This document shows positions 1 to 64,000 of a stretch of 64,000 nt of DNA, piece by piece. The notes beneath the pieces are model-generated. The model was not told where the DNA came from. It did not search any database and was given only the letters and a program-made list of their open reading frames with translations. The stretch comes from Phaeobacter sp. 11ANDIMAR09 (lineage in GTDB: Bacteria > Pseudomonadota > Alphaproteobacteria > Rhodobacterales > Rhodobacteraceae). Location of the stretch: positions 1 to 64,000 of the forward strand of contig NZ_LIKT01000008.1 in NCBI RefSeq assembly GCF_001294455.1, written 5' to 3'. The first letter of the stretch is position 1. Each line of letters begins with the position of its first letter. Made by a program: the position numbers and the translations under genes.

Positions 1-800
1 TCGGGGGGCAGGTCAGTTCGATACCGTCAAAAGGGTTTTCCCACGCGGTAAGCCTGAAGCGTTTTTTGCTATGGTTCAGCACGGCGTTCACGGTGTTCAT
101 GCGGCGCTCAATTGTCGAGATCGCATTTCCCTTGTCTCTCAGACTATCCCGGTAAGCATAGGCGTGGTCAAAGGACAGCGCTTCAAGGGAAGGGTTCTCT
201 AAGCCTATAGCCTCTTCAATCCCATTCAGAACAAGACCAACCTGCTTTGAAATATCCCTATAAGTTTCGGGCCTCTCGGTCCTTCAGATAGTTGTCAGCA
301 GCGTCTCTTAGGGTCACTGGAGGGCGCTCTATCCCTTTGAGCTTCGCCTCCAAAAGCACGTCAAAACTTGAGGGAGCTGGATTGTTCGCGAACTTTGCTC
401 CCAATTGCTGAGACGACAGTTTCTCGGCTTCCTTGCGGACCGCATCAGTGAAGTCCTGATACTTTCCTTGTTCAAGCTCTAAATCAACGGGCCCGATACG
501 TTTGTCTCGGGGGGTCGCAAGGCCATGCTCAATTGCCGCCTTCTGAGCGATCTCACATCTGATTTGTTCGGTGGAAACCTTTGAGCGTCTACCAGACATT
601 GCTTCATACTTGGCGTGAGCAACCTTCCAAGCTTCATAGATTTCGGCGGGATCTTTTGTACCAAGAGACCACTCCACAGCACTTTTTCCAAATACCCCTC
701 GAAGATCTTCAGGGACTCGCCTGCGATACTTGGCATTTGCTGTTGCTGTAGCGGGTTTGAGATGCGGTAAATCCAAGGCGATCCTCATGTACGCCACCAC
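1..800 (-). pseudogene. Frameshifted, edge-truncated tyrosine recombinase (phage/island integrase)
   Basis: From the start near 788-800 the minus strand encodes about 180 residues with the arm/DUF6538-like N-terminal segment typical of alphaproteobacterial island integrases (YRRRVPEDLR, then a Trp-Ser-Leu-Gly-Thr segment), and stops at 258-260. The next reading frame picks up directly with TYRDISKQVGLVLNG and continues to the window edge through a core-binding-like segment ending WENPFDGIE. Integrases have this order, so one indel between about 261 and 286 has split the gene; the shifted frame has its own stop at 284-286, which limits the site. The catalytic domain (R-H-R-Y) would lie left of position 1 and cannot be judged. 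A sequencing error is possible. It is separate from the serine recombinase at the other end of the island. Confidence 0.75.
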
Positions 801-868
801 AAAATGTGTAGCGTTTGTGTAGTGGTATGACCACTAACACCATGAAAATACTGTAATTTCAATGATAA

Positions 869-1009
869 ATGGTGCGGTCAGATGGAGTTTGTTCAAACTC
901 ATCTGACGATGAAGATAAACTCGATTTTGAAGAAGTATTTCAAGAGCTTGAGCGTTGGAACGATATCCTCAAAGATGACAAGAATATCTTGCGAGGGCCA
1001 CGCCCATGA
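869..1009 (+). CDS. Small acidic ORF (46 aa) coupled to mobC
   Basis: An ATG at 869 opens a 46-codon frame whose second half is acidic and helical (DFEEVFQELERWNDILKDD) and whose stop TGA overlaps the mobC ATG as ATGA. That overlap repeats the ATGA junction between mobC and the relaxase gene, which suggests translational coupling. No clear ribosome binding site precedes the ATG. Codons 4-13 carry a perfect-armed hairpin (877-907). I do not recognise the product. It may instead be a chance frame across the mobilisation control region. Confidence 0.4.
   Translation: MVRSDGVCSNSSDDEDKLDFEEVFQELERWNDILKDDKNILRGPRP
877..907. promoter_or_regulatory. Inverted repeat upstream of mobC; oriT or regulatory candidate
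   Basis: Arms GTCAGAT-G-GAGTTTG and CAAACTC-ATCTGAC pair over 14 bp with one extra G in the left arm and a TT centre. Mobilisation origins normally lie beside the relaxosome genes and contain such an inverted repeat next to the nick site. The position, 100 bp before mobC, fits oriT, but I cannot identify a nic sequence. A second dyad, AGTGGT-ATG-ACCACT (821-835), lies between the integrase and this site. Confidence 0.4.
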
Positions 1010-1362
1010 GCCGCCTCGCGCCGTTTTCATTAAGACTAACCCCAGAGGAACGCTATCAGCTTGAAGTTCAAGCTGGGGCAATGCCGCTGTCGTCATATAT
1101 CAAGTCCGTGGTTTTTGCCGCTGAAGCTCCCAAATATCGGAAGCGGCGCAAACCACCTGTTGCGGAGCAACAGCTCTTGGCTGAGGTTTTGGCGCGGCTT
1201 GGACAAACACGACAGGCAAGCAACCTCAACCAGATTGCCAAACACCTGAACCAAGGCACGCTGGTCGTTGATCCAGAACTGGAAGAAGACCTCAAACGTG
1301 CCGTGGCCGAAGTGGCGTGGATGCGGGCGACATTGATGGACGCTTTGGGGGTAAAATCATGA
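1006..1362 (+). CDS. mobC: MobC-like relaxosome accessory protein
   Basis: This 118-residue protein starts with a short beta strand and helix of ribbon-helix-helix type (FSLRLTPEERYQLEVQA, PLSSYIKSVVF) and has the C-terminal MobC signature SNLNQIAKHLNQG followed by a helical tail. MobC proteins bind oriT, help melt the DNA around nic and assist the relaxase. The gene sits directly before the relaxase gene with a 4-bp ATGA overlap (1359-1362), as expected for a mobilisation operon. Length matches the family. The ATG at 1006 overlaps the stop of a small upstream frame, so its translation may be coupled to that frame. Confidence 0.85.
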   Translation: MSRLAPFSLRLTPEERYQLEVQAGAMPLSSYIKSVVFAAEAPKYRKRRKPPVAEQQLLAEVLARLGQTRQASNLNQIAKHLNQGTLVVDPELEEDLKRAVAEVAWMRATLMDALGVKS

Positions 1363-2627
1363 TCCTCAAAGGTTCGCAAAGATCAGGTGCAAAGGCATTG
1401 GCTGATCATCTGATGAATGATCGTGACAATGATCATGTGTCATGCTTAGAGTTGCGAGATTTTTCAAGCAATCAACTTCATGGTGCACTCGCCGAGATGC
1501 ACGCAATTTCCAAGGCAACACAATGTAAGCAGTTTATGTTCTCCCTCAGTTTGAACCCACCAACAGATCACATCGCCACCGAACAAGACTTCCTTGAGGC
1601 AGCAGACCGCGCAGAACAACAACTGGGACTGAATGATCAGCCCCGTGCAATTGTCATGCATGAGAAAGAAGGCCGTCGCCACGCGCATGTGGTGTGGTCA
1701 CGTATCGATGCTGATGAAATGAAAGCGATCAATCTGCCCCATTTCAAAAACAAGCTGCGGGATTTGTCCCGCGATCTGTTTTTGGATCATGGGTGGCAAT
1801 TGCCTGATGGTCTGGCGACCTATGGGAACAAATCACCCCTGAACTTCACACTAGAAGAATGGCAACAGGCCAAACGCCAAGGGCTTGATCCGCGTGAGAT
1901 CAAACAGGCTTTCCAACAGGCATGGGAACGTTGTGACCGTCAGATAGGTTTCAAAAACGCCCTCGAAGATCGTGGGTATTTTTTAGCGCGTGGTGATCGG
2001 CGTGGATTTGTCGCCCTCGATGTTGATGGCAATGTTCACTCCATCGCCAAATGGACGAGCCTCAAAGCCAAAGACGTGAACGCCAAGCTTGGTTCGCCAA
2101 AAAGCCTACCATCAGTTGATGAAACACAATCCAATATTCGATCCAAGGTGTCGGATCAGATGCGCGGCTATATCGGTCAGATCAAAGACCGCCAAAACAG
2201 TGATCTTGATCCTCTGCGAGACGAGCTGCGGGACATGAACACAGCACACCATGATGAACGCCAGAAGCTCGATATTGGGCAAGACAAGCGTTGGGCCGAA
2301 GAAACCAAAGCTCGCTCTGATCTGTTGAACAAAGGCCTACGTGGCCTGTTTGACCGTCTCACTGGCAAAGGAAAATCCATTCGGCAGCAAAACGAGATGG
2401 ATGCCCGCAAGGCCGCACAACGTGACCAGAAACAACGTGACTTCATGGTCGTGGAACAAATCAAGGAGCGGCGTTCTTTGCAGCGAGAGTTTCAAAAAAT
2501 CCGATACAAACACATGAAGGAACGCAGCTTGGTCGCTCAGAAAATCAGACAGGCGCTCAAGGTTAATCAATCACAATCACACCAATTCGAACGGTCCCGC
2601 AATCGCGGACCTGATCTTTCAATTTAA
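1359..2627 (+). CDS. Relaxase / mobilisation nuclease (MobA/VirD2-type)
   Basis: The preferred start is the ATG at 1359, overlapping the mobC stop; the protein begins MILKGSQRSG, the usual opening of this relaxase family, and has 422 residues. The nuclease domain occupies about residues 1-150, with the metal-binding histidine cluster HEKEGRRHAH at 101-110 and FSLSLNPP at 61-68. The rest is a basic helical region (residues 300-420) of the kind that contacts DNA and the coupling protein. Relaxases nick oriT and lead the strand into a recipient. The first tyrosine is only at residue 155, so the usual N-terminal nucleophile is absent; His26 in DNDHV is a possible substitute (inference). The coupling protein gene follows 17 bp downstream. 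Confidence 0.9.
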   Translation: MILKGSQRSGAKALADHLMNDRDNDHVSCLELRDFSSNQLHGALAEMHAISKATQCKQFMFSLSLNPPTDHIATEQDFLEAADRAEQQLGLNDQPRAIVMHEKEGRRHAHVVWSRIDADEMKAINLPHFKNKLRDLSRDLFLDHGWQLPDGLATYGNKSPLNFTLEEWQQAKRQGLDPREIKQAFQQAWERCDRQIGFKNALEDRGYFLARGDRRGFVALDVDGNVHSIAKWTSLKAKDVNAKLGSPKSLPSVDETQSNIRSKVSDQMRGYIGQIKDRQNSDLDPLRDELRDMNTAHHDERQKLDIGQDKRWAEETKARSDLLNKGLRGLFDRLTGKGKSIRQQNEMDARKAAQRDQKQRDFMVVEQIKERRSLQREFQKIRYKHMKERSLVAQKIRQALKVNQSQSHQFERSRNRGPDLSI

Positions 2628-2644
2628 ACATTTCGGGGGAATTT

Positions 2645-4495
2645 ATGTCTCGTCAATATCAAGTAATCTACGCGTGCGTCACATTGACGTTCGCGCTTTT
2701 TTGCATAGCTGATCAGGCGTCGGCACAAAGCCTTTTTGCTGACAACGGTTATGAACGACAACAGGCTATGGGCTTAACGCTTGCTCGGCTCTTCTTTGTC
2801 GTGATTTGCGTTGGACTGGGCTTTGGTATCGGTTGGTTGATTTCACCACGCAGTCGAGAGCTACGCCGTATCGGTTTCTTCATCGTTGCTGGGCTTTTTG
2901 GATTGGTCGCGATTTTCAACAACGGCGTTCTTGGATGGAGCGCCGCTTGGATATTTGCCGTTGTCGGTTTCTTCGTTGGCGTATTTTTCTGGGCGCGTTC
3001 TTCTGTTTCGTCCATCATGAAAATGCCCGATACTTTCGGGTCCAGCCGTTGGGCCACCTCGAAAGATATGGAGGAATCAGGTTTTTTGGAAAACGGTGGC
3101 CTCTACATCGGTGAATTTGCAAAAGGCGAAGAGCTTAGCTCAATTGAATACAACGGAGATCGGCACCTGCTGACTGTCGCTCCAACTCGATCTGGCAAAG
3201 GTACCAGTCAGATCATTCCAAACCTGCTTTCTTACGCTGGATCAGTCGTCGTTATCGACCCTAAGGGCGAAAATGCGATGATCACCGCCAAAGCCAGAAA
3301 AGATGCAGGATTCGAAGTTCACGTGGTTGACCCATGGGGCATTGTCGAAGCCGATGGTATCGAAACATCGTCGTTTAACCCGCTGGACTGGCTCGATCCG
3401 ACAGACAACGAAATCACCGAAAACTCGATGATCTTGGCTGACGCTCTCGTGATGGCTGAAAACCACAATGACAGTTTCTGGAACGAAGAAGCCAAGGCCC
3501 TGCTGCAAGGTCTGCTGCTATATGTTGCCTCTGATGCTGAGGAAGACGGTCAGAGGCATCTTGGGCGGGTCAGAGAGATTTTGGTGTCTGGCAAAGATGA
3601 GCTGAACAAGATTTTTGCCAAAATGGCAAAATCAGATCATCACATGATTGCCAGCACGGGCAACCGCTGTTTGCAAAAGGAAGACAAACTCCTATCAAAT
3701 GTTCTAGCTTCGGCTCAGGCACAGACCCATTTCTTGGACAGTGAGTACCTTCGTGAAAATATGAAGATCTCTAGCTTCAAGTTCGAGGATTTGAAAACTA
3801 AGCCAATGACAATCTACTTGGTTCTTCCTGCTGATCGCTTGAACACATTTAGCCGCTGGCTTCGCCTCCTTGTGCAGCAAGCCATCACGGTAAATGCTCG
3901 AAATATCCAGACTAAGCCAGAGAAACCAGTGTTGTTCATCTTGGATGAATTTGCAGCGCTTGGCCGTCTGAGCATGGTCGAGCAAGCCTATGGCCTCATG
4001 GCGGGATTTGGGATGCAGCTTTGGGCCATTGTTCAAGATGTGAGCCAGTTGGAACGTATCTACGACAAAGGTTGGCAGTCGTTCATCGCCAACGCTGGCA
4101 TGGTGAATTACTTCGGTTCAACAGATCAAAGAACCGCTGAATATTTCTCTTCACTGTGCGGGGAGCAGACCGTTTGGAATCTTAGTACTGCGTTGTCACA
4201 TGCTGTCGGTCAGGCTTTTGGTCAGCAAGGGCAAAGCGGTACGAGTACCAGCACAACAACATCAAACGCCGCACTAACCCAGCGTAAGTTGGCCTTCCCC
4301 GATGAACTGATGCGTATGACCGACCGCTTACAGATTATTCTGATGGAAAATGTGCACCCGATCATAGGCATTAAACACTACTGGTTTGAGAACGAGCGTT
4401 TGAAAGCACTCGGCGTCAATCTCCATGATCAAGAGGCGACCATAACTCCTGCATCCGTAGAAGAAGTTTTGAACGAGGAACAAAGCCATGAGTGA
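2645..4495 (+). CDS. Type IV coupling protein (VirD4/TraG family)
   Basis: The product, 616 aa, has a hydrophobic N-terminus with a signal-like first segment and three further membrane spans within residues 45-118, then a cytoplasmic ATPase. Walker A APTRSGKGTS lies at about 179-188 and Walker B FILDEFAAL near residue 425. Coupling proteins dock the relaxase-DNA complex to a type IV secretion channel. A GGGGGA ribosome binding site precedes the ATG. It follows the relaxase gene in one operon. No VirB-type channel genes are visible, so the element probably borrows a channel from another conjugative element. Family assignment is secure; the partner channel is unknown. Confidence 0.93.
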   Translation: MSRQYQVIYACVTLTFALFCIADQASAQSLFADNGYERQQAMGLTLARLFFVVICVGLGFGIGWLISPRSRELRRIGFFIVAGLFGLVAIFNNGVLGWSAAWIFAVVGFFVGVFFWARSSVSSIMKMPDTFGSSRWATSKDMEESGFLENGGLYIGEFAKGEELSSIEYNGDRHLLTVAPTRSGKGTSQIIPNLLSYAGSVVVIDPKGENAMITAKARKDAGFEVHVVDPWGIVEADGIETSSFNPLDWLDPTDNEITENSMILADALVMAENHNDSFWNEEAKALLQGLLLYVASDAEEDGQRHLGRVREILVSGKDELNKIFAKMAKSDHHMIASTGNRCLQKEDKLLSNVLASAQAQTHFLDSEYLRENMKISSFKFEDLKTKPMTIYLVLPADRLNTFSRWLRLLVQQAITVNARNIQTKPEKPVLFILDEFAALGRLSMVEQAYGLMAGFGMQLWAIVQDVSQLERIYDKGWQSFIANAGMVNYFGSTDQRTAEYFSSLCGEQTVWNLSTALSHAVGQAFGQQGQSGTSTSTTTSNAALTQRKLAFPDELMRMTDRLQIILMENVHPIIGIKHYWFENERLKALGVNLHDQEATITPASVEEVLNEEQSHE

Positions 4496-5015
4496 CGATC
4501 CAAAAAACAAGGTTCTGAGCACCGAGTTTAACCAAGAGGTGTTTGATGAAGAAAAAGTCGTTGCTGAAAAAGGCAATGTTGGGCGAAAACTGACCCCAAA
4601 AGAGTACTTAATCTTATTTGAGCCTGAACTTGCACCAACTGGGCATATTGGCGTTCAGCGCGACTTGCCTTCAAACCCAGAGCATCAAGCTGAGGAAACC
4701 CCTATTGATCTACATGGTCATGATTTATCTCTCGAAGACACAGAGCATGGCTATTTAATTCAAATGAGGATTGAGGATGAACCAAGCGAAAAGGGTTTGG
4801 AGGGTGGGCGCATTTCGCGCCTAACCCTTGTCGCAGGCGAGCGTGATCCCAAAAACATCAAAGCGCATTTTGATGACGGAGAATGGAAAAAGCCACCTTC
4901 GACCTTTCTTGAAAAGCAGATCGTGATGGAAAAACGTGAAGAATATAACCGGACAGAGCAGGAAGTGGAAAATCCAGATCGCGGGCAAGATCCAGACAAT
5001 GATCTGGACCTATAA
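4488..5015 (+). CDS. Hypothetical acidic protein of the mobilisation operon
   Basis: The ATG at 4488 lies inside the end of the coupling-protein gene (8-bp overlap), so translation is probably coupled. The 175-residue product is hydrophilic and acidic, without membrane segments or signal peptide, and ends in a charged tail (PDRGQDPDNDLDL). The middle contains a 'GRISRLTLVAGERDP' stretch that may form beta structure. I do not recognise a family. Its place after the relaxase and coupling protein suggests an accessory role in DNA transfer, but nothing in the sequence proves it. Confidence 0.7.
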   Translation: MSDDPKNKVLSTEFNQEVFDEEKVVAEKGNVGRKLTPKEYLILFEPELAPTGHIGVQRDLPSNPEHQAEETPIDLHGHDLSLEDTEHGYLIQMRIEDEPSEKGLEGGRISRLTLVAGERDPKNIKAHFDDGEWKKPPSTFLEKQIVMEKREEYNRTEQEVENPDRGQDPDNDLDL

Positions 5016-5051
5016 CACTTTGCATTTAAAGTGAAAAAGTAGTAATTTATT

Positions 5052-5390
5052 GTGGTGAAACATCAAAATACAAGACTTACTCACGGAAGTGAATTAATTG
5101 GGCGCAAACTTAAGAACTGCTTCGGTATTGAAGAGATAGCAGTCATACCACGCTATAGCTGGCGGTACTATGACTGGTGTGTTGAACAAGGCTTCGACAT
5201 GGAAGCTTGGATTAAAGGCGCCGACGAGGTGCGGGCCCCTCAATTAAATTTTAGCGAAAACATTGAAGTTGTTCTTTGGGCAGACGAATGCAAACGGTTC
5301 CATCGAGGCGAGCTCGTACCGCCTTGGAAAGAGCCAGAGGGTTGCGTAGATTATATTGAAGATCGCATAAAGAAAGGAAAACCTATTTAG
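5052..5390 (+). CDS. Hypothetical protein, 112 aa
   Basis: The frame begins with GTG at 5052 or 5055 and encodes a soluble, mixed-charge protein rich in aromatic residues (SWRYYDWCVEQGFDMEAWIKGAD). No known motif is recognised; the N-terminal part could be a small DNA-binding or toxin-antitoxin-like fold, which is a guess. It ends in a 4-bp tail-to-tail overlap with the shortened resolvase gene (stop codons at 5387-5390). Base composition matches the surrounding island. No ribosome binding site stands out. Confidence 0.55.
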   Translation: MVKHQNTRLTHGSELIGRKLKNCFGIEEIAVIPRYSWRYYDWCVEQGFDMEAWIKGADEVRAPQLNFSENIEVVLWADECKRFHRGELVPPWKEPEGCVDYIEDRIKKGKPI

Positions 5391-5896
5391 CGAACTTCAA
5401 ACTGTTCAAGCTCATCCAAGGCTTTATCCATGGTTTTTGACAATTTAGGCCTACCCACATGTACGCCGCGTGCTTTAGCTGCGGCCATACCAGCCTTGGT
5501 GCGTTCGGATATTAGGCTGCGTTCATATTCGGCAAAGACTGCAAGCTGTCCATAGAGCATGCGCCCAACGGCTGTCGTGGTGTCGATCCCCTGAGTGATA
5601 GCCTGAAAGTCCACACTACGATCTCTCAAGTCGCTGAGTAATTGAAGCAAGTGGATGGTTGATCGTCCCAGTCTATCTAACTTCCAGACGACCAGCGTGT
5701 CGCCCGCTTCAAGGCTGTCGAGCATATCATCCAAACCACATCGTTTTGTGATCGCGCCAGAGACGCCGTGATCCCCATAAATCACCTTGCATCCTGCCGC
5801 TTTTAGGGCATCGATTTGCAAGTTTTCGCTTTGGTCTTTGTCGGATACGCGAACATAGCCGATCTTGCGCCCCTTGGGTTTTGTGTCTTCGTTCAT
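5387..5896 (-). CDS. Small serine resolvase/invertase lacking its C-terminal HTH
   Basis: Starting at the ATG at 5896 (an in-frame ATG at 5941 is less likely), the protein shows the serine recombinase catalytic domain: nucleophile Ser18 in GYVRVSDKDQ, the VVWKLDRLGRS motif, and AVFAEYERSLISERTKAG on the long E helix. Members of this family continue after a GRPKL linker with a ~45-residue helix-turn-helix domain; here the protein stops about 18 residues after the linker, at EQFEVR. It has 169 residues and cannot contain a full DNA-binding domain, so it may be truncated or inactive. It faces away from the membrane-protein gene; the gap between them holds two identical palindromic sites (5960-6093). 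Confidence 0.8.
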   Translation of the reverse strand: MNEDTKPKGRKIGYVRVSDKDQSENLQIDALKAAGCKVIYGDHGVSGAITKRCGLDDMLDSLEAGDTLVVWKLDRLGRSTIHLLQLLSDLRDRSVDFQAITQGIDTTTAVGRMLYGQLAVFAEYERSLISERTKAGMAAAKARGVHVGRPKLSKTMDKALDELEQFEVR

Positions 5897-5959
5897 GCCT
5901 TGATCGTAGCAGGCAAAATTCTTCTCACAATTGGGTTTCATGGCCGTTTCTCCGTTGCA

Positions 5960-6093
5960 AAAAGGGTTCCCTTTTCAAGCCCGCTTGGGTGAACGGTTTC
6001 AGCGTAATCAGCCTTAGAAATTTCCTGTGGAAAACAAGGGTTGGGTGACTTTGCTGGCGTGATGTGGCATCTCTATCAAAAGGGAACCCTTTT
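5960..6093. promoter_or_regulatory. Pair of 16-bp palindromic sites between resolvase and membrane-protein genes
   Basis: AAAAGGGTTCCCTTTT at 5960-5975 and its reverse complement AAAAGGGAACCCTTTT at 6078-6093 lie 118 bp apart in the divergent intergenic region. Each is itself a dyad (AAAAGGG/CCCTTTT around a 2-bp centre). Two equivalent sites beside a resolvase gene suggest a resolvase recombination/binding region or operators that regulate both genes. Which of these applies cannot be told from sequence alone. Confidence 0.6.
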
Positions 6094-6121
6094 GAGCTTC
6101 GCGCGTCTCGGAGTTTCGAAA

Positions 6122-6715
6122 ATGTCCCTGAGCACCTCAGATCTAGCGCCCAGCCGAGACGGTAAATCCAGCTTTGGTGTATTCTTCACAACTGCGGTAT
6201 TGCTAACGCTGTGCCTCTGGTATTGGATGTTCAACGCCCTCGACGGATTAACATTTTTCGTGCTGTTTTGGTTTACGCCCATCGCTGGTGGTTTGATCGC
6301 CGTTCCAACACTCATTGCCCCAGAAAAGCTGTCTTGGCTTATCGCAGCGGGGCTTGTTGTTCTGGTCAACGTAGTTGGCGCAAATGGCAAGCAAATTGGA
6401 AAGCACATGGTTCGTCAATCACAAGCGGCAACCATTGAACGCCTCGAAACTCAGATGGCTAATTTCACACCGACGCATTTCGTATCGGGTGAATTTGCCG
6501 TGATCGAAAACCGTCCGCGCTCTTCGAATTCAACAGCCAGTGCACGTCTGCTGCATGGGGACTGCGTTCAGTTGCTGGAAATGTTTGTAAATAATGGCTC
6601 GTATTCTAGCGTTATCGTGTCCAACGTAGATGGGAAGCGCTACATTTACGCTCCGCACCTCACGCGCTTAGGCAATGGGCAATCATGCGATGCAAGCCAT
6701 CGGCTTGTGAATTGA
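6122..6715 (+). CDS. Putative inner-membrane protein, unknown function
   Basis: The start at 6122 is preferred over an upstream one at 6041 because a GGAG ribosome binding site lies at 6109-6112. The 197-residue product has three hydrophobic segments in the first ~85 residues (around VFFTTAVLLTLCLWYW, FFVLFWFTPIAGGLI and WLIAAGLVVLVNVV), then a soluble C-terminal part of about 110 residues. No motif is recognised. One palindromic site (6078-6093) ends about 30 bp before the start and could be its operator. It is convergent with ardA. Confidence 0.65.
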   Translation: MSLSTSDLAPSRDGKSSFGVFFTTAVLLTLCLWYWMFNALDGLTFFVLFWFTPIAGGLIAVPTLIAPEKLSWLIAAGLVVLVNVVGANGKQIGKHMVRQSQAATIERLETQMANFTPTHFVSGEFAVIENRPRSSNSTASARLLHGDCVQLLEMFVNNGSYSSVIVSNVDGKRYIYAPHLTRLGNGQSCDASHRLVN

Positions 6716-6731
6716 TTGCTATCGGGCAGCG

Positions 6732-7238
6732 TCATGCCGCCCGATAGATCAGTTTTCCCCCTGCAACTTCTGTCTCGGTGTAATCCATAGCCAGATCATA
6801 GGCGATGGCGTCCATGTCGATGTAGTTGGCCAGATGCTCTGGAATTTCACCGAACAGGCCTTCATCAACAAACTGCTCCGCCAGTTCCTTCATGCTGTCC
6901 ACGTGATAGATATCAACGTCAAAATCCGATGGTGAAACGCTATCAGGATCAAAGCTGTATCCTGCCTCTCCAACAGCAACGACAAACACCGTTTTCCCGT
7001 GATCGCCCCAGATTTCACAGGCCTCAAAATACTGCCCGATGTTGGCTTGATTTATCCCCCACGCTTTAGCCAAATCACAGTCAATATGATCCCCATCAAT
7101 GAACTGAATTTCGTATTCTTCGACGGGATCGCCGTAGTCATTGAGGTTGCTGTTCGCCTTTTTGGCATAGTCTTCAAGGCTCTCAAAATAGAAACCATTG
7201 GCGGAAATATCATACGGTTGGGCGTGTAGTTGCGGCAT
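6732..7238 (-). CDS. ardA: ArdA antirestriction protein
   Basis: From the ATG at 7238, preceded by GGAG eight bases upstream, the gene encodes 168 residues, very acidic (many Asp/Glu), as expected for a B-form DNA mimic. Family hallmarks are the GDPVEEYEIQF and EIWGDHG segments in the first half and the C-terminal PEHLANYIDMDAIAYDL motif. ArdA occupies the DNA-binding groove of type I restriction-modification enzymes and so protects incoming mobile DNA. This fits its place next to mobilisation genes. A longer frame to 7352 is open but lacks a better start. Confidence 0.92.
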   Translation of the reverse strand: MPQLHAQPYDISANGFYFESLEDYAKKANSNLNDYGDPVEEYEIQFIDGDHIDCDLAKAWGINQANIGQYFEACEIWGDHGKTVFVVAVGEAGYSFDPDSVSPSDFDVDIYHVDSMKELAEQFVDEGLFGEIPEHLANYIDMDAIAYDLAMDYTETEVAGGKLIYRAA

Positions 7239-7459
7239 TGTCTTGTCTCCTCTTCTTTGTTCTGACGGGTTGCGCATGCAACCGTCTGGCTTCCGCCGAG
7301 GAGCGGGGGTGCAAGGATCAAAGGTGCCGAAGGCAGGACCAGAGCCACGCACAGGTGCAGCACCGCGAACAGAGCATGGCGAGGACCCACCCTTTGATCC
7401 GCGTGGGGGCAGCCGCCCTAGTTGTCATGGGGGTATCCAGCAAAGAGCTTTCAGAAAAA

Positions 7460-9223
7460 TTATGTGTTTTCGATATCTAGATTACGGATCGGGTTACGTC
7501 GCCCGAACTCCTCACCTGTATCTGCGTTGACGATTACGCGAATTTTATCCCGTAGCATCTCAAACATATTCACTTTGCGTCGATATTGCTTATCCTTTGA
7601 ATCTGCCATCAGATATCTACGAAAAACGGCCAACATAAAGTCTGGGACTGCAATGCCGAAATAACTCTTGTCTACGATCTCAGTGGCTACAAACTCTGGG
7701 TGCCGATTGTTGTCGTTTTTGAGTTCTGACCACGCAGCCTTCACGGTTTCGGTTATAGCACTTTTTGTAACCTTGCTTGTTTGCTCGAAATAGAAATAGG
7801 CTCCTCGACTTTCGGCAGCCATCAAGCGACGTTTCAAAACTGTTTTCAATAGACTCAGATAGCAGCCTTGGTAGTCCACGCCTAATTTCCCAAAGACTAT
7901 GTAACCTGTAAACGGCAGCGGCTGTAACGCAGTCAAGTAGGTTCTACGCAAATCTTCAGTCGTATCTGTAAAGTGAATTCCGTTTTTTGTAATTGCGTCG
8001 AGGTCTCCATCGGACCATGGGTTCGCTATATAGTCTTCCCAAATTCTTTTTGTTACGTTGTTAAGCTGTTCTTGATGTTGACTAGCACTAATTCCGAGGG
8101 CTAAGTATTTTTCGCCGTCTAGCGTGAATTCTGTTTCATCTACATAGAACTGAAAAGACGTTTGGTGTTGATTTTTTGGGGAATAGTTAACCGCCTCGCC
8201 GCTATCTTCCAAAACTTCTTGCCAAAGTGGGCCAATCTTGGAGGCCAAACGAGGCTCCTGAAAGGCTACATATTTCACGCGACCATCGAGATGATTAATA
8301 TAGCTTTGTCGCTGATATGAATCACTTATTCCTAAATGATCTAAATGATCATTCAGTCCATATTTCTTTGAAAAATAGAGTTCTTGCCTCAAGGCAAGTT
8401 TCATCTTTCTTGGCGCATGAGGCGCGTTTTCTTCCGAAACACTGAGTCCAGTCACATAGTGGTTTTGACCTCGCGTGCTGTATTTAGTCTTGTCTGAACT
8501 AAGCTGAAATTTGTGTCGTGCAACGATCTCCGAAACTTCTGACACTTGAGGAAGGTTGCCATTGGATGAGAATGTCAAATCATCGGCATATCTACTGTAA
8601 ACTGCTTTATACTTATCAGCCAAACCATTGAGATCAATGTCCATAAAGTGACTGATAGCATTTGCAATTATCGGGCTCGTCGGAAGCCCAAGAGGCAGTT
8701 TTTGATCAATACACAGAAAGTGAGAAAGTTGCATCGCAATACCCGAGTTTACACCTAAACTTTCGAAGAACGAAATCAATCGCCTGAGTGATATTGAGGG
8801 AAAATAGTTCTCAATATCCGATTTCAATATGTACTTTGCTCCAATATGAAATTGAGCATTATCTCGAGTATTTCGCCCCCGAACGTAACCACAATTGTGA
8901 GGGTGAGGGAAATTGGAAATGATCATTTCGAAAAACAGAGTCAGGCGTCTAGCGAGGCTCTTAAGAGCGTTGTTCAAATGGCCGCTAGCTTCCCATACAA
9001 CTCGGCTTCCTCGCTTAGGATTACGTTTGGGTATTTCATGTTTATAAAACGGTGAAAAATGGAGCTGCGCAATACCCATTTCAACCAGTGGCTCGGCCAA
9101 ACGAGCCTCATACTTGTGCACGTCAAAATCCGACGCATTTGTGAAGAAAATATCTTCCAAGCCAATGTAAGTGAGAAGCTGATCTTTTGTCTTCACTCGC
9201 CGTAAATCGTAATCAAATGCCAT
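7460..9223 (-). CDS. Retron-type reverse transcriptase with C-terminal DUF3800-like domain
   Basis: Counted from the ATG at 9223 (a TTG at 9229 is the alternative), 587 residues. Palm motifs are in order: SDIENYFPSI around Asp136, GLPTSPIIAN at 179-188, YADD at 212-215. The retron-specific signatures are both present: NAQFH (NAxxH) at 122-126 and VTG at 257-259. After about residue 350 a second domain begins with FYVDE (Asp362-Glu363), resembling the N-terminal acidic motif of DUF3800 proteins. Retron RTs copy an adjacent msr-msd RNA into RNA-linked DNA; fused or neighbouring proteins act as effectors in phage defence. No msr-msd was located with certainty; it should lie on the minus strand just right of 9230. 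Composition is AT-rich compared with the mobilisation genes. Confidence 0.88.
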   Translation of the reverse strand: MAFDYDLRRVKTKDQLLTYIGLEDIFFTNASDFDVHKYEARLAEPLVEMGIAQLHFSPFYKHEIPKRNPKRGSRVVWEASGHLNNALKSLARRLTLFFEMIISNFPHPHNCGYVRGRNTRDNAQFHIGAKYILKSDIENYFPSISLRRLISFFESLGVNSGIAMQLSHFLCIDQKLPLGLPTSPIIANAISHFMDIDLNGLADKYKAVYSRYADDLTFSSNGNLPQVSEVSEIVARHKFQLSSDKTKYSTRGQNHYVTGLSVSEENAPHAPRKMKLALRQELYFSKKYGLNDHLDHLGISDSYQRQSYINHLDGRVKYVAFQEPRLASKIGPLWQEVLEDSGEAVNYSPKNQHQTSFQFYVDETEFTLDGEKYLALGISASQHQEQLNNVTKRIWEDYIANPWSDGDLDAITKNGIHFTDTTEDLRRTYLTALQPLPFTGYIVFGKLGVDYQGCYLSLLKTVLKRRLMAAESRGAYFYFEQTSKVTKSAITETVKAAWSELKNDNNRHPEFVATEIVDKSYFGIAVPDFMLAVFRRYLMADSKDKQYRRKVNMFEMLRDKIRVIVNADTGEEFGRRNPIRNLDIENT

Positions 9224-9489
9224 TTCCAAGAACTTTCAGTTGGAGCAGCCAGACACACGTAGCAAGTGGTTCCGTAATAGGCAGATGCGACTCGCACCTT
9301 TAACCATGTCGCCAAGCTGCTCCTGACATTCAGGGTAACACACTAATTGGGATGTAGAAATAGCTCCTAGTTGGTTCCCGTTTGAAGCAGCGAAGGCTAG
9401 CTTTTCTCAAATGGCGATCAATCACCATAAGATTGTGCATGGTTTGGTGCAGGTGGCGAGGTTAGTTCTCCAAATCCTGCGAGTGGGTC

Positions 9490-10240
9490 ACAAGGGGCGA
9501 CGATACGCCCTTTGGTCGGGTTCAGCGCCGATACGCTGACGGCATTCAATCCGCGCAGGGTTGATCTATGGGGTGTTGGGGAGAGATGACATCTCCCCAA
9601 CGAGGGATCAAACACAGATATGTTTGCATGGTCGTGACTGGCTCAATGCCAATCTCGGCCATCAGCTTCGGGGGATACAACGGGGGAGCGCAGCAGCCCC
9701 CTTGTCAAGATCGTGTGGTACTACCACACACATCTTGCAGCATTCCTTAATGCTGGAAGTTGTCCGCATGGATCGCAGCGTCTAGTGTCATCTGACACAC
9801 ATCTCGCGCCATCACTTATTGGCGGAAGGTGTCCGAAGGGATCGCAGCGTAAATGGGTCATAGACCCACATCTCGCAGCACATCTTAGTGCTGTAAGGTG
9901 CCCATAGGGTCGCAGCGCCAACGGGTCATTTGACCCACATCTCGCAGCACGACTTAGTGCTGTACGATGGCCGCAGGGATCTCAGCGTTTGGTGTCATCT
10001 GAAACACAATTCGCAGGTTCTGTCGATTGAGGGTGATCTTATTGGCGTGTAACTCATGCGACTACATTCGTATGCTATGCAACAACTATTGGTAGACAAA
10101 ACTCAATCAGTTAGGCACCTTGGGCGAGTGTGCGGGGGAGCAGCTATGCTGCTAGCTCGAAAGGGCTGAACTTAGGTACGCGAGTGTTTACATTCGAGCG
10201 GTGAAGTTTACTTCATCACTACCTTCTTCGGAGGGGATAA
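9490..10240 (+). ncRNA. Strongly structured gene-free segment, probable plus-strand ncRNA locus
   Basis: This segment has no convincing ORF but is packed with hairpins: 9492-9513 (8-bp stem), 9522-9539, 9575-9601 (10-bp perfect stem), 9628-9662 (long, two mismatches), 9677-9705, twelve in the tandem array (9711-9987), AGCAGC-TAT-GCTGCT near 10139-10153, then CGAGTG/CATTCG, GTGAAGT/ACTTCATCAC and CCTTC-TTCG-GAGGG just before the SLATT gene. Several stems contain G-T pairs when read on the plus strand; on the minus strand these become A-C mismatches. The last one has a cUUCGg tetraloop. Both points favour a plus-strand RNA. RT defence systems with SLATT partners carry an upstream ncRNA, so this may be the template or partner RNA. 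Exact ends and the number of transcripts are unknown. Confidence 0.65.
9711..10017 (+). repeat. Tandem array, ~4.3 copies of a ~69-bp three-hairpin unit
   Basis: Units: 9711-9780, 9781-9849, 9850-9917, 9918-9987, and a decayed fifth from 9988 to about 10017. Each has hairpin A, then ACATCTCG, hairpin B, then a short hairpin C ending in GGATCGCAGCG. Hairpin A stems are GTGTGGT/ACCACAC, GTGTC/GACAC, GGGTC/GACCC and GGGTC/GACCC; hairpin B stems are CAGCAT/ATGCTG, CGCCA/TGGCG, GCAGCAC/GTGCTGT (twice) around a CTTA loop core. Stem bases change in pairs while linkers stay constant, which points to selection on folding, not just recent duplication. The units are contiguous with no unique spacers, so this is not a CRISPR array. 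Confidence 0.85.
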
Positions 10241-10295
10241 TCCTTAGAACATCTTGTCCCGCACACGCCTATTTGGAGAAAGAATTTTGACGAAG

Positions 10296-10862
10296 ATGAC
10301 TGAAGAGAATATTGAAGTGAAAGATCGTATTTGGATAACATGCAAATCTCGAATTTATGCTGAACGTCGATTTCGAAGGTATGACGTCATATCCCATTTA
10401 GCACTTTCAATGCTATCCATCATCGTCATAGCGATTACCCTGTTACGGGACTTACTTCCAGCGGAAGTGCCCCTCGATGCCTACACAGTAGTTTATTCGG
10501 TGTTCATTCTTGCAGCGTCAATAATTGTATTTGGCTTCAAATTTGGCGAGATCGCTACACTGCATCGTGAGTGTTACCTGCGATTGCAGAGATTACATGA
10601 TAGCAACGAAAACGCCTCAGAACTTCTACAACAGTACCATGATATTTTGTCGTCGTACCCAAATCACTCTGACACAGACTACGAAAGCTTGGTTATTGGT
10701 AGAACCTTTCCCAACAAAAAGAATATGCATAGCCCGACTGGCACCCCGATTTCGTGGTCATTTTGGATGTTAGTTCGCTGGGCAATACACCACTTATTAC
10801 TGGTGATCCTGCCGATAGCAGTCGTGGTCGCTAGTATAGGCTCAATTTTTTGGATTTGGTAA
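10296..10862 (+). CDS. SLATT-domain membrane protein (putative defence effector)
   Basis: The product has about 188 residues from the ATG at 10296; a TTG at 10287 has a better-spaced GGAG and may be the true start. It shows the SLATT layout: an N-terminal amphipathic segment with Arg/Tyr residues (CKSRIYAERRFRRYDV), two adjacent membrane helices (SHLALSMLSIIVIAITLL and VVYSVFILAASIIVFGF), a cytoplasmic helical part, and a third hydrophobic helix at the C-terminus. SLATT proteins are predicted pore-forming effectors of nucleotide- or RT-linked defence systems. The downstream RT gene overlaps it by 13 bp, so the two are probably translated together. A hairpin-rich RNA segment lies immediately upstream. 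Confidence 0.8.
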   Translation: MTEENIEVKDRIWITCKSRIYAERRFRRYDVISHLALSMLSIIVIAITLLRDLLPAEVPLDAYTVVYSVFILAASIIVFGFKFGEIATLHRECYLRLQRLHDSNENASELLQQYHDILSSYPNHSDTDYESLVIGRTFPNKKNMHSPTGTPISWSFWMLVRWAIHHLLLVILPIAVVVASIGSIFWIW

Positions 10863-12208
10863 ACTTGAAGCCCGCCAAGCGTTTCCATTTGCGCCTAACC
10901 AAGGCTCATCTTCTCGACCTTCACGCGCAGTTCATCGAAAGTGGAGCGGCAGTTGGAAAAGACGGTATTCGTGTTGAGAGGTTTGGTAACGATATCGACA
11001 ATGAAATCGCCATTATTCTGAGGAAGGTGAGTTCAGGAACTTACAAATATACGTCCTATCGTGAGAAATTAATTTCAAAAGGTGCTGGAAAAAACCCTCG
11101 TCAAATTTCAATCCCCACTGTCCGAGACAAACTAGTTTTGAAATTTCTCTCAGAACTACTCGCCGAAATATATCCCGAGCATGTTTCGCAGCCGCCCCAT
11201 CATTACATTAAGAGAATCCATAGAACTTCAGCCGCAAAGCCCGCGTCAAACTACTATTTGAGGCTGGACATTCAAAATTTCTACCCTTCAATTGATCACA
11301 AGATTCTCATGCGGATCTTGAGGAGAACAATTCGGCAGAAGCAACTTTTAAAGTTAGTAGAAGATGCTATTAAGACTCCAACTGGTAGCCATTCTGGTTC
11401 GGGCAGCGTCCCAATCACAGGTGTTCCACAGGGGCTGAGTATTTCGAACATTTTGGCATCTCTCTACCTAAGCGAGATGGATAAAAAGTTCGAAACCGAT
11501 AAATCAATTGAGTATTTTCGCTTCGTCGATGACATGCTCGTTTTAGCCGACTATTCAACTGCAAAACGTCTCTCTACGGAAATACCAGTGCTTCTAAAAT
11601 CGAAGCGAAAGATTAAGTGCCACCCTGTAGGAAGTGGTAGCAAGAGTATTCTCGTTTCGTTGGCGGAGGGGATCGACTATCTTGGGTATCACTTTTGCCA
11701 GAGCAAAATTGAAGTTCGAAGTTCATCCTACAAAAAGATGTTTAGCAATTTGATGAAGTTGTTTTCCGCTATGAAGTATCGTTCCAACAAGGGACCAATC
11801 TTGTGGAGAATGAACCTTCGTATATCAGGTTGCATTTTTGACGGTAGAAGAGTCGGATGGCTGTTCTTCTTTGCTCAATCAAACAACACACAACAGCTGA
11901 AGCGTCTAGACGCTTTCGTGTCACAACAAGCAAAAAAAGTACTCGATCCGGCTGACCGTGAACGCTTAAAGACTTTCACACGTGCATATCACGAAATTCG
12001 CTTCAACTATGAAGATTCAAAATACTTTTTGAATTTCGATCAGTTTGACGATGCGCAAAAACGAGCGGAAATTGGCATTCTCCTGCCGCAGAAATCACTG
12101 GAAGAAATTGAGACCCTAGAAGGGGCCGAGTTGGACAAGCTATTTAGGAAGTGCATTTCAAAAGAAATTGGAGATTTGGAAAAAGATATGATGGAAGTTT
12201 TCTCATAA
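10850..12208 (+). CDS. Reverse transcriptase of a SLATT-associated (UG10/DRT10-like) system
   Basis: A 452-residue RT whose only in-frame starts at the 5' end are TTG codons (10850, 10856, 10865), overlapping the SLATT stop. Palm motifs: RLDIQNFYPSI with Asp140, GVPQGLSISN at 191-200, and FVDD at 225-228 (Asp227, Asp228). The retron NAxxH and VTG signatures are not seen, so it belongs to another RT group. Group II introns have a longer maturase/endonuclease tail; here the C-terminal 200 residues are helical with no endonuclease motif. The RT-SLATT pair with an upstream structured RNA matches the UG10/DRT10 type of antiphage system (established pairing; membership of this protein is inferred). 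The gap to the metallopeptidase gene is only 72 bp. Confidence 0.85.
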   Translation: MDLVNLKPAKRFHLRLTKAHLLDLHAQFIESGAAVGKDGIRVERFGNDIDNEIAIILRKVSSGTYKYTSYREKLISKGAGKNPRQISIPTVRDKLVLKFLSELLAEIYPEHVSQPPHHYIKRIHRTSAAKPASNYYLRLDIQNFYPSIDHKILMRILRRTIRQKQLLKLVEDAIKTPTGSHSGSGSVPITGVPQGLSISNILASLYLSEMDKKFETDKSIEYFRFVDDMLVLADYSTAKRLSTEIPVLLKSKRKIKCHPVGSGSKSILVSLAEGIDYLGYHFCQSKIEVRSSSYKKMFSNLMKLFSAMKYRSNKGPILWRMNLRISGCIFDGRRVGWLFFFAQSNNTQQLKRLDAFVSQQAKKVLDPADRERLKTFTRAYHEIRFNYEDSKYFLNFDQFDDAQKRAEIGILLPQKSLEEIETLEGAELDKLFRKCISKEIGDLEKDMMEVFS

Positions 12209-12280
12209 TATTTTGCACCCTGATCACTTATTGATGTGACCCACGTCAGAACTTCTAAATAGAGCCATCTTGAACTCTAT

Positions 12281-13348
12281 ATGTTGGTTGATGTGCTTGT
12301 GTTCGGCGGAATTTATGACTGCACCAAAAGGGAATTGAAAATCGAATATCTTCGAAAATCCCTACATTTAGCACTCGCTCAGTTTTCCGAACTGACGGGC
12401 ATTCCTTTTCCTGTCATTCCCCGTCTCGATCTTCACGACGATGTTGATTTTTGGGCATTGGCAGAACGAGAAGAAGGTGGATTGAAAATCCATGTCGGTG
12501 GTGGTGTCCTACCTGCCATCACGACGCTGTGGAATGACGCACTTAGCGAGAGTAATTTCATTTTGGGTGTCCACTCGCCATTGTTAGTTGAAAAGACAGA
12601 TGCCGTCCAAATGTCATTGGGATGGTTGATGCTTCATGAAATGCAACACTTTGTGCTAGGCCACTTCGATATCGTTGGCCGCACATTCCTTAGCGAAACA
12701 GCACGTGGGAAACGCCTTGCTCTAACATCTCGCGGTGTAAGTAAGACCAGTATTTTCGATGATTTAGACGCTACAATCAAGCCAATGGTTGAGCCTTGCC
12801 TTGAGCTACAAGCTGACCATGATGCGATCGATCTAGTTCTGGATGCATATTCTACCGATGAATGGCCTAGCCTGCGCGCACGAATTGCTGCCATAGCGGC
12901 GATGATAATGTTGATTGAGCGCGAGGACGCCAAGCTAGTTGAAGCACACTCTTCCCATCCCAAAGCTGCCACACGAATTTTTCAACTATTGGGGCATGTG
13001 ACGGAAATGCCATTAATCTTAGCTCAACGCAAAGCTGTACTGAATGGTGCTGCGAACGTTGATCCTAACGATATTCCTTCGAACGAAGAGCAAAGTGCTT
13101 TCAATCGAGAGGTCGTTATCCCCTCATTCTTTGATGTAGTGAATTTAGCCCGCGTTGCTGGAGCTGACAGTATCTGCAACGATCTGGGTGAAGCTTCTGA
13201 CTTCTTCTGTGATGTGGGAACTGCTAAGATGGGCAACGTATCTGCGTTCAAAGGCTTGCGCACATCGGGTGCGAAACAATGGGCTGATCTGGTGGTTGTC
13301 AATGAGCGGATCAAAGAGTTATTCGCTCAAGATGGACTGGTTATTTAG
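12281..13348 (+). CDS. Zinc metallopeptidase-like protein
   Basis: The 355-residue protein has a gluzincin-like zinc site: HEMQH at 119-123 (HExxH) and, about 50 residues on, LELQAD with Glu175 as the probable third ligand (ExxAD arrangement). No signal peptide or membrane segment is apparent, so it should act in the cytoplasm. The second half contains a helical region with IAAIAAMIMLIEREDAK and a charged C-terminus. It follows the SLATT-RT pair on the same strand and may be a third component or an independent defence gene. It converges with the HEPN-like gene, the two 3' ends overlapping by 30 bp. No specific family is recognised. Confidence 0.75.
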   Translation: MLVDVLVFGGIYDCTKRELKIEYLRKSLHLALAQFSELTGIPFPVIPRLDLHDDVDFWALAEREEGGLKIHVGGGVLPAITTLWNDALSESNFILGVHSPLLVEKTDAVQMSLGWLMLHEMQHFVLGHFDIVGRTFLSETARGKRLALTSRGVSKTSIFDDLDATIKPMVEPCLELQADHDAIDLVLDAYSTDEWPSLRARIAAIAAMIMLIEREDAKLVEAHSSHPKAATRIFQLLGHVTEMPLILAQRKAVLNGAANVDPNDIPSNEEQSAFNREVVIPSFFDVVNLARVAGADSICNDLGEASDFFCDVGTAKMGNVSAFKGLRTSGAKQWADLVVVNERIKELFAQDGLVI

Positions 13349-14629
13349 CCTTCTCGGCAATCGCCCTGCTGCTTGGGCTTCTTTGATGATATCTGCGTTC
13401 GGATCGACATGAACGAGTAATTTATCATCAAAAACAGTTTTTCTAAGGCATGCAGCGGCGATAAGTTCCAGATCAGAAATTGGGTCTGCTTTATATTTTT
13501 TATAATATTTTGGATACTTGCTGGAATCATAAACGTCGGGAGCACGACCATGAACAACAGAGCCACGCAACTGTAGTATCACTCGCAAACGAGCGTTTGA
13601 AATTTGCGCCCCTAAAGTTTGTTGGACACCGTCCACGATCGCTTGGGTGGCGTTCTGTGGGTCGCCATACAACGCCTCTAGAACCATGCACAATATAGGA
13701 AATCGGTCAGAAGGAGCATTGTCCCAAGCTTTGAAAAAATATTCCAAACCAATCATTTGACGCCGTACGTCTTTGGCTGGATCATTTATCTTTTTTGACA
13801 ATATCTGCAGCCATTGCGCATCTGACTTTGAGATAACGATGTCATACATGCATGGAGGTGTATGATTTGGTTCGAAGGAATATGAGAGGCCGTCATCTCC
13901 AAGAGTACACTGACCACCAAAAACTTCTCGCCCTGAGAACAAATGCCTGTGCTTGGGAAGACTGGTCAATGCGATAGCCCCAAGAATTGATGATCTAACT
14001 TTTAACGCCTCTTTTTTGTCTGCAGAGAAAACACTCAACCAAGACTGCGGCCTTCGTAAAGGTCCTTTGAAGCTTTTCTCTGGAGGGAACCGTGTCGCAT
14101 CAAGGTGTTTTACAATGTGTTCATCCTTGATCCCAAAGCAATTCCCCGAAGATGCTGGAGAAAGACTGAATTGATCTCCTTCAAAAACGTTACGCACCAC
14201 GACAGGAATTAGTGGAAATAAGTTCAGTTCAATTTTTGGAGCAAACAGAACATCTCTTGAAAGGGCATCTGCAAGGTTGTCTTTAGTTGCTTCAGAAATC
14301 CACTGATTGAGTGGTTCATCACGGAATTTTGCAAAAGTTTCATCGCCTAAATACCAGAAGTTACTAGAAATAAAATCCTGCAGCTTACTCGTAATGTCGC
14401 TGATCGCAAGCGCGCGCAGATATGATGGACCGTTGCTTCGCACGAACAGAGACGCGAGCTTCAATTCAACAAAATGATAGTATATATCTGCTCCCATTCT
14501 CCTGTCCCAATGCGGAGTTCCTGGCCTTCCATAAAAGAAGGATGCCTTTGCCCCGTCATCGCCCATTGTCATTGTTATTGATGACAGCAGGAGTTCTATT
14601 GTTTGTGCATGAATTTTGTTGTGACGCAT
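13319..14629 (-). CDS. HEPN-like protein of unknown function
   Basis: From the ATG at 14629 the protein has 436 residues; an open frame reaches a TTG at 14722, inside the stop region of the upstream gene, and could be a coupled start. The C-terminal ~100 residues carry RGSVVHG (Arg355-x4-His360), the Rx4H signature of HEPN ribonuclease/Apea-like domains, inside a helical segment that ends AAACLRKTVF. The N-terminal 300 residues are not recognised. HEPN domains are common RNases or scaffolds in toxin and antiphage systems. It sits downstream of another unknown gene on the same strand, and its 3' end overlaps the metallopeptidase gene. Function is inferred from one motif only. Confidence 0.6.
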   Translation of the reverse strand: MRHNKIHAQTIELLLSSITMTMGDDGAKASFFYGRPGTPHWDRRMGADIYYHFVELKLASLFVRSNGPSYLRALAISDITSKLQDFISSNFWYLGDETFAKFRDEPLNQWISEATKDNLADALSRDVLFAPKIELNLFPLIPVVVRNVFEGDQFSLSPASSGNCFGIKDEHIVKHLDATRFPPEKSFKGPLRRPQSWLSVFSADKKEALKVRSSILGAIALTSLPKHRHLFSGREVFGGQCTLGDDGLSYSFEPNHTPPCMYDIVISKSDAQWLQILSKKINDPAKDVRRQMIGLEYFFKAWDNAPSDRFPILCMVLEALYGDPQNATQAIVDGVQQTLGAQISNARLRVILQLRGSVVHGRAPDVYDSSKYPKYYKKYKADPISDLELIAAACLRKTVFDDKLLVHVDPNADIIKEAQAAGRLPRRLNNQSILSE

Positions 14630-14711
14630 TGATAATTTCCACTCACCTAGTTCTATTCTAAGCGTAATTTGGCGCCATCGACAGCCTAAGGATAAATTGA
14701 TCCACCAATAA

Positions 14712-15434
14712 TTAGGCCACAAACTTGACCGTAACGCGATGCAACTTGCACTGGCTGTCAGCAGCCCAACTGATGAGGTTTGTGAGACTGGATGGGAAGT
14801 CAGCGGTTTGTGCTGTGATCAGTATGAATTCGTGCACTCCCTCATCGTTGTTTTCTCTCAACGGATCAAGTTTGCCATCTTGCATTATTGGTAATCGGTT
14901 CTGGCCTGATTGAATTGGTGCGCTGATCCTACCGTTTGGGCCAAGCGGGATGTTGTGCCATTGGCCTCTTACACTCTGCATGGCGATGGCATAACCATCT
15001 GCCTCACCATCTAACTCAAAGCAAAATCGCTCGCCAAGTCGAATGATCGTATCGGCTGGCTTCAAATGACTTTCGCGCTCGACAATGCCCATTGTCACGA
15101 GAACAAGCACAAGACGGAAACGATCTGATATAGCCCGTTCGTCAACGATGGCTTGCCAGCGTTGCTCTGGTGTCTCTGGGAATATCTCGGGCGCAAGGCG
15201 GCGTGCTAATTCGAAATGATGCTCTGTAAGCCATTGATGGATCAAAGTGGCATAGGTGACCGCGATTTCACCTCGGCGCATGTTACGGACATAGTCCTGC
15301 CCGCGCGCCACGGGATAACCCACAGCGTCATCCATAATCAATTCTGGTGTTTTGCGCGGATCAAGGTCGGCCAGTGCTTTGAGCACAGGATAGAGCTTTG
15401 CCTTGTCAGCCTTATTCTTTGGATCAAATGACAT
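14712..15434 (-). CDS. Hypothetical protein, island gene
   Basis: The start at 15434 gives 240 residues; six upstream codons are also open. The first ~85 residues are helical and charged (PKNKADKAKLYPVLKALADLD), including a segment (YVRNMRRGEIAVTYATLIHQWL) that could be a helix-turn-helix-like unit. The C-terminal part is predicted to be beta-rich (FCFELDGEADGYAIAMQS, GVHEFILITAQ), like small beta-sandwich domains. No family is recognised. The gene immediately precedes the HEPN-like gene on the same strand, so they may be one operon. Confidence 0.65.
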   Translation of the reverse strand: MSFDPKNKADKAKLYPVLKALADLDPRKTPELIMDDAVGYPVARGQDYVRNMRRGEIAVTYATLIHQWLTEHHFELARRLAPEIFPETPEQRWQAIVDERAISDRFRLVLVLVTMGIVERESHLKPADTIIRLGERFCFELDGEADGYAIAMQSVRGQWHNIPLGPNGRISAPIQSGQNRLPIMQDGKLDPLRENNDEGVHEFILITAQTADFPSSLTNLISWAADSQCKLHRVTVKFVA

Positions 15435-15490
15435 GCGTCTTAATACGCACATATTGGATCTAAAGCCGAGTCTAACCTATGCCGGATCGA

Positions 15491-15733
15491 CTATGGCATT
15501 TGGGGGCCGTGTGGAGATTTTTGAGAGCTAGAAGCAACTTGCTCATCGGGTGCGCATTCACAAAACCAAATGCCAGATTGCATTAAGATTTCCTTATCAG
15601 ATCGCACTTTCGAAGCAGAACTGCCAGACGATATAATGAGGTTGCTGTCATTAGAAACGTTGGAATCCTTCATTGCATATAATGATGCTGAAACTGCCAA
15701 TGCCGAAAATAGTAGAGATATTTTATTTTTCAT
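15491..15733 (-). CDS. Small putative secreted protein
   Basis: The 80-residue frame begins with a good signal peptide: MKNK, a hydrophobic core ISLLFSALAVSASL, and a small-residue cleavage region before KDSN. The mature part is Ser-rich and contains Cys residues in FCECAPDEQ. It is AT-rich like its neighbours. No ribosome binding site is clear and no family is recognised, so it may be a chance frame, though the signal peptide argues for a real gene. Confidence 0.4.
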   Translation of the reverse strand: MKNKISLLFSALAVSASLYAMKDSNVSNDSNLIISSGSSASKVRSDKEILMQSGIWFCECAPDEQVASSSQKSPHGPQMP

Positions 15734-15997
15734 AAATCAATATTACCACAACACGCACCTGATTTTCACTAGGCACATATTCCTACACCCGTATTCACCC
15801 CCTGAACACCCGAGATAGCCACAGCCTTGCCATGCTAGTGACAGGTTAAGCGCATAGGATCATTTGTGAATTTTCCTTGCGTGATCGCAGGAAAATGTGG
15901 TTGTATGTTCTATATTCGTTCCACACGTGCGCCCCGAACAATTGGCGACGTAGGACACACATTTTCCAAAAATCTATTTGAAGAAAGGAGCGCGTGC

Positions 15998-16297
15998 ATG
16001 ACCTGTTCGCCTGATAAAAACAATACGCCCACACGCCCCAGCCTCTCTGTTGACTGGGAGGTTTACGCCGCCATGCTGGAAGACAGCGATATGCCGTTGG
16101 ATGACCAGAAAGAACTGATCGAAACCCTATGGTCGATTGTCGTGATGTTTGTCGATCTGGGCTATGATCTGAAACCCACCACGCAAATCTGTGGAGAAGA
16201 TCAGGAAGCATTGGAACAGGATTCCACTGATTTGGTATCCTTATTAAATAGTGAATGGGCACAGACCCGTGCTGAGGAGGGCCAATGGCAGGAATAA
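15998..16297 (+). CDS. Small protein co-transcribed with the serine recombinase
   Basis: The ATG at 15998 has an AAAGGAG ribosome binding site eight bases upstream and gives 99 acidic residues. The end overlaps the recombinase start by 13 bp, so translation is coupled. The central part (MPLDDQKELIETLWSIVVMFVDLGYDL) is helical. Its position directly ahead of an integrase suggests a recombination-linked role such as a directionality or control factor; that is inference. A 27-nt hairpin (15870-15896) lies about 100 bp upstream of the start. Confidence 0.65.
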   Translation: MTCSPDKNNTPTRPSLSVDWEVYAAMLEDSDMPLDDQKELIETLWSIVVMFVDLGYDLKPTTQICGEDQEALEQDSTDLVSLLNSEWAQTRAEEGQWQE

Positions 16298-17847
16298 GCA
16301 AAACAAGACCAAGCAAGGCGGTGATCTATTGCCGTGTCTCTGGGGCGAAGCAGGTACGTGAGGGTGATGGCCTCGCGTCTCAGGAAAACCGTTGTCGTGA
16401 ATACGCCACCTACAAAGATTACGACGTGGTCGAGGTATTTCAGGATGACATGTCGGGCAAGTTTGAACGCCGCCCCGCAATGGATCGGATGCTAGCATTT
16501 TTGCGCCTGCATCCCAAAGACAGCGTTGTTGTCATCATCGACGATATCAGCCGTTTTGCGCGTAATGTTCAGGCGCATATCAAACTGCGTGAAACTCTGG
16601 CTGATGCGGGGGGCATTTTGGAAAGCCCCTCGATTGAATTTGGTGAGGACAGTGACTCACGTCTTGTCGAACACATGCTGGCATCAGTGGCACAGCACCA
16701 ACGCGAGAAGAATGCCGAACAAACCTCCAATCGGATGAAAGGGCGGATGATGAATGGCTATTCCGTCTTCTCCGCACCTGTGGGTTACAAATACAAGAAG
16801 ACGGGATCACACGGCAAACTGCTCACCTGCGATGAACCGATTGCCTCCATCGTGAAAGAGGCGTTGGAGGGATACGCCTCTGGTCGGTTCTCTGGGCAGG
16901 CTGATATCAAACGTTTTCTTGAAGCTCAACCTGAGTTCCCTAAAGACCTACCCAACGGGCAAATCCGCCAACAGAAGGTGACAGATATGCTGAACCGCGT
17001 GATCTATGCTGGGTATATCGAGCATGAGCCTTGGGGCATCACACGCCGCAAGGGCCATCATGAAGCGTTGATCTCACTGGAAACATACGAGACCATTCAG
17101 GCGCGTCGGAACAGCAAAGGCGTTGCCGCCAAGCGTCCTGATATCAGCGAAGACTTCCCGTTACGTGGGGCAGTTGTCTGTGCTTGCTGCGACAAGCCGA
17201 TGACGGCCAATTGGTCGAGAAGCGCTACTGGGAAGCGCTATCCATACTTCAATTGTCAGACCCGCGATTGTTCCGAATATCGCAAAAGTATTCGCGCCGA
17301 GAAAATCGACACGGGGTTCGAAGCAATCCTGCGCTCGCTCAAACCAAGCAAACAAATTCTCGATATCGCCATGTCGATGCTGAAAGACGCATGGGATCAA
17401 CGAGGAGAACAAGCCAAGCAGGCGAAAGCTGAAATCAAACGTCAGCACAAAGAGTTGGACAAGCAGCAAGATGCGCTTGTTGAACGCATGGTTGAGACTT
17501 CGAATCCGAAGGTGATGGCTGCGCTCGAAAACAAGATCGCAAAGCTGGAAGAGGACAAGATTTTGCTGACCGACAAGCTATCCCAAAACACAAAACCCAA
17601 GAGCACACTGGGAGAAATTATCGAACTATTGCGAGCATACCTCGCAAACCCTTGGAATATCTATGAAAATGGAACCCTTGAAGTGCGAAAAACCATCCTA
17701 AAAACGGCCTTTGCTAGCCCATTGGCGTACGACCGAAAAAACGGTTATCGAACTCCGCAAGTGTCTGTAATATTTGAGTTTTTTGAGAAAATTACATCAA
17801 AATGTGAAATGGTGCCCCCACACGGACTCGAACCGCGGACCTACTGA
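16285..17847 (+). CDS. Large serine recombinase (island integrase)
   Basis: The 520-residue protein has an N-terminal resolvase domain (1-150) with nucleophile Ser19 in YCRVSG, a Recombinase domain (about 170-270), a zinc ribbon (CACCDKP ... FNCQTRDC) and a long coiled coil (around 380-450). Such enzymes perform unidirectional integration between attP and attB. A GGAGGG site precedes the ATG. The reading frame has no stop within the island; its last twelve residues (MVPPHGLEPRTY) are read antisense from the tRNA-Thr gene, which also supplies the stop. This places the junction in or next to the tRNA 3' end. The enzyme is thus the likely integrase of the island, with a C-terminus that depends on the integrated state. 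Confidence 0.93.
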   Translation: MAGISKTRPSKAVIYCRVSGAKQVREGDGLASQENRCREYATYKDYDVVEVFQDDMSGKFERRPAMDRMLAFLRLHPKDSVVVIIDDISRFARNVQAHIKLRETLADAGGILESPSIEFGEDSDSRLVEHMLASVAQHQREKNAEQTSNRMKGRMMNGYSVFSAPVGYKYKKTGSHGKLLTCDEPIASIVKEALEGYASGRFSGQADIKRFLEAQPEFPKDLPNGQIRQQKVTDMLNRVIYAGYIEHEPWGITRRKGHHEALISLETYETIQARRNSKGVAAKRPDISEDFPLRGAVVCACCDKPMTANWSRSATGKRYPYFNCQTRDCSEYRKSIRAEKIDTGFEAILRSLKPSKQILDIAMSMLKDAWDQRGEQAKQAKAEIKRQHKELDKQQDALVERMVETSNPKVMAALENKIAKLEEDKILLTDKLSQNTKPKSTLGEIIELLRAYLANPWNIYENGTLEVRKTILKTAFASPLAYDRKNGYRTPQVSVIFEFFEKITSKCEMVPPHGLEPRTY

Positions 17848-17885
17848 TTACAAATCAGTTGCTCTACCAGCTGAGCTATAGGGGC
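17810..17885 (-). tRNA. tRNA-Thr (anticodon UGU)
   Basis: The reverse strand folds into a complete cloverleaf of 76 nt including the encoded CCA. The acceptor stem GCCCCTA pairs with TGGGGGC (one G-T), the anticodon arm is CTGAT-TTGTAAT-CAG with anticodon TGT, and the T loop has GTTCGAGTC. The gene is intact although the recombinase frame runs into its 3' half from the other strand. It serves as the insertion site of the island on its 3' side; the second copy of the attachment sequence must lie left of this window. Confidence 0.97.
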
Positions 17886-18295
17886 CGTTGGGGGACCATT
17901 TAGAGAATGGAAAAGGAGTATGCAAGAGAGAAAAGGCTCATGCGTTTCATAAAATACCGAAAGCAGGTTGCCTTCTCTGCAGCACAGGAGGCAAACACCA
18001 TTGCGACCCGCAGGACGGGCGAAACCGCGCTCCTTGCGCGCCCTTCTTGGAAGACTGAAAACAGGCTCATCTTTCAGAAAAACAGGCCAGACCTTCAATT
18101 TAATCTCGAACTGCAGTTGCCATTTACCTGGGCTCTTTGGGATCGAGGGCAGGCTCAATCTTCAGATATCGCCGCGCTGCCTGAAGAAGCAAAATCTAGG
18201 AGTTTCCCCCTATAGTGCGGTTCACTTTTGCAGATCACACCCAAGAGCAATGCCCATGTTAGCTGCGCCCCTTATACTGGCCCGCCTTGGCTCGG
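17886..18295. other. Gene-free stretch between tRNA-Thr and IS30 remnant
   Basis: No supported gene, RNA or terminator is seen here. Short frames on both strands have no recognisable content. The tRNA promoter should lie at the left end, reading leftward. Confidence 0.5.
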
Positions 18296-18643
18296 GCAGA
18301 CCCGGAGAGGCGCGCGTTCATGGATCATTCGATTGCCGATCTGTTCAGGTTTCCAGACACTCTTGAGCTGTTCAACATTCCATTTGCACAAATCAGGATG
18401 TTTGATCAGTCTGCGCTGTTTTGCCCGGCAGTCAGCTGTCGAGAGCTGGACTGCTACACCGAAGTAGCCATCGCATTTGGGCATGCTCTCATCGCTGAAA
18501 TGATTGCGCTTCCACTCACAAAATGTCGTCAACCTACAGCGCTTCAAAACACGCGCCACCTCGTCGACAGGGACTTTAGCGTGTCTCCAACGTTCTATTC
18601 TGCGTCGTTCCGTGATACTCAACTGCTTGGAGACGGCTCCCAT
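18296..18643 (-). pseudogene. IS30-family transposase remnant (N-terminal part)
   Basis: The first 116 residues of an IS30-type transposase can be read: SITERRRIERWRHAKVPVDE, the helix-turn-helix with CEWKRNHFSDESMPKCDGY, then WKPEQIGNRMIHERAPLRVC. Similarity ends there, and the DDE catalytic core is absent. IS30 enzymes are about 330-390 residues long, so this is a 3'-truncated, inactive copy. It lies next to a tRNA and island boundary, a common place for insertion debris. Terminal inverted repeats were not found. Confidence 0.8.
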
Positions 18644-19062
18644 GTCGTTTCCTTTCGCCAGATAAAATACCCTTTTCCAAAGGCTTCGCACTTCAAGTTA
18701 GCGCGCCGCCCCCTCCCATGCAGGTAACACTTGCAAATCGGACCAGCTACGAGTGCAGATCACGTGCACACCCAGCGGGCAGCACTGCGCCAGATAGGCT
18801 GCGCGCTTCAGATCCTCAGGGACTGATTGTTCATCGCCAAGCTGTGGATCAGAAGCATCCACAGGTCCGACATGTGTGGAGAGCCGGTGGTAATAAAATA
18901 GGCGGTGGGATACCCTAGGAAAACCGCCATCACGGTTGTGGAGAGCAACAGCGTCCCCGAGCACCAGGTGATTGGGACCCTCAGCCAAGCTTGCGGTTTG
19001 ACCTAAGGGGCGCAGCAGAGTAAGCCTGAGAGAACGCAAGTTGACAGGAGATAAGCGACCCA
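18644..19062. other. Gene-free stretch, no recognisable content
   Basis: A 121-codon frame (18698-19063, minus) exists but looks like neither a known family nor a typical protein. A ribosome binding site for the downstream plus-strand gene (AGGAGATAAG) is at its right end. Otherwise nothing is supported. Confidence 0.45.
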
Positions 19063-19938
19063 ATGCAAGTCATTTTTCATTGCGGCGCTCACGGAACCGA
19101 AGAAGACCGCCTGCTCAAAACCCTGCTGCGCAACAAAGACCGGTTTCGCCAGCATGGAACCGTTGTGCCGGGTCCCGGCAAATACAGATATCTGATCAAA
19201 GATTGCATCGCAGCCCTCGAGGAAGGACAGGCCACCGCCGACGCGCGCGATGTCTTATGGGATGCCATCCTCGAAGAGGAACAGGCAGACAGGGTCATTC
19301 TCTCCAACGCCAATTTCTTTGGCTCTCAACGCCAATCCCTAGGGGGTAGCCAATTTTACCCCGAAGCAGAGGGTCGACTCTTGGCCCTGCGGCAGCTCTT
19401 TGCGCAGGATGAGCTCGAACTCTATATCGGGCTGCGCAATCCGGCGACCATGTTGCCCGGCCTGTTTGAAAACGCTCACCCGGACCGAAAAACGAAGGTT
19501 TTGCAAGAGCTTGATCCCTACGGCCTGCGCTGGTCCGACCTTCTGAAACGGTTGCGAAACGCAGCGCCCGAAGTCCCGATCACGGTCTGGTGCTTTGAAG
19601 ACATGCCCCTGATCTGGGCCCAGATCATCCGCGAGATGTCCGGTCTAGAAATGAACCAGCGCCTGGACGGGGGCATGGATTTGCTCGCCGCCATCATGAC
19701 CCGAGAAGGCATGCAGCGGCTGCGCCACTATCTGGGACAACACCCGGAAATGACTGAAATGCACCGGCGACGGGTGTTTTCAGCCTTCTTGGACAAATAT
19801 GTGCGCGACGACGAGCTGGAAGAGGAAATCGACCTGCCCGGTTGGAGCGATGCCATGGTTGATACAGTCACCAGCCTTTACGAAGAAGATATGGAAACCG
19901 TTCAGCGCATCCCCGGTGTCACGATGCTTTCCCCGTGA
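19063..19938 (+). CDS. Conserved roseobacter protein, sulfotransferase-like N-terminus
   Basis: The 291-residue protein starts with a beta strand and loop (VIFHCGAHGTEEDRLLKTLLRNK) like the nucleotide-binding start of sulfotransferase-fold proteins, although the loop lacks a canonical Walker lysine pattern. The middle (LYIGLRNPATMLPGLFEN) also recalls sulfotransferase 3'-phosphate binding segments. No membrane segments. A good AGGAGA ribosome binding site precedes the ATG. GC-rich codon use marks the return to chromosomal background. The assignment is weak and its role unknown. Confidence 0.75.
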   Translation: MQVIFHCGAHGTEEDRLLKTLLRNKDRFRQHGTVVPGPGKYRYLIKDCIAALEEGQATADARDVLWDAILEEEQADRVILSNANFFGSQRQSLGGSQFYPEAEGRLLALRQLFAQDELELYIGLRNPATMLPGLFENAHPDRKTKVLQELDPYGLRWSDLLKRLRNAAPEVPITVWCFEDMPLIWAQIIREMSGLEMNQRLDGGMDLLAAIMTREGMQRLRHYLGQHPEMTEMHRRRVFSAFLDKYVRDDELEEEIDLPGWSDAMVDTVTSLYEEDMETVQRIPGVTMLSP

Positions 19939-19974
19939 TCTGCGCCTGCCCCTTCAGAGGCGAGGCTTGACCCC

Positions 19975-20394
19975 TTAGGGTGAAACCGGTTGCCCGGACC
20001 GATCGACCCTGAGCACCTCCATGGTGCGATCATCATAAAACACCTCAATGGTGATCTGTTGAACCGAACCCAGGGGAAAGACCCCATAGGGCAAACCATC
20101 TTCTGGCAGGATGGCATTGGGCGCGGCCTGATCTTCGTGGCAGGGCGGCATCGGCCAGATCACAGGCGCAGCACCATTAATCCCGAGGCGCATCCCATCC
20201 AAGCCACAGCGCCAGGACCACAGGTGGGTCACATAGAGCAGGTCCTGCCCTTCATACTCGCGCACGGACACCCAGTTCGCCTTGGTGGCGGCCAGGATGG
20301 GCTTGACCTCTGCGGCGGTGGTAAAGGGCGCTGCCTGCAACAGGCCGGGCAACAGGCCCAGCGCAAACCCCAAAACTGATAGTGTTCTCGACAT
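19975..20394 (-). CDS. Putative periplasmic protein, 139 aa
   Basis: The ATG at 20394 has GGAGG eight bases upstream (an ATG at 20400 is too close to it). A signal peptide MSRTLSVLGFALGLLPGLLQA is followed by a ~118-residue mature part with several Trp and two Cys residues (SWRCGLDGM, MPPCHED) that could form a disulfide. It resembles small exported proteins conserved in Rhodobacteraceae but has no known function. It converges with the upstream sulfotransferase-like gene. Confidence 0.75.
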   Translation of the reverse strand: MSRTLSVLGFALGLLPGLLQAAPFTTAAEVKPILAATKANWVSVREYEGQDLLYVTHLWSWRCGLDGMRLGINGAAPVIWPMPPCHEDQAAPNAILPEDGLPYGVFPLGSVQQITIEVFYDDRTMEVLRVDRSGQPVSP

Positions 20395-20552
20395 AACCAT
20401 TTCCTCCCAAATACTGATACAAACAAGTCGCGCCTCAGGGGCCAGTTTCCGCCGGATGAGCGGATTGTCTTTTGCCTCAGGTCAGTTTCGAATATAGCTT
20501 CCAAGATACCCAAGCCCAAACCGCTCGCAAGAGGCGGAAGACAGGAAAAGCA

Positions 20553-21542
20553 ATGGCGCAGCAGTCTTTCAACGTCGTGATCGTCGGCCAGACGGGCCGT
20601 TTGCAATATGAGGCGCTGCTCTTTGCCGCCTCCCTGCGTCACAGCGCACCTGGTTTCACGGGACGCCTCTTTGTGGCAGTGCCGCAGCCCGGCCCTCGGT
20701 GGCGCAAAGACCCCAGCATTCACAATGCGGGCGTGCTGGAGGCCCTGGCCCGGCTTGACGTCGAAATCCTGCCCTTTGAAAACAAGATTTTTGGCGAGTC
20801 CTACCCCTATGGCAACAAGATCGAAGCCCTGCAGGCCCTGCCCGAAGGTGAGCCTTTTGTGTTTTTTGACAGCGATACGCTGATCACCGGCGACCTGACT
20901 TCAGTCCCTTTTGACTTTGATCGCCCCTCCGCCTCATTGCGGCGCGAAGGCACCTGGCCCAAGCCGACGCTCTATGGGCCTGGGTATACTGACATCTGGC
21001 GCTCCCTCTACGAGCGGTTTGGACTGGACATCTACCCCACCCTGGATTTGAGCCAGCCCGATGAGTTCTGGAAACGCTACCTCTATTTCAACGCAGGCTT
21101 TTTTTACGGGGCCTGTCCGCGCGCCTTTGGCAAACGCTTTGCGGTCTACGCCCAGTCGATCCAAAAAGACCCGCCCCTCGAACTGGTCGGCCAGTCCCTG
21201 GATCCCTGGCTTGATCAAATTGCCCTGCCGCTGGTGATTCATTCCTTTGGCGGTGGCCGCGACACCCTGCCCGCCGGCTATCTGGATGGGAAAGTGAGCT
21301 GCCACTACCGGCTGTTTCCCCTGCTCTATGCCCGCGAAAGCGATGCGGCAATCGCACTGCTGGAAGAGATTGCAGCTCCGAACTGGATCAAGAAGGTTCT
21401 TAAAACCTATGAGCCGATCAAACGGCTGGTCTATCAGGGCCGCGGCGCCCGTGTGCGGGCGCTCTTTGATCAGGACCACCTGCCCCGACGCGAGCAGGCC
21501 ATCCGCAACAAGATCAAATCCGAAGGCCTGTGGATGCGCTAG
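20553..21542 (+). CDS. Glycosyltransferase-like protein
   Basis: The ATG at 20553, preceded by AGGA, gives 329 residues. The N-terminal half resembles GT-A folds of the GT8 type: strand NVVIVGQTGR, then FVFFDSDTLI, a DxD-like metal/nucleotide-sugar site near residue 110. FNAGFFYG fits the acceptor side of such enzymes. Signal peptide and membrane helices are absent, so it should work on the cytoplasmic side. Sugar and acceptor cannot be inferred. It lies divergent to the periplasmic protein gene. Confidence 0.7.
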   Translation: MAQQSFNVVIVGQTGRLQYEALLFAASLRHSAPGFTGRLFVAVPQPGPRWRKDPSIHNAGVLEALARLDVEILPFENKIFGESYPYGNKIEALQALPEGEPFVFFDSDTLITGDLTSVPFDFDRPSASLRREGTWPKPTLYGPGYTDIWRSLYERFGLDIYPTLDLSQPDEFWKRYLYFNAGFFYGACPRAFGKRFAVYAQSIQKDPPLELVGQSLDPWLDQIALPLVIHSFGGGRDTLPAGYLDGKVSCHYRLFPLLYARESDAAIALLEEIAAPNWIKKVLKTYEPIKRLVYQGRGARVRALFDQDHLPRREQAIRNKIKSEGLWMR

Positions 21543-21727
21543 CCCCGTCGCAAGCGCCCGCCCGGCATATGCCATGGAAGGCGAGCTCCCGCCGCCCGCG
21601 CCGTGGGACAATTTCCCCTTCAGGCGCAAACCCTGGCAATGCTGTTCCGAATTTCAACGCCCGCGTTGTGCCTTCGGGCAAGCTGCCCTACACATTTGCC
21701 AACAGTTTTGATCAGGGAGACTAAAAA

Positions 21728-23020
21728 ATGACTGATGCACCAAGCTATGGCTTTGACACATTGCAAATCCACGCCGGAGCCAAACCCGACCCGGCAACTG
21801 GCGCACGGCAAACCCCAATCTACCAGACCACCGGCTATGTGTTCCGGGATGCTGATCATGCTGCCGCCCTGTTCAACCTGCAGGAAGTCGGATTTATCTA
21901 CTCCCGCCTGACCAACCCCACGGTTGCCGTTCTGCAAGAACGCCTGGCCACACTGGAAGGCGGCGTTGGCGCGGTCTGCTGCTCATCGGGTCATGCGGCC
22001 CAGATCATGGCCCTGTTCCCGCTGATGAGCCCCGGTTGCAATGTGATTGCCTCGACCCGGCTCTATGGCGGCACTGTCACCCAGTTCAGCCAGACCATCA
22101 AACGCTTTGGCTGGTCGGCCAAATTTGTCGACACAGACGATCTGGAGGCAGTTGCCGCAGCCATCGACGAAAATACCCGCGCGGTCTTTTGTGAATCCAT
22201 CGCCAATCCAGGCGGCTATGTAACGGATGTACGCGCCCTGGCAGATGTCGCGGACACCGCAGGGGTGCCGCTCATCGTCGACAACACCACAGCAACCCCC
22301 TACCTGTGCAACCCGATCGCACAGGGCGCGACCCTGGTAGTACATTCCACCACCAAATACCTGACCGGCAATGGCACAGTTACGGGCGGTGTGGTGATCG
22401 ACAGCGGCAAGTTCGACTGGTCCGCCAGCGACAAATTCCCCTCCCTTTCGGCCCCAGAACCTGCCTACCACGGTCTCAAGTTCCACGAGACCTTTGGCGG
22501 CCTCGCCTTCACCTTCCACGGCATCGCCATCGGCCTGCGTGATCTGGGCATGACCATGAACCCGCAAGCGGCGCATTACACCTTGATGGGAGTCGAAACC
22601 CTGTCCCTGCGCATGCAGCGTCACTGTGAAAACGCAATGACCCTTGCCAATTGGCTCGAACAGGACGCGCGCATCGACTATGTGACCTACGCGGGTCTAG
22701 AAAGCTCCCCCTATTATGACCGTGCGCAGGCCTGCTACCCCAAGGGCACCAGCGGCTTGTTTACCTTTGCGGTGAAGGGCGGCTATGACGCCTGCATCAA
22801 ACTGGTGGATTCGCTAGAGATCTTCAGCCATGTCGCCAATCTCGGCGACACCCGTTCGCTGATCATCCATTCCGCCTCCACCACCCACCGCCAGCTCTCT
22901 CCCGAACAGCAGGAAGCTGCCGGAGCAGGCGCCAATGTTGTTCGCGTCTCGATTGGCCTGGAAGATGCTGCCGACCTGATCCGCGACCTGGATCAGGCCC
23001 TGACCAAAGCCTGCGGCTAA
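21728..23020 (+). CDS. metY: O-acetylhomoserine aminocarboxypropyltransferase (sulfhydrylase)
   Basis: A 430-residue fold-type I PLP enzyme of the Cys/Met metabolism family. It begins GFDTLQIHAGAKPDPATGAR and has IYQTTGYVFRDADHAA, the cofactor phosphate region CCSSGHAAQ, Asp-binding IVDNTTATPYL, and the Schiff-base lysine in HSTTKYLTG. The length of ~430 and the 'YVFRDADHAAALF' start are those of MetY, not of the ~390-residue cystathionine lyases. It makes homocysteine from O-acetylhomoserine and sulfide in the cytoplasm. A GGGAG ribosome binding site precedes the ATG. A strong hairpin terminator follows. Confidence 0.95.
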   Translation: MTDAPSYGFDTLQIHAGAKPDPATGARQTPIYQTTGYVFRDADHAAALFNLQEVGFIYSRLTNPTVAVLQERLATLEGGVGAVCCSSGHAAQIMALFPLMSPGCNVIASTRLYGGTVTQFSQTIKRFGWSAKFVDTDDLEAVAAAIDENTRAVFCESIANPGGYVTDVRALADVADTAGVPLIVDNTTATPYLCNPIAQGATLVVHSTTKYLTGNGTVTGGVVIDSGKFDWSASDKFPSLSAPEPAYHGLKFHETFGGLAFTFHGIAIGLRDLGMTMNPQAAHYTLMGVETLSLRMQRHCENAMTLANWLEQDARIDYVTYAGLESSPYYDRAQACYPKGTSGLFTFAVKGGYDACIKLVDSLEIFSHVANLGDTRSLIIHSASTTHRQLSPEQQEAAGAGANVVRVSIGLEDAADLIRDLDQALTKACG

Positions 23021-23056
23021 GGCCCATCGCAACGTAAACCTATGAAGTAAAAAAGA

Positions 23057-23080
23057 AAGGCCGGGCAATCGCCCGGCCTT
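23057..23080. terminator. Bidirectional hairpin terminator after metY
   Basis: AAGGCCGGGC-AATC-GCCCGGCCTT, a perfect 10-bp stem, lies between the convergent metY and SIMPL-protein genes. It is flanked by A residues on the left, giving a U tract for the minus-strand transcript. Confidence 0.8.
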
Positions 23081-23106
23081 ACATGTCGCTTTACACGCCC
23101 GGCCAA

Positions 23107-23826
23107 TTACTCTGCTTCTGGCACCACCAGATCAAAAATGACCTGTACAGTGTGCGAAAAGCTCAGTGCGCCCGCCTCGATTGGCATGGCATCACTGCGA
23201 GACATTTCCAGAGCCATCATCGGCGCTCCGCCGCCATGATCCTGATCAGTAATGCGGCGCACCGGACCCAGTGTAACACCCGCGGCCTCCGCCAGCAGCT
23301 CAGCTTTGTGACGCGCATTCGCAACGGCCCGGACCCGCATCTGGTCTTGCAGAACCGCGTGATCTTCCACGTCAAAGCGCAGTCCTTGGAACTGATTGGC
23401 ACCTGCCCGCAGGACCCGGTCAAGCACCTCGCCCAGCTGATCCAGATCCCGCACCCGCAGGTTTAGGGTATTGGAGGCCGCAAAACCGGTGATGCGGCGC
23501 TGCCCCGAGCTGCCATAGGACCCGCCATCAGACCAAACCGGATGCAGCGAGATCCGCTGGGTCTGCAGATCCTCGGCAGCGATCCCCACCGCCCGCAATT
23601 CCTGCACAACGGCAGACATATCTTCCGAGACCAGGGCCATGGCTTCGCCTGCCTCCTTGGCCTCCTTGCTGACACCCAATGTGATCACTGCCAGATCAGG
23701 CGCGATCTCGATCTGCCCCGCTCCGCTGACAATAAGCTGGCGCTCCGGACTGGTGTCGGCCCTAAGCGTCGCCCCAAAGGTTAGCGCTATCGCCAGGGCG
23801 GTTACCAAAACTGTCTTTGTTTTCAT
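23107..23826 (-). CDS. SIMPL (DUF541) domain periplasmic protein
   Basis: The ATG at 23826 gives 239 residues: a signal peptide (KTVLVTALAIALTFGATLRA) followed by the SIMPL domain, with ISGAGQIEIAPDLAVITLGV-like opening, NTLNLRVRDLDQLGEVLDRVL in the middle and ARHKAELLAEAAGVTLG near the end. The family forms oligomeric periplasmic or outer-membrane-linked assemblies; its function is generally unclear. It ends convergent with metY at a shared terminator and stands alone on this strand. Confidence 0.85.
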   Translation of the reverse strand: MKTKTVLVTALAIALTFGATLRADTSPERQLIVSGAGQIEIAPDLAVITLGVSKEAKEAGEAMALVSEDMSAVVQELRAVGIAAEDLQTQRISLHPVWSDGGSYGSSGQRRITGFAASNTLNLRVRDLDQLGEVLDRVLRAGANQFQGLRFDVEDHAVLQDQMRVRAVANARHKAELLAEAAGVTLGPVRRITDQDHGGGAPMMALEMSRSDAMPIEAGALSFSHTVQVIFDLVVPEAE

Positions 23827-23999
23827 TGCTGAGGCTCCTTTGCTCTGCACATAGATGGGGATGGCAGATCGCCGCTGACAAGGGGAAAAACCGCTCTTTT
23901 CCTTTCACTCGGCGAAGACCTGCTTTATGGTCTGACCAGACAGCCTGAAAGGACTCCTCGCGGTCCGGGCACTTAAGATTTGGATGGTTTGACCGCATC

Positions 24000-26558
24000 A
24001 TGAAACCGGAGTTTGCTCTTTCTCTTTCCGCAGAGGGTATTGTTCTGCTGCATCGTGCAGCCGGAGGCTGGCGCAATGTGGGCTCAGTTGCGCTTGAGGC
24101 TGCGGATCTGGCAAGCGAACTCGCGGCGCTCAAGGCCAAGGGGGACACTCTGGCTCCCAAGGGCCTGTGCAAGCTGATCATTCCAAATGATCAGATCCGT
24201 TATTTGACCATTGAAACCGGCATTTCCGACCTGGAAAGCCGCCACCGTCTGGCAACAGCTGCTTTGGAAGGGGCCACCCCCTATCCGGTCTCCGAGCTGG
24301 CTTTTGATCTGTCCGAGGACGGCAGCCAGACCCATATCGCAGCTGTCGCTCAGGAAACCCTGGCCGAGGCAGAAAGTTTTGCGCTGGAGAACGGGTTTAA
24401 CCCCGCCTCTTTTGTTGCGACCCCGGGGGAAACCGGCTTCCTCGGCGAGCCCTTCTTTGGCACCGCCTCGTCGCTTGGCGAAGGGGACGTGACCCCCGAT
24501 GGCATTGCCGTGGTTGATATTGGCCCGGCAGCCCTGCCCGTCGCTGCCCCAACGCCCCCTGCCAGCCCCGCTGTTGACGCAGCTGTTGCTGAGAACAACG
24601 CGGCAAACCCCGGCAAAGTCGAAGCCTTGCCCAAGGCACCTGCCGAGATTGAACCGAAGGGTGAATCCGCCGCCAGTGATGCCGAAGAACCCGGCCCCAT
24701 CGCCGGCTTTAGCACTCGTCGCCGCAGGTCGCCGGATGCGGCCGCGCAGCCTGCCAAAGTCGCGCCCACAAAACCTGCGCAACAGCCCGATACCAAGGTA
24801 GCGCCCCCCAAAGCTGTAGAGAAACAGCAGGCAAAGGCAGCGCCCAGCGTCACCGCGACCGACCCAAAGACGCCTGCGACCAAGCCCGTCGAAGCGCCCA
24901 GTCCAATAGCCGGGGCAAATCCCGGTGTCACTGTGGCTCCCGCCCCGCCCGCAACGGCTAAGACTTTGGCAGGAAAAGAAACACAATCTACACCCGTTTC
25001 AGGAAAGGCCCTCAATTCGTCGGCCGCATCCAGCCCTGCCGTGCCCCCAGCCCCCGGCGCGGCTCCGGCCAAGCCTGTCGCCATCAGTGGCGCAGCAGCG
25101 AAACCGGCAAAGAGCCTTGAGACCGCCCCCAAGGGTGAGGCAACCACCAGCCAGAAAAAGCCCCGCTTCCTTGGACTGATCCTGACAGCCGGTCTGGTGT
25201 TGGTCATGGTCGCAATCGCAGCCTTTGCTCTCTTTTCCGAGGGGGGATTGTTCTTCTCCTCCGAGCGTCCGCCGCTTGAGCAAGGCGAGGAGGCGCCGCT
25301 GGACGGCCCACCGCCTGCCTCCCTTGAGGAAGAGCCCCGCATCGAAGCCGAACCTCCGGCCGCCAGTCTTGCAGATCCAAATGATCCTAGCACTCTTCCG
25401 CTAAGCCAGCTTGATCCAGCGCCAGACGGCATCGCGCCCCAGGTGAGCGCAATCCCCGGGCAGGCAGATCCGGGTATCGTTGAGCTGAGTGATTCAGCGG
25501 ATAACCCCGAAATCGCAAGCCTAGAACCAGGCGGTCAATTGGATGCAAGCACGGGCCAGCCCGTGCTTGATGCGTTAGAAGGGCCAAATGCTGAGCAAAA
25601 TCCCGCCGACGAGGCCCTGAGTGAAGCCGCTCTCTATGCTGCCACCGGCATCTGGCAGCAGGTCCCCGAAATTGCCGAGGCCCCGGCGCTGGTTTCGCTT
25701 GATGACATCTACATCGCCTCAATTGACAACAGTGATCTGTCGCAGGATGCCGTGGCGCTGCCCGTTTCTCCGCAAACCAACCGTGATGCCACACCAGATA
25801 CGCTCAGCTCTCCCGCAGCGGCAGGCAGCAATTTTGACCTTGATCCCCGCGGTTTGGTGACGGCCACGCCCGAAGGCACGTTGAACCCTGATGGAGTCAT
25901 GATCTACCTTGGGCGCCCCAGCATTGTTCCGCCCGAAACGCCCCCCCGCACCACAGCCCAAGAGGTTGCAAACGAAGCTGAAAACGCCCGCCTGGCCACA
26001 CTTTCGCGGGTGCGTCCCCGTCCCCGACCCACTGATTTGGTGGAACAGGCCGAACGCGCCCTTTTGGGCGGGTTGAGCCGCGCGGAACTGGCGCGGATCC
26101 GCCCTCGGGCGCGCCCTGCCAGCCTCAAGACCGAAGAACAGGAAAACCAACCTGTCAGTGATCTGGCCATTGCTGCATCCACCAAACCGCGGGCACGGCC
26201 AGCGAATTTTGCCAATCTGGTGGATCGCGCCACCCGGCAACGCGCTGCTGCGGCGGCAACCCCTGCTGCGGTTGCGACAGTTCCCACCCCCTCCGTTACC
26301 CCCAGCATTCCGAGTTCCGCCTCGGTGGCACGTCAGGCTACCGTCAAGAATGCTATCAATTTGCGGCGTTTGAACCTTATCGGAGTATCCGGAAAACCCT
26401 CGAACCGGCAAGCGCTGGTTCTGATGCCAAGCGGGCGAACCCGCCAAGTCCGGGTTGGCGACCGCCTGGACGGCGGAACCGTTGTGGCAATCAGCGACAG
26501 CCAGCTGCAGTACCAAAAGCGCGGAACCAATACGACGCTGAAACTGCCGGGCAACTAA
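24000..26558 (+). CDS. Large Pro/Ala-rich membrane protein with PilM-like and PilP-like ends
   Basis: The 852-residue protein has four parts. Residues 1-160 resemble a PilM/actin-like fold (FALSLSAEGIVLLHRAAGGW, IPNDQIRYLTIETG, LEGATPYPVSELAFDL). Residues 160-385 are a Pro/Ala/Lys linker. One membrane helix lies at about 388-412 (LILTAGLVLVMVAIAAFALF). The periplasmic part is acidic and Pro-rich with three RPRxRP repeats near 671, 699 and 728. The last ~70 residues (LNLIGVSGKPSNRQALVLMP, VRVGDRLDGGTVVAISDSQL) look like a PilP/GspC homology-region domain. A cytoplasm-to-periplasm link of PilM-PilP type in one chain is plausible but no pilus genes are nearby. Long reverse-strand frames here are composition artefacts. 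Confidence 0.8.
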   Translation: MKPEFALSLSAEGIVLLHRAAGGWRNVGSVALEAADLASELAALKAKGDTLAPKGLCKLIIPNDQIRYLTIETGISDLESRHRLATAALEGATPYPVSELAFDLSEDGSQTHIAAVAQETLAEAESFALENGFNPASFVATPGETGFLGEPFFGTASSLGEGDVTPDGIAVVDIGPAALPVAAPTPPASPAVDAAVAENNAANPGKVEALPKAPAEIEPKGESAASDAEEPGPIAGFSTRRRRSPDAAAQPAKVAPTKPAQQPDTKVAPPKAVEKQQAKAAPSVTATDPKTPATKPVEAPSPIAGANPGVTVAPAPPATAKTLAGKETQSTPVSGKALNSSAASSPAVPPAPGAAPAKPVAISGAAAKPAKSLETAPKGEATTSQKKPRFLGLILTAGLVLVMVAIAAFALFSEGGLFFSSERPPLEQGEEAPLDGPPPASLEEEPRIEAEPPAASLADPNDPSTLPLSQLDPAPDGIAPQVSAIPGQADPGIVELSDSADNPEIASLEPGGQLDASTGQPVLDALEGPNAEQNPADEALSEAALYAATGIWQQVPEIAEAPALVSLDDIYIASIDNSDLSQDAVALPVSPQTNRDATPDTLSSPAAAGSNFDLDPRGLVTATPEGTLNPDGVMIYLGRPSIVPPETPPRTTAQEVANEAENARLATLSRVRPRPRPTDLVEQAERALLGGLSRAELARIRPRARPASLKTEEQENQPVSDLAIAASTKPRARPANFANLVDRATRQRAAAAATPAAVATVPTPSVTPSIPSSASVARQATVKNAINLRRLNLIGVSGKPSNRQALVLMPSGRTRQVRVGDRLDGGTVVAISDSQLQYQKRGTNTTLKLPGN

Positions 26559-26680
26559 GCGGCATCTAAATAAGACATGTGATGAAAATCAAACGCAATA
26601 TCTGCGGGGTTTCTTCATCATTTCCTTTACCACTGCGCTGATCACGCGCAGAATTGGCAAGATTCACGAAAGACCCGCAG

Positions 26681-27136
26681 ATGCTCGACCCTATAGACAC
26701 CAAGCTTCTTGCCGCCTTGCAAAAGAATGCCCATCTCACCTCGCAAGAGCTGGGCGAGCTGCTGAACCTATCTGCCAGCCAAGCCGGTAGGCGGCGACTG
26801 CGACTGGAAGCCGAGGGTTTTATTCAGGCCTACTGCGCCCGGCTTGACCCGACAAAGCTTGGACTAACCGTCCAGGGTTTTGTGCATGTGAACCTGGGCA
26901 GCCATGGGCCCGAACAATCCCAAAGCTTTAGCCGCCTGGTCAGCACCCGCACGGAAATCACCTCGGCCTGGACCATGACCGGCGAGGCCGACTATCTGCT
27001 GCGCGTCTATTGCCGAGATTTGCAGGCGCTTAACGAGCTCATTCACGAAGTCCTTCTGCCACATCCGGCGGTCGCCCGCGTCCAAAGTCAGATCGTAATG
27101 GCACAGTTAAAACGCGATGCCCCTTTGCCGACTTAA
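26681..27136 (+). CDS. Lrp/AsnC-family transcriptional regulator
   Basis: From the ATG at 26681 the protein has 151 residues: an N-terminal helix-turn-helix (IDTKLLAALQKNAHLTSQELGELLNLSASQAGRRRLRL) and a C-terminal RAM ligand-binding domain (TSAWTMTGEADYLLRVYCRDLQALNELIHEVLL). A TTG nine codons upstream is possible but unlikely. Family members sense amino acids and bind DNA as octamers. It stands alone on the plus strand; the neighbouring genes do not reveal its target. Confidence 0.9.
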   Translation: MLDPIDTKLLAALQKNAHLTSQELGELLNLSASQAGRRRLRLEAEGFIQAYCARLDPTKLGLTVQGFVHVNLGSHGPEQSQSFSRLVSTRTEITSAWTMTGEADYLLRVYCRDLQALNELIHEVLLPHPAVARVQSQIVMAQLKRDAPLPT

Positions 27137-27198
27137 CAATAATGGAAGGTTTCCACTCTAAAGGTGGCGGGTGAATATTCATTTAGTGGAGCCCTCCA

Positions 27199-28419
27199 TT
27201 GTCCTTCCAAGACCGTCGTTTAGAAGCCCGCCCCTCGACTGGTGAAGCCCCATTTGCCCTGAATGAGGTTTTCTTTTCCCGCACGGATGACCGTGGGGTG
27301 ATTCAGGCCGGGAACTATGTTTTCAAACGGGTTGCGCACTACCAGTGGGAAGAACTCATTGGCGCCCCACATAAGATCATCCGACACCCTGATATGCCAA
27401 AGGGTGTTTTCCAGCTGTTCTGGGAAACCATCAAATCGGGTGAAAACATCGGCGCCTATGTAAAGAACAAGGCCAAAGACGGGCTGTATTACTGGGTTTT
27501 TGCGGTGATTGTCCCCTGTGACGGCGGCTATCTTTCCGCCCGTATTTCTCCCAGCAGTGAATTGTTTGAAGAGGTCAAAACGGTCTACGCCGAATTGCTA
27601 CAAGCCGAGACAAACGAGGAGCTCAGCCCGGAGGAAAGTGCGCAACGATTGCTGGAGTGGGTGCGCAGCAAAGGTTTCGGCAACTACCGTGAATTCGCCA
27701 CACATGCGTTGAGCGAGGAGCTTCTGGCGCGTGATGTCGGCCTGGAACGCCCGAAGGATCCAAAGATCTCTGACCTGCGCAGAATGATGTCCAATGCCGA
27801 AGTGTTGGTGGGCGAGACCCAGGGCCTGGTCAAAGACTTTGATGCGATGCACACCATCCCGCACAACCTGCGCGTCATCGCGTCACGAATTGAGCCCTCG
27901 GGCGGTCCGGTGACTGTTCTGTCGCAGAATTACGGTGCCATGTCGCGCGAAATGTCAGATTGGTTTGGCACTCATGTGATCGGGGAAAACAGCAACTTCA
28001 ACACCATCAAACAGGCTGTTACCAACAGTCTCTTTGTCGAGGGCATGGCACGCATCCTGAACGAATGTAACGAGCACCTGAAGATCGAAAGGCGTAGCTA
28101 CGAAAACGTCGACATGGAGGCTGAGCGCAAGATCTTGAACGACTTGGTAAAGTTCGAAACTGACCGCGCCCGCAAAGGTGCCGAGGAAGTGGACCACGAG
28201 GCGGAACGGATCATGCGGGCCTGCCAAGTCATGCACCGTCAGTTTCTCGGGCTCAGCTCGACCCGGGTTCTGTGTAAAATCGAAAGTGCGCGGCTGCCTG
28301 AATCTGGCGAAACCCTGTCTGATATCATTGACCAGCTCGGGGTCTTCCAGGAACGCATCTCGCGCCGTTTGGACGATATCACCAAACTCAGCAATGAGAT
28401 TCGGATGATGGAACAATAG
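27199..28419 (+). CDS. PAS-domain protein (Aer-like sensor part) without a receptor signalling domain
   Basis: The start is a TTG at 27199 with GTGGAG just upstream. A PAS domain of the Aer/PAS_3 type fills residues 25-125 (TDDRGVIQAGNYVF, APHKIIRHPDMPKGVFQLFW, YYWVFAVIVPCDGGY). The remaining 280 residues are helical (coiled coil around 290-400) with no membrane helix and no chemoreceptor hairpin tip, so it is not a complete chemotaxis receptor. It may relay redox or ligand signals through its helical part. It lies alone between an Lrp regulator and a Kef antiporter. Confidence 0.8.
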   Translation: MSFQDRRLEARPSTGEAPFALNEVFFSRTDDRGVIQAGNYVFKRVAHYQWEELIGAPHKIIRHPDMPKGVFQLFWETIKSGENIGAYVKNKAKDGLYYWVFAVIVPCDGGYLSARISPSSELFEEVKTVYAELLQAETNEELSPEESAQRLLEWVRSKGFGNYREFATHALSEELLARDVGLERPKDPKISDLRRMMSNAEVLVGETQGLVKDFDAMHTIPHNLRVIASRIEPSGGPVTVLSQNYGAMSREMSDWFGTHVIGENSNFNTIKQAVTNSLFVEGMARILNECNEHLKIERRSYENVDMEAERKILNDLVKFETDRARKGAEEVDHEAERIMRACQVMHRQFLGLSSTRVLCKIESARLPESGETLSDIIDQLGVFQERISRRLDDITKLSNEIRMMEQ

Positions 28420-28614
28420 GTTCGGATCTGGCTGATTTTGCAGTTCGATTGACCAAAACACCTACGGCGGCGCGGGGAAACCTGGCCGCCGTTTCCCATT
28501 GAGAAACGGATCAACCCGCTCCTGTTGCCCCCCCTTTAGGCCAGATAAAACCAACCCTTTCACAATCTTGCTAAAACCGTTGCCAAGGCGCAAATCGCTT
28601 GCGATACCCAATGT

Positions 28615-30498
28615 ATGGACGCATTTCTGTATCAGGCAACAATCTATCTCGCTGCTGCTGTTATCGCAGTTCCCTTGGCTTCCCGGCTCGGACTTGGGTC
28701 CGTCTTAGGCTATCTGGCTGCCGGCATTATCATCGGCCCGGTTTTGGGGCTGGTTGGGGCTGAAACCGAAGATCTTCAACATGTAGCGGAATTCGGCGTC
28801 GTGATGATGCTGTTTCTCATTGGCTTGGAGCTCGACCCGCGGGCGCTCTGGGCCATGCGGCATAAACTTGTCGGGTTGGGGGGATTGCAGGTCGTCCTGA
28901 GCACCCTGGCGCTCATGGTTGCCGGCCTAGTCGCAGGCGAGACCTGGCAGGTGAGCCTGGCGATCGGCCTGGCCCTGTCGCTGTCCTCTACCGCGATTGT
29001 ACTGCAGACCCTGTCAGAAAAAGGTCTGATGCAGACCGGTGGCGGGCGGGCTTCCTTTTCGGTTCTCCTGACGCAGGATATTGCCGTCATTCCGATCCTG
29101 GCGCTGCTGCCCCTGCTGGCGATGAGCGAAGTGCCCTATTCCGGTGGCGCTGCCGTTCTCGACCATGCTGACACCGGCAGCCATGCGGCTGCAACACATG
29201 AAGGGCTCTCATTGGTTGCAGGACTGCCCGGATGGGCCGTGACTCTGACGACGCTTGGCATGATCGGCCTCATCGTGCTGGCGGGCATCTATCTGACGCA
29301 ACCGCTATTTCGCTTCATTCACGCCACCAACCTGCGCGAAATGTATACGGCCCTGGCGCTGTTGATCGTGGTCGGCATCTCCTTTCTGATGACCCTCGTT
29401 GGCCTTTCCCCGGCGCTGGGGGCCTTTTTGGCGGGCGTGGTTCTGGCCAACTCTGAATTCCGCCACGAGCTGGAAAGCGATCTCATGCCCTTTAAGGGCC
29501 TGTTGCTGGGGCTCTTCTTCATCACGGTGGGCGCGGGCATCAACTATCGGCTGCTGCTGGCCGAGCCCGGAGATCTCCTGGGACTTGCCCTCTTGGTAAT
29601 CCTGGCTAAGGGCGTGATCCTGTTTTTTGTCGGCCGGGCCTTTGGCTTGAGGCGCCGCAATCACTGGCTCTTCACCCTCAGTCTTGCCCAGGCTGGTGAA
29701 TTTGGCTTTGTCCTGCTCGCCTTTTCCAGGCAACAAAATGTCATTCCGGCGCCGCTGGCTGAAAAACTCTTGCTAGTCATTGCGCTCTCGATGCTGATCA
29801 CCCCGCTCTTGTTCATCCTGTATGATCTGCTGTCCCATTACATGGGAGATTCCAGCGTCGAACATGAACCGGACGAAATCGACGAACAGGGGCCCGTCAT
29901 CATTGCCGGCATTGGCCGCTTTGGCCAGATCGTCAATCGGCTGGTGCGCGCCAGCGGTTTCAAAACCATCCTGCTCGACAATGATATACGCGCCGTGCAG
30001 CTGATGCGCCGCTTTGGCGTCAAAAGCTTCCTGGGCGACCCCACCCGCCCCGAGCTGCTGAAGGCCGCTGGCATTGCCAAAGCCCATGTCCTGGTTGTGG
30101 CACTGGATGACCCGGACAAGACCACAACGATGGTAGCCTATGTGCGGCGCACATATCCGGATCTGCATATCATCGCCCGCGCCTATGACCGCAACCATGT
30201 GTTTGAGCTCTACAAGGCCGGAGCGGATGACATCGTCCGAGAAATGTTCGACAGCTCGCTGCGCGCGGGGCGCTATGTTCTCGAAAAGATTGGCCTCAGC
30301 GAATATGAGGCCGCCCAGGCCGAACAGACCTTCTATGCTCATGACCGTCTCACGGTGCGTGAACTGGCCTCGCTTTGGCAACCCGGCACCCCGGCCAGTG
30401 AAAACCAGGCCTATATCAACCGCTCGCGCGAGTTGGAGAAGGATCTGGAGACAGCCCTGTTGGAGCTGGCAGAGAAAAAGGAACAGGACCGATCCTAG
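28615..30498 (+). CDS. Kef-type CPA2 cation/proton antiporter
   Basis: A 627-residue inner-membrane protein with about twelve membrane helices in residues 1-400 (FGVVMMLFLIGLELDPRALW is the conserved unwound-helix segment of the family) and an RCK N-terminal Rossmann domain beginning IIAGIGRFGQIVNRLV near residue 425, where NAD-type nucleotides bind. The layout is that of KefB/KefC, K+/H+ antiporters gated by ligands and protective under electrophile or pH stress. No KefF/KefG ancillary gene is present. A terminator follows 8 bp after the stop. Confidence 0.9.
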   Translation: MDAFLYQATIYLAAAVIAVPLASRLGLGSVLGYLAAGIIIGPVLGLVGAETEDLQHVAEFGVVMMLFLIGLELDPRALWAMRHKLVGLGGLQVVLSTLALMVAGLVAGETWQVSLAIGLALSLSSTAIVLQTLSEKGLMQTGGGRASFSVLLTQDIAVIPILALLPLLAMSEVPYSGGAAVLDHADTGSHAAATHEGLSLVAGLPGWAVTLTTLGMIGLIVLAGIYLTQPLFRFIHATNLREMYTALALLIVVGISFLMTLVGLSPALGAFLAGVVLANSEFRHELESDLMPFKGLLLGLFFITVGAGINYRLLLAEPGDLLGLALLVILAKGVILFFVGRAFGLRRRNHWLFTLSLAQAGEFGFVLLAFSRQQNVIPAPLAEKLLLVIALSMLITPLLFILYDLLSHYMGDSSVEHEPDEIDEQGPVIIAGIGRFGQIVNRLVRASGFKTILLDNDIRAVQLMRRFGVKSFLGDPTRPELLKAAGIAKAHVLVVALDDPDKTTTMVAYVRRTYPDLHIIARAYDRNHVFELYKAGADDIVREMFDSSLRAGRYVLEKIGLSEYEAAQAEQTFYAHDRLTVRELASLWQPGTPASENQAYINRSRELEKDLETALLELAEKKEQDRS

Positions 30499-30505
30499 CA
30501 TAGAA

Positions 30506-30533
30506 AAAGCCCCGCGCTGCGCCGCGGGGCTTT
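30506..30533. terminator. Hairpin terminator between kef-like gene and cobT
   Basis: AAAGCCCCGCG and CGCGGGGCTTT form an 11-bp perfect stem around CTGCGC. A and T tracts on the two sides allow use by both convergent genes. Confidence 0.85.
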
Positions 30534-30560
30534 CTGTTTCGCTAGTCTATGTCGCAGGGA

Positions 30561-31577
30561 TCAGCCGTCGGAAACTCCGGCTTCGGCAAAGGTGGCCATC
30601 CCACTGTGGCAGGCAATCGCCCCCTTCAGCACCTGAATGGCCAGCGCCGCGCCAGAGCCTTCGCCAAGACGCAGACCCAGAGACAGCAAGGGCTGTTTGC
30701 CCAGCTGGGCGAGCAATGCCGGATGTGCATTCTCGGCGCTTTGGTGGCCGGCAACAGCATGGTCCAATGCGCTCGCGCTGGTGCGCTGCAGACAGGCCGC
30801 AGCGGCGCAGCAGATGAACCCATCCAGGATCACCGGGATCTTAAGAAGGCGAGCTGCAGCGATGGCACCGGCCATGGCCGCGATTTCGCGCCCGCCCAGA
30901 CAGCCCAAAGCATCCAAACCATCCTTGATCGCGGCTGCGTGCAGTGTCGCGCCTTCGCGCACCACGCGGGACTTGTTAGCCAGCCCGGCGTCATCAACCC
31001 CGGTGCCACGCCCAGTCCAATCCTCGGCCTCGCCGCCAAAGAGCGCAAAGGCCAATGCCGCAGCCGGGGTGGTATTGCCGATCCCCATCTCGCCAACCAC
31101 CAGCAGATCTGCAGTCGGATCAACCGCTTCCCACCCCGCCTGCAAACCCGCAAGAAGCTCTGCCTCCGTCATCGCTGGCGCTTTGGTGAAATCCTGCACC
31201 GGCTTGTCCAGATCCAGCGCATGCACATCCATACGTGCCCCTGCCAGCTTGGCCAATTGATTGATCGCCGCACCGCCATGTTCAAAATTGATAACCATCT
31301 GCGCTGTCACCTCGGGTGGAAAGGCCGAGACCCCCTGGGCGGTGACACCGTGGTTGCCCGCAAAGACAATTACCTGAGGTGCGGTGATCTGGGGGCGATC
31401 GGTACTGCGCCAGCCCCCATACCAGATCGCCAGATCCTCCAGCCGTCCCAGGGCGCCCGGGGGTTTGGTCAGCTGGCCGTTGCGCGCAGAGGCCGCATCA
31501 ACAAAAGTCTGATCCGCACCCGCGGCCGTAGCCAGGTGAGAGCGGAAGTCGTCAAGAGAGGTCAGGGTTGGCAGCAT
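30561..31577 (-). CDS. cobT: Nicotinate-nucleotide-dimethylbenzimidazole phosphoribosyltransferase
   Basis: The 338-residue enzyme shows the CobT order: [18 protein letters not shown] at the substrate-entry region, [33 protein letters not shown], and the C-terminal [16 protein letters not shown], with the catalytic Glu expected in the last motif. It makes alpha-ribazole phosphate for the lower ligand of cobalamin in the cytoplasm. It is divergent from cobS across 100 bp; no cobalamin riboswitch is apparent in that gap. Confidence 0.95.
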
Positions 31578-31677
31578 GGAAAGCCTCGTTGCATCTGGGT
31601 GGTGGACGCGCGTAAATCAGGTTTCAAACTGTTTAGCGGCTCCGGGCTGCTTCGCAAGTCCCGCAAGAGGCCCACAC

Positions 31678-32436
31678 ATGCGAAAAAACGACATATCACT
31701 GGTGGATATCGCTCTGGCGCTGGTTCTGTTGACCCGCCTGCCCCTGCCCCGCCTGTCTCAGGGCCATTTTGAACGGCAGTCCCGAGCGGTTTGGGCCTTT
31801 CCTCTGGCCGGGCTTTCCATCTCGCTGCCTGCCTGTTTGTTGGCCCTATCGGCCCTGACGCTGGGCCTGTCGCCGGGTATAGCAGCCGGGATGTTTTTGC
31901 TGGTGCAAGTGCTGTTGACCGGAGCCATGCACGAAGACGGGCTGGCCGATTGTGCCGATGGATTTTGGGGAGGGTTCACCCCCGGTCGGCGTTTGGAGAT
32001 CATGAAAGACAGCCAGATTGGCAGCTATGGCGTGCTGGCGCTTATCTTTGGGCTGGGGCTGCGCTGGCACGCCCTAGCACTGTTGCTCGACCTGGGAGCG
32101 AACTGGAGCTTGTTGAGCCTAGCGATGCTGAGCCGGGCGATGATGCCGGTTCTGATGCGATGGCTGCCCAATGCCCGCCAGTCCGGCCTATCGCAAAGCG
32201 TCGGCCGCCCGACCCGGCGGGCCATCGGCCTTGGTCTTGGCCTCGCCCTCGCGCTGTCTCTGCCCCTGCTGGGGATTGCCAGCCTTGCCATTGTCGCGGT
32301 GCTGTCGCTGATGACCCTGGGGCTAGGTCTACTGGCCCGAAGCAAGATTGGTGGACAGACCGGAGATGTTCTGGGAGCCTGTCAGCAGATCTGTGAAATC
32401 TCTGGCATGCTGCTCCTAGTCGTCCTCTACGGCTGA
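31678..32436 (+). CDS. cobS: Adenosylcobinamide-GDP ribazoletransferase (cobalamin synthase)
   Basis: The ATG at 31678 with AGAGG upstream gives 252 residues. A membrane protein with about six helices and the conserved acidic motif HEDGLADCADGFWGG plus GRRLEIMKDSQIGSYG. It joins alpha-ribazole(-phosphate) from the CobT branch to adenosylcobinamide-GDP in the inner membrane, the last step of cobalamin assembly. An open frame extends to 31576 but has no good start. A strong terminator follows. Confidence 0.95.
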   Translation: MRKNDISLVDIALALVLLTRLPLPRLSQGHFERQSRAVWAFPLAGLSISLPACLLALSALTLGLSPGIAAGMFLLVQVLLTGAMHEDGLADCADGFWGGFTPGRRLEIMKDSQIGSYGVLALIFGLGLRWHALALLLDLGANWSLLSLAMLSRAMMPVLMRWLPNARQSGLSQSVGRPTRRAIGLGLGLALALSLPLLGIASLAIVAVLSLMTLGLGLLARSKIGGQTGDVLGACQQICEISGMLLLVVLYG

Positions 32437-32444
32437 GGTCCAGT

Positions 32445-32477
32445 AAAAAGCCCGCAACCAAAGGTTGCGGGCTTTTT
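32445..32477. terminator. Strong bidirectional terminator, cobS/carD
   Basis: A perfect 15-bp stem AAAAAGCCCGCAACC / GGTTGCGGGCTTTTT around an AAA loop lies between the convergent cobS and carD genes. A5 and T5 tracts serve both directions. Confidence 0.95.
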
Positions 32478-32517
32478 GAATTCCTGCGGTGATCAGACCC
32501 AACGCTTGGGGAGCGGA

Positions 32518-33030
32518 TCAGGCCGCGACGCGAGAGGTCAGAACATCGCCAACCTGTTTTGCTGCCAGGATTTCATCACCACCGGCAACGGCGGCCACTT
32601 CACGTGTCAGGCGCTCAAGCGCGGCTTCATAGAGCTGACGCTCTGAATAGCTTTGTTCCCGCTGATCATCGGTGCGATGCAGATCTCGCACCACCTCGGC
32701 GATGGCAATCAGATCACCAGAGTTGATCTTTTGCTCATATTCCTGGGCGCGACGCGACCACATGGCGCGCTTAACCTTGGCCTTACCCTTTAGGGTTTTC
32801 ATCGCCTGCGCGATCACATCCGGCGAGCTGAGCGACCGCATGCCGACTTCGATGGCCTTATTGGTTGGCACCCGTAGGGTCATCTTGTCCTTTTCAAAGG
32901 TGATCACGAAAAGCTCCAGCGCAAAGCCGGCCACTTCCTGCTCCTCGATCGAGATGATCTGTCCAACACCATGGGCCGGATAAACAACATATTCGTCAGG
33001 ACGGAATGCGAGCTTCTTCGATTTTGTCAT
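32518..33030 (-). CDS. carD: CarD-family RNA polymerase-binding transcription factor
   Basis: From the ATG at 33030 (AAGGAAAG upstream) the protein has 170 residues. The N-terminal RNAP-interaction domain reads YVVYPAHGVGQIISIEEQEV and FVITFEKDKMTLRVPTNKA, the C-terminal helical DNA-binding part MWSRRAQEYEQKINSGDLIAIAEVVRDLHR. CarD binds the RNAP beta subunit and stabilises open promoter complexes. Gene order carD-fdxA-hslR-helicase, all minus strand, is widespread in Rhodobacterales. Length is typical. Confidence 0.95.
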   Translation of the reverse strand: MTKSKKLAFRPDEYVVYPAHGVGQIISIEEQEVAGFALELFVITFEKDKMTLRVPTNKAIEVGMRSLSSPDVIAQAMKTLKGKAKVKRAMWSRRAQEYEQKINSGDLIAIAEVVRDLHRTDDQREQSYSERQLYEAALERLTREVAAVAGGDEILAAKQVGDVLTSRVAA

Positions 33031-33362
33031 ACAGGTCTTTCCTTGCTCTAGAGATCGGGCCATCCCAAAAGGCAGTAGGCCCGACGCAACAACGGCAACG
33101 CTATCGCACCCGGCCTGCATCGCAGATCAGGGGCTCAATCGTTACCGTGGTTCAATTCCCCAATCCGCGTGCTGATTCAGCACTGCGCGGCAAAATGGGA
33201 TCCAGTTTCATATACATCTGGAAGAGATCATATCACAAAATGCCCCACTCCGAAAGGCGAAGGGAGGCATTTGCTGCGAATCAAATCTGAATTTCATTCC
33301 TTCCAGCGGCTTTTCCGGTCAATACCGCATCCCGGAGCACCCGAGACTGCGACAAAAACCGC

Positions 33363-33701
33363 TCAGCCGCCCTCGCCCGGGGCTTCGGAGAAATATTTCT
33401 CGAGCTTGCCTTGCTCACCATCGCGCTCTTCAGCATCTGGCATCGGGTCTTTTTTGGATACGATCACTGGCCACATTTCGGAATATTTACGATTGAATTC
33501 AACCCATTTATCCATGTCTGGCTCGGTGTCAGGGCGAATAGCATCAGCCGGGCATTCGGGCTCGCAAACACCACAATCGATGCATTCATCCGGGTGGATC
33601 ACCAGGGTGTTTTCCCCCTCGTAGAAACAATCCACCGGGCATACCTCTACACAATCCGTGTATTTGCAGGCGATGCAGTTATCCGTAACGACATAGGTCA
33701 T
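33363..33701 (-). CDS. fdxA: 7Fe ferredoxin FdxA
   Basis: 112 residues with the FdxA cluster pattern: [19 protein letters not shown] (3Fe-4S and 4Fe-4S ligands) and [14 protein letters not shown], then a C-terminal extension with [13 protein letters not shown] typical of the Azotobacter-type 7Fe ferredoxins. It carries electrons in the cytoplasm; the partner is not evident. It is transcribed in the same direction as hslR, with a 64-bp gap. Confidence 0.95.
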
Positions 33702-33765
33702 GCGGGTTCGGTCCCATTTACTGTTTGGCCACTAGCTAATTCAGACTCGCCACTTCTTCAAGATG

Positions 33766-34140
33766 TCACGTGAAGTCCTGCTGGCGGGAAAGATCAAGCG
33801 CTCTGCGAGACTTTTTGTCCGGACGTCCTTTTCCCTCAAAACGCGGATTTGCGGGCAGAATGTCCTGTTTTGGCGTCTTATCGAGATAAAGCGCCTGCGC
33901 CTCTGGAGCAGGTCCACGGCGTTCGCCAATGGCAACAACCTCGACCACGCGAATCTGTCGCCCCTGTGGGAAGCTCAGAACATCACCCGCGGTAACGTTC
34001 TGAGCCGTTTTTGCAACCTTGGTGCCATTCAAGCGAAGATGTCCGGCGCTGACCTGTTTGGCGGCCAGGCTGCGGGTTTTGAAAAACCGCGCATGCCACA
34101 GCCACTTGTCGATCCGGATTTTCGCCGCCCGAGGCTCCAT
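33766..34140 (-). CDS. hslR: S4-domain RNA-binding protein, Hsp15 (HslR) family
   Basis: 124 residues. The S4 RNA-binding domain covers the N-terminus (IRIDKWLWHARFFKTRSLAAKQV, GHLRLNGTKV), followed by a basic C-terminal tail. HslR recycles 50S subunits that carry a stalled nascent chain. It begins 6 bp after the helicase stop, so the two genes are almost certainly in one operon. Confidence 0.9.
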   Translation of the reverse strand: MEPRAAKIRIDKWLWHARFFKTRSLAAKQVSAGHLRLNGTKVAKTAQNVTAGDVLSFPQGRQIRVVEVVAIGERRGPAPEAQALYLDKTPKQDILPANPRFEGKGRPDKKSRRALDLSRQQDFT

Positions 34141-34146
34141 CCGGGG

Positions 34147-37089
34147 TCAGTCCCCCTGCTTCAGCCCCATCAGAGCTGCCGCAAAGGGGTTGTCCGGATC
34201 AATCTGCTTTTCCTTCTTGGGAGGACGGGCAGAATAAGTCTTGCCCCCCTGTTGCTGTGGGCGGCCTCCTTTTTTTCCACCGGGCTTGCCACCGGGGCGT
34301 CCGCCAGGCTTGCCGCCAGCGCGGTCCCCGGAGCGACCCTGACCACGGGGCTTGCCGCCGCGACGGTCCTGACCAACCTGGCCGCCTGCGCCTTCGGCGT
34401 TTTGGCTCTGATTGCCACCCTGACCACGGCGCTGACCGCGATTGCCGCCACCCTGACGGGCACGACCACCCCAAGCAAAGGTATAAAACACCTCGACCTC
34501 GGCCGGGGCATCCCCCGCAGCCTCAGGAGCCGCCTCAGATGCACCCTCGACGGAAGGCTCTGCACTGGTGTCCTGAACAGCATCCGCAGCGGCAGGTGCC
34601 GCCTCAGCGGCCTCTGCCACTGGCGTATCCTCGGGTTTGGCCTCGGCCGATTCCGCTTCGGTTTCGGTGGCCCCCTCTTTGGCGGCCTCACTCGGGGCCT
34701 CCGGAGCGGCCTTCACCTTGGCGCGCTCGCCTTTTTCAGCGCGGTAGCCCAGGCCCTGCATCAGATCGGCAAATTGTTCCAGTGTCATGCCGGTGATCGA
34801 CAACATATCCGCCTTGGCTTCAAAGCCGCCACGGCTGTCCTCTGAGCGCAGCATATCCGCCAGACGCTCGAGCATATCGATACGGATCATCCGCTCGCCT
34901 GCTTCGCGGTAGCCTGACATGGTGTCATAGCCCTGCGGAGCCTCTTTGGCGGCAGGAACGGTCACCAGACCGGGGGGCGGCGCCTCGGGGAATTCCTGCA
35001 CACCATTTGCCAGCGACCACAGCACCAAACGCAGGCGCGTTGGGGCAGGTTTCAGCAGCAAGGGCATAAAGATGGTAAATTGGCCAAAACGGATGCCATG
35101 TTTGCGCAATGCGCCACGGGCATCCTGATCCAGATCCTTTACTTCCTGCATCACAGTGTGACGCGGCAGCAGGCCAAGACCCTCAACCAAGCGGAACGCA
35201 AAGCCACGGGCCAGCCCGGTCAGCTCTTCGTCTTTTTGTAGATTGATCAACGGCTCGAACAGGGCCTGAACCTTGCGCGAGATGAAATGCTGCAGGCGGC
35301 GCTCCACCTTCTGCGCGACATCCGCACCAGCGGCATCATCCACAAAGACCTCGACCAATGGATTCAGCGGATCAGCGCCTGCCACCAGTTTGCCCACAGC
35401 AGCATCGCCCCACATCAGGCCGCCCTGCTCGGTGAAGTCGATTTCGGTATCGGGCGCATTGTAGAAACGGTCTGCGCGCAGATGGAATTGCGGCGCCAGC
35501 GCCTGCAGCGAGGCAGACTTCAATGTCTTTGCCTCGGCACCCTGTGCGCTTTTGTCCGGGGTAAACCGGAACCCGTCCAACCGTCCGACGAATTCGCCTT
35601 CGACGGTTACTTCACCCTTGTCATTCACTTCGGCCAAAAGGGCCTCCTTCTGTTTGAGCCGGCGCAGAAGCACGGATGTGCGCCGGTCCACAAATCGCTG
35701 AGTCAAGCGCTCGTGCAGCGCATCTGACAACCTGTCTTCTACAGCGCGAGTCACGCCACGCCAATGGCTTTCGTCACGCAGCCAATTTTTACGCTGAGAG
35801 ACATAGGTCCAGGTCCGAATAAAGGCCAGGCGCTTGGAAAGTGTGTCAATATCGCCATCCACCCGGTCGATCCGTTTGATCTGACGCGCCAACCAGTCGT
35901 CCGGAACCACGCCACCGCCGTGCAAATATTCAAATATCCCGCCAATCAATGACGCGTGCTCCCCATGCGAGATGCCACGGAAATCGGGGATCCGACAGAC
36001 ATCCCACAACAGGCGAACGGATTGTGCATTGGTTGTGCGCGATATTATGCCGCTGTCGCGGGATAGAAACTTCAAAGCTCCCAGATCATCGGCCTCTCGC
36101 GCCCGCACCAGAACCTCATCCTCGGGCAGTGATTCGAGCGAACGGATCAAGGCCTCGACCGAGCCAAACTGCAGGTCTGTCGAGCGCCAGTTGAGTTTCT
36201 TGAGCGGCGTAAAGCGGTGTTCCATGATGGCTTCGGCCACCTCAGGCTCCAGTGGGCTGGCATCGCCGGTGACGCCAAAGCTGCCATGGCTCATGCCGCG
36301 CCCGGCCCGACCCGCGATCTGCGCCAGTTCATTTGGCGCCAAGGGCCGCATCCGCCGCCCATCAAATTTACTGGTGGCAGAAAAGGCCACGTGATCAATA
36401 TCAAGGTTCAGCCCCATACCGATCGCATCGGTTGCAACCAGATAGTCGACCTCGCCATTCTGATAGAGCGCAACCTGGGCATTGCGGGTACGCGGGCTAA
36501 GCGCCCCCATCACCACGGCCGCTCCGCCTTTTTGCCGCTTTAGCAATTCAGCAATAGCGTAGACATTGTCTACTGAAAAGCCGACGATTGCAGTGCGCGG
36601 CGGCATCCGGCTGATCTTTTTGGAGCCGCCATAGACCAGCTCGGACATGCGCTCACGGCGCAGGAATTCGACCTCGGGCACCAGCGCCTTGATGGGCCCC
36701 CGCATGGTATCGGCCCCCAGAAACAGCGTCTCATTGGTGCCGCGCGCGTGCAGCAGCCGTTCGGTAAAGACATGGCCCCGTTCGGGATCGGCGCAAAGCT
36801 GAACCTCGTCAATAGCAAGGAAATCACAGCCCATACCTGGCGGCATCGCTTCCACCGTGCAGATCCAGTATTTGGCGCGCGGCGGCACGATCCGTTCCTC
36901 GCCGGTGACCAGCGCCACCACTGAGGGGCCGCGAATGGCGACGATCTTGTCATAGACCTCGCGCGCAAGCAGCCGCAGCGGAAAGCCCATGATGCCGGTA
37001 CGATAGCCAAGCATACGTTCAATCGCATAGTGTGTTTTGCCGGTATTTGTCGGCCCCAAGACCGCCAAGATCCGCGATGCGCCTGCCAT
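34147..37089 (-). CDS. Suv3-like DEAD/DEAH-box helicase with basic RG-rich tail
   Basis: A 980-residue superfamily 2 helicase. Motif I is GPTNTGKTH near residue 12, motif II IDEVQ near 95, and motif VI QIAGRAGRG near 265, the set found in Suv3/mitochondrial-degradosome-type helicases. Residues 280-760 hold helical C-terminal and SUV3_C-like parts. The last ~220 residues are unusual: an Ala/Glu-rich acidic linker then an Arg/Gly/Gln-rich tail (GGRARQGGGNRGQRRG) and a closing NPFAAALMGLKQGD motif. Such RG tails bind RNA. It likely unwinds structured RNA for turnover in the cytoplasm. The same tail creates long plus-strand shadow frames. Confidence 0.9.
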   Translation of the reverse strand: MAGASRILAVLGPTNTGKTHYAIERMLGYRTGIMGFPLRLLAREVYDKIVAIRGPSVVALVTGEERIVPPRAKYWICTVEAMPPGMGCDFLAIDEVQLCADPERGHVFTERLLHARGTNETLFLGADTMRGPIKALVPEVEFLRRERMSELVYGGSKKISRMPPRTAIVGFSVDNVYAIAELLKRQKGGAAVVMGALSPRTRNAQVALYQNGEVDYLVATDAIGMGLNLDIDHVAFSATSKFDGRRMRPLAPNELAQIAGRAGRGMSHGSFGVTGDASPLEPEVAEAIMEHRFTPLKKLNWRSTDLQFGSVEALIRSLESLPEDEVLVRAREADDLGALKFLSRDSGIISRTTNAQSVRLLWDVCRIPDFRGISHGEHASLIGGIFEYLHGGGVVPDDWLARQIKRIDRVDGDIDTLSKRLAFIRTWTYVSQRKNWLRDESHWRGVTRAVEDRLSDALHERLTQRFVDRRTSVLLRRLKQKEALLAEVNDKGEVTVEGEFVGRLDGFRFTPDKSAQGAEAKTLKSASLQALAPQFHLRADRFYNAPDTEIDFTEQGGLMWGDAAVGKLVAGADPLNPLVEVFVDDAAGADVAQKVERRLQHFISRKVQALFEPLINLQKDEELTGLARGFAFRLVEGLGLLPRHTVMQEVKDLDQDARGALRKHGIRFGQFTIFMPLLLKPAPTRLRLVLWSLANGVQEFPEAPPPGLVTVPAAKEAPQGYDTMSGYREAGERMIRIDMLERLADMLRSEDSRGGFEAKADMLSITGMTLEQFADLMQGLGYRAEKGERAKVKAAPEAPSEAAKEGATETEAESAEAKPEDTPVAEAAEAAPAAADAVQDTSAEPSVEGASEAAPEAAGDAPAEVEVFYTFAWGGRARQGGGNRGQRRGQGGNQSQNAEGAGGQVGQDRRGGKPRGQGRSGDRAGGKPGGRPGGKPGGKKGGRPQQQGGKTYSARPPKKEKQIDPDNPFAAALMGLKQGD

Positions 37090-37152
37090 CTGATCAGCCC
37101 TTGTTCTGCCTTGTCCTAGAGGTCGAATATGACATCCAGACGTCAGGTCGGC

Positions 37153-37722
37153 TCAAAGATCCTTGCCTGCCACCTCGGGCCGCAGACGTTCCAGCGCGCT
37201 GAGTACTTCCTCGTGATGGGGATGTATAGCCTTGGCACGCAAATAGGCCTCATAGGCGCGTTTGGGGGAGCGGAATTGCTCAAACACCGTGCCCAAAGCG
37301 TAGATCGCGTTGTAATCGTTGGGATTGAGCGCCAAAGCGCGTTCCAGATCCGCAACGGATGGCCCATAGGCCCCCAGCGCATGATAGGCGCGGGCACGCT
37401 GATACCACCCATAAGAGAAATCCGGCGCGTGGTCCGTCAGGGCCGTCAGATGCTCAAGCGCCGCCTGCAGATCACCTTCTGTCATCGCCTTGGTTGCCCG
37501 CGCCAACAACAGGTCCATTGCCGCAGAGCCGCTTTTGCGCCAGAGCGCCTGCAACTCCCGGTCCAGACCGCGGGCCACCTCTGCATCAGCGGAAACCAGC
37601 TGATCCAACAGGTCCGATTCGGTCGTAGCCGCGCCTGCAGAGATTGCCAAAGGCATGGAAATCGTGACTGTAAGCAGCGTTGCCGCCACGATAGCTTTGA
37701 GGTTCAGGTGATTTGCAATCAT
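37153..37722 (-). CDS. Secreted TPR-repeat protein
   Basis: 189 residues with a signal peptide (LKAIVAATLLTVTISMPLAISAGA) and about three tetratricopeptide repeats in the second half (MTEGDLQAALEHLTALTDHAPDF, YGWYQRARAYHALGAYGPSV, NDYNAIYALGTVFEQFRSPKRA). TPR proteins act as protein-binding scaffolds; the location should be periplasmic. It lies upstream of the helicase gene on the same strand and divergent to the SCP2 gene. No specific partner can be named. Confidence 0.85.
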   Translation of the reverse strand: MIANHLNLKAIVAATLLTVTISMPLAISAGAATTESDLLDQLVSADAEVARGLDRELQALWRKSGSAAMDLLLARATKAMTEGDLQAALEHLTALTDHAPDFSYGWYQRARAYHALGAYGPSVADLERALALNPNDYNAIYALGTVFEQFRSPKRAYEAYLRAKAIHPHHEEVLSALERLRPEVAGKDL

Positions 37723-37835
37723 GATGGCCCAGTGTAACCCCGTGCAGCATTATATCCAGTGCTGGAAGCAGGTGCTTCACGCAAAATTGCAGTTTTCGGT
37801 GCCAGAGGCTGCACCATTGATCAAAGGACGTAACA

Positions 37836-38126
37836 ATGAGCGACACACTTGAACAGGCCGCAGCGGCCATGAACGAGAAAATGGCCGGCAGCGACTTCTC
37901 TGCCTCCGCCAAATTTGCAATCGAAGGCCTCGGCGCCATCGTTCTGGACGGCAACGGTGCCCGCGTCAGCGACGAAGAAGCCGATGTTACCATGTCCGCC
38001 GATGCAGAAACCTTTCAGGGCATCCTGACCGGCGAGGTGAACCCCACCAGCGCCTTTATGTCTGGCAAGCTGACCATTGATGGCGACATGGGCACAGCCA
38101 TGCAGCTGGCATCGGCACTGGCCTGA
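37836..38126 (+). CDS. SCP2 sterol-binding-domain protein
   Basis: A 96-residue single SCP2 domain, with the family pattern DGNGARVSDEEADVTMSADAETFQGILTGEVNPTSAFMSGKLTIDGDM (positions about 38-85 of the protein), which forms a hydrophobic lipid pocket. It probably binds or carries fatty acyl or sterol-like lipids in the cytoplasm. Its TGA overlaps the ATG of the hydrolase gene by one base (38126), so the two are coupled and likely cooperate in lipid turnover. Confidence 0.9.
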   Translation: MSDTLEQAAAAMNEKMAGSDFSASAKFAIEGLGAIVLDGNGARVSDEEADVTMSADAETFQGILTGEVNPTSAFMSGKLTIDGDMGTAMQLASALA

Positions 38127-39091
38127 TGGACAAAAGCCTGATGGACCTGACCCCCGCGCCCTATTTTGCCGAAATCGCAGAAGGACCCGAAACAGGTCAG
38201 GCCCATTGGGCAACCACCGATGATGGCTTGCGCATTCGCGTCGGCCATTGGATGCCTGCCGGAGAAACGCCGGCAAAGGGCACTGTGCTGATCTTTCCCG
38301 GACGCACAGAATATGTCGAGAAATACGGCCCCGCCGCTCGGGATCTCAATGCCCGCGGCTATGCTGCTTTGGCGGTGGATTGGCGCGGACAGGGGCTTGG
38401 CGATCGCATGCTGAGCGACCGCCGCCTTGGCCATATCGAGGAATTCGGCGATTTTCAAAAAGATGTCGCCGCCGTGGTCAAATTGGCCAAACAGCTAAAC
38501 CTGCCCGAACCATGGTATCTCTTGGGCCACTCTATGGGCGGCGCCATCGGGCTGCGGGCCCTGATGGAGGGGCTGCCGGTCAAAGCCTGCGCCTTCTCGG
38601 CGCCAATGTGGGGGATTCTCATTCCCAAGGCGATGAAACCCCTCGCGCGCATTCTGGGTGGGCTCGCCCCGACCCTAGGGTTTGGCGATAAGCGCGTGCC
38701 AACAACGACTGAGGGTCACTATGTCGAAACCGCTCCGTTCAAAGGCAACACCCTGACCAATGACCCCGCAATGTATCAGCTGATGATTGACCAGTTGCAG
38801 GCCGAACCAGACCTGGTATTGGGCGGCCCCACCATCAATTGGCTGAGCCAGGGGCTAAAAGAATGCGAAGCCCTAGCCAAACGCCCCTCGCCAGTGCTGC
38901 CCTGTCTCACCTTTCTGGGAACCCAGGAACAGATCGTCAATAGCGAGGCCGTAAAGGACCGCATGGCGCGCTGGCCCGGCGGTGAGTTGGACATAATTGA
39001 TCCGGCGCAGCATGAAATTGTCATGGAAGGCAGCGACATCCGCCGCCGCGCCTTTGACAAGATGACACAGCTGTTTGACCAATATCGCTAG
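38126..39091 (+). CDS. pldB: Alpha/beta hydrolase, lysophospholipase-like
   Basis: 321 residues. The nucleophile elbow is GHSMGG (LLGHSMGGAIGLRALMEG), the oxyanion region FPGRTEYVEKYGPAARDL, and the acid/His pair lie in the second half (VNSEAVKDRMARWPGGE, AQHEIVMEG). The layout matches PldB-type lysophospholipases/monoacylglycerol lipases. No signal peptide is seen, so it is cytoplasmic or peripheral to the membrane. Translation is coupled to the SCP2 gene. The substrate is assigned by family only. Confidence 0.85.
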   Translation: MDKSLMDLTPAPYFAEIAEGPETGQAHWATTDDGLRIRVGHWMPAGETPAKGTVLIFPGRTEYVEKYGPAARDLNARGYAALAVDWRGQGLGDRMLSDRRLGHIEEFGDFQKDVAAVVKLAKQLNLPEPWYLLGHSMGGAIGLRALMEGLPVKACAFSAPMWGILIPKAMKPLARILGGLAPTLGFGDKRVPTTTEGHYVETAPFKGNTLTNDPAMYQLMIDQLQAEPDLVLGGPTINWLSQGLKECEALAKRPSPVLPCLTFLGTQEQIVNSEAVKDRMARWPGGELDIIDPAQHEIVMEGSDIRRRAFDKMTQLFDQYR

Positions 39092-39263
39092 AGCCGCACG
39101 CCAGGGGGCTCTTAGTCAAACAGCCCCCTGGGGCTTGCAATAAATTCGCATGAAAAATTAGCCCCCGACCCGGGCTTCGGCGGGGAGCTTTGCTTGTGAT
39201 CTCCCCATGCGGCGCTTAGATGTTGTGCAACGCCATAACAGAGATGCCCGCCAAGGAGCCCCC

Positions 39264-41084
39264 ATGTTGCAACTCCCCTTTCCCGTCCGTGATGCCAATG
39301 CCAGCTCTGGCTCTGATGAGCTGGGCAATCTGCCGGAATGGAATCTGTCCGATCTCTATGCCTCGGATGATGCGCCAGAACTGACCCGCGATCTGGATTG
39401 GCTCTCACAGGAATGCAGTGCATTTGCTGCAGACTACGAAGGCAAGTTAGCGGATCTGGAGGCGGAAGGCCTGCTGAACTGTGTGCTGCGCAATGAAAAG
39501 ATCAACTCCATTGCCGGGCGCGTTATGTCCTATGCTGGCCTGCGCTATTACCAGCTGACAACGGATGCTGAGCGCGCCAAATTCATGTCCGACTGCCAGG
39601 AAAAGATCACCATCTTCACCACGCCGCTGGTGTTCTTCACCCTGGAGATCAACCGCATCGAGGACGAGACACTGGAGGCGCATTTTGCCGCTAATTCGGA
39701 TCTCGCCCGCTATAAGCCGGTGTTTGATCGTATCCGTGCCATGAAGCCCTATCAGCTCTCAGATGAGCTGGAGAAGTTCCTGCATGATCTGGGCGTTGTG
39801 GGCGATGCCTGGGAGCGCCTTTTTGACGAGACCATTGCAGGCCTCACCTTTACCGTTGATGGCCAGGAGCTGAACATCGAAGGCACCCTGAACCTGCTCA
39901 CCGAACAGGACCGCAGCAAACGCGAGGCTGCATCGCGCGAATTGGCAGCGGTGTTTCAGGACAACGTCAAAACCTTTGCCCGCGTGCATAATACCCAGGC
40001 CAAGGAAAAAGAGATCCTGGACCGCTGGCGCGGTATGCCCACGCCGCAGACCGGGCGCCACCTGTCCAACGACGTGGAACCCGAAGTGGTCGAGGCTCTG
40101 CGTGAAGCTGTGGTCGCCGCCTATCCCAAGCTGAGCCACCGTTATTACGAGCTGAAACGCAAATGGCTGGGTCTGGACCGCATGCAGGTCTGGGACCGCA
40201 ACGCGCCGCTGCCAATGGAAGACACCCGTGTGGTGGATTGGGAACAGGCCGAGAAGACAGTGATGGAGGCCTATGAGGCCTTTGATCCCCGCATGGGCGA
40301 GATCGCGGCTCCCTTCTTTAGCAAGGGTTGGATTGATGCAGGCGTAAAGCCCGGCAAAGCCCCCGGAGCCTTTGCCCATCCTACCGTCACGGATGTGCAC
40401 CCCTATGTGATGCTGAACTACCTGGGCAAGCCGCGTGATGTGATGACCCTGGCCCATGAGCTGGGCCATGGCGTGCATCAGGTGCTGGCGGCGGAACAGG
40501 GCGAGATGCTCTCCTCCACCCCGCTGACCCTGGCCGAAACCGCCTCTGTCTTTGGCGAGATGCTCACCTTCCGCAAAATGCTGGACAAGGCCGAAACCAA
40601 AGAGGAGCGCAAGATCTTGCTGGCGGGCAAGGTCGAAGACATGATCAACACCGTGGTGCGCCAGATCGCCTTTTATGACTTTGAGTGCAAACTGCATGCA
40701 GCCCGCGCCGAGGGCGAGCTGACACCTGATGATATCAATGCCTTGTGGATGTCGGTTCAGGCCGAATCCCTGGGCGAAGCCTTTGACTTCATGGAGGGTT
40801 ACGAGACCTTCTGGTGCTATGTGCCGCATTTTGTGCACTCGCCCTTCTATGTCTATGCCTATGCCTTTGGCGACGGGTTGGTGAACGCGCTTTACTCGGT
40901 CTATGCCGAGGGTGGCGAGGGCTTTGAGGACAAATACTTCGACATGCTCAAGGCCGGTGGCTCCAAACACCACAAGGAACTGCTGGCACCCTTTGGGCTG
41001 GATGCCTCGGACCCAAAATTCTGGGACAAGGGCCTGTCGATGATTTCTGGCATGATCGACGAATTGGAAGCCATGGAAGATTGA
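39264..41084 (+). CDS. pepF: M3-family oligoendopeptidase F
   Basis: The start at 39264 (GGAG seven bases upstream) is chosen over 39207. The 606-residue enzyme has the M3 zinc motif HELGH (AHELGHGVHQVLA, near residue 397) and the downstream ETASVFGEM segment that supplies the third ligand. It cleaves short peptides in the cytoplasm. The length is usual for PepF. The long reverse-strand frame across this gene (39759-41090) is a shadow. Confidence 0.93.
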   Translation: MLQLPFPVRDANASSGSDELGNLPEWNLSDLYASDDAPELTRDLDWLSQECSAFAADYEGKLADLEAEGLLNCVLRNEKINSIAGRVMSYAGLRYYQLTTDAERAKFMSDCQEKITIFTTPLVFFTLEINRIEDETLEAHFAANSDLARYKPVFDRIRAMKPYQLSDELEKFLHDLGVVGDAWERLFDETIAGLTFTVDGQELNIEGTLNLLTEQDRSKREAASRELAAVFQDNVKTFARVHNTQAKEKEILDRWRGMPTPQTGRHLSNDVEPEVVEALREAVVAAYPKLSHRYYELKRKWLGLDRMQVWDRNAPLPMEDTRVVDWEQAEKTVMEAYEAFDPRMGEIAAPFFSKGWIDAGVKPGKAPGAFAHPTVTDVHPYVMLNYLGKPRDVMTLAHELGHGVHQVLAAEQGEMLSSTPLTLAETASVFGEMLTFRKMLDKAETKEERKILLAGKVEDMINTVVRQIAFYDFECKLHAARAEGELTPDDINALWMSVQAESLGEAFDFMEGYETFWCYVPHFVHSPFYVYAYAFGDGLVNALYSVYAEGGEGFEDKYFDMLKAGGSKHHKELLAPFGLDASDPKFWDKGLSMISGMIDELEAMED

Positions 41085-41285
41085 TGACAATCAGCTGACT
41101 TCTAGTTGGCCGCTTTAGAATTAGATCTGGTCCGCACCAATAAGGTGGTGGACCAGATCCCCCACCCAAACCAGCCTCTTCCGATATACGCTTCTGAAAA
41201 GCATCAGCTTTTCTTACCCAAAATTCGCTGTCATACTGGAATGATAGCTAGCCTTTTGTCAGGCTTCATTTTTTGGGGACTTTAA

Positions 41286-41762
41286 ATGCCATTTTTTTTC
41301 AATACAGCCAGAGTGCTGGCAACGATGGCTTTTGCCAGTGGCCTCATCGGCTCTCAATTGGCCGCAGAGCAACCGGACAGCCAGACCCCCATCAGCAAGG
41401 ACTCCGTTATTGAGATCTATGTTGGGAAAACCTGGGTTTGGAGTGCCGGGGGCTCCTATTGGGCAGAGGACGGAAGTTTTTTCGCCATTTGGAAAAGAAA
41501 GAGGGTCGCTGTTGGAACTTGGTCTGCCACAAGCGATGGTCGCCTCTGCTATGACGCCACTTGGCATGAAGCAGAGAACAGCACCGGCAATGACATGAAA
41601 CGCTGCTGGCGTCACGTAGTCGATAGCCAAGGAGTTTTGTGGAAACAGGACGTAAAGAACCAGGAATGGTATGTGCCAAAAAACGAATTTCAGACACGCC
41701 TTAAGACCGGAAACAGGATCAAATCTGGCGTCAAACGACTGAGGCAACGATACGGAGTATAG
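41286..41762 (+). CDS. Putative secreted DUF995-family protein
   Basis: 158 residues with a signal peptide (RVLATMAFASGLIGSQLAA) and the DUF995 pattern: VGKTWVWSAGGSYWAEDGSFFAIWK, then GTWSATSDGRLCYDATWH with Cys and RCWRHVV. The mature part is a small, Trp-rich beta fold expected in the periplasm. Function is unknown in the family. It stands alone; the gap to the left (41085-41285) shows no clear element. Confidence 0.75.
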   Translation: MPFFFNTARVLATMAFASGLIGSQLAAEQPDSQTPISKDSVIEIYVGKTWVWSAGGSYWAEDGSFFAIWKRKRVAVGTWSATSDGRLCYDATWHEAENSTGNDMKRCWRHVVDSQGVLWKQDVKNQEWYVPKNEFQTRLKTGNRIKSGVKRLRQRYGV

Positions 41763-42394
41763 TCTGGCCTGGGCGAGTGCAGCGGCACCCTGGCCGTTAC
41801 CCTCTGCCAGGGCGGCAAAATTTGTTGAAATTTCAACCGCTAAGGAGGTTTTTACTAAAACCACCCATTTTCGTCAGGTAGCGAAAGAATTGCACCGAAG
41901 ATTTTATTCCTGACAATAAGTGTCAAGTATTTGATTTTGTTTGATTTTTTCCAACTATGAGATTGACCTCTGGGTGGAAGAACCCTATCAAGGGGTCAGG
42001 AAATACAGCAAGCCGGAACATCGGCAGCTCGCAGCAAGCCACTCCAGCCAGTTCGGGTCTTACCGGATCAGCCAGATAGCCAGCCAAGCCAGCCCCCTTT
42101 ATGCTCCAAGCCAGCCAAGCCTTCCCCTGCTACCTTACGCTTTGGTACGATTTTGTGCCCTTGCTGTTCAGAACAATCAGCACCCTTGTGCCCCGTTTGG
42201 TCCGCACAAGTCCGCCAGGTTTCGTTCCAGCGCGCCAGCCCCTCGCCAGCACGCCAGACAGCCCCAGCCCGCCAGATTCCGCCATAGCCTCCGCCAGCTT
42301 CCCTGCCAGCGCCGCAACCGGCCTCCAGCCCTACACCATCCCGCTCAAGAACCCGCCCGCCCATTTGCCAGCCCCCGCTTGAACGTAATAGCAA
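41763..42394. other. Gene-free region with dense GCCAG repeats
   Basis: No credible gene. A 7-bp hairpin CCCTGGC/GCCAGGG lies near 41790-41813. From about 42010 to 42385 the motif GCCAG(C) recurs about twenty times at irregular spacing, with short direct repeats such as AGCCAGCCAAGCC. The open frame across it on the plus strand continues antisense through rpoH and is not a gene. Confidence 0.6.
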
Positions 42395-42424
42395 AAAAGG
42401 CGGAGCCATTTGGCCCCGCCTTTT
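42395..42424. terminator. rpoH terminator
   Basis: AAAAGGCGGAGCC-ATTT-GGCCCCGCCTTTT, with one A-C mismatch, lies 24 bp after the rpoH stop. On the minus strand the stem is followed by a run of six T. Confidence 0.9.
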
Positions 42425-42447
42425 CTGTACGCATTCAAACAACTGGC

Positions 42448-43344
42448 TTACTGGGCTGTCAGCATACCCTTGGCCGAAGCCAGTTCGCGCATCTTCTTTT
42501 GCAGCTTTTCAAAGGCGCGCACTTCGATCTGACGAATACGCTCGCGGCTGACGCTATATTGCGTGCTCAGCTCTTCCAGCGTCTGCACCTTCTCGGCCAG
42601 GCGACGCTGGGTGAGAATATCCTTTTCCCGCTCGTTCAGAACGTCCAGGGCCTGGGCCAACAGCTCGCGCCGGGCTTCCAGCTCATCGCGGGCCTCATAA
42701 TCGCCAGCCTGATCAGCGTCTTCGTCCTCGAGCCAGTCCTGCCACTGCATGGTGCCTTCGCCCTCGCTGCCAACCGTGGCATTGAGGGAGGCATCCCCAC
42801 CGGACATCCGACGGTTCATCGAGATGACTTCGTCTTCGGTCACCCCAAGGTCATGAGCGATCTTGGCGACGTTTTCAGGACGCAAGTCGCCCTCTTCCAG
42901 GGCGCCAATACGGGCCTTGGCCTTGCGCAGGTTGAAGAAGAGCTTCTTCTGCGCCGAGGTGGTGCCCAGCTTGACCATCGACCAGGACCGCAGGACATAT
43001 TCCTGGATCGAGGCGCGAATCCACCACATGGCATAGGTGGCCAGACGAAAGCCCTTTTCCGGGTCAAAGCGTTTCACCGCCTGCATCAGGCCGACGTTGG
43101 CCTCAGAGATCACCTCGGCCTGCGGCAGCCCATAGCCCCGGTAGCCCATAGCAATTTTGGCGGCGAGACGCAGGTGCGAGGTGACCATCCGATGCGCCGC
43201 ACCGGAGTCCTCTTTTTCCACCCAGGCCTTGGCCAGCATATATTCTTCTTCCGGCTCCAGGAGCGGGAATTTGCGGATTTCTTGCATGTAGCGGTTCAGA
43301 CCGCCTTCGGGGGTCGGTGCGGGCAGATTTGCGTAATTAGCCAT
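42448..43344 (-). CDS. rpoH: RNA polymerase heat-shock sigma factor (sigma-32)
   Basis: 298 residues with sigma regions 1.2 to 4.2: region 2.4 FRLATYAMWWIRASIQEYV, the RpoH box QKKLFFNLRKAK, and the region 4.2 helix-turn-helix LEELSTQYSVSRERIRQIEVRAFEKLQ. Alphaproteobacteria often have two RpoH copies; only one is in view. It directs transcription of chaperone and protease genes. A 13-bp perfect inverted repeat lies about 110 bp upstream of the start. Confidence 0.97.
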   Translation of the reverse strand: MANYANLPAPTPEGGLNRYMQEIRKFPLLEPEEEYMLAKAWVEKEDSGAAHRMVTSHLRLAAKIAMGYRGYGLPQAEVISEANVGLMQAVKRFDPEKGFRLATYAMWWIRASIQEYVLRSWSMVKLGTTSAQKKLFFNLRKAKARIGALEEGDLRPENVAKIAHDLGVTEDEVISMNRRMSGGDASLNATVGSEGEGTMQWQDWLEDEDADQAGDYEARDELEARRELLAQALDVLNEREKDILTQRRLAEKVQTLEELSTQYSVSRERIRQIEVRAFEKLQKKMRELASAKGMLTAQ

Positions 43345-43454
43345 TCAAACGGTCCCTCCCAAGATGTTTATGGACTTAACATTAAGTCATATGGGTTAGC
43401 GCTAAACACCTTTCAAGAGGTGCTTACAAGAAACACTATATATTTCGGCTGCAG

Positions 43455-43484
43455 AACTATCTGTGACATGCGTCACAGATAGTT
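43455..43484. promoter_or_regulatory. 13-bp perfect inverted repeat between rluD and rpoH
   Basis: AACTATCTGTGAC and GTCACAGATAGTT are perfect reverse complements around ATGC. It lies just after the rluD stop and ahead of rpoH (both minus strand). With no T tract on the minus strand it is a poor intrinsic terminator; it could be a regulator site of rpoH. Role open. Confidence 0.5.
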
Positions 43485-43494
43485 GCAAAAACAA

Positions 43495-44535
43495 TCAAGC
43501 TTTTACAACGGGTTGAGAAAGGGCCGAAATCAGCCCTGCCATATCTTCGGGCAGCGGTGCCTCAAACCGCAGATCCTCGCCCGTCACTGGATGCACGAAT
43601 CCAAGCACCGCCGCATGCAGGGCTTGCCGAGGAAAATTCTGCACCGCCGCAATAGCCGCCGGGGTCAGAGACTTAGCTGCCAGCTTGCGTTTGCCGCCAT
43701 AGGTGGGATCGCCAACCAGCCCATGCCCCGCATGGGTCATATGCACCCGGATCTGATGGGTGCGCCCGGTTTCAAGCCAACATTCAATCAAGGCAGCCAC
43801 GGGAGGATTGCCAAAAGGCTCGACAATGCGCGCCCGCGTCACCGCATGACGACCGCCCTGAAACAACACGGCCTGACGTTGACGGTCATGTTTGTGCCGC
43901 GCCAACTGGGTGGTCAGTTTCAGAATATTTCCGGTCTCAAAACTGGTGCCTTTCACCCCGCGCAGACGCGGGTCGTTGGCATCGGGAACTCCGTAGCAGA
44001 TGGCGCGATAGTAGCGCTCGACCGTGTGTTTCTCAAACTGCTGAGCCAGCCCTTGATGGGCCACATCAGATTTTGCCACCACCAAGAGCCCCGAAGTCTC
44101 TTTGTCGATACGATGCACAATGCCCGGACGCTTAATGCCCCCCACTCCAGAGAGGTTCTCGCCACAGTGATGCAGCAGGGCGTTGACCAGGGTGCCCGAG
44201 GGCGTCCCCGGTGCCGGATGCACCACCATGCCAGCAGGTTTGTTGATCACGATCAGATCGTCATCCTCAAAAATCACGTCCAGACTGATGTCCTCGGGAC
44301 CGATATGGCTGTCTTCGGCCTCTTCCACGGTGATGGAAATCACAGCGCCCTCGGCAACCCGGGCCTTGGCGTCCTGCACCACGGCACCATCGACTGTAAG
44401 ACTGCCCGCTTCAATCAATCGAGCCAGCCTGGTGCGTGACAATGTCGCTTCCGCTGGCACATCGCGCGAAACCGCTTTATCAAGCCTCTTAGGCGGATCT
44501 TCCGCGATGATAAACTCAATCTGGCGGCTGCCCAT
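43495..44535 (-). CDS. rluD: 23S rRNA pseudouridine synthase RluD/RluA family
   Basis: 346 residues. An N-terminal S4 domain (LSRTRLARLIEAGSLTVDG) is followed by the RluA catalytic domain with the Asp motif HRIDKETSGLLVVAKSD, AQFEKHTVERYYRA, and GRTHQIRVHMTHAGHGLVGD. The enzyme converts uridines of helix 69 of 23S rRNA to pseudouridine. Its ATG overlaps, on the opposite strand, the ATG of the DUF6476-like gene (the tetranucleotide CATG, 44533-44536). Confidence 0.93.
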   Translation of the reverse strand: MGSRQIEFIIAEDPPKRLDKAVSRDVPAEATLSRTRLARLIEAGSLTVDGAVVQDAKARVAEGAVISITVEEAEDSHIGPEDISLDVIFEDDDLIVINKPAGMVVHPAPGTPSGTLVNALLHHCGENLSGVGGIKRPGIVHRIDKETSGLLVVAKSDVAHQGLAQQFEKHTVERYYRAICYGVPDANDPRLRGVKGTSFETGNILKLTTQLARHKHDRQRQAVLFQGGRHAVTRARIVEPFGNPPVAALIECWLETGRTHQIRVHMTHAGHGLVGDPTYGGKRKLAAKSLTPAAIAAVQNFPRQALHAAVLGFVHPVTGEDLRFEAPLPEDMAGLISALSQPVVKA

Positions 44536-44836
44536 GACTGATCCTTCCGAGCCTGAAATTCAAGACGAGCCGCCGCAGCTCAAATTCCTGCGACGCCTGG
44601 TGACCACATTGACCGTGGTGATGATTGGCGGGCTTGTAGTGGTTATCAGCCTGCTTGTCATCCGCTTGTCTGCCGATGGCCCCAGCCTGCCCGCGGAAAT
44701 CACCCTACCCGCAGGCACTACAGCCCAGGCTGTGACCTTTGGAACCGGTTGGATTGCGGTTGTGACCACAGAAAACCAGATCTTGATTCTGGACCCCGAG
44801 TCCCACAGCCTTCGCCAGACCATCGATATCAAGTAA
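44534..44836 (+). CDS. DUF6476-like single-pass membrane protein
   Basis: The ATG at 44534 is inside the same CATG that starts rluD on the other strand. The 100-residue product has a short cytoplasmic N-terminus, one membrane helix (TTLTVVMIGGLVVVISLLVIRL) and a small periplasmic beta-rich tail (AQAVTFGTGWIAVVTTENQILILD). This small protein next to rluD is a conserved Rhodobacteraceae arrangement. Function unknown. Divergent genes with overlapping starts must have their promoters inside each other's coding sequence. Confidence 0.8.
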   Translation: MTDPSEPEIQDEPPQLKFLRRLVTTLTVVMIGGLVVVISLLVIRLSADGPSLPAEITLPAGTTAQAVTFGTGWIAVVTTENQILILDPESHSLRQTIDIK

Positions 44837-45260
44837 CCCACCGCACCGTTCAGAACCGGCCTCCCGCAGGGAAGTCCTGTCACGCGTCCAAGCCCCGGCA
44901 GATCTGGCATCACATATTCGGTCGGGCCACTGTCATAGGCCAGTCAACAACAAACATATTGGTTTCGAGTGGTACCACCTCCCCAGCTCGAACGGGAAAC
45001 CACCTGACCCAATATCGAATGATTGTGGTCCCCCAGCTCCTGTCCCCGTGGCTCTAGTCCCATATGATATAGAGCCTCCATTCGATGACAGCTAAGCACT
45101 TTGCTCCGCAGCAAGACCCAAACGCGACCTGCGCTCAAAACATGAAGCACTGTCGGTTGAGTTAAAGTTTCACTACCAAATACGCATGCAGGAAGCGGCT
45201 TTTAACCTCTTTTCATGTATCGCCCGCAGACTACAGGCGGATGAATACGGAGTGTGTAGA
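44837..45260. other. Gene-free stretch before the CBS-GGDEF gene
   Basis: No supported gene or strong hairpin is visible. A GGAG at 45250-45253 serves the next gene. The base composition shifts toward AT at the right end, which should hold that gene's promoter. Confidence 0.45.
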
Positions 45261-46196
45261 GTGAGAGTAGTTCAGTTGTTAGAATCCAAGGTATCGACCA
45301 AGGTGGAAGGGATTCATCCTGAATCAACTCTAAGGCAAGCTGCTAAGGTTTTGCTCGATCTAAAACTTGGCGCATTGGTCGTGACCGACGAAACCAGCGC
45401 ATTGGTTGGAATCATCTCTGAAAGGGACCTTTTACCCGTTGTGGCCAGTTGCGACCCAAAGGCGGCAGACGCCTTGGTCTCCGAGGTGATGACCCGCTCG
45501 GTCATTTCTTGCAGTCCAGAGGATGAAGTAACCTACCTGCTTCACCTCATGAATGAAAACGCGATCCGGCACATACCCGTGCTTGAGAAAGGAAAGCTAG
45601 TCGGCATTTTAAGTATTCGAGAGCTGACCAAAGCCTATGAGCTCCTGCAGATTGAGGCAAATACGGATCCCTTGACCCAGGTTTCGAACCGAAGGCCGTT
45701 TCTGAAAACATTGGAAACTCAATTTGACAGAGCGCAACGACGCGGGTTGCCAATGTCAGTTGCAATGCTCGATGTAGATCATTTCAAACGTATCAACGAC
45801 ACATATGGTCACGATGCCGGAGACAAGACTCTCCAACAGCTTTCAAGAATGCTGATACGTGAATTTCGCTCAATCGATCTTGTGGGAAGGCTTGGCGGTG
45901 AGGAATTTGCCTTGGTCTTTCCTGACACGGATCTGATCGGCGCATATGCTGCATGCGAACGGTTACGATCAACGATCCAATCAAGCGAAATTATAGCTGA
46001 TGCAAACAGAATTCGCTTAACGGTTAGCATAGGGCTCACAGAGATTTGCGAGGAGGCCAGCGTTGCAGCGGCCTTACTCAAACGTGCCGATGAGTTGCTA
46101 TATGTTGCCAAAAACTCAGGCCGGAATCAGGTGATGACAGAAAGTGGGGTGGTGGTGTCTTCAATGGCGAAAAAGTCGCCGACAGCGGCAGTATAG
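45261..46196 (+). CDS. CBS-pair diguanylate cyclase
   Basis: The GTG at 45261 (product MRVVQLLES, GGAG ten bases upstream) is preferred to the ATG at 45186. The 311-residue protein has two CBS domains (residues 1-120: GIISERDLLPVV and GILSIRELTKAY mark their ends), then a GGDEF domain with DVDHFKRINDTYGHDAGD and the active site GGEEF. The RSID motif five residues before GGEEF is a canonical c-di-GMP inhibitory I-site. It should make c-di-GMP from GTP, controlled by adenine nucleotides bound at the CBS pair (family knowledge). Cytoplasmic. Confidence 0.9.
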   Translation: MRVVQLLESKVSTKVEGIHPESTLRQAAKVLLDLKLGALVVTDETSALVGIISERDLLPVVASCDPKAADALVSEVMTRSVISCSPEDEVTYLLHLMNENAIRHIPVLEKGKLVGILSIRELTKAYELLQIEANTDPLTQVSNRRPFLKTLETQFDRAQRRGLPMSVAMLDVDHFKRINDTYGHDAGDKTLQQLSRMLIREFRSIDLVGRLGGEEFALVFPDTDLIGAYAACERLRSTIQSSEIIADANRIRLTVSIGLTEICEEASVAAALLKRADELLYVAKNSGRNQVMTESGVVVSSMAKKSPTAAV

Positions 46197-46431
46197 ATTT
46201 TCCACCTCTACCCCAATTCATTCACACGTGGCGTCCAATAACTCTCAGAGGCCTCGAAATTGAAACAGGCGCAAAGACGAAGCACATAGCGGATTTGTGA
46301 GCTACTGGTTCCGTCATGAGGCACTTTGAAAAGGGGCACTTTCTGCATAGAACCACTGTCTCCCGTGTACGGCATTGGTCTCTCAGATCTCGAAAGCTGT
46401 GGATGTCGGATCGCAGCCCCGGCCTTCAAGC

Positions 46432-47352
46432 CTACAGTTGAGGAAACCTACTTGGAGCACTCAATTGCTCCGCAAGTTGATCAAACACCAAACGTATTCT
46501 TCGTGCAGTATGCAGTTCCGAATGGGTGGCGAGCCAGATCGGAAATTTGAACGGCTCTCGACCAGGAAGCACTCTCTCAACGCCAGAGGTCATTGCAGCG
46601 ACTTCGTCAGACATAACACTCACCCCCAAGCCTTGCCGCACCATCTCCCAAGAAACGATCCCGGATTTTGACCCTATCCGGAAATTCTGAGCGGTGACCG
46701 GAATGCCAGCCGGATTGAGAAAGCCAATCATCGTTGCCACGTCTCCAAAACTAACAAAATCTAGTTTTGCGAGTTCAGTTTCCGTTTCAGGGCGCCCGAC
46801 CTGATCTAGGTACGAAGGCGCCGCGTAAAAATGTGCTGTCGCTTCGGCCACCAGTTTCGCGATCAGGTTCGGTTGAATTGGGCGCACATGCCGGATTGCA
46901 ATGTCAGCCTCGCGCCGTTGTAAGTCGCGCAGATCATTCGTTGCGACAACATCGATCTCCAAGCGCGGAGCCGCAAAACGGATCTGCTTTAGGATGGGCG
47001 GAAGTTGATAGGCGGACATAACATCTGATGCGGTTATCTTGACTTGCCCTTCCACGGTATTTGACTGGCTTGTCGCGGTTAATGAAATTCGGTTCGCAAC
47101 CTCTGCCATCTCCTGCACGTGCACCAACAAATCTGCTCCGGCGCTGGTCAGGTTCAGTGATTTTCCAACCCGCTCAAAAAGCTTTATTCCAAGTGACCGC
47201 TCCAGTGCCGCAACTTGGCGGCCCACCGTCGGCTGGGTTTGCTCAAGCACACGCGCAGCTGCGGAGAAAGACCCCTTTTCGGTCGTCGCGAGAAAGGAGC
47301 GCACCTGGTTCCAGTCAAAGTTGATAGCCTTCCAGTTCATGCGTAGATGCAT
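46432..47352 (-). CDS. LysR-family transcriptional regulator
   Basis: 306 residues (or 302 from the ATG at 47340). The N-terminal winged helix is at FDWNQVRSFLATTEKGSFSAAARVLEQTQPTVGRQVAALE; a periplasmic-binding-like effector domain follows. It is divergent from a methyltransferase gene across ~85 bp, the usual LysR regulator-target layout, so that gene is its probable target. Effector unknown. Confidence 0.92.
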   Translation of the reverse strand: MHLRMNWKAINFDWNQVRSFLATTEKGSFSAAARVLEQTQPTVGRQVAALERSLGIKLFERVGKSLNLTSAGADLLVHVQEMAEVANRISLTATSQSNTVEGQVKITASDVMSAYQLPPILKQIRFAAPRLEIDVVATNDLRDLQRREADIAIRHVRPIQPNLIAKLVAEATAHFYAAPSYLDQVGRPETETELAKLDFVSFGDVATMIGFLNPAGIPVTAQNFRIGSKSGIVSWEMVRQGLGVSVMSDEVAAMTSGVERVLPGREPFKFPIWLATHSELHTARRIRLVFDQLAEQLSAPSRFPQL

Positions 47353-47437
47353 AAAGCTTCTGCAAAGAAAGGCAATTCCCTTAAATTATGTTTGAACGTA
47401 CAAGCACTGAAATCGCGTGAATAGAAAGAAACTCTCA

Positions 47438-48127
47438 ATGGCTGCACTATCCAAAGACGCCGCGTTCTGGAGCAAAATTTCTCGCAAGTATGCCACGGAT
47501 CCAATCCGGGACATGGACGGGTATCTGAGGACGCTTGAGCGCACAAAATCTCATTTGAAATCCGAAGATAAAGTGCTGGAAATTGGCTGCGGCACAGGTT
47601 CGACAGCACTGCTGATCGCACCACATGTAGCCCAGATCACGGCTACTGACCTCTCACCAGGCATGATCGAGATCGCAAATGAAAAACTCGTAGGCGAAAC
47701 TGTCGGAAACGTCACATTCAAAGTGGCTGAAGTTCTAGATCATTCTCCTGATAGCGCATCTTACGACGCGGTCCTGGCGCATAATTTGCTTCACCTTCTA
47801 CCAGAGCTCGATAGCACGCTTGAATACATATCTTCATTGATAAAACCGGGTGGAATTTTCATCTCAAAAACTGTTTGTGCCCCGGAGCATGGCGGCTTCA
47901 AATACGCAATGATTAGTAAGGTTGCGATCCCTGTTATGCAGGCCATTGGAAAGGCCCCGTTTGTTGACTTTGTAACTGCAAAAATCCTTGAGCGCAAATT
48001 GAAGGACGCAGGGTTCGATATCATTGAGAGAGCGGATAAAGTTGGGATGTTTACAAGCTGCTACCTTGTTGCACGCAAGGCTCAACGGCGGGACCTAGGT
48101 CCGACTAAGTCCCGCGTATCGCAATGA
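47438..48127 (+). CDS. Class I SAM-dependent methyltransferase
   Basis: From the ATG at 47438 (a GTG at 47417 is possible) 229 residues. Motif I is VLEIGCGTGSTALL, then TATDLSPGMIEIA for the SAM ribose, LAHNLLHLLPELD and KPGGIFISKTVC. The N-terminal segment (AAFWSKISRKYATDPIRDMDGY) resembles ubiquinone/menaquinone-type small-molecule methyltransferases. The substrate is unknown. It is divergent from the LysR gene that may control it. Confidence 0.88.
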   Translation: MAALSKDAAFWSKISRKYATDPIRDMDGYLRTLERTKSHLKSEDKVLEIGCGTGSTALLIAPHVAQITATDLSPGMIEIANEKLVGETVGNVTFKVAEVLDHSPDSASYDAVLAHNLLHLLPELDSTLEYISSLIKPGGIFISKTVCAPEHGGFKYAMISKVAIPVMQAIGKAPFVDFVTAKILERKLKDAGFDIIERADKVGMFTSCYLVARKAQRRDLGPTKSRVSQ

Positions 48128-48212
48128 CGTCTGGTCGAATGACTCGCGTCATTCTTGCTCGGACCAATGGCGCTCTCAAGGGCTCGATACGTCATCGAAC
48201 TGTTGACCGCAG

Positions 48213-48682
48213 GGCTTGCAGAACATTGAAATTCTGGATGAACACAGTCCGCAACGCCAGACGATCCAGGTGAAGCGGAAGCCGAACTCTACCAAAGCCA
48301 TCGACGCGCTGACGAACTGTTTACCCTGCCGAACGTGCCTGTTTACATTCGGCCGGGCAACGACCCAGAATTTTTCGCTGAGGCCCTCAGAAATAGGATC
48401 GACGCTGTTGGGGCAAAGACTGCACTCATCAAGCGGTCCTCCCCCTCTAATGCATGTAAAACATGCACTGCCTTGCAGTGTGTGGGAGAACGAATTTTAC
48501 GAAAACGACAACGGGCGGATGCGCGACAAACTGCTAAGCGCGGAAAATTTCTACTCACTGCCAGCGGCTTCGATCATCATCGCTTGCTCGGACACACGAC
48601 AACATCAAGCGAGCCCCTAGGCTACCGCCCACCTACACCCAGGGCCATCATCCCGATGGGCCAACGGCCAACCATGCACTAA
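48213..48682 (+). pseudogene. IS3-family transposase (OrfB) 3' remnant
   Basis: Pieces in different frames read like the DDE integrase core of IS3-group OrfB: VKRKPNSTKAIDALT, then after a frameshift VPVYIRPGNDPEFFAEALRN and AVGAKTALI, then ENEFYENDNGRMRDKLL and LGYRPPTPRA at the end. Several frameshifts and the loss of the 5' half make it inactive. It lies between the methyltransferase gene and the DMSP locus, marking an old insertion point. Confidence 0.8.
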
Positions 48683-48847
48683 CTTTTAATTGGATCACTC
48701 AAGTGGGGCTGCTCAGTTTGGTATTGAGCCGTGGATGCAACTCTGCGCATTTCTGTAACAACATGCTAATAATAGATACAAGCGCGCAGGGATCGCTTAA
48801 TTTTCCACCTGATATTGCTGCAAGTTCTAGTCTGAACTGCAGGGAAA

Positions 48848-48870
48848 GAAGGGGGGCATGGCCCCCCTTC
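48848..48870. terminator. Terminator after the BCCT transporter gene
   Basis: GAAGGGGGGC-ATG-GCCCCCCTTC, a perfect 10-bp stem, sits 5 bp past the transporter stop; on the minus strand it is followed by TTTCCC. Confidence 0.85.
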
Positions 48871-48875
48871 AGCTT

Positions 48876-50531
48876 TTACTCGGCGACATGAACGGTTTGA
48901 ACGCCGTTTTTCTCGCGCATACCGTCTTTCACGATCGCTTTGACCAGTGCGACGCACATCAGGACCATCACGAGTGAGAATGGCAAGGCGCCGATGACCA
49001 TTGCGGATTGGATTGCACCAACACCACCAGCGATCAACAACCCACCTACAACCAACGACAGAGCCAAGCCCCAAAAGATGATGTGAGGGCGACCGGATGG
49101 CCTCTCGGCCCCAGCTGCGTTGATTGTGTTTACGATCAAGATCGCGGAGTCAGCTGTGGTCACCAGATATGTAAGCAACAAGACAACAACGATTACAGCC
49201 ATGATCCAGGCCGAGCCGGTACCAAGGATGAAGTCGAGCATTGCGAACAACTGGTTCTGTTGCCCTGCACCGGAGATCGCATCGCCAGCTCCGCCGTTCA
49301 GTGTCAGGTCTATGGCGGTACCTCCGACGACCGTGAACCAGACAAAGCACATGATCGACGGGATGATGATCGCCCCAAGAATATACTCGCGCACGGAACG
49401 CCCACGGGAAATGCGCGCAAGGAACACGCCCACGAACGGAGCAAACGCGATCCACCATGCCCAATAGAACACCGACCAGCCACCTTGCCAGCCGGCCAAC
49501 TGTGCAGCTTCGCTGCCCTCAACACCGTCAGATGTCCAAACGGTGAAAAGCAGTTTGGGCAGTTGAACGATGTAGCTGACCAAGCCCTCGACAAGCGCGC
49601 TTAGGCCGAAGAAGGTCGAGCCAAAGAGCAAGAAAAAGGCAAGCAGAAAGAAGCTAAGTCCCATGTTGATGTTGGACAGCCACTTGATCCCCTTGCCAAC
49701 ACCAGACAGCGCCGACAATGTTGACGCGCCCATGATGACCAAAAGCGCGGTGATAACACCTGCAGTTGACGGTTTGCCCGTTTCAGCGACAATTAGCCAA
49801 TCGCCAAAACCGATGCGATGCAAGCCCGACACAAATTGCTCGACCCCAAAGCCCAGCGTCTGTGCGACACCAAGAATGGTAGCGACGACGGCGACGATAT
49901 CCACGATGTGGCCTAAGATGCCTGACAGGCCTTCGCCGAAGAGAGGGGTCAGCGCTGAGCGAATGGTCAGGGGAAGATTGCGGCGGTACGAGAAATAGGC
50001 AAGCGACAGACCAACGATTGCGTAACAGGCCCAGGCAGAAAAGCCCCAGTGCAGAAACGACCAAATGTAGGCGTAGTTGACATTGTCCGCGGACGATCCG
50101 GCTGCGTCTCCCATGATCACATTCGGGTTCGTTGCGAAGTGATACATCGGTTCCGCAGTTGCGAAGGTAAGCATGCCAATCCCGATGCCGGCACCGAACA
50201 TCATCGAAAACCATGAGAAGTTCGAGAACTCAGGCACGTCCCCCTCAAGACCAAGCTTCAACCGGCCTGTGCTTGGGATAAGCGCCAAAACCACACATGC
50301 GATCAGGAAAAGCGCGACAACATAGATGTACCAGCTGGAGAATGTACCCAGCAGAGAACTGTTCAGAGCTCCAAGGGTTTTTGCTGCAGTCTCTGGGACG
50401 GCAATGGCCCACACAATAAGGGCAGCAATCAATATTTTGGATGTGATCGCGACATCTTTGCTGAAACCAGCATAGAAGCCGCGATCTGCGGTTTGGATGG
50501 GTAAGTCCATCAATGGGGGTGTCTTGGCCAT
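48876..50531 (-). CDS. dddT: BCCT-family betaine/DMSP transporter
   Basis: The ATG at 50531 with AGGAGG upstream gives 551 residues and about twelve membrane helices. Family signatures: FGAGIGIGMLTFATAEPMYHFA, the substrate-site WGFSAWACYAIVGL and YWAWWIAFAPFVGVFLARISRGRS. BCCT proteins import quaternary ammonium or sulfonium compounds (betaine, carnitine, choline, DMSP). Directly upstream lies a DddD-type gene, so DMSP is the expected substrate; this rests on context. A terminator-like hairpin (50668-50699) separates the two genes. Confidence 0.85.
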   Translation of the reverse strand: MAKTPPLMDLPIQTADRGFYAGFSKDVAITSKILIAALIVWAIAVPETAAKTLGALNSSLLGTFSSWYIYVVALFLIACVVLALIPSTGRLKLGLEGDVPEFSNFSWFSMMFGAGIGIGMLTFATAEPMYHFATNPNVIMGDAAGSSADNVNYAYIWSFLHWGFSAWACYAIVGLSLAYFSYRRNLPLTIRSALTPLFGEGLSGILGHIVDIVAVVATILGVAQTLGFGVEQFVSGLHRIGFGDWLIVAETGKPSTAGVITALLVIMGASTLSALSGVGKGIKWLSNINMGLSFFLLAFFLLFGSTFFGLSALVEGLVSYIVQLPKLLFTVWTSDGVEGSEAAQLAGWQGGWSVFYWAWWIAFAPFVGVFLARISRGRSVREYILGAIIIPSIMCFVWFTVVGGTAIDLTLNGGAGDAISGAGQQNQLFAMLDFILGTGSAWIMAVIVVVLLLTYLVTTADSAILIVNTINAAGAERPSGRPHIIFWGLALSLVVGGLLIAGGVGAIQSAMVIGALPFSLVMVLMCVALVKAIVKDGMREKNGVQTVHVAE

Positions 50532-50667
50532 GTTTCCTCCTAAATGGCGCGCAAGCACATGGCGCAATAGGTCCTCCCGCGCGATGCAACGTCGCGCGAC
50601 CTAATTTTTGCGTCAGGCTTGGGTGGATGGGCCCTAAAATTGAGTTCAGGCCTATTGTTGCATCAAA

Positions 50668-50699
50668 AGCCGCCCGCCCCAGCATTTGGGAGGGCGGCT
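50668..50699 (-). terminator. Terminator between dddD and dddT
   Basis: AGCCGCCC/GGGCGGCT closes a hairpin with an inner CCCA/TGGG stem; on the minus strand it is followed by TTTT. It begins 8 bp after the dddD stop, so dddT either depends on read-through or has its own promoter. Confidence 0.75.
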
Positions 50700-50706
50700 G
50701 ATCTGA

Positions 50707-53214
50707 TTAGCTGGGCAGGTATTCCTCGCTCCAGCTTTCACTGAGGTTGCCAGATTTGATCATCGCTTCGATTGCGGTCTCTGCATAGCCAAGGTCCTTG
50801 AGAACCGCGCGCGTGGACGTTCCGAATTTTTCTGCGGGTGTGACCGCGGTGACCTTTCCACGAGCCGATCGCACTGCGTAGGGATCAAGCTGGATAACCT
50901 CGTGACCACTTGGGTGGTCGGGATAGTTCGAGAACGAATAGCTTCCGTTATCGGTTCCTGGCGTTCCGTCGGCGTCGCGCAGGTTCCGGGCGCGCAAAGC
51001 ATCAAGATTTTCACAAACCACTGCGCCAATATCAGCTGCTTGCAAGGCTTCCACCCACTCTGTTGCCGGTTGCGTCAGGAACGCATTTGCCAGATAGGCC
51101 GCACGGTCGTCTTCGGGCAGGTCAGGAAGCTCTTCCAGCCCCTCAACATTGCGGAACAAAGGAAGATCAGCCTCGTAGGCACTAAGGAGAATATGACGCG
51201 ATGCGGTGCTGTAAAACCGTGCCAGCGCGTCATAGCCACTCGCCTCTGGGCCCGAGGGTTCATCGAACAACCCTCTCCCCTTGAAATCAAAGGCGAATGG
51301 CACCTGCAGCAATCCGCTGTTGGACGACAAGGATGTACGCCCGCGTCCGATACGGCCGAAACGGTATTTCTGATACAGCGCCGCCGCGACTCCCAAAGCA
51401 CCGCCAAACCCGCACATCACGTCAATAGTGCCCACATGGGCGTGTTCCTCGGGGCGGTCCATTGCCCCACCAAAGCGCAGCATGATGCCCGTGGTTGCCT
51501 GCACAAGATCGTCATAACCGATATAGTCGGTTCTGGTTCCGCGACGCACTCCGCTGAAACAATCAAGCTTACAGAACAATGCGTCTGGATTGAGCTTGCG
51601 CAAATTGTCGGCATCCAGACCCATCTTTTTGATCTGGTTATCAGGCGCATTCCAAACGATGACATCAACGGACTTCACCAAGTCTTCAAACACCTGCCGC
51701 CCATGGCGCGATGTGATGTCTGCCAAGATCGAGCGTTTGCCGCGCATCTGTGACATGCCGTAGATAACGGTGTTCCAGCTGTCATACATCGGCTCGGCTG
51801 GTTCCAGCTTGATCACTTCGGCACCGAACCGCGCCAAATAGCTTGCAGAATGCGGCCCTGCGATCACGTTGCACAAATCCAGCACTCGCACGCCCGTAAG
51901 CCAACCGTCCTGTGCTGTCTCTTCAGAAGGTTCCGGAATTTCAGTTCTGTGCTTCTTCAGAATCTTCAACGCTTCGTCAAAATTCACCCAACGGCGTGGA
52001 ACGGGCTGCAAAGCCTCTTCGCCGCTTTCTTCCATCCAGACCACCGGACCAGGTTGTGTCATGTCGCCATACACCGGATCGTGCACATCAATCATCAGAC
52101 CGGAGGTCTCCGCATACTCATCGTGGATCCATTCCTGCAGCCAGCGTTGCGGCGCGCCGGGGATGAGGCCGCGGCCAAACATTTTTTTCCACTCGTGCGA
52201 TGTGCGGGTCATGAAGACCTCTTTCATCCGCTCCGAGATCTTGTCGGCCCAGTCCTTGGGCATTGGGTAGACCCCCAAGGAGGTTTCGTGTTCCCATTCC
52301 GACCATGGCTTGTAGGTGTTTTCCTCTGAGGTCAGCCCGTCTTCAACCAATTCGTCATAAATGCCGAGCACCTCGAGACAACGCCGTGCGTGGTTTTTGT
52401 GGCTGGGACAAACAACATAGAACATCCGCCCGTCTTTGCACATATAGCTGCGGAAGAAGGGATCCATCAGTTCCTGCAGATCCTCATAGCTAACATTCAT
52501 CGGCAGGCCTTCGACACGCCGGCGTTCGATCTCAACCTCACGCTGGGTCAGGTACCGTTCGGGCATGCCATCGACCTTGATTGAGTTGTAGCACAGCCCT
52601 TCCATCACGGCGGCCGCTAACGGCACTTCGATCTGATCTCCCAAGCCGGTCACCTGGCGCGATTGCAACGCCAAAACAGTGGCCGAGGCTGCGATCTGAG
52701 ACGCATAGGCAGAGGCAAGTGGCAGTGGCGAGAACGACGGGTTGAGCCCCATGAGCACACGGTTCAAGCCCATATCGGTGAACACACCCGAGCTTGCCGC
52801 CACGATACTTTCATAGGCTCGCAATTCCCGCCGTTCAGTGTCATTTGACGCAAATCCGGGCACAGATATCGTAATCAGCTCGGGGCGCTCTTGGCGCATT
52901 GCTGCGAAATCGAACCCCAGCTTTGCGATCTTTCCGGGCCGGAAATTCTCAACGATGATATCAGCCTCAGCACAGAGCGCGCGCGCCTGCTCCAGCCCTT
53001 CTTCGGACTTCAGGTCAAGGTTCACGATGACCTTGTTGCGGTTCAATGTGGCGTTCGCGGGGCTGTCCCACATCGGGCCATTCGGAGGATCGATATGAAC
53101 AACCGTTGCGCCCAAATCCCCCAACAACATCGCAACTGCGGGACCTGCGATATACTGGCCAAAATCAACGACTTTCACGCCGGTAAGCGGCAAGTTGGAA
53201 AACGAATTACGCAT
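50707..53214 (-). CDS. dddD: DMSP CoA-transferase/lyase DddD
   Basis: An 835-residue tandem of two class III CoA-transferase (CaiB/BaiF) domains, each about 400 residues. Domain 1 opens TGVKVVDFGQYIAGPAVAML and domain 2 TGVRVLDLCNVIAGPHSASYL at 440. This double-domain length is typical of DddD, which adds CoA to dimethylsulfoniopropionate and releases dimethyl sulfide and a 3-hydroxypropionate product. The catalytic Asp position of the family is Asp568 in domain 2 (IGYDDLVQ); in domain 1 the same place is Glu135 (RAYESIV), so only domain 2 looks competent. Neighbours (transporter, GMC oxidase, LysR) match known ddd clusters. Carnitine-type CoA-transferases are ~400 residues and do not fit. 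Confidence 0.85.
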   Translation of the reverse strand: MRNSFSNLPLTGVKVVDFGQYIAGPAVAMLLGDLGATVVHIDPPNGPMWDSPANATLNRNKVIVNLDLKSEEGLEQARALCAEADIIVENFRPGKIAKLGFDFAAMRQERPELITISVPGFASNDTERRELRAYESIVAASSGVFTDMGLNRVLMGLNPSFSPLPLASAYASQIAASATVLALQSRQVTGLGDQIEVPLAAAVMEGLCYNSIKVDGMPERYLTQREVEIERRRVEGLPMNVSYEDLQELMDPFFRSYMCKDGRMFYVVCPSHKNHARRCLEVLGIYDELVEDGLTSEENTYKPWSEWEHETSLGVYPMPKDWADKISERMKEVFMTRTSHEWKKMFGRGLIPGAPQRWLQEWIHDEYAETSGLMIDVHDPVYGDMTQPGPVVWMEESGEEALQPVPRRWVNFDEALKILKKHRTEIPEPSEETAQDGWLTGVRVLDLCNVIAGPHSASYLARFGAEVIKLEPAEPMYDSWNTVIYGMSQMRGKRSILADITSRHGRQVFEDLVKSVDVIVWNAPDNQIKKMGLDADNLRKLNPDALFCKLDCFSGVRRGTRTDYIGYDDLVQATTGIMLRFGGAMDRPEEHAHVGTIDVMCGFGGALGVAAALYQKYRFGRIGRGRTSLSSNSGLLQVPFAFDFKGRGLFDEPSGPEASGYDALARFYSTASRHILLSAYEADLPLFRNVEGLEELPDLPEDDRAAYLANAFLTQPATEWVEALQAADIGAVVCENLDALRARNLRDADGTPGTDNGSYSFSNYPDHPSGHEVIQLDPYAVRSARGKVTAVTPAEKFGTSTRAVLKDLGYAETAIEAMIKSGNLSESWSEEYLPS

Positions 53215-53254
53215 GTGACCTCCAGTTAGACGTCAGAATTTCAGAGATGCCGGG

Positions 53255-54922
53255 TTACTGACCGGCCAGAATCCAGCCCGCGGCTTTCTCGGCGATCATG
53301 ATCGTGGGCGAATTGGTGTTGCCGCTGGTGATTTCCGGCATGACCGAGGCATCCACCACGCGCAGGCCCGCGACACCCTTCAAGCGCAGATGCGGATCGA
53401 GAACGGCGGTGGGGTCGTCGTCACGGCCCATTTTCACTGTGCCGACCGGGTGAAAGATCGTGCTGGCGATGTCGCCTGCGAGACGGGCCAGATCCTCATC
53501 AGTTTGATACTGAACGCCGGGCTTATACTCTTCGGGTTCATAGGGCGCCATCGCGGATTGGGCCATAATCCTGCGCACCTGACGCAGGCTGTCTGCAGCG
53601 ACCTTGCGATCATCCTCGGTGTCCAAGTAATTCGGCACAATCTTAGGCGCATCGCGGAAATCAGATGAGGTGATCCGAACGTGCCCTCGGCTGGTTGGGT
53701 TCAGGTTGCAAACGCTGACCGTCATGGCCGGAAAATCGTGCAGATCGTCTCCGAAGGCCTCAAGGCTCAGCGGCTGTACATGGTATTCAAGATTGGCATG
53801 GGTCCGACCAGAGTCAGACCGGGTGAAGGCGCCCAACTGGCTGGGCGACATGCTCATCGGGCCAGACCGTTTCAGAAGATACTCCAAACCGATCTTGGCC
53901 TTGCCGACCATCGAATTGGCCAAGGTATTCATGGTGCGCGTGCCTTTAACCTTGAAGACCGCGCGGATCTGCAGATGGTCTTGCAGGTTTTCACCCACAA
54001 ACGGCTGATCCATCACCACATCGATGCCGTGCTCTTTCAGCAAAGCAGCAGGTCCGATCCCCGACAATTGCAGGATCTGTGGAGAGTTGACGGCGCCAGC
54101 TGACAGGACAACCTCTTTGGTGGCAGTTACAGTAACCGGTTTTCCCGCACGATGAACTTTTGCGCCGACACAGCGCACCGCGCCATCAGCGTCTTTCTCA
54201 AAAGCCAGTTTCTCGACCTGCGCTTCTGTCCAGATTGTCAGATTTTTGCGCTGCTTGGCGGGGCGCAAAAAGGCCTTGGACGTATTCCAACGCCAGCCCG
54301 AACGCTGGTTCACATCGAAGTATCCGACACCGGCGTTGTCGCCACTGTTGAAATCATCGGTTTTCTGGATGCCTGTCTCAACAGCCGCATCAGCAAAACT
54401 GTCCAGCACATCCCAGCTCAGCCGCTGCTTTTCAATCCGCCACTCGCCGCCATGCCCGTGCATGTCGGAAAACCTGCTGTTATTGCCCGTGACCGGATCA
54501 GCATCATCATCCAACTTGTAGTGGTTTTCATGCGCTTTGAAATCGGCAAGCGCGTTTTCCCAGCTCCAGGCTGCTTCACCTGTCAGTTCGGCCCAGTTGT
54601 CATAATCACGGGCTTGCCCGCGCATATAGATCATGCCGTTGATCGACGAACACCCGCCCAGCGTCTTGCCGCGTGGGTAAAGAAGACTCCGCCCGTTCAA
54701 ACCTTTGTCCGGCTCGGTTTTGTACATCCAGTCAGCGCGCGGATTCCCGATACAATACAGATAACCAACGGGGATATGAATCCAAGGATAGGTGTCTGGC
54801 TTGCCGGCTTCCAGAAGAAGCACCTTTTTGGTCGGATCGGCGCTTAGGCGATTGGCCATCAAGCACCCGGCGGAGCCGCCGCCAATCACGATATAGTCGA
54901 ACCCGTTCAAACCTTTAGACAT
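53255..54922 (-). CDS. dddA: GMC-family oxidoreductase, DddA-like 3-hydroxypropionate dehydrogenase
   Basis: The ATG at 54922 is preferred (an ATG at 54931 is possible); 555 residues. The FAD-binding start is DYIVIGGGSAGCLMANRL, the second GMC signature TKEVVLSAGAVNSPQILQLSGIG, and the C-terminal active-site region HPVGTVKMG and GNTNSPTIMIAEKAA. It is close to choline dehydrogenase in layout. In Halomonas ddd clusters a GMC enzyme (DddA) oxidises 3-hydroxypropionate to malonate semialdehyde, and that role is inferred here from position next to dddD. The next enzyme, DddC, is not in the window. Confidence 0.78.
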   Translation of the reverse strand: MSKGLNGFDYIVIGGGSAGCLMANRLSADPTKKVLLLEAGKPDTYPWIHIPVGYLYCIGNPRADWMYKTEPDKGLNGRSLLYPRGKTLGGCSSINGMIYMRGQARDYDNWAELTGEAAWSWENALADFKAHENHYKLDDDADPVTGNNSRFSDMHGHGGEWRIEKQRLSWDVLDSFADAAVETGIQKTDDFNSGDNAGVGYFDVNQRSGWRWNTSKAFLRPAKQRKNLTIWTEAQVEKLAFEKDADGAVRCVGAKVHRAGKPVTVTATKEVVLSAGAVNSPQILQLSGIGPAALLKEHGIDVVMDQPFVGENLQDHLQIRAVFKVKGTRTMNTLANSMVGKAKIGLEYLLKRSGPMSMSPSQLGAFTRSDSGRTHANLEYHVQPLSLEAFGDDLHDFPAMTVSVCNLNPTSRGHVRITSSDFRDAPKIVPNYLDTEDDRKVAADSLRQVRRIMAQSAMAPYEPEEYKPGVQYQTDEDLARLAGDIASTIFHPVGTVKMGRDDDPTAVLDPHLRLKGVAGLRVVDASVMPEITSGNTNSPTIMIAEKAAGWILAGQ

Positions 54923-55102
54923 TTTGATCATCCACCCATCCGTCGTTTCCTTGCGACCGGCGTGCTGAAAGAGGCAAAGAACCATGGCTTACACACGGCA
55001 TTTCGAATGACCGTGGAAGGCTCGGGCTTCGGTTCGCGGTCCCTCCCAGAACGCTGATTTCGATGATCTCTGGGCGACGGACGCGAAAAAACCTAATGAC
55101 AA

Positions 55103-55117
55103 ATCGCACAATGCGAT
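55103..55117. promoter_or_regulatory. LysR-type operator (T-N11-A dyad)
   Basis: ATCGCA-CAA-TGCGAT, a perfect 6-bp dyad with the T-N11-A spacing of LysR boxes, lies 15 bp before the LysR start and about 180 bp before the GMC gene. It is the likely site for autorepression and activation of the ddd genes. Confidence 0.6.
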
Positions 55118-55132
55118 ATTAGAGATTTTTAT

Positions 55133-56044
55133 ATGGACCGTTTTTCAAATATTAACACCATCCTGGCGTTTGTTACCGTGGCTCGGGAAGGAAGCGTTTC
55201 GCGTGCTGCTGAGGTGCTGAACCTGACCCAGCCAGCCATTAGCCACCAGATCAAACGGCTTGGAGAAGAGACGGGAATCACACTGTTCAACAGAACACCC
55301 ACCGGCCTTCAGATCAGCCATGACGGCGCCGCAGTCTTGGCAAAGGCCGAACAGGTTCTGGATGCAATGAGTGATTTCCAGCGCAGTGCCCGCCAAAGGT
55401 CTGGCCGGATCAGCGGCAAACTCAGGATCGGAACGATCGTTGATCCAGAGTTTATCCGGCTTGGTCGGATATTGGCGCGCCTGCGAACAGAACATCCGGA
55501 CATTGAAACTGAACTGACCCACGGTGTCAGCGGCGATATTATGACATGGCTGAAACGGGGTCAGATTGATGCAGGTTTCTATTTGTGCGGACCGGACGAC
55601 CTATCCCTGATGGGATCGGATACGGAAGATCCAATACATGCGATCAAACTTGCCGATTTCACCTATCGCGTGATCGGTCCGATCGGGTGGCAAAAGAAGA
55701 TCGAGAATGCCGATTGGCCTGAGTTGGCGAAACTGCCTTGGATCGGCACGCCCGAACGGTCCGTCCACTATCGCCTTTTGTCCAAAATCTATACAAATCC
55801 AGCCGACCGTCTGGGGGTCGTGGCACGTGTCGACCAAGAGGCCTCAATGCTCGAGATGGTGCGATCTGGCATCGGCCTCAGCCTTTGTCGCGAATCCATC
55901 GCGCTCCACCAAAAACAATCCTTCGGTCTTGCGGTCTGCAATTCAGTTGCGGTGCCTGCTTGTCTTTGTTTCGTTGCCTTAGAGCGCCGCAAAGGCACCC
56001 CGATGCTTGCAGAGACGTTCAACCTGTTGCAGAGTTCATGGTGA
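55133..56044 (+). CDS. LysR-family regulator of the ddd locus (DddR-like)
   Basis: 303 residues: winged helix INTILAFVTVAREGSVSRAAEVLNLTQPAISHQIKRLGEE, then an effector-binding domain starting LRIGTIVDPEFIRLGRIL. It is transcribed away from dddA with a T-N11-A dyad in between, the standard arrangement of regulator and target. In other bacteria ddd clusters are induced through LysR proteins by DMSP or its products. The effector here is inferred only. Confidence 0.85.
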   Translation: MDRFSNINTILAFVTVAREGSVSRAAEVLNLTQPAISHQIKRLGEETGITLFNRTPTGLQISHDGAAVLAKAEQVLDAMSDFQRSARQRSGRISGKLRIGTIVDPEFIRLGRILARLRTEHPDIETELTHGVSGDIMTWLKRGQIDAGFYLCGPDDLSLMGSDTEDPIHAIKLADFTYRVIGPIGWQKKIENADWPELAKLPWIGTPERSVHYRLLSKIYTNPADRLGVVARVDQEASMLEMVRSGIGLSLCRESIALHQKQSFGLAVCNSVAVPACLCFVALERRKGTPMLAETFNLLQSSW

Positions 56045-56504
56045 CTGCCGTTGGGCCTGGCACTACATTCAACCTGTTGCCACCCTAAAAGACTATGAAC
56101 GGCCCTGGCGACAAGATCTTTGGTCGCCGGTTCCTTTCAGCCCCATTGGTACGTCTGGCAGGTTCCATGCAGATGCATCTGGGTCATGTTGCCCAAGCCA
56201 ATGGTCGCTGGCGGGTTTAGGTGTCTTATGGCAAAGGTACTTAGTCAATCCAAACTCTAGAAAATTGGCTTGAAAACGATCCCGCCTCGTCGATGTTCAA
56301 GCAAACACGCAAGGACCAGGATATCGATGCAGTGATCGACCTGCGCGTAGTGTTTCAACAGCCCTTTGACGAGATAGCGTACACTGCTGAAACCGCTCAA
56401 AAGCAAACTTGGGCATCAGGGTCACGAAAAGTAATCTATATCGACCACAAAGATGAAGACGATACCTTCGACATGCGCTGAACTGCGCCCTGCCGAGGGC
56501 CACC
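56045..56504. other. Gene-free stretch between ddd and acyl-CoA loci
   Basis: A 62-codon frame (56293-56481, plus) is open but has no ribosome binding site or known motif. No strong hairpin is seen until 56505. The right part may be the remains of a gene. Confidence 0.4.
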
Positions 56505-56529
56505 AGGCTGTCCGTTACACGGACAGCCT
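56505..56529. terminator. Hairpin over the acyl-CoA dehydrogenase stop
   Basis: AGGCTGTCCGT-TAC-ACGGACAGCCT, 11-bp perfect arms. The stop codon of the dehydrogenase lies in its arm and loop. No T tract follows on the minus strand, so termination strength is uncertain. Confidence 0.45.
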
Positions 56530-58047
56530 TAGCATTCTGGTTGGGTTGGGATGACGGGCCGCTATTTGACTGATCCGTGCTCGAATGCAGGCCAGGAGAA
56601 CGTCACTGGAACTGCTCATAAACTGATGTGCCAGAGAAGATGGATCTTCAACTTCTCCGAGGCGGGTTCGCAGGTCTCTCCAGGCGCGCAAAGCATGATG
56701 GATCCTGTCGTCCTGGGTTTCTTCGGCTTGCGCGGCGACATAGGCTTCAAATGCATCACCTGCCGCCCCCGGCGCAAGGCGCGTTGCCAGCATCCGTTCG
56801 TGGATACCGTTTGCCCCTTCATAGATCGCCGTTATGCGGGCATCGCGGTAGGTTTGCTCCAACCGGTATTCCCGCAGATAGCCATAACCGCCAAGAACTT
56901 GCATGCCCAGTTCCGCCGCGCGCATGCCGGCCTCAGTGCAAAAGACCTTGGTCAGGGGGGTGAGGAACTCGACCAAATCAGGGTCGCCCCCCCGCTCCAT
57001 CGTCACGCAGGCAAGATGGGCCATAGCGCGCCCGGTGACCGCAAGCCTGTCGATTTCAGTCAGCATGCGGCGCACATCAGCATGCTGGTCAAGGCGCGCC
57101 GGGGACCCATCAGCTCTGCGCCCCTGCACGCGCTCGGCCGCATAGGAACTGGCGATGTCATAGGCCCGCGCAGCATGCGCCACCCCCTGCAGCGCCACAT
57201 CAGCGCGGGCATGGTTCATCATGGTGAACATCGCCTTCAACCCCTTGCCCTCTTCACCAATCAATTCGGCTTCGGCCCCCTCAAAGGCCAGCTGGCAGGT
57301 CGGCGAGGCATGTAGCCCCATCTTTTCTTCGATCCTTGTGACCATGACCCCATTGCGGCTGCCATCGGCCCGGGTGCAGGGACAAAGGAAAAGGGACAAT
57401 CCCTTTATCCCGTCGTCAGAGGTTCGGGCCAGCACAAGGTGCAGGATTCTATCGCTCATGTCCTGATCGCCGCCCGAGATAAAGATTTTCTCGCCAGTGA
57501 TGCCCCAGCTGCTCCCTGATGGCGCGGCACGACAGCGTACAACACTAAGATCAGATCCCGCACCCGGTTCCGTCAGACACATCGTGGCGATGGTTTCTCC
57601 CGAGGCCAAGGGCGGGATGTGGCGGAATTTCTGATCGTCCGAGCCAAATCGCATCAGCACGCGCACCGCGCCGGGGACCAAGCCGGTGACCATTTGCAGG
57701 CTATGGTTCGCACCCGAGAAGATTTCAGACGTGATTGCCAGCGTCAGCGCCCCCAATCCTTGACCACCATATTCTTCCGGTGCTGTCAGAGAGGGCCAGC
57801 CCTGTTCAACATAGGCGCGGTAAACCTCGGCAAAGCCATCGGGCATCGACACGCGACCATCCGAAAGGGTGCAACCCTGAATGTCACCGGGTTCGTCCAA
57901 CGGGGCAATCTCGCCTTCCGCAAAAGACGCAAAATGGCCACCGATTTCAGCTGCGAATTCTGCGTCCCAGTCCGGCAACGTATCTGCACCAGCAACATGG
58001 TTGAGCGAGAACAGAATGTCCTCAATCGGTGCCTGAAACGGCTTCAT
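56515..58047 (-). CDS. Acyl-CoA dehydrogenase, DmdC-like family
   Basis: 510 residues. FAD/substrate motifs MCLTEPGAGSDLSVVRCRA and GEKIFISGGDQDMSDRILHLVLA, and the C-terminal signature LGGYGYLREYRLEQTYRDARITAIYEGANGIHERM (about 385-420) are clear. The N-terminal part FQAPIEDILFSLNHVAGAD is like that of 3-methylmercaptopropionyl-CoA dehydrogenase (DmdC) and related longer dehydrogenases, but it is shorter than usual DmdC (~590). It is the last gene of the ligase operon and should oxidise the CoA ester formed there. An MMPA-CoA role is possible, not shown. Confidence 0.85.
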   Translation of the reverse strand: MKPFQAPIEDILFSLNHVAGADTLPDWDAEFAAEIGGHFASFAEGEIAPLDEPGDIQGCTLSDGRVSMPDGFAEVYRAYVEQGWPSLTAPEEYGGQGLGALTLAITSEIFSGANHSLQMVTGLVPGAVRVLMRFGSDDQKFRHIPPLASGETIATMCLTEPGAGSDLSVVRCRAAPSGSSWGITGEKIFISGGDQDMSDRILHLVLARTSDDGIKGLSLFLCPCTRADGSRNGVMVTRIEEKMGLHASPTCQLAFEGAEAELIGEEGKGLKAMFTMMNHARADVALQGVAHAARAYDIASSYAAERVQGRRADGSPARLDQHADVRRMLTEIDRLAVTGRAMAHLACVTMERGGDPDLVEFLTPLTKVFCTEAGMRAAELGMQVLGGYGYLREYRLEQTYRDARITAIYEGANGIHERMLATRLAPGAAGDAFEAYVAAQAEETQDDRIHHALRAWRDLRTRLGEVEDPSSLAHQFMSSSSDVLLACIRARISQIAARHPNPTRMLRLSV

Positions 58048-58191
58048 GCTATTGTTTCCTCATGCTTTAATAACGTTTGGTGCAATGCACGCTTTGCCCC
58101 ATTGGGTGTGCGGCTCAGCGGACTCGCGACGAGGTTTGATCAGTCGAAATCTTGTTCAGAAAGTCGATTGCCGCAGGCACCCAGATTTGTA

Positions 58192-59064
58192 TTACATCAG
58201 TCCCAAAAGCCGGGCTGCGTTGTTCTTGATGATGTCTTCGCGCAGGTGATCCTTGATCGCGATCTTGTCAAAATCAGCCAGCCAGCGTTCCGGTGTGATC
58301 ATCGGCCAGTCAGAACCAAACAACACCTTCTTCTTGAGGATCGAGTTACAATACCGCACCAAGATTTCGGGGAAGTATTTTGGCGACCAGCCCGACAGGT
58401 CGATATAGACATTTGGCTTATGCTGGGCAACGGCCAGCGCCTCTTCCTGCCAAGGGAACGAGGGGTGCGCCAGAATGATGTTCATGTCGGGGAAATCCAC
58501 TGCCACATCATCCATATACATCGGGTTGGAGTATTTCAGCCGCATGCCGTTGCCACCCCGCATGCCAGACCCCACACCGGTTTGCCCAGTATGGAACAGG
58601 GCAACGCATTTATGTTCGGCCAACACCTCGTAGAAGGGGTAGGCCATGCGATCATTGGCAAAGAAGCCCTGCATGGTCGGGTGGAACTTAAAACCTTTGA
58701 CGCCGCATTCCTCGATCAAACGACGTGCTTCACGCACGGCCATCTTACCCTTCCAGGGGTCGATGGAGGCGAAGGGGATCAGCACATCGCTGTTATCCTT
58801 GACCTGTTCAAGCACCTCGTCATTGGAATAGCGCCGATAGCCGGTTTCCCGTTCCGCATCCACGGGGAAAATCACCGCCGCAATGTTCTGTTCACGGTAA
58901 TGGGCTGCAGTTTGCGGAATGGTCGGTGGATGTTGCCATGGCGCGCCAAAATAGTTGGCCATTGTGGATTGCAGATCATCATAGCCATCGTCGGAATGGC
59001 AGCCGCAGGGTTCCTCGGCATGGGTGTGGATGTCGAGTGCGCGGACCTTGGAGATATCAACCAT
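58192..59064 (-). CDS. Amidohydrolase-family protein (ACMSD-like)
   Basis: From the ATG at 59064 (AGGACAG upstream) 290 residues. It follows the amidohydrolase-2 pattern: metal ligands DIHTHAEE near the N-terminus, GVKGFKFHPTMQGF, IILAHPSFPWQEEAL and the late Asp in LFGSDWPM. Family members hydrolyse or decarboxylate aromatic and ring-derived acids. It begins 16 bp after the ligase stop in the same operon, pointing to an aromatic-type acid. The substrate is not determined. Confidence 0.85.
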   Translation of the reverse strand: MVDISKVRALDIHTHAEEPCGCHSDDGYDDLQSTMANYFGAPWQHPPTIPQTAAHYREQNIAAVIFPVDAERETGYRRYSNDEVLEQVKDNSDVLIPFASIDPWKGKMAVREARRLIEECGVKGFKFHPTMQGFFANDRMAYPFYEVLAEHKCVALFHTGQTGVGSGMRGGNGMRLKYSNPMYMDDVAVDFPDMNIILAHPSFPWQEEALAVAQHKPNVYIDLSGWSPKYFPEILVRYCNSILKKKVLFGSDWPMITPERWLADFDKIAIKDHLREDIIKNNAARLLGLM

Positions 59065-59080
59065 CTGTCCTGTTCCTTTA

Positions 59081-60898
59081 TTATAACGTGATGGTGGCAG
59101 GATCGGCGCCATCATAAAGCCGGTCCAGCAAAGCCGCGCGGCGCGTCAGCACCTTGCGGAAGTTCAAATTGCCCTTAGCGGTCATTTCCCCCTCTGGCAT
59201 CGAGGCAGCCTCGCTGAGCACGATGGCGCGAGAAATCTGCGTCGAGCTGCCTGAAATCTCGCGGGCGCGTTCGACTAGGCGACGGTGGATTTCGCCCTGC
59301 AACAGGTCACAACGATAGGCTCCGTTGTCCTCTGTCAGACCAAAACCTTCGCGTTTCAGCTCGGTCACATCGGGGAAGACCATCACACCGATCTGGTGTT
59401 TGTCGGCGCCGGTGATCACCAGATCGGCAGCCAGCGGAGCAAGACAGGCGAGCATGTCTATACGCAGTTGCGCGGCGCGCACCCAGGTGCCCGTCAGCAG
59501 TTTAAAATCTTCGGAAATACGTCCGTCGAACTTCATGCCCTTGTTCATGTCCGTCTTGTCGATGAACTGCATGGCGTCGCCGGTGATAAAAAACCCTTCA
59601 TCATCAAAGGCGTCTTTTGTCTTTTGCGGGTCCTCGAAATAGCCGGGCATCACCTGCGGCCCTTTGATCCGCATCTCGCAACGCATATCGGCATCCGGGA
59701 TCAGTTTGAGCGTCACCCCGTTTAGTGGCACACCAACCACACCGGAACGGTCAATCGGTTCACTCTGCATCATCGTGGCGGGGGCGGTTTCAGTGAGTCC
59801 CCAGGAGGATGTCATCAAAGGAATTTCGCCCTTCACCTCCATCGCCATTTGTTCAAAGCCCGACCAGATATCCTGCGGCAGCGAAGCACCGGCGTAGAAG
59901 ATCAGGTCGAGATCGGCAAAGAAGCGCTGGCGCAGATCGGCATCCTGCTGCAAGGCCCCCAGAAGCAGACCAAAGCCGACGGGAACATTGAACACCAATG
60001 ACCCAGTCACCATCGACAGGTTTTCCACGGTGCGGTCGAACAGGCCTTTCACGGGCTTACCGTCATCAATGTAAAAACTGCCACCATTGGCCAGCATCAT
60101 GTTGAAGTTATGCGAACCACCAAAGACGTGATTCCACGGCAGCCAGTCGACCACACGTGGTGGGCGGGCGCGCAGGAAGGGCAGAGCGTCCGCAATCTGA
60201 GTCTGGTTTACACACATCATGCGCTGCGTGGTCTTCACCCCTTTGGGCGCCGACGTGGAGCCCGAGGTCATCAGGATTTTGGCAACGGTATCCGGTGTGA
60301 CCTTGGCATAGGCCGCATCGACATCAACGCCGCTATCGCCCTTCAGCAACTCATCAAAGGCCGTTACTTTGCTATTCTTGCCCGGGCGGCTGGCAACGAC
60401 CTCTATGCCGTCCAGTGCATCCAATGCCAGGGCCTCAGCGTATTGGTCGGCATCCACCACATAGGCCATTTTGGGGTGCACCAGTTCGATGGCATGTTGC
60501 AGCCGGCCATGGGCCCCGTGGATCAGCGAGTATTGTTCGGCGACCGGTGCCGTTGGCACGCCGACATATTGCGCGGCCAGCGACAACAGCCCGTGATCGA
60601 CTCCATTGCCTGACATAATAATGATTGGCGTATCCGGCCCCATGCCGCGCGCCAGCAAGGATGCGGCGATGGCCCGGACCTTTTGCAGGGTTTCGCCATA
60701 GCCCTCCTCGCGCCAGCCCGCACCGCTGCGTTCGGCTAAAAAGATGCGCTCGGGTGCCTTTTCTGCCCATTCGTGCAACCAGACACCGGTTTTGTCGACA
60801 ACCGGGCCCAATTCATGTGTCGAGCGCAGCAAGATTGTCCCGTCGTTTCGGTCTTCCCGCAGAACCGAGTGGTTTTTGAACTCTGATGTCCGTTTCAT
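59081..60898 (-). CDS. Feruloyl-CoA synthase-like AMP-dependent acid-CoA ligase
   Basis: 605 residues of the ANL superfamily. The P-loop is LMTSGSTSAPKGVKT, the A5 motif SSWGLTETAPATMM, the hinge region FITGDAMQFID, and the catalytic Lys lies in TAKGNLNFRKVL near residue 580. The N-terminus (ILLRSTHELGPV, WLHEWAEKAPERIFLAER) is like feruloyl-CoA synthases, which activate hydroxycinnamates. It lies in an operon with a MarR regulator, crotonase and SDR. The acid substrate is inferred as aromatic or phenylpropenoid; experiment would be needed. Confidence 0.87.
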   Translation of the reverse strand: MKRTSEFKNHSVLREDRNDGTILLRSTHELGPVVDKTGVWLHEWAEKAPERIFLAERSGAGWREEGYGETLQKVRAIAASLLARGMGPDTPIIIMSGNGVDHGLLSLAAQYVGVPTAPVAEQYSLIHGAHGRLQHAIELVHPKMAYVVDADQYAEALALDALDGIEVVASRPGKNSKVTAFDELLKGDSGVDVDAAYAKVTPDTVAKILMTSGSTSAPKGVKTTQRMMCVNQTQIADALPFLRARPPRVVDWLPWNHVFGGSHNFNMMLANGGSFYIDDGKPVKGLFDRTVENLSMVTGSLVFNVPVGFGLLLGALQQDADLRQRFFADLDLIFYAGASLPQDIWSGFEQMAMEVKGEIPLMTSSWGLTETAPATMMQSEPIDRSGVVGVPLNGVTLKLIPDADMRCEMRIKGPQVMPGYFEDPQKTKDAFDDEGFFITGDAMQFIDKTDMNKGMKFDGRISEDFKLLTGTWVRAAQLRIDMLACLAPLAADLVITGADKHQIGVMVFPDVTELKREGFGLTEDNGAYRCDLLQGEIHRRLVERAREISGSSTQISRAIVLSEAASMPEGEMTAKGNLNFRKVLTRRAALLDRLYDGADPATITL

Positions 60899-60901
60899 GG
60901 C

Positions 60902-61384
60902 TCACCCCTTTCTCGGGCTTTTCTCGATCTGCTTCATGGCAGCGATCACCGTGGCGCGGGTGGTCTCGTCAATTCCGTCAAGCAGCACAGATTCGTGCGC
61001 GATGACGGCAGCCACGGCCTTTTCATACAAACGCCGCCCCGCCAGCGTCGCTATCAGCGCATAGGCCCGACGGTCGGTGGGCACCCGTTCGCGATTGATC
61101 AACTCGCGTCGCTCCAACTCGTCGATGATGACGACAAGGTTGGGGCGTTCTATGTCCATTGCATCGGCCAGTTGAGACTGGCGCAATCCGGGATTGTCGA
61201 CGATCAGAACCAGCGCCGTATAGGTCAACATCCGCAAATCAAATGGCTTCAGTGTCTGCACAAGGTCGGCTTGGACCACGTTAAACGCGCGCTTCATGTG
61301 GTAGCCGATGAAATTGCGGAGCGTTTCATCATCGACTTGATGGACAGCAGTGGCTTCAGCGGGTTTCGAGGCAGGTTTTTTCAT
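60902..61384 (-). CDS. MarR-family transcriptional regulator
   Basis: The ATG at 61384 gives 160 residues. The winged helix-turn-helix is LRQSQLADAMDIERPNLVVIIDELERRELINRERVPTDRRAYALIATLAG. It lies between the crotonase and ligase genes with 3-5 bp gaps, so it is co-transcribed. MarR proteins such as CouR repress hydroxycinnamate genes until the CoA ester binds, a good model for this locus. The operator should be in front of the operon, right of the window. Confidence 0.88.
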   Translation of the reverse strand: MKKPASKPAEATAVHQVDDETLRNFIGYHMKRAFNVVQADLVQTLKPFDLRMLTYTALVLIVDNPGLRQSQLADAMDIERPNLVVIIDELERRELINRERVPTDRRAYALIATLAGRRLYEKAVAAVIAHESVLLDGIDETTRATVIAAMKQIEKSPRKG

Positions 61385-61388
61385 GTCA

Positions 61389-62156
61389 TCACCGGAATTT
61401 AGGGGCGCGTTTTTCCAGAAAGGCGCGCAGACCTTCCTCGGCATCTGGCGTGGTTTGCGACAGGGCGGCCGCCAAAGATTCTGTGAACAGCCCGTCGGCT
61501 TGGCTCATGTCATTGATCCGAGCGATCGCGTTGATCATCAGATAGTTTGACATCGGCGCATTACGTGCGATTTTGCCGGCCAGATTTTGCGCCAGAGGCA
61601 AGGCTTCCCCTTCACCTACTGAATAATGCGCAAGTCCAAGTGCGACACCGTCTTCGGAACCGTACTTTCGACCCGTCAACATCATCTCGGTCATACGGTC
61701 CGCACCAAGCAACCGGCCGACACGTGCGGTGGCCCCGCCCCCAACAAATATACCGCGACGCCCTTCGGGAAGCTGAAAGATTGTCGAGCTTTCGGCGATG
61801 CGTACGTGGGTTGAGGCCGCAAGCTCCATCCCCCCCCCGATCACCGCGCCAAACATCGCAGAGACAACAGCCAAACCACCGGATTGAATTTTATCCATCA
61901 CCCCGTGCCAATGGCGCGAATGGTGAAGGTTTTCTTCGGCCGAACGGTGTACATGTTCTGACAGGTCCAACCCAGAACAATAGTGCCCCTCGATCCCGGT
62001 CAGGATTACCACCCGAACCTCCTTTGGCGGCGCCGAGAAAAATGCATCAAGCGCGTTGAGAAGCTCCTCGCACATCGCATTGCGTTTACCAGGTCGGTTC
62101 ATGGTCAGAGTAGCGACTGGGCCATCGACCTCGATCTTCAGGATTTCAGATGTCAT
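61389..62156 (-). CDS. Enoyl-CoA hydratase/crotonase-family protein
   Basis: 255 residues with crotonase fold signatures: oxyanion loop HYCSGLDLSEH near residue 58, FGAVIGGGMELAASTHVRIA near 105, and IFQLPEGRRGIFVGGGA with the catalytic Glu (about 130). AAGGAC precedes the start. It should hydrate or cleave the CoA ester produced by the co-operonic ligase and dehydrogenase. Exact reaction (hydration, or hydration with retro-aldol cleavage) is not readable from the sequence. Confidence 0.88.
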   Translation of the reverse strand: MTSEILKIEVDGPVATLTMNRPGKRNAMCEELLNALDAFFSAPPKEVRVVILTGIEGHYCSGLDLSEHVHRSAEENLHHSRHWHGVMDKIQSGGLAVVSAMFGAVIGGGMELAASTHVRIAESSTIFQLPEGRRGIFVGGGATARVGRLLGADRMTEMMLTGRKYGSEDGVALGLAHYSVGEGEALPLAQNLAGKIARNAPMSNYLMINAIARINDMSQADGLFTESLAAALSQTTPDAEEGLRAFLEKRAPKFR

Positions 62157-62166
62157 ATAGATGTCC

Positions 62167-62931
62167 TTAGCGCGGCGGCAGGCGGACCGCGCCGTCCAGC
62201 CGAATTGTGGTTCCGTTTAGGAACGGGTTTGCAATGATCTGTTCTGCCAGCATGGCAAATTCTTGAGGTTCTCCCAACCGCGACGGAAAGGGGATGTTGG
62301 CGGTGATTTTTACGGCCACCTCTTCAGGCAGGCCTTCCATCATCGGCGTGTGGAAAAGCCCCGGCGCAATGGCCATGACCCGAATGCCGGATTGAGCAAA
62401 CTCGCGGGCAGCGGGCAGGCACATCGAGGCAATCGCGCCTTTCGAAGCTGCATAGGCTGCCTGTCCAAGTTGCTCGTCCTGCCAGGCGACCGAGGCTGTG
62501 TTAATAACCACGCCGCGTTCGCCATCTTCCAAGGGCTCCAGTTCGGCCATGCGACAGGCGCCGTGGCTCATCACATTGTAGGTGCCAAACAGGTTCACCT
62601 TCAGGGTTTGCTCAAACACATCGAAGGAGAGTTTCCGTTCCCGCCCGACAATCCGCGCAGCCATGCCAACCCCGGCGCAGCTCACAACAATGCGCGGAGC
62701 TCCGCCAAGCTTTTGTTCAGCTTCATCAAAAGCCGCCCCTACGGCGGTTTCATCCGACACATCGGCCTGCACGGCGATACCGCCGATTTCCTCGGCGACG
62801 GCCTGTGCTCCGTCAATGTTGAAATCCACCACCGCAACCTTTGCGCCCTGTGCGGCCAGACGCCGCGCGGTTGCCGCGCCAAGGCCGCTCCCGCCACCTG
62901 TGACCAGTGCGATATTTCCGTCTATTCGCAT
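62167..62931 (-). CDS. Short-chain dehydrogenase/reductase
   Basis: 254 residues. NAD(P) binding TGGGSGLGAATARRLA with Asp in VVDFNIDG favouring NAD, catalytic YAASKGA with the Ser in NTASVAWQD (about 148), and the C-terminal GTTIRLDGAVRLPP typical of 3-hydroxyacyl-CoA dehydrogenase-type SDRs (HSD10-like). A GGAGGGG precedes the ATG. It likely oxidises the hydroxyacyl-CoA made by the crotonase. Confidence 0.87.
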   Translation of the reverse strand: MRIDGNIALVTGGGSGLGAATARRLAAQGAKVAVVDFNIDGAQAVAEEIGGIAVQADVSDETAVGAAFDEAEQKLGGAPRIVVSCAGVGMAARIVGRERKLSFDVFEQTLKVNLFGTYNVMSHGACRMAELEPLEDGERGVVINTASVAWQDEQLGQAAYAASKGAIASMCLPAAREFAQSGIRVMAIAPGLFHTPMMEGLPEEVAVKITANIPFPSRLGEPQEFAMLAEQIIANPFLNGTTIRLDGAVRLPPR

Positions 62932-63017
62932 TTGAACCCCTCCAACCTAGTTTGTTCGATCATTGCCTTGCTCTCATTTTTCTGCCCGCGTCATGCTCTT
63001 GTCTTTGCAACCGCCAT

Positions 63018-64000
63018 TTATTTTGGGATCAGGAACAGTGTAATCGCCGGAAACATGACCAAGATGATGACGCGCAGGATGTCCGACGTGACAAACCACA
63101 TCACCGCTTTATAGGTTTCCACCATGGGCGTAGATCGATCCATCGCATTGATAATGAACAAGTTCATTCCCACCGGCGGTGTGATCAACCCAACTTCAAC
63201 CACAATCAGAACAAGGATACCGAACCAGATTGCAACATGTTCTGGGCTCATGCCAAAATCCAGCGCGCTGATGACCGGGAAGAAGATCGGTATGGTCAGT
63301 AGGATCATGCTGAGACTGTCCATCAAGCAGCCAAAGATCAGATAGAAGACAAGGATCAGTGACAACACGGCCCAAGGGCTCAGCCCCAGTCCTACCACCC
63401 AGGCAGAAAGCTCCTGCGGGACCTGGCTCAGAGCAAGGAAACTGTTGTACAGCCCAGCCCCCAAGACAATGAAAAAGATCATGGCCGTGCTGGTCGCTGT
63501 AGCGATGATGCTTTCAACAAAGACATTCCAGCTGAGGTTGCCTGACAGCAAGGCGATAACCCCGGTGCCCGCCGCTCCCACTGCGGCCCCCTCGGTGGGG
63601 GTGAACCAACCCAGATAGATGCCGCCCACAACAAGCCCAAAAACCAGCAATACGGGCCAGACATCCACCAATGCGCGGAAGCGATCTGAATAGGGTACGG
63701 CCGCCCGGGTTCCGGCGGAATCCGGGTTCAGGCGTACATAGATCGAAATGGTAATGATATAGCCGACCGCCGCCAAAACCCCCGGCACAAAAGCCGCCAG
63801 AAACAGCTTGGCGATATTCTGTTCTGTCAGGATGGCATAGATCACCAAAATGACGGATGGGGGAATTAAAATACCAAGGGTTCCACCCGCAGCCAGCGTC
63901 GCGGTTGAGAACCCGCCAGAATAGCCATAGCGGCGCAGTTCAGGCAAAGCCACACGGCTCATGGTAGCGGCTGTTGCAAGCGATGAACCACAGATCGCAC
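63018..64000 (-). CDS. TRAP transporter large permease (DctM family), 5' end outside
   Basis: The frame continues past the window edge (AICGSSLATAATMSRVALPEL is read before the first internal Met), so the gene is cut at its 5' end. Signatures: RRYGYSGGFSTATLAAGGTLGILIPPSV and IPIFFPVISALDFGMSPEH and the final multi-helix region. DctM forms the membrane channel of TRAP carriers, which import organic acids with a periplasmic binding protein. It heads the ligase operon and probably brings in its substrate; the small permease and binding protein should be right of the window. Confidence 0.9.
   Translation of the reverse strand, partial: AICGSSLATAATMSRVALPELRRYGYSGGFSTATLAAGGTLGILIPPSVILVIYAILTEQNIAKLFLAAFVPGVLAAVGYIITISIYVRLNPDSAGTRAAVPYSDRFRALVDVWPVLLVFGLVVGGIYLGWFTPTEGAAVGAAGTGVIALLSGNLSWNVFVESIIATATSTAMIFFIVLGAGLYNSFLALSQVPQELSAWVVGLGLSPWAVLSLILVFYLIFGCLMDSLSMILLTIPIFFPVISALDFGMSPEHVAIWFGILVLIVVEVGLITPPVGMNLFIINAMDRSTPMVETYKAVMWFVTSDILRVIILVMFPAITLFLIPK

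Follow-up and report, generated by a model that had tools for sequence, protein, structure and literature searches.

A hairpin-rich intergenic element, probably the transfer origin of a defence-loaded mobilizable island in Phaeobacter

Integrative mobilizable elements (IMEs) carry a recombinase, a relaxase, and an origin of transfer (oriT), and have no complete secretion system. Relaxases of the MOBP type possess a conserved N-terminal catalytic tyrosine.

The described systems closest to the element reported here are the MOBP-type oriTs, such as those of RP4, Ti, and H. pylori tfs4, for which the available text of PMC3772185 gives the nick consensus (C/T)ATCCTG(C/T) with an inverted repeat directly 5' of it. 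In the pWBG749 family of Staphylococcus plasmids, as far as the accessible portion of PMC4652767 goes, several hairpins precede the oriT core, variant stems are combined with a constant core, and some plasmids carry two to three oriT variants. Another relative is pPDL2 of Sphingobium, likewise an alphaproteobacterial mobilizable plasmid—here the part of PMC3516476 available describes four tandem repeats immediately downstream of the predicted oriT and RepB as the relaxase candidate, so repeats beside an oriT are not unheard of. The pWBG749 family and pPDL2 are likened to our element by their descriptions.

We analysed a stretch of 64,000 nucleotides from Phaeobacter sp. 11ANDIMAR09 (the window), in which a hairpin-rich noncoding element at about 9412-10014 has a tandem repeat array as its 3' end. 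Like MOBP-type oriTs, the conserved core of this element has an inverted repeat directly 5' of a nick-like octamer and lies, in plasmids, upstream of the relaxase gene. It differs from them in an extra hairpin, in an outer stem covering the nic-like bases, in a long hairpin leader, in the distance between core and relaxase on the islands, and in tandem units 3' of the predicted nick. It also differs from the pWBG749-family plasmids with two oriTs, which according to the same portion of PMC4652767 have no same-strand pairs, whereas the window has four same-strand units at 69 bp with an altered motif. A search of titles and abstract openings, mostly outside subscription journals, returned no published description of the element.

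The island and its genes

We consider it highly probable that window 1-17.85 kb is an IME set in tRNA-Thr and loaded with defence genes, and that the hairpin element is its oriT. Recombinase, relaxase, coupling protein, and tRNA site were all found (Table 1), with tRNA-Thr as the probable attachment site; the left end was not found, an attachment repeat having been sought there without success. The small gene directly before the relaxase matched no family model, and the recombinase falls far under the cut-off of the CcrB model.

The relaxase lies 7 kb from the core, on the core's 5' side. Its score is far under the cut-off of the NCBIfam MobP model, and an alignment of 23 rows (the window and 22 homologues) has the histidines of the HUH type, with H115, H122, and H124 invariant. 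No column of this alignment has tyrosine in more than 15 of the 23 rows, which is odd for a MOBP relaxase, and we therefore call the protein MOBP-like only.

The two reverse transcriptases (RTs) of the window are assigned by PADLOC to a type VII-A1 retron and a UG17/DRT10 system. Around the core in 41 loci (window included), the neighbours with a listed family comprise restriction-modification genes of types I and II, MADS-like and BovA genes, and further defence families, many other neighbours having no family listed; a coupling protein lies within the fetched stretch in 24 of the 41. The window RTs thus look like cargo, and no homologue of either was found in 157 other element-bearing stretches (E up to 1e-5). 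Relatives of the Lit-like gene stand on the 3' side of the core in 4/41 loci, the window again included. A second island of the same design occurs in the same genome (L006 8760-14908, G000:C6); there BovA replaces the retron, and the core is accompanied by one unit.

Table 1. Features of the island and the hairpin element, in window coordinates unless stated otherwise
Feature	Position	Strand	Basis or remark
Small gene directly before relaxase, mobC-like by position	1006..1362	+	homologues precede relaxase in relatives
Relaxase	1317..2627	+	Pfam PF03432, 56 bits against a cut-off of 24.6
VirD4/TraG-type coupling protein	2645..4495	+	Pfam PF02534, 5.7e-88
Small serine resolvase	5387..5941	-	Pfam PF00239, 7.2e-43
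ArdA-like antirestriction protein	6732..7352	-	Pfam PF07275, 1.7e-7
Retron RT-DUF3800, type VII-A1 (cargo)	7460..9229	-	PADLOC 9.3e-283
5' leader	9412..9669	+	small hairpins in a mosaic; the six-base loop NCGATA recurs in several
Conserved core (proposed oriT core)	9670..9738	+	found in 53/394 genomes with model R1
Core hairpin 1, CAACGGGGG...CCCCCTTG, loop GCGCAGC	9678..9704	+	97.4% of cells paired, 5/9 pairs double-changed
Outer stem CAAGAT/ATCTTG round the inverted repeat	9706..9737	+	nic-like bases form the 3' arm
Inverted repeat GTGTGGTA-C-TACCACAC	9713..9729	+	95.7% paired, 4/7 pairs double-changed
Predicted nick position CATCTTG^C	9737..9738	+	from the MOBP consensus, 7/8 letters match
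Array unit 1	9739..9807	+	counted from nic-like motif
Array unit 2	9808..9876	+	counted from nic-like motif
Array unit 3	9877..9945	+	counted from nic-like motif
Array unit 4	9946..10014	+	inverted repeat and nic-like motif decayed
Candidate DRT10 ncRNA, closed by GTGTGCGGG/CCCGCACAC (9-bp stem)	10128..10265	+	z -4.09 for the RNA fold of 10122-10271
SLATT protein of DRT10 (cargo)	10290..10862	+	PF18160 1.3e-31; PADLOC RTasSLATT 5.2e-61
UG17 RT of DRT10 (cargo)	10850..12208	+	PADLOC RT_UG17 5.9e-142
Lit-like gene	12281-13348		weak matches in PADLOC and NCBIfam
Large serine recombinase of the element	16285..17847	+	PF00239, PF07508, PF13408
tRNA-Thr, overlapped by the recombinase frame	17810..17885	-	ARAGORN
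RT-like match of locus L079 (L079 coordinates)	11408-11704, in 695-aa frame 10079-12166	-	distant match to UG17, E 7e-9

The conserved core and its leader

The core consists of a hairpin, then the inverted repeat, then CACATCTTGC; in 31 aligned loci the order reads GCGCAGC-loop hairpin, CAAG, inverted repeat, CACA, one free base, and CTTGC. Its nic-like octamer CATCTTGC follows the inverted repeat directly, and matches the MOBP nick consensus in 7/8 letters; with this one mismatch to the RP4/Ti-type (MOBP11/P2) octamer, we do not file it as that subtype. CTTGC is present in all 31 aligned cores, and in a scan of 120 loci it belongs to the search pattern itself. Among these 120 pattern matches listed, 95 have CACATCTTGC and 25 differ at the one base that the pattern leaves free. 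For further searches we used R1, a covariance model of 78 positions whose source sequences were window 9666-9742 and relatives of it (30 stretches from genomes of the family, plus a Rhizobium plasmid); both pattern and model select for the features they describe.

The initial annotation had claimed that pairing is kept across changed sequence, and this was borne out by counts on 31 core loci and 25 array units. In the core, 97.7% of 690 cells in 23 pairs are paired, and sliding the partners by one base lowers pairing to 42-49%; 57 cells have both partners changed, where shuffles give 13.8, although the rows are related, so the shuffle controls are not probabilities (relatedness of rows and genomes is uncorrected in every test here). 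The outer stem is 100% paired with double changes in 1/5 pairs, its other four pairs being invariant, and the inverted repeat has 44 distinct stems in the 121 distinct cores found by pattern. When the arms of these stems were permuted, the observed 34/44 fully paired stems compared with a permuted mean of 1.5 and a maximum of 6, a test biased because the arms had been picked by their pairing—the double-change counts on core and units are the fairer measure. Pairing kept across changed sequence makes it very likely that a single-strand fold is under selection. As single-stranded DNA (ssDNA), the 361-nt stretch 9660-10020 folds better than 100/100 shuffles on both strands (z -5.0 and -5.5).

At the level of DNA similarity, 48/394 genomes of the same family match 9500-10030, mostly in two blocks: one at about 9501-9567 and the better-kept one at 9670-9738. 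A second copy of the array stands on another contig of the window's own genome, where the BLAST similarity extends back to about 9536. The leader, from 9412 on, resembles two other loci (86 and 88% identity), and the order and number of its hairpins vary between loci. By eye, in the window and its relatives, leader hairpins with different stems have in common NCGATA or similar purine-rich loops; judging from sequence, a single protein may bind these hairpins. In the Sphingopyxis and Frigidibacter plasmids, too, mobC and core are separated by a hairpin-rich leader.

Two other roles for the stretch were considered and rejected. Protein coding on the minus strand finds an overlapping ORF in 17/41 loci, but 451/452 gapped row pairs contain a non-triplet gap, and for control of one flanking gene the neighbours vary too much in family and direction between loci. 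Elsewhere, at L242 (G246:C39:16900-17900), a core-like inverted repeat and nick motif stand at the broken end of a relaxase gene, as if joined by a deletion.

Core and relaxase in genomes and plasmids

Core and homologous relaxase occur together in the 394 family genomes: 45 have both, 21 the relaxase only, 8 the core only, and 320 neither (Fisher p = 1.3e-34 for 53 core and 66 relaxase genomes, with relatedness uncorrected). The R1 search gave 71 core places in these genomes, 49 of which share a contig with a relaxase match. The relaxase is found 5' of the core on 47 of these 49 contigs; as for the exceptions, a relaxase fragment is also present on the core's 5' side in G272:C532, and in G153 the relaxase is divergent at 13.5 kb. 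The two are divergent neighbours, 447-939 bp apart, in 6/49 shared contigs, and in 41/49 the core is 4-29 kb from the relaxase rather than beside it.

The pattern scan covered genome contigs, with at least 118 stretches, and viral contigs, with two more, giving the 120 loci. In the loci listed, orientation is nearly constant: the relaxase is upstream and on the core strand in 8/8, the coupling protein is on the core strand in 25/25 (22 downstream, 3 upstream), the recombinase is downstream on the core strand in 33/36 (1 upstream on the same strand, 2 upstream on the opposite one), and the small gene preceding the recombinase is downstream on the same strand in 25/27, with 2 upstream on the opposite strand. 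Taxa among the matches listed are mostly Alphaproteobacteria, and also the isolate Chromatocurvus halotolerans (Gammaproteobacteria); metagenome-assembled genomes among them are labelled Oxalobacteraceae, Nitrosomonas, Nitrospirales, Nitrospina, Planctomycetota, and Chromatiales, with binning error possible. The two viral contigs (L205, L206) have the core with a serine recombinase downstream, and are probably islands taken for viruses.

Plasmids provided a separate set of loci. Relaxase homologues sought in annotated plasmids gave 12 records, from which nine loci were fetched (the other three being second records of the same species), and R1 had been built without any of the nine. It matched the core in six—Frigidibacter pcai42B, Sphingopyxis pSREG01, S. 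meliloti pSymB, A. ferrooxidans pTF4.1, Bradyrhizobium pCC829_1, and a Xanthomonas hortorum plasmid—the E values, in ascending order, being 2.9e-12, 5e-12, 1.2e-9, 1.6e-9, 2.4e-6, and 1.6e-5. Of four other R1 matches, two (1.6e-5, 0.0044) cover the same places on the other strand and two have E values of 0.5-0.8; the relaxase loci of Sphingobium baderi, Peteryoungia, and Tritonibacter gave no core with 12 kb on each side. All six cores are on the strand opposite to mobC and relaxase, 25-698 bases upstream of the pair's first gene, and in pTF4.1 (4.1 kb) the core is 43 bases from mobC. The gene preceding the relaxase is annotated mobC in four plasmids with homologous relaxases; pSymB has a gene annotated as hypothetical at this place, and pCC829_1 has no annotated gene. 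Of the six plasmids, PLSDB assigns five to MOBP and one to MOBQ. Plasmid BLAST with the core sequence alone gave no match, and with 1071 bp it gave two records, both of Rhizobium ruizarguesonis, so that the other plasmid cases were found by the structure model only.

The plasmid cores thus have the place and layout of an oriT: they lie upstream of mobC, point away from the relaxase, and have the inverted repeat ahead of the predicted nick. Three features of known oriTs recur in our data: an inverted repeat that adjoins a conserved nick region on its 5' side, in the core itself; adjoining relaxosome genes, in relatives (6/9 plasmid loci, 6/49 genome places); and occurrence with the cognate relaxase, in 45/53 core genomes. 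Several points stand against the oriT reading: R1 finds nothing in 21/66 relaxase genomes, 8/53 core genomes have no relaxase match, 3/9 plasmid loci are without the core, 3/36 recombinases are upstream, the motif has its one-letter mismatch, the core is mostly 4-29 kb from the relaxase, and the latter has no conserved tyrosine.

If the hairpins are part of a transfer start site, as they appear to be, the RT genes are probably cargo and the repeats recognition sites on ssDNA. Under the oriT reading, relaxase and MobC would bind the inverted repeat at 9713-9729 in single-stranded form after excision, and the relaxase would nick the + strand at CATCTTG^C (9737/9738); the 5' end of the strand would lead, in the direction of DRT10 and the recombinase, with the relaxase gene entering the recipient late. 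One 78-position model would then locate the oriT in mobile islands of a widespread class, together with the direction of transfer and the genes that enter first. Such islands are mostly chromosomal and hard to annotate, and several of them carry phage defence (retron, DRT10, and BovA here, restriction systems in relatives); intergenic hairpins of unknown role beside defence genes would become a testable part.

The tandem array and competing readings

The tandem array with paired stem changes described in the initial annotation is real: Tandem Repeats Finder reports a 69-bp period with 4.2 copies at 9726-10016 (75% matches, score 265), and a repeat search gave four 82-nt copies at an exact spacing of 69 bp, with 66-79% identity to the first. 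What had been counted as four full units and a fifth partial one is better described as four units 3' of the nic-like motif, at 9739-10014, since the supposed first unit, whose different stem GTGTGGTA/TACCACAC is indeed present, starts with the inverted repeat of the conserved core and not with an array copy. The named changes GTGTC/GACAC against GGGTC/GACCC are present, as are CAGCAT/ATGCTG against CAGCAC/GTGCTG, and the third stem of that series is CGCCAT/TTGGCG with one mismatch. Linkers said to be fixed are mostly, not wholly, so: one occurs as ACATCTTG once, ACATCTCG three times, and ACAATTCG once, and GGATCGCAGCG also occurs as AGGGTCGCAGCG and GGATCTCAGCG in the window units. The last unit is decayed, with GTGTC opposite GAAAC and ACAATTCG as its linker.

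A profile built on the window's four units gave 25 distinct units. At least one unit accompanies 16/140 distinct cores, counting those with at least 300 bp on the 3' side, and one further place with a unit (G221:C22) is outside this count. Copy number is four in the window, three at each of two places in G270, two in G327, and one at twelve others; from these sequences, the window array is best read as having grown from a unit that is present once in some relatives. In the first hairpin of the 25 units 97.1% of cells are paired and 31 are double-changed (8.6 in shuffles); its five pairs with double changes and 11 pair types were equalled in 114 and 22 of 500 shuffles, so that two of the five measures are not beyond shuffles, and the rows are related. 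The loop of this hairpin mostly ends in CTTA, and the inverted repeat of the unit occurs chiefly as GGGTCA..TGACCC or as GTGTCATCTGACAC. After the repeat comes CTCGC in 18/25 units, TTCGC in 2, CTTG in 2, and another motif in 3. As the core has CTTGC and the units mostly CTCGC, the units look like a separate class of site, not simple copies of the core.

In the model proposed above, the four 69-bp units would be extra relaxosome recognition sites folding on the same strand. We propose that CTCGC in place of CTTGC makes them poor nick sites, and the change would make sense in that four true sites in a row might be unstable. Where a genome's best relaxase has at least 52% identity to that of the window, units occur in 7/9 genomes, against 0/36 of the others (p = 7.9e-7; all core places of the 45 genomes with core and relaxase, relatedness uncorrected), a confinement to one relaxase clade that suggests recognition by that clade's own relaxosome proteins, and that shared descent alone would equally yield.

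The main rival to such a role accepts the core as an oriT and takes the array for a functionless tandem duplication produced by slippage or recombination. Granted the oriT reading, we give this a real, if minority, chance: unit 4 is decayed, copy number varies among relatives (4, 3, 3, 2, and twelve with 1), 124/140 cores have no unit, and pPDL2 too, in the part of PMC3516476 available, has four tandem repeats just downstream of its predicted oriT. Functionless copies sit poorly with the finding that units of different genera keep the same linkers, the CTTA-type loop, and CTCGC (18/25) while their stems covary.

A fuller account of the array is doubtful, and we offer it tentatively as one joint proposal—that it is a same-strand array of relaxosome sites behind one oriT, in which the units retain the folded recognition structure and load or hold relaxase and MobC, and their copy number tunes initiation or guides termination; that the altered motif avoids the deletions that several true same-strand oriT sites would cause; and that the core belongs to an oriT family common to Proteobacteria, perhaps beyond, on defence-carrying islands. 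It raises the question of whether tandem nick-deficient oriT-like sites can tune conjugation.

A structured noncoding RNA made from the + strand, with no part in transfer, is unlikely. Covariation and constant linkers would suit an RNA equally well, and in alignment A1 G-U pairs outnumber A-C mismatches at columns 98-112 and 99-111 (12 and 6 against 2 and 1), which makes the + strand the probable folding strand; in the inverted repeat the same comparison gave 2 against 0, too few to tell the strand. Rfam, however, gave no match in 9000-11000 at E up to 1, the flanking genes have no fixed direction, and a fixed strand relative to the relaxase and a place upstream of plasmid mobC would be unexpected for an unrelated RNA. 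Relaxase, coupling protein, strand, and place together point to ssDNA at an oriT rather than RNA.

It is likewise unlikely that the element is instead an origin or promoter acting in single-stranded form once transfer has taken place, the nick site lying elsewhere. Such a site would likewise need a folded transferred strand of fixed orientation, and an ArdA-like gene is on the 5' side of the core in 6/41 loci—0.2-0.9 kb away in L038, L039, L042, and L043, 2.6 kb in the window with the retron in between, and 3.2 kb in the second island with BovA in between. Yet the core has a nic-like octamer after an inverted repeat, in the usual oriT place in small plasmids, and no other conserved site was seen by eye upstream of mobC, the window's own included.

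That the array is the msr-msd of the retron or the DRT10 ncRNA we find barely credible: it does lie between two RT genes, but it does not accompany the RT across homologues, and it lies about 270-580 bp upstream of SLATT, while DRT10 has a better candidate of its own at 10128-10265. A tie between array and RTs, hinted at in the initial annotation by its suggested check for RT-derived cDNA, finds no support here: tblastn (E up to 1e-5) against 157 other element-bearing stretches (about 140 places), loci with array units among them, turned up no homologue of the two RTs or of SLATT. The sole exception seen, L079, is outside this set; there an RT-like protein distantly related to UG17 (30% over 95 residues, E 7e-9) lies some 6.7 kb upstream of the core, perhaps another defence RT carried as cargo.

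Both RT systems of the window have nearby stretches that are candidates for their own RNAs. The available text of PMC12632851 describes the DRT10 ncRNA as 137 nt just upstream of SLATT, and the place and length of the candidate at 10128-10265 agree with this; the neighbouring genes at 10290-12208 are those of DRT10, whose ncRNA is not the array. On the retron side, shuffled sequences fold as well as the minus strand of 9255-9404. The stretch 9254-9317, which lies upstream of the retron RT and is probably part of the retron's own RNA, is kept in the retron relatives L004 and L005 (RTs 40 and 38% identical), which keep it by the RT and do not keep the array.
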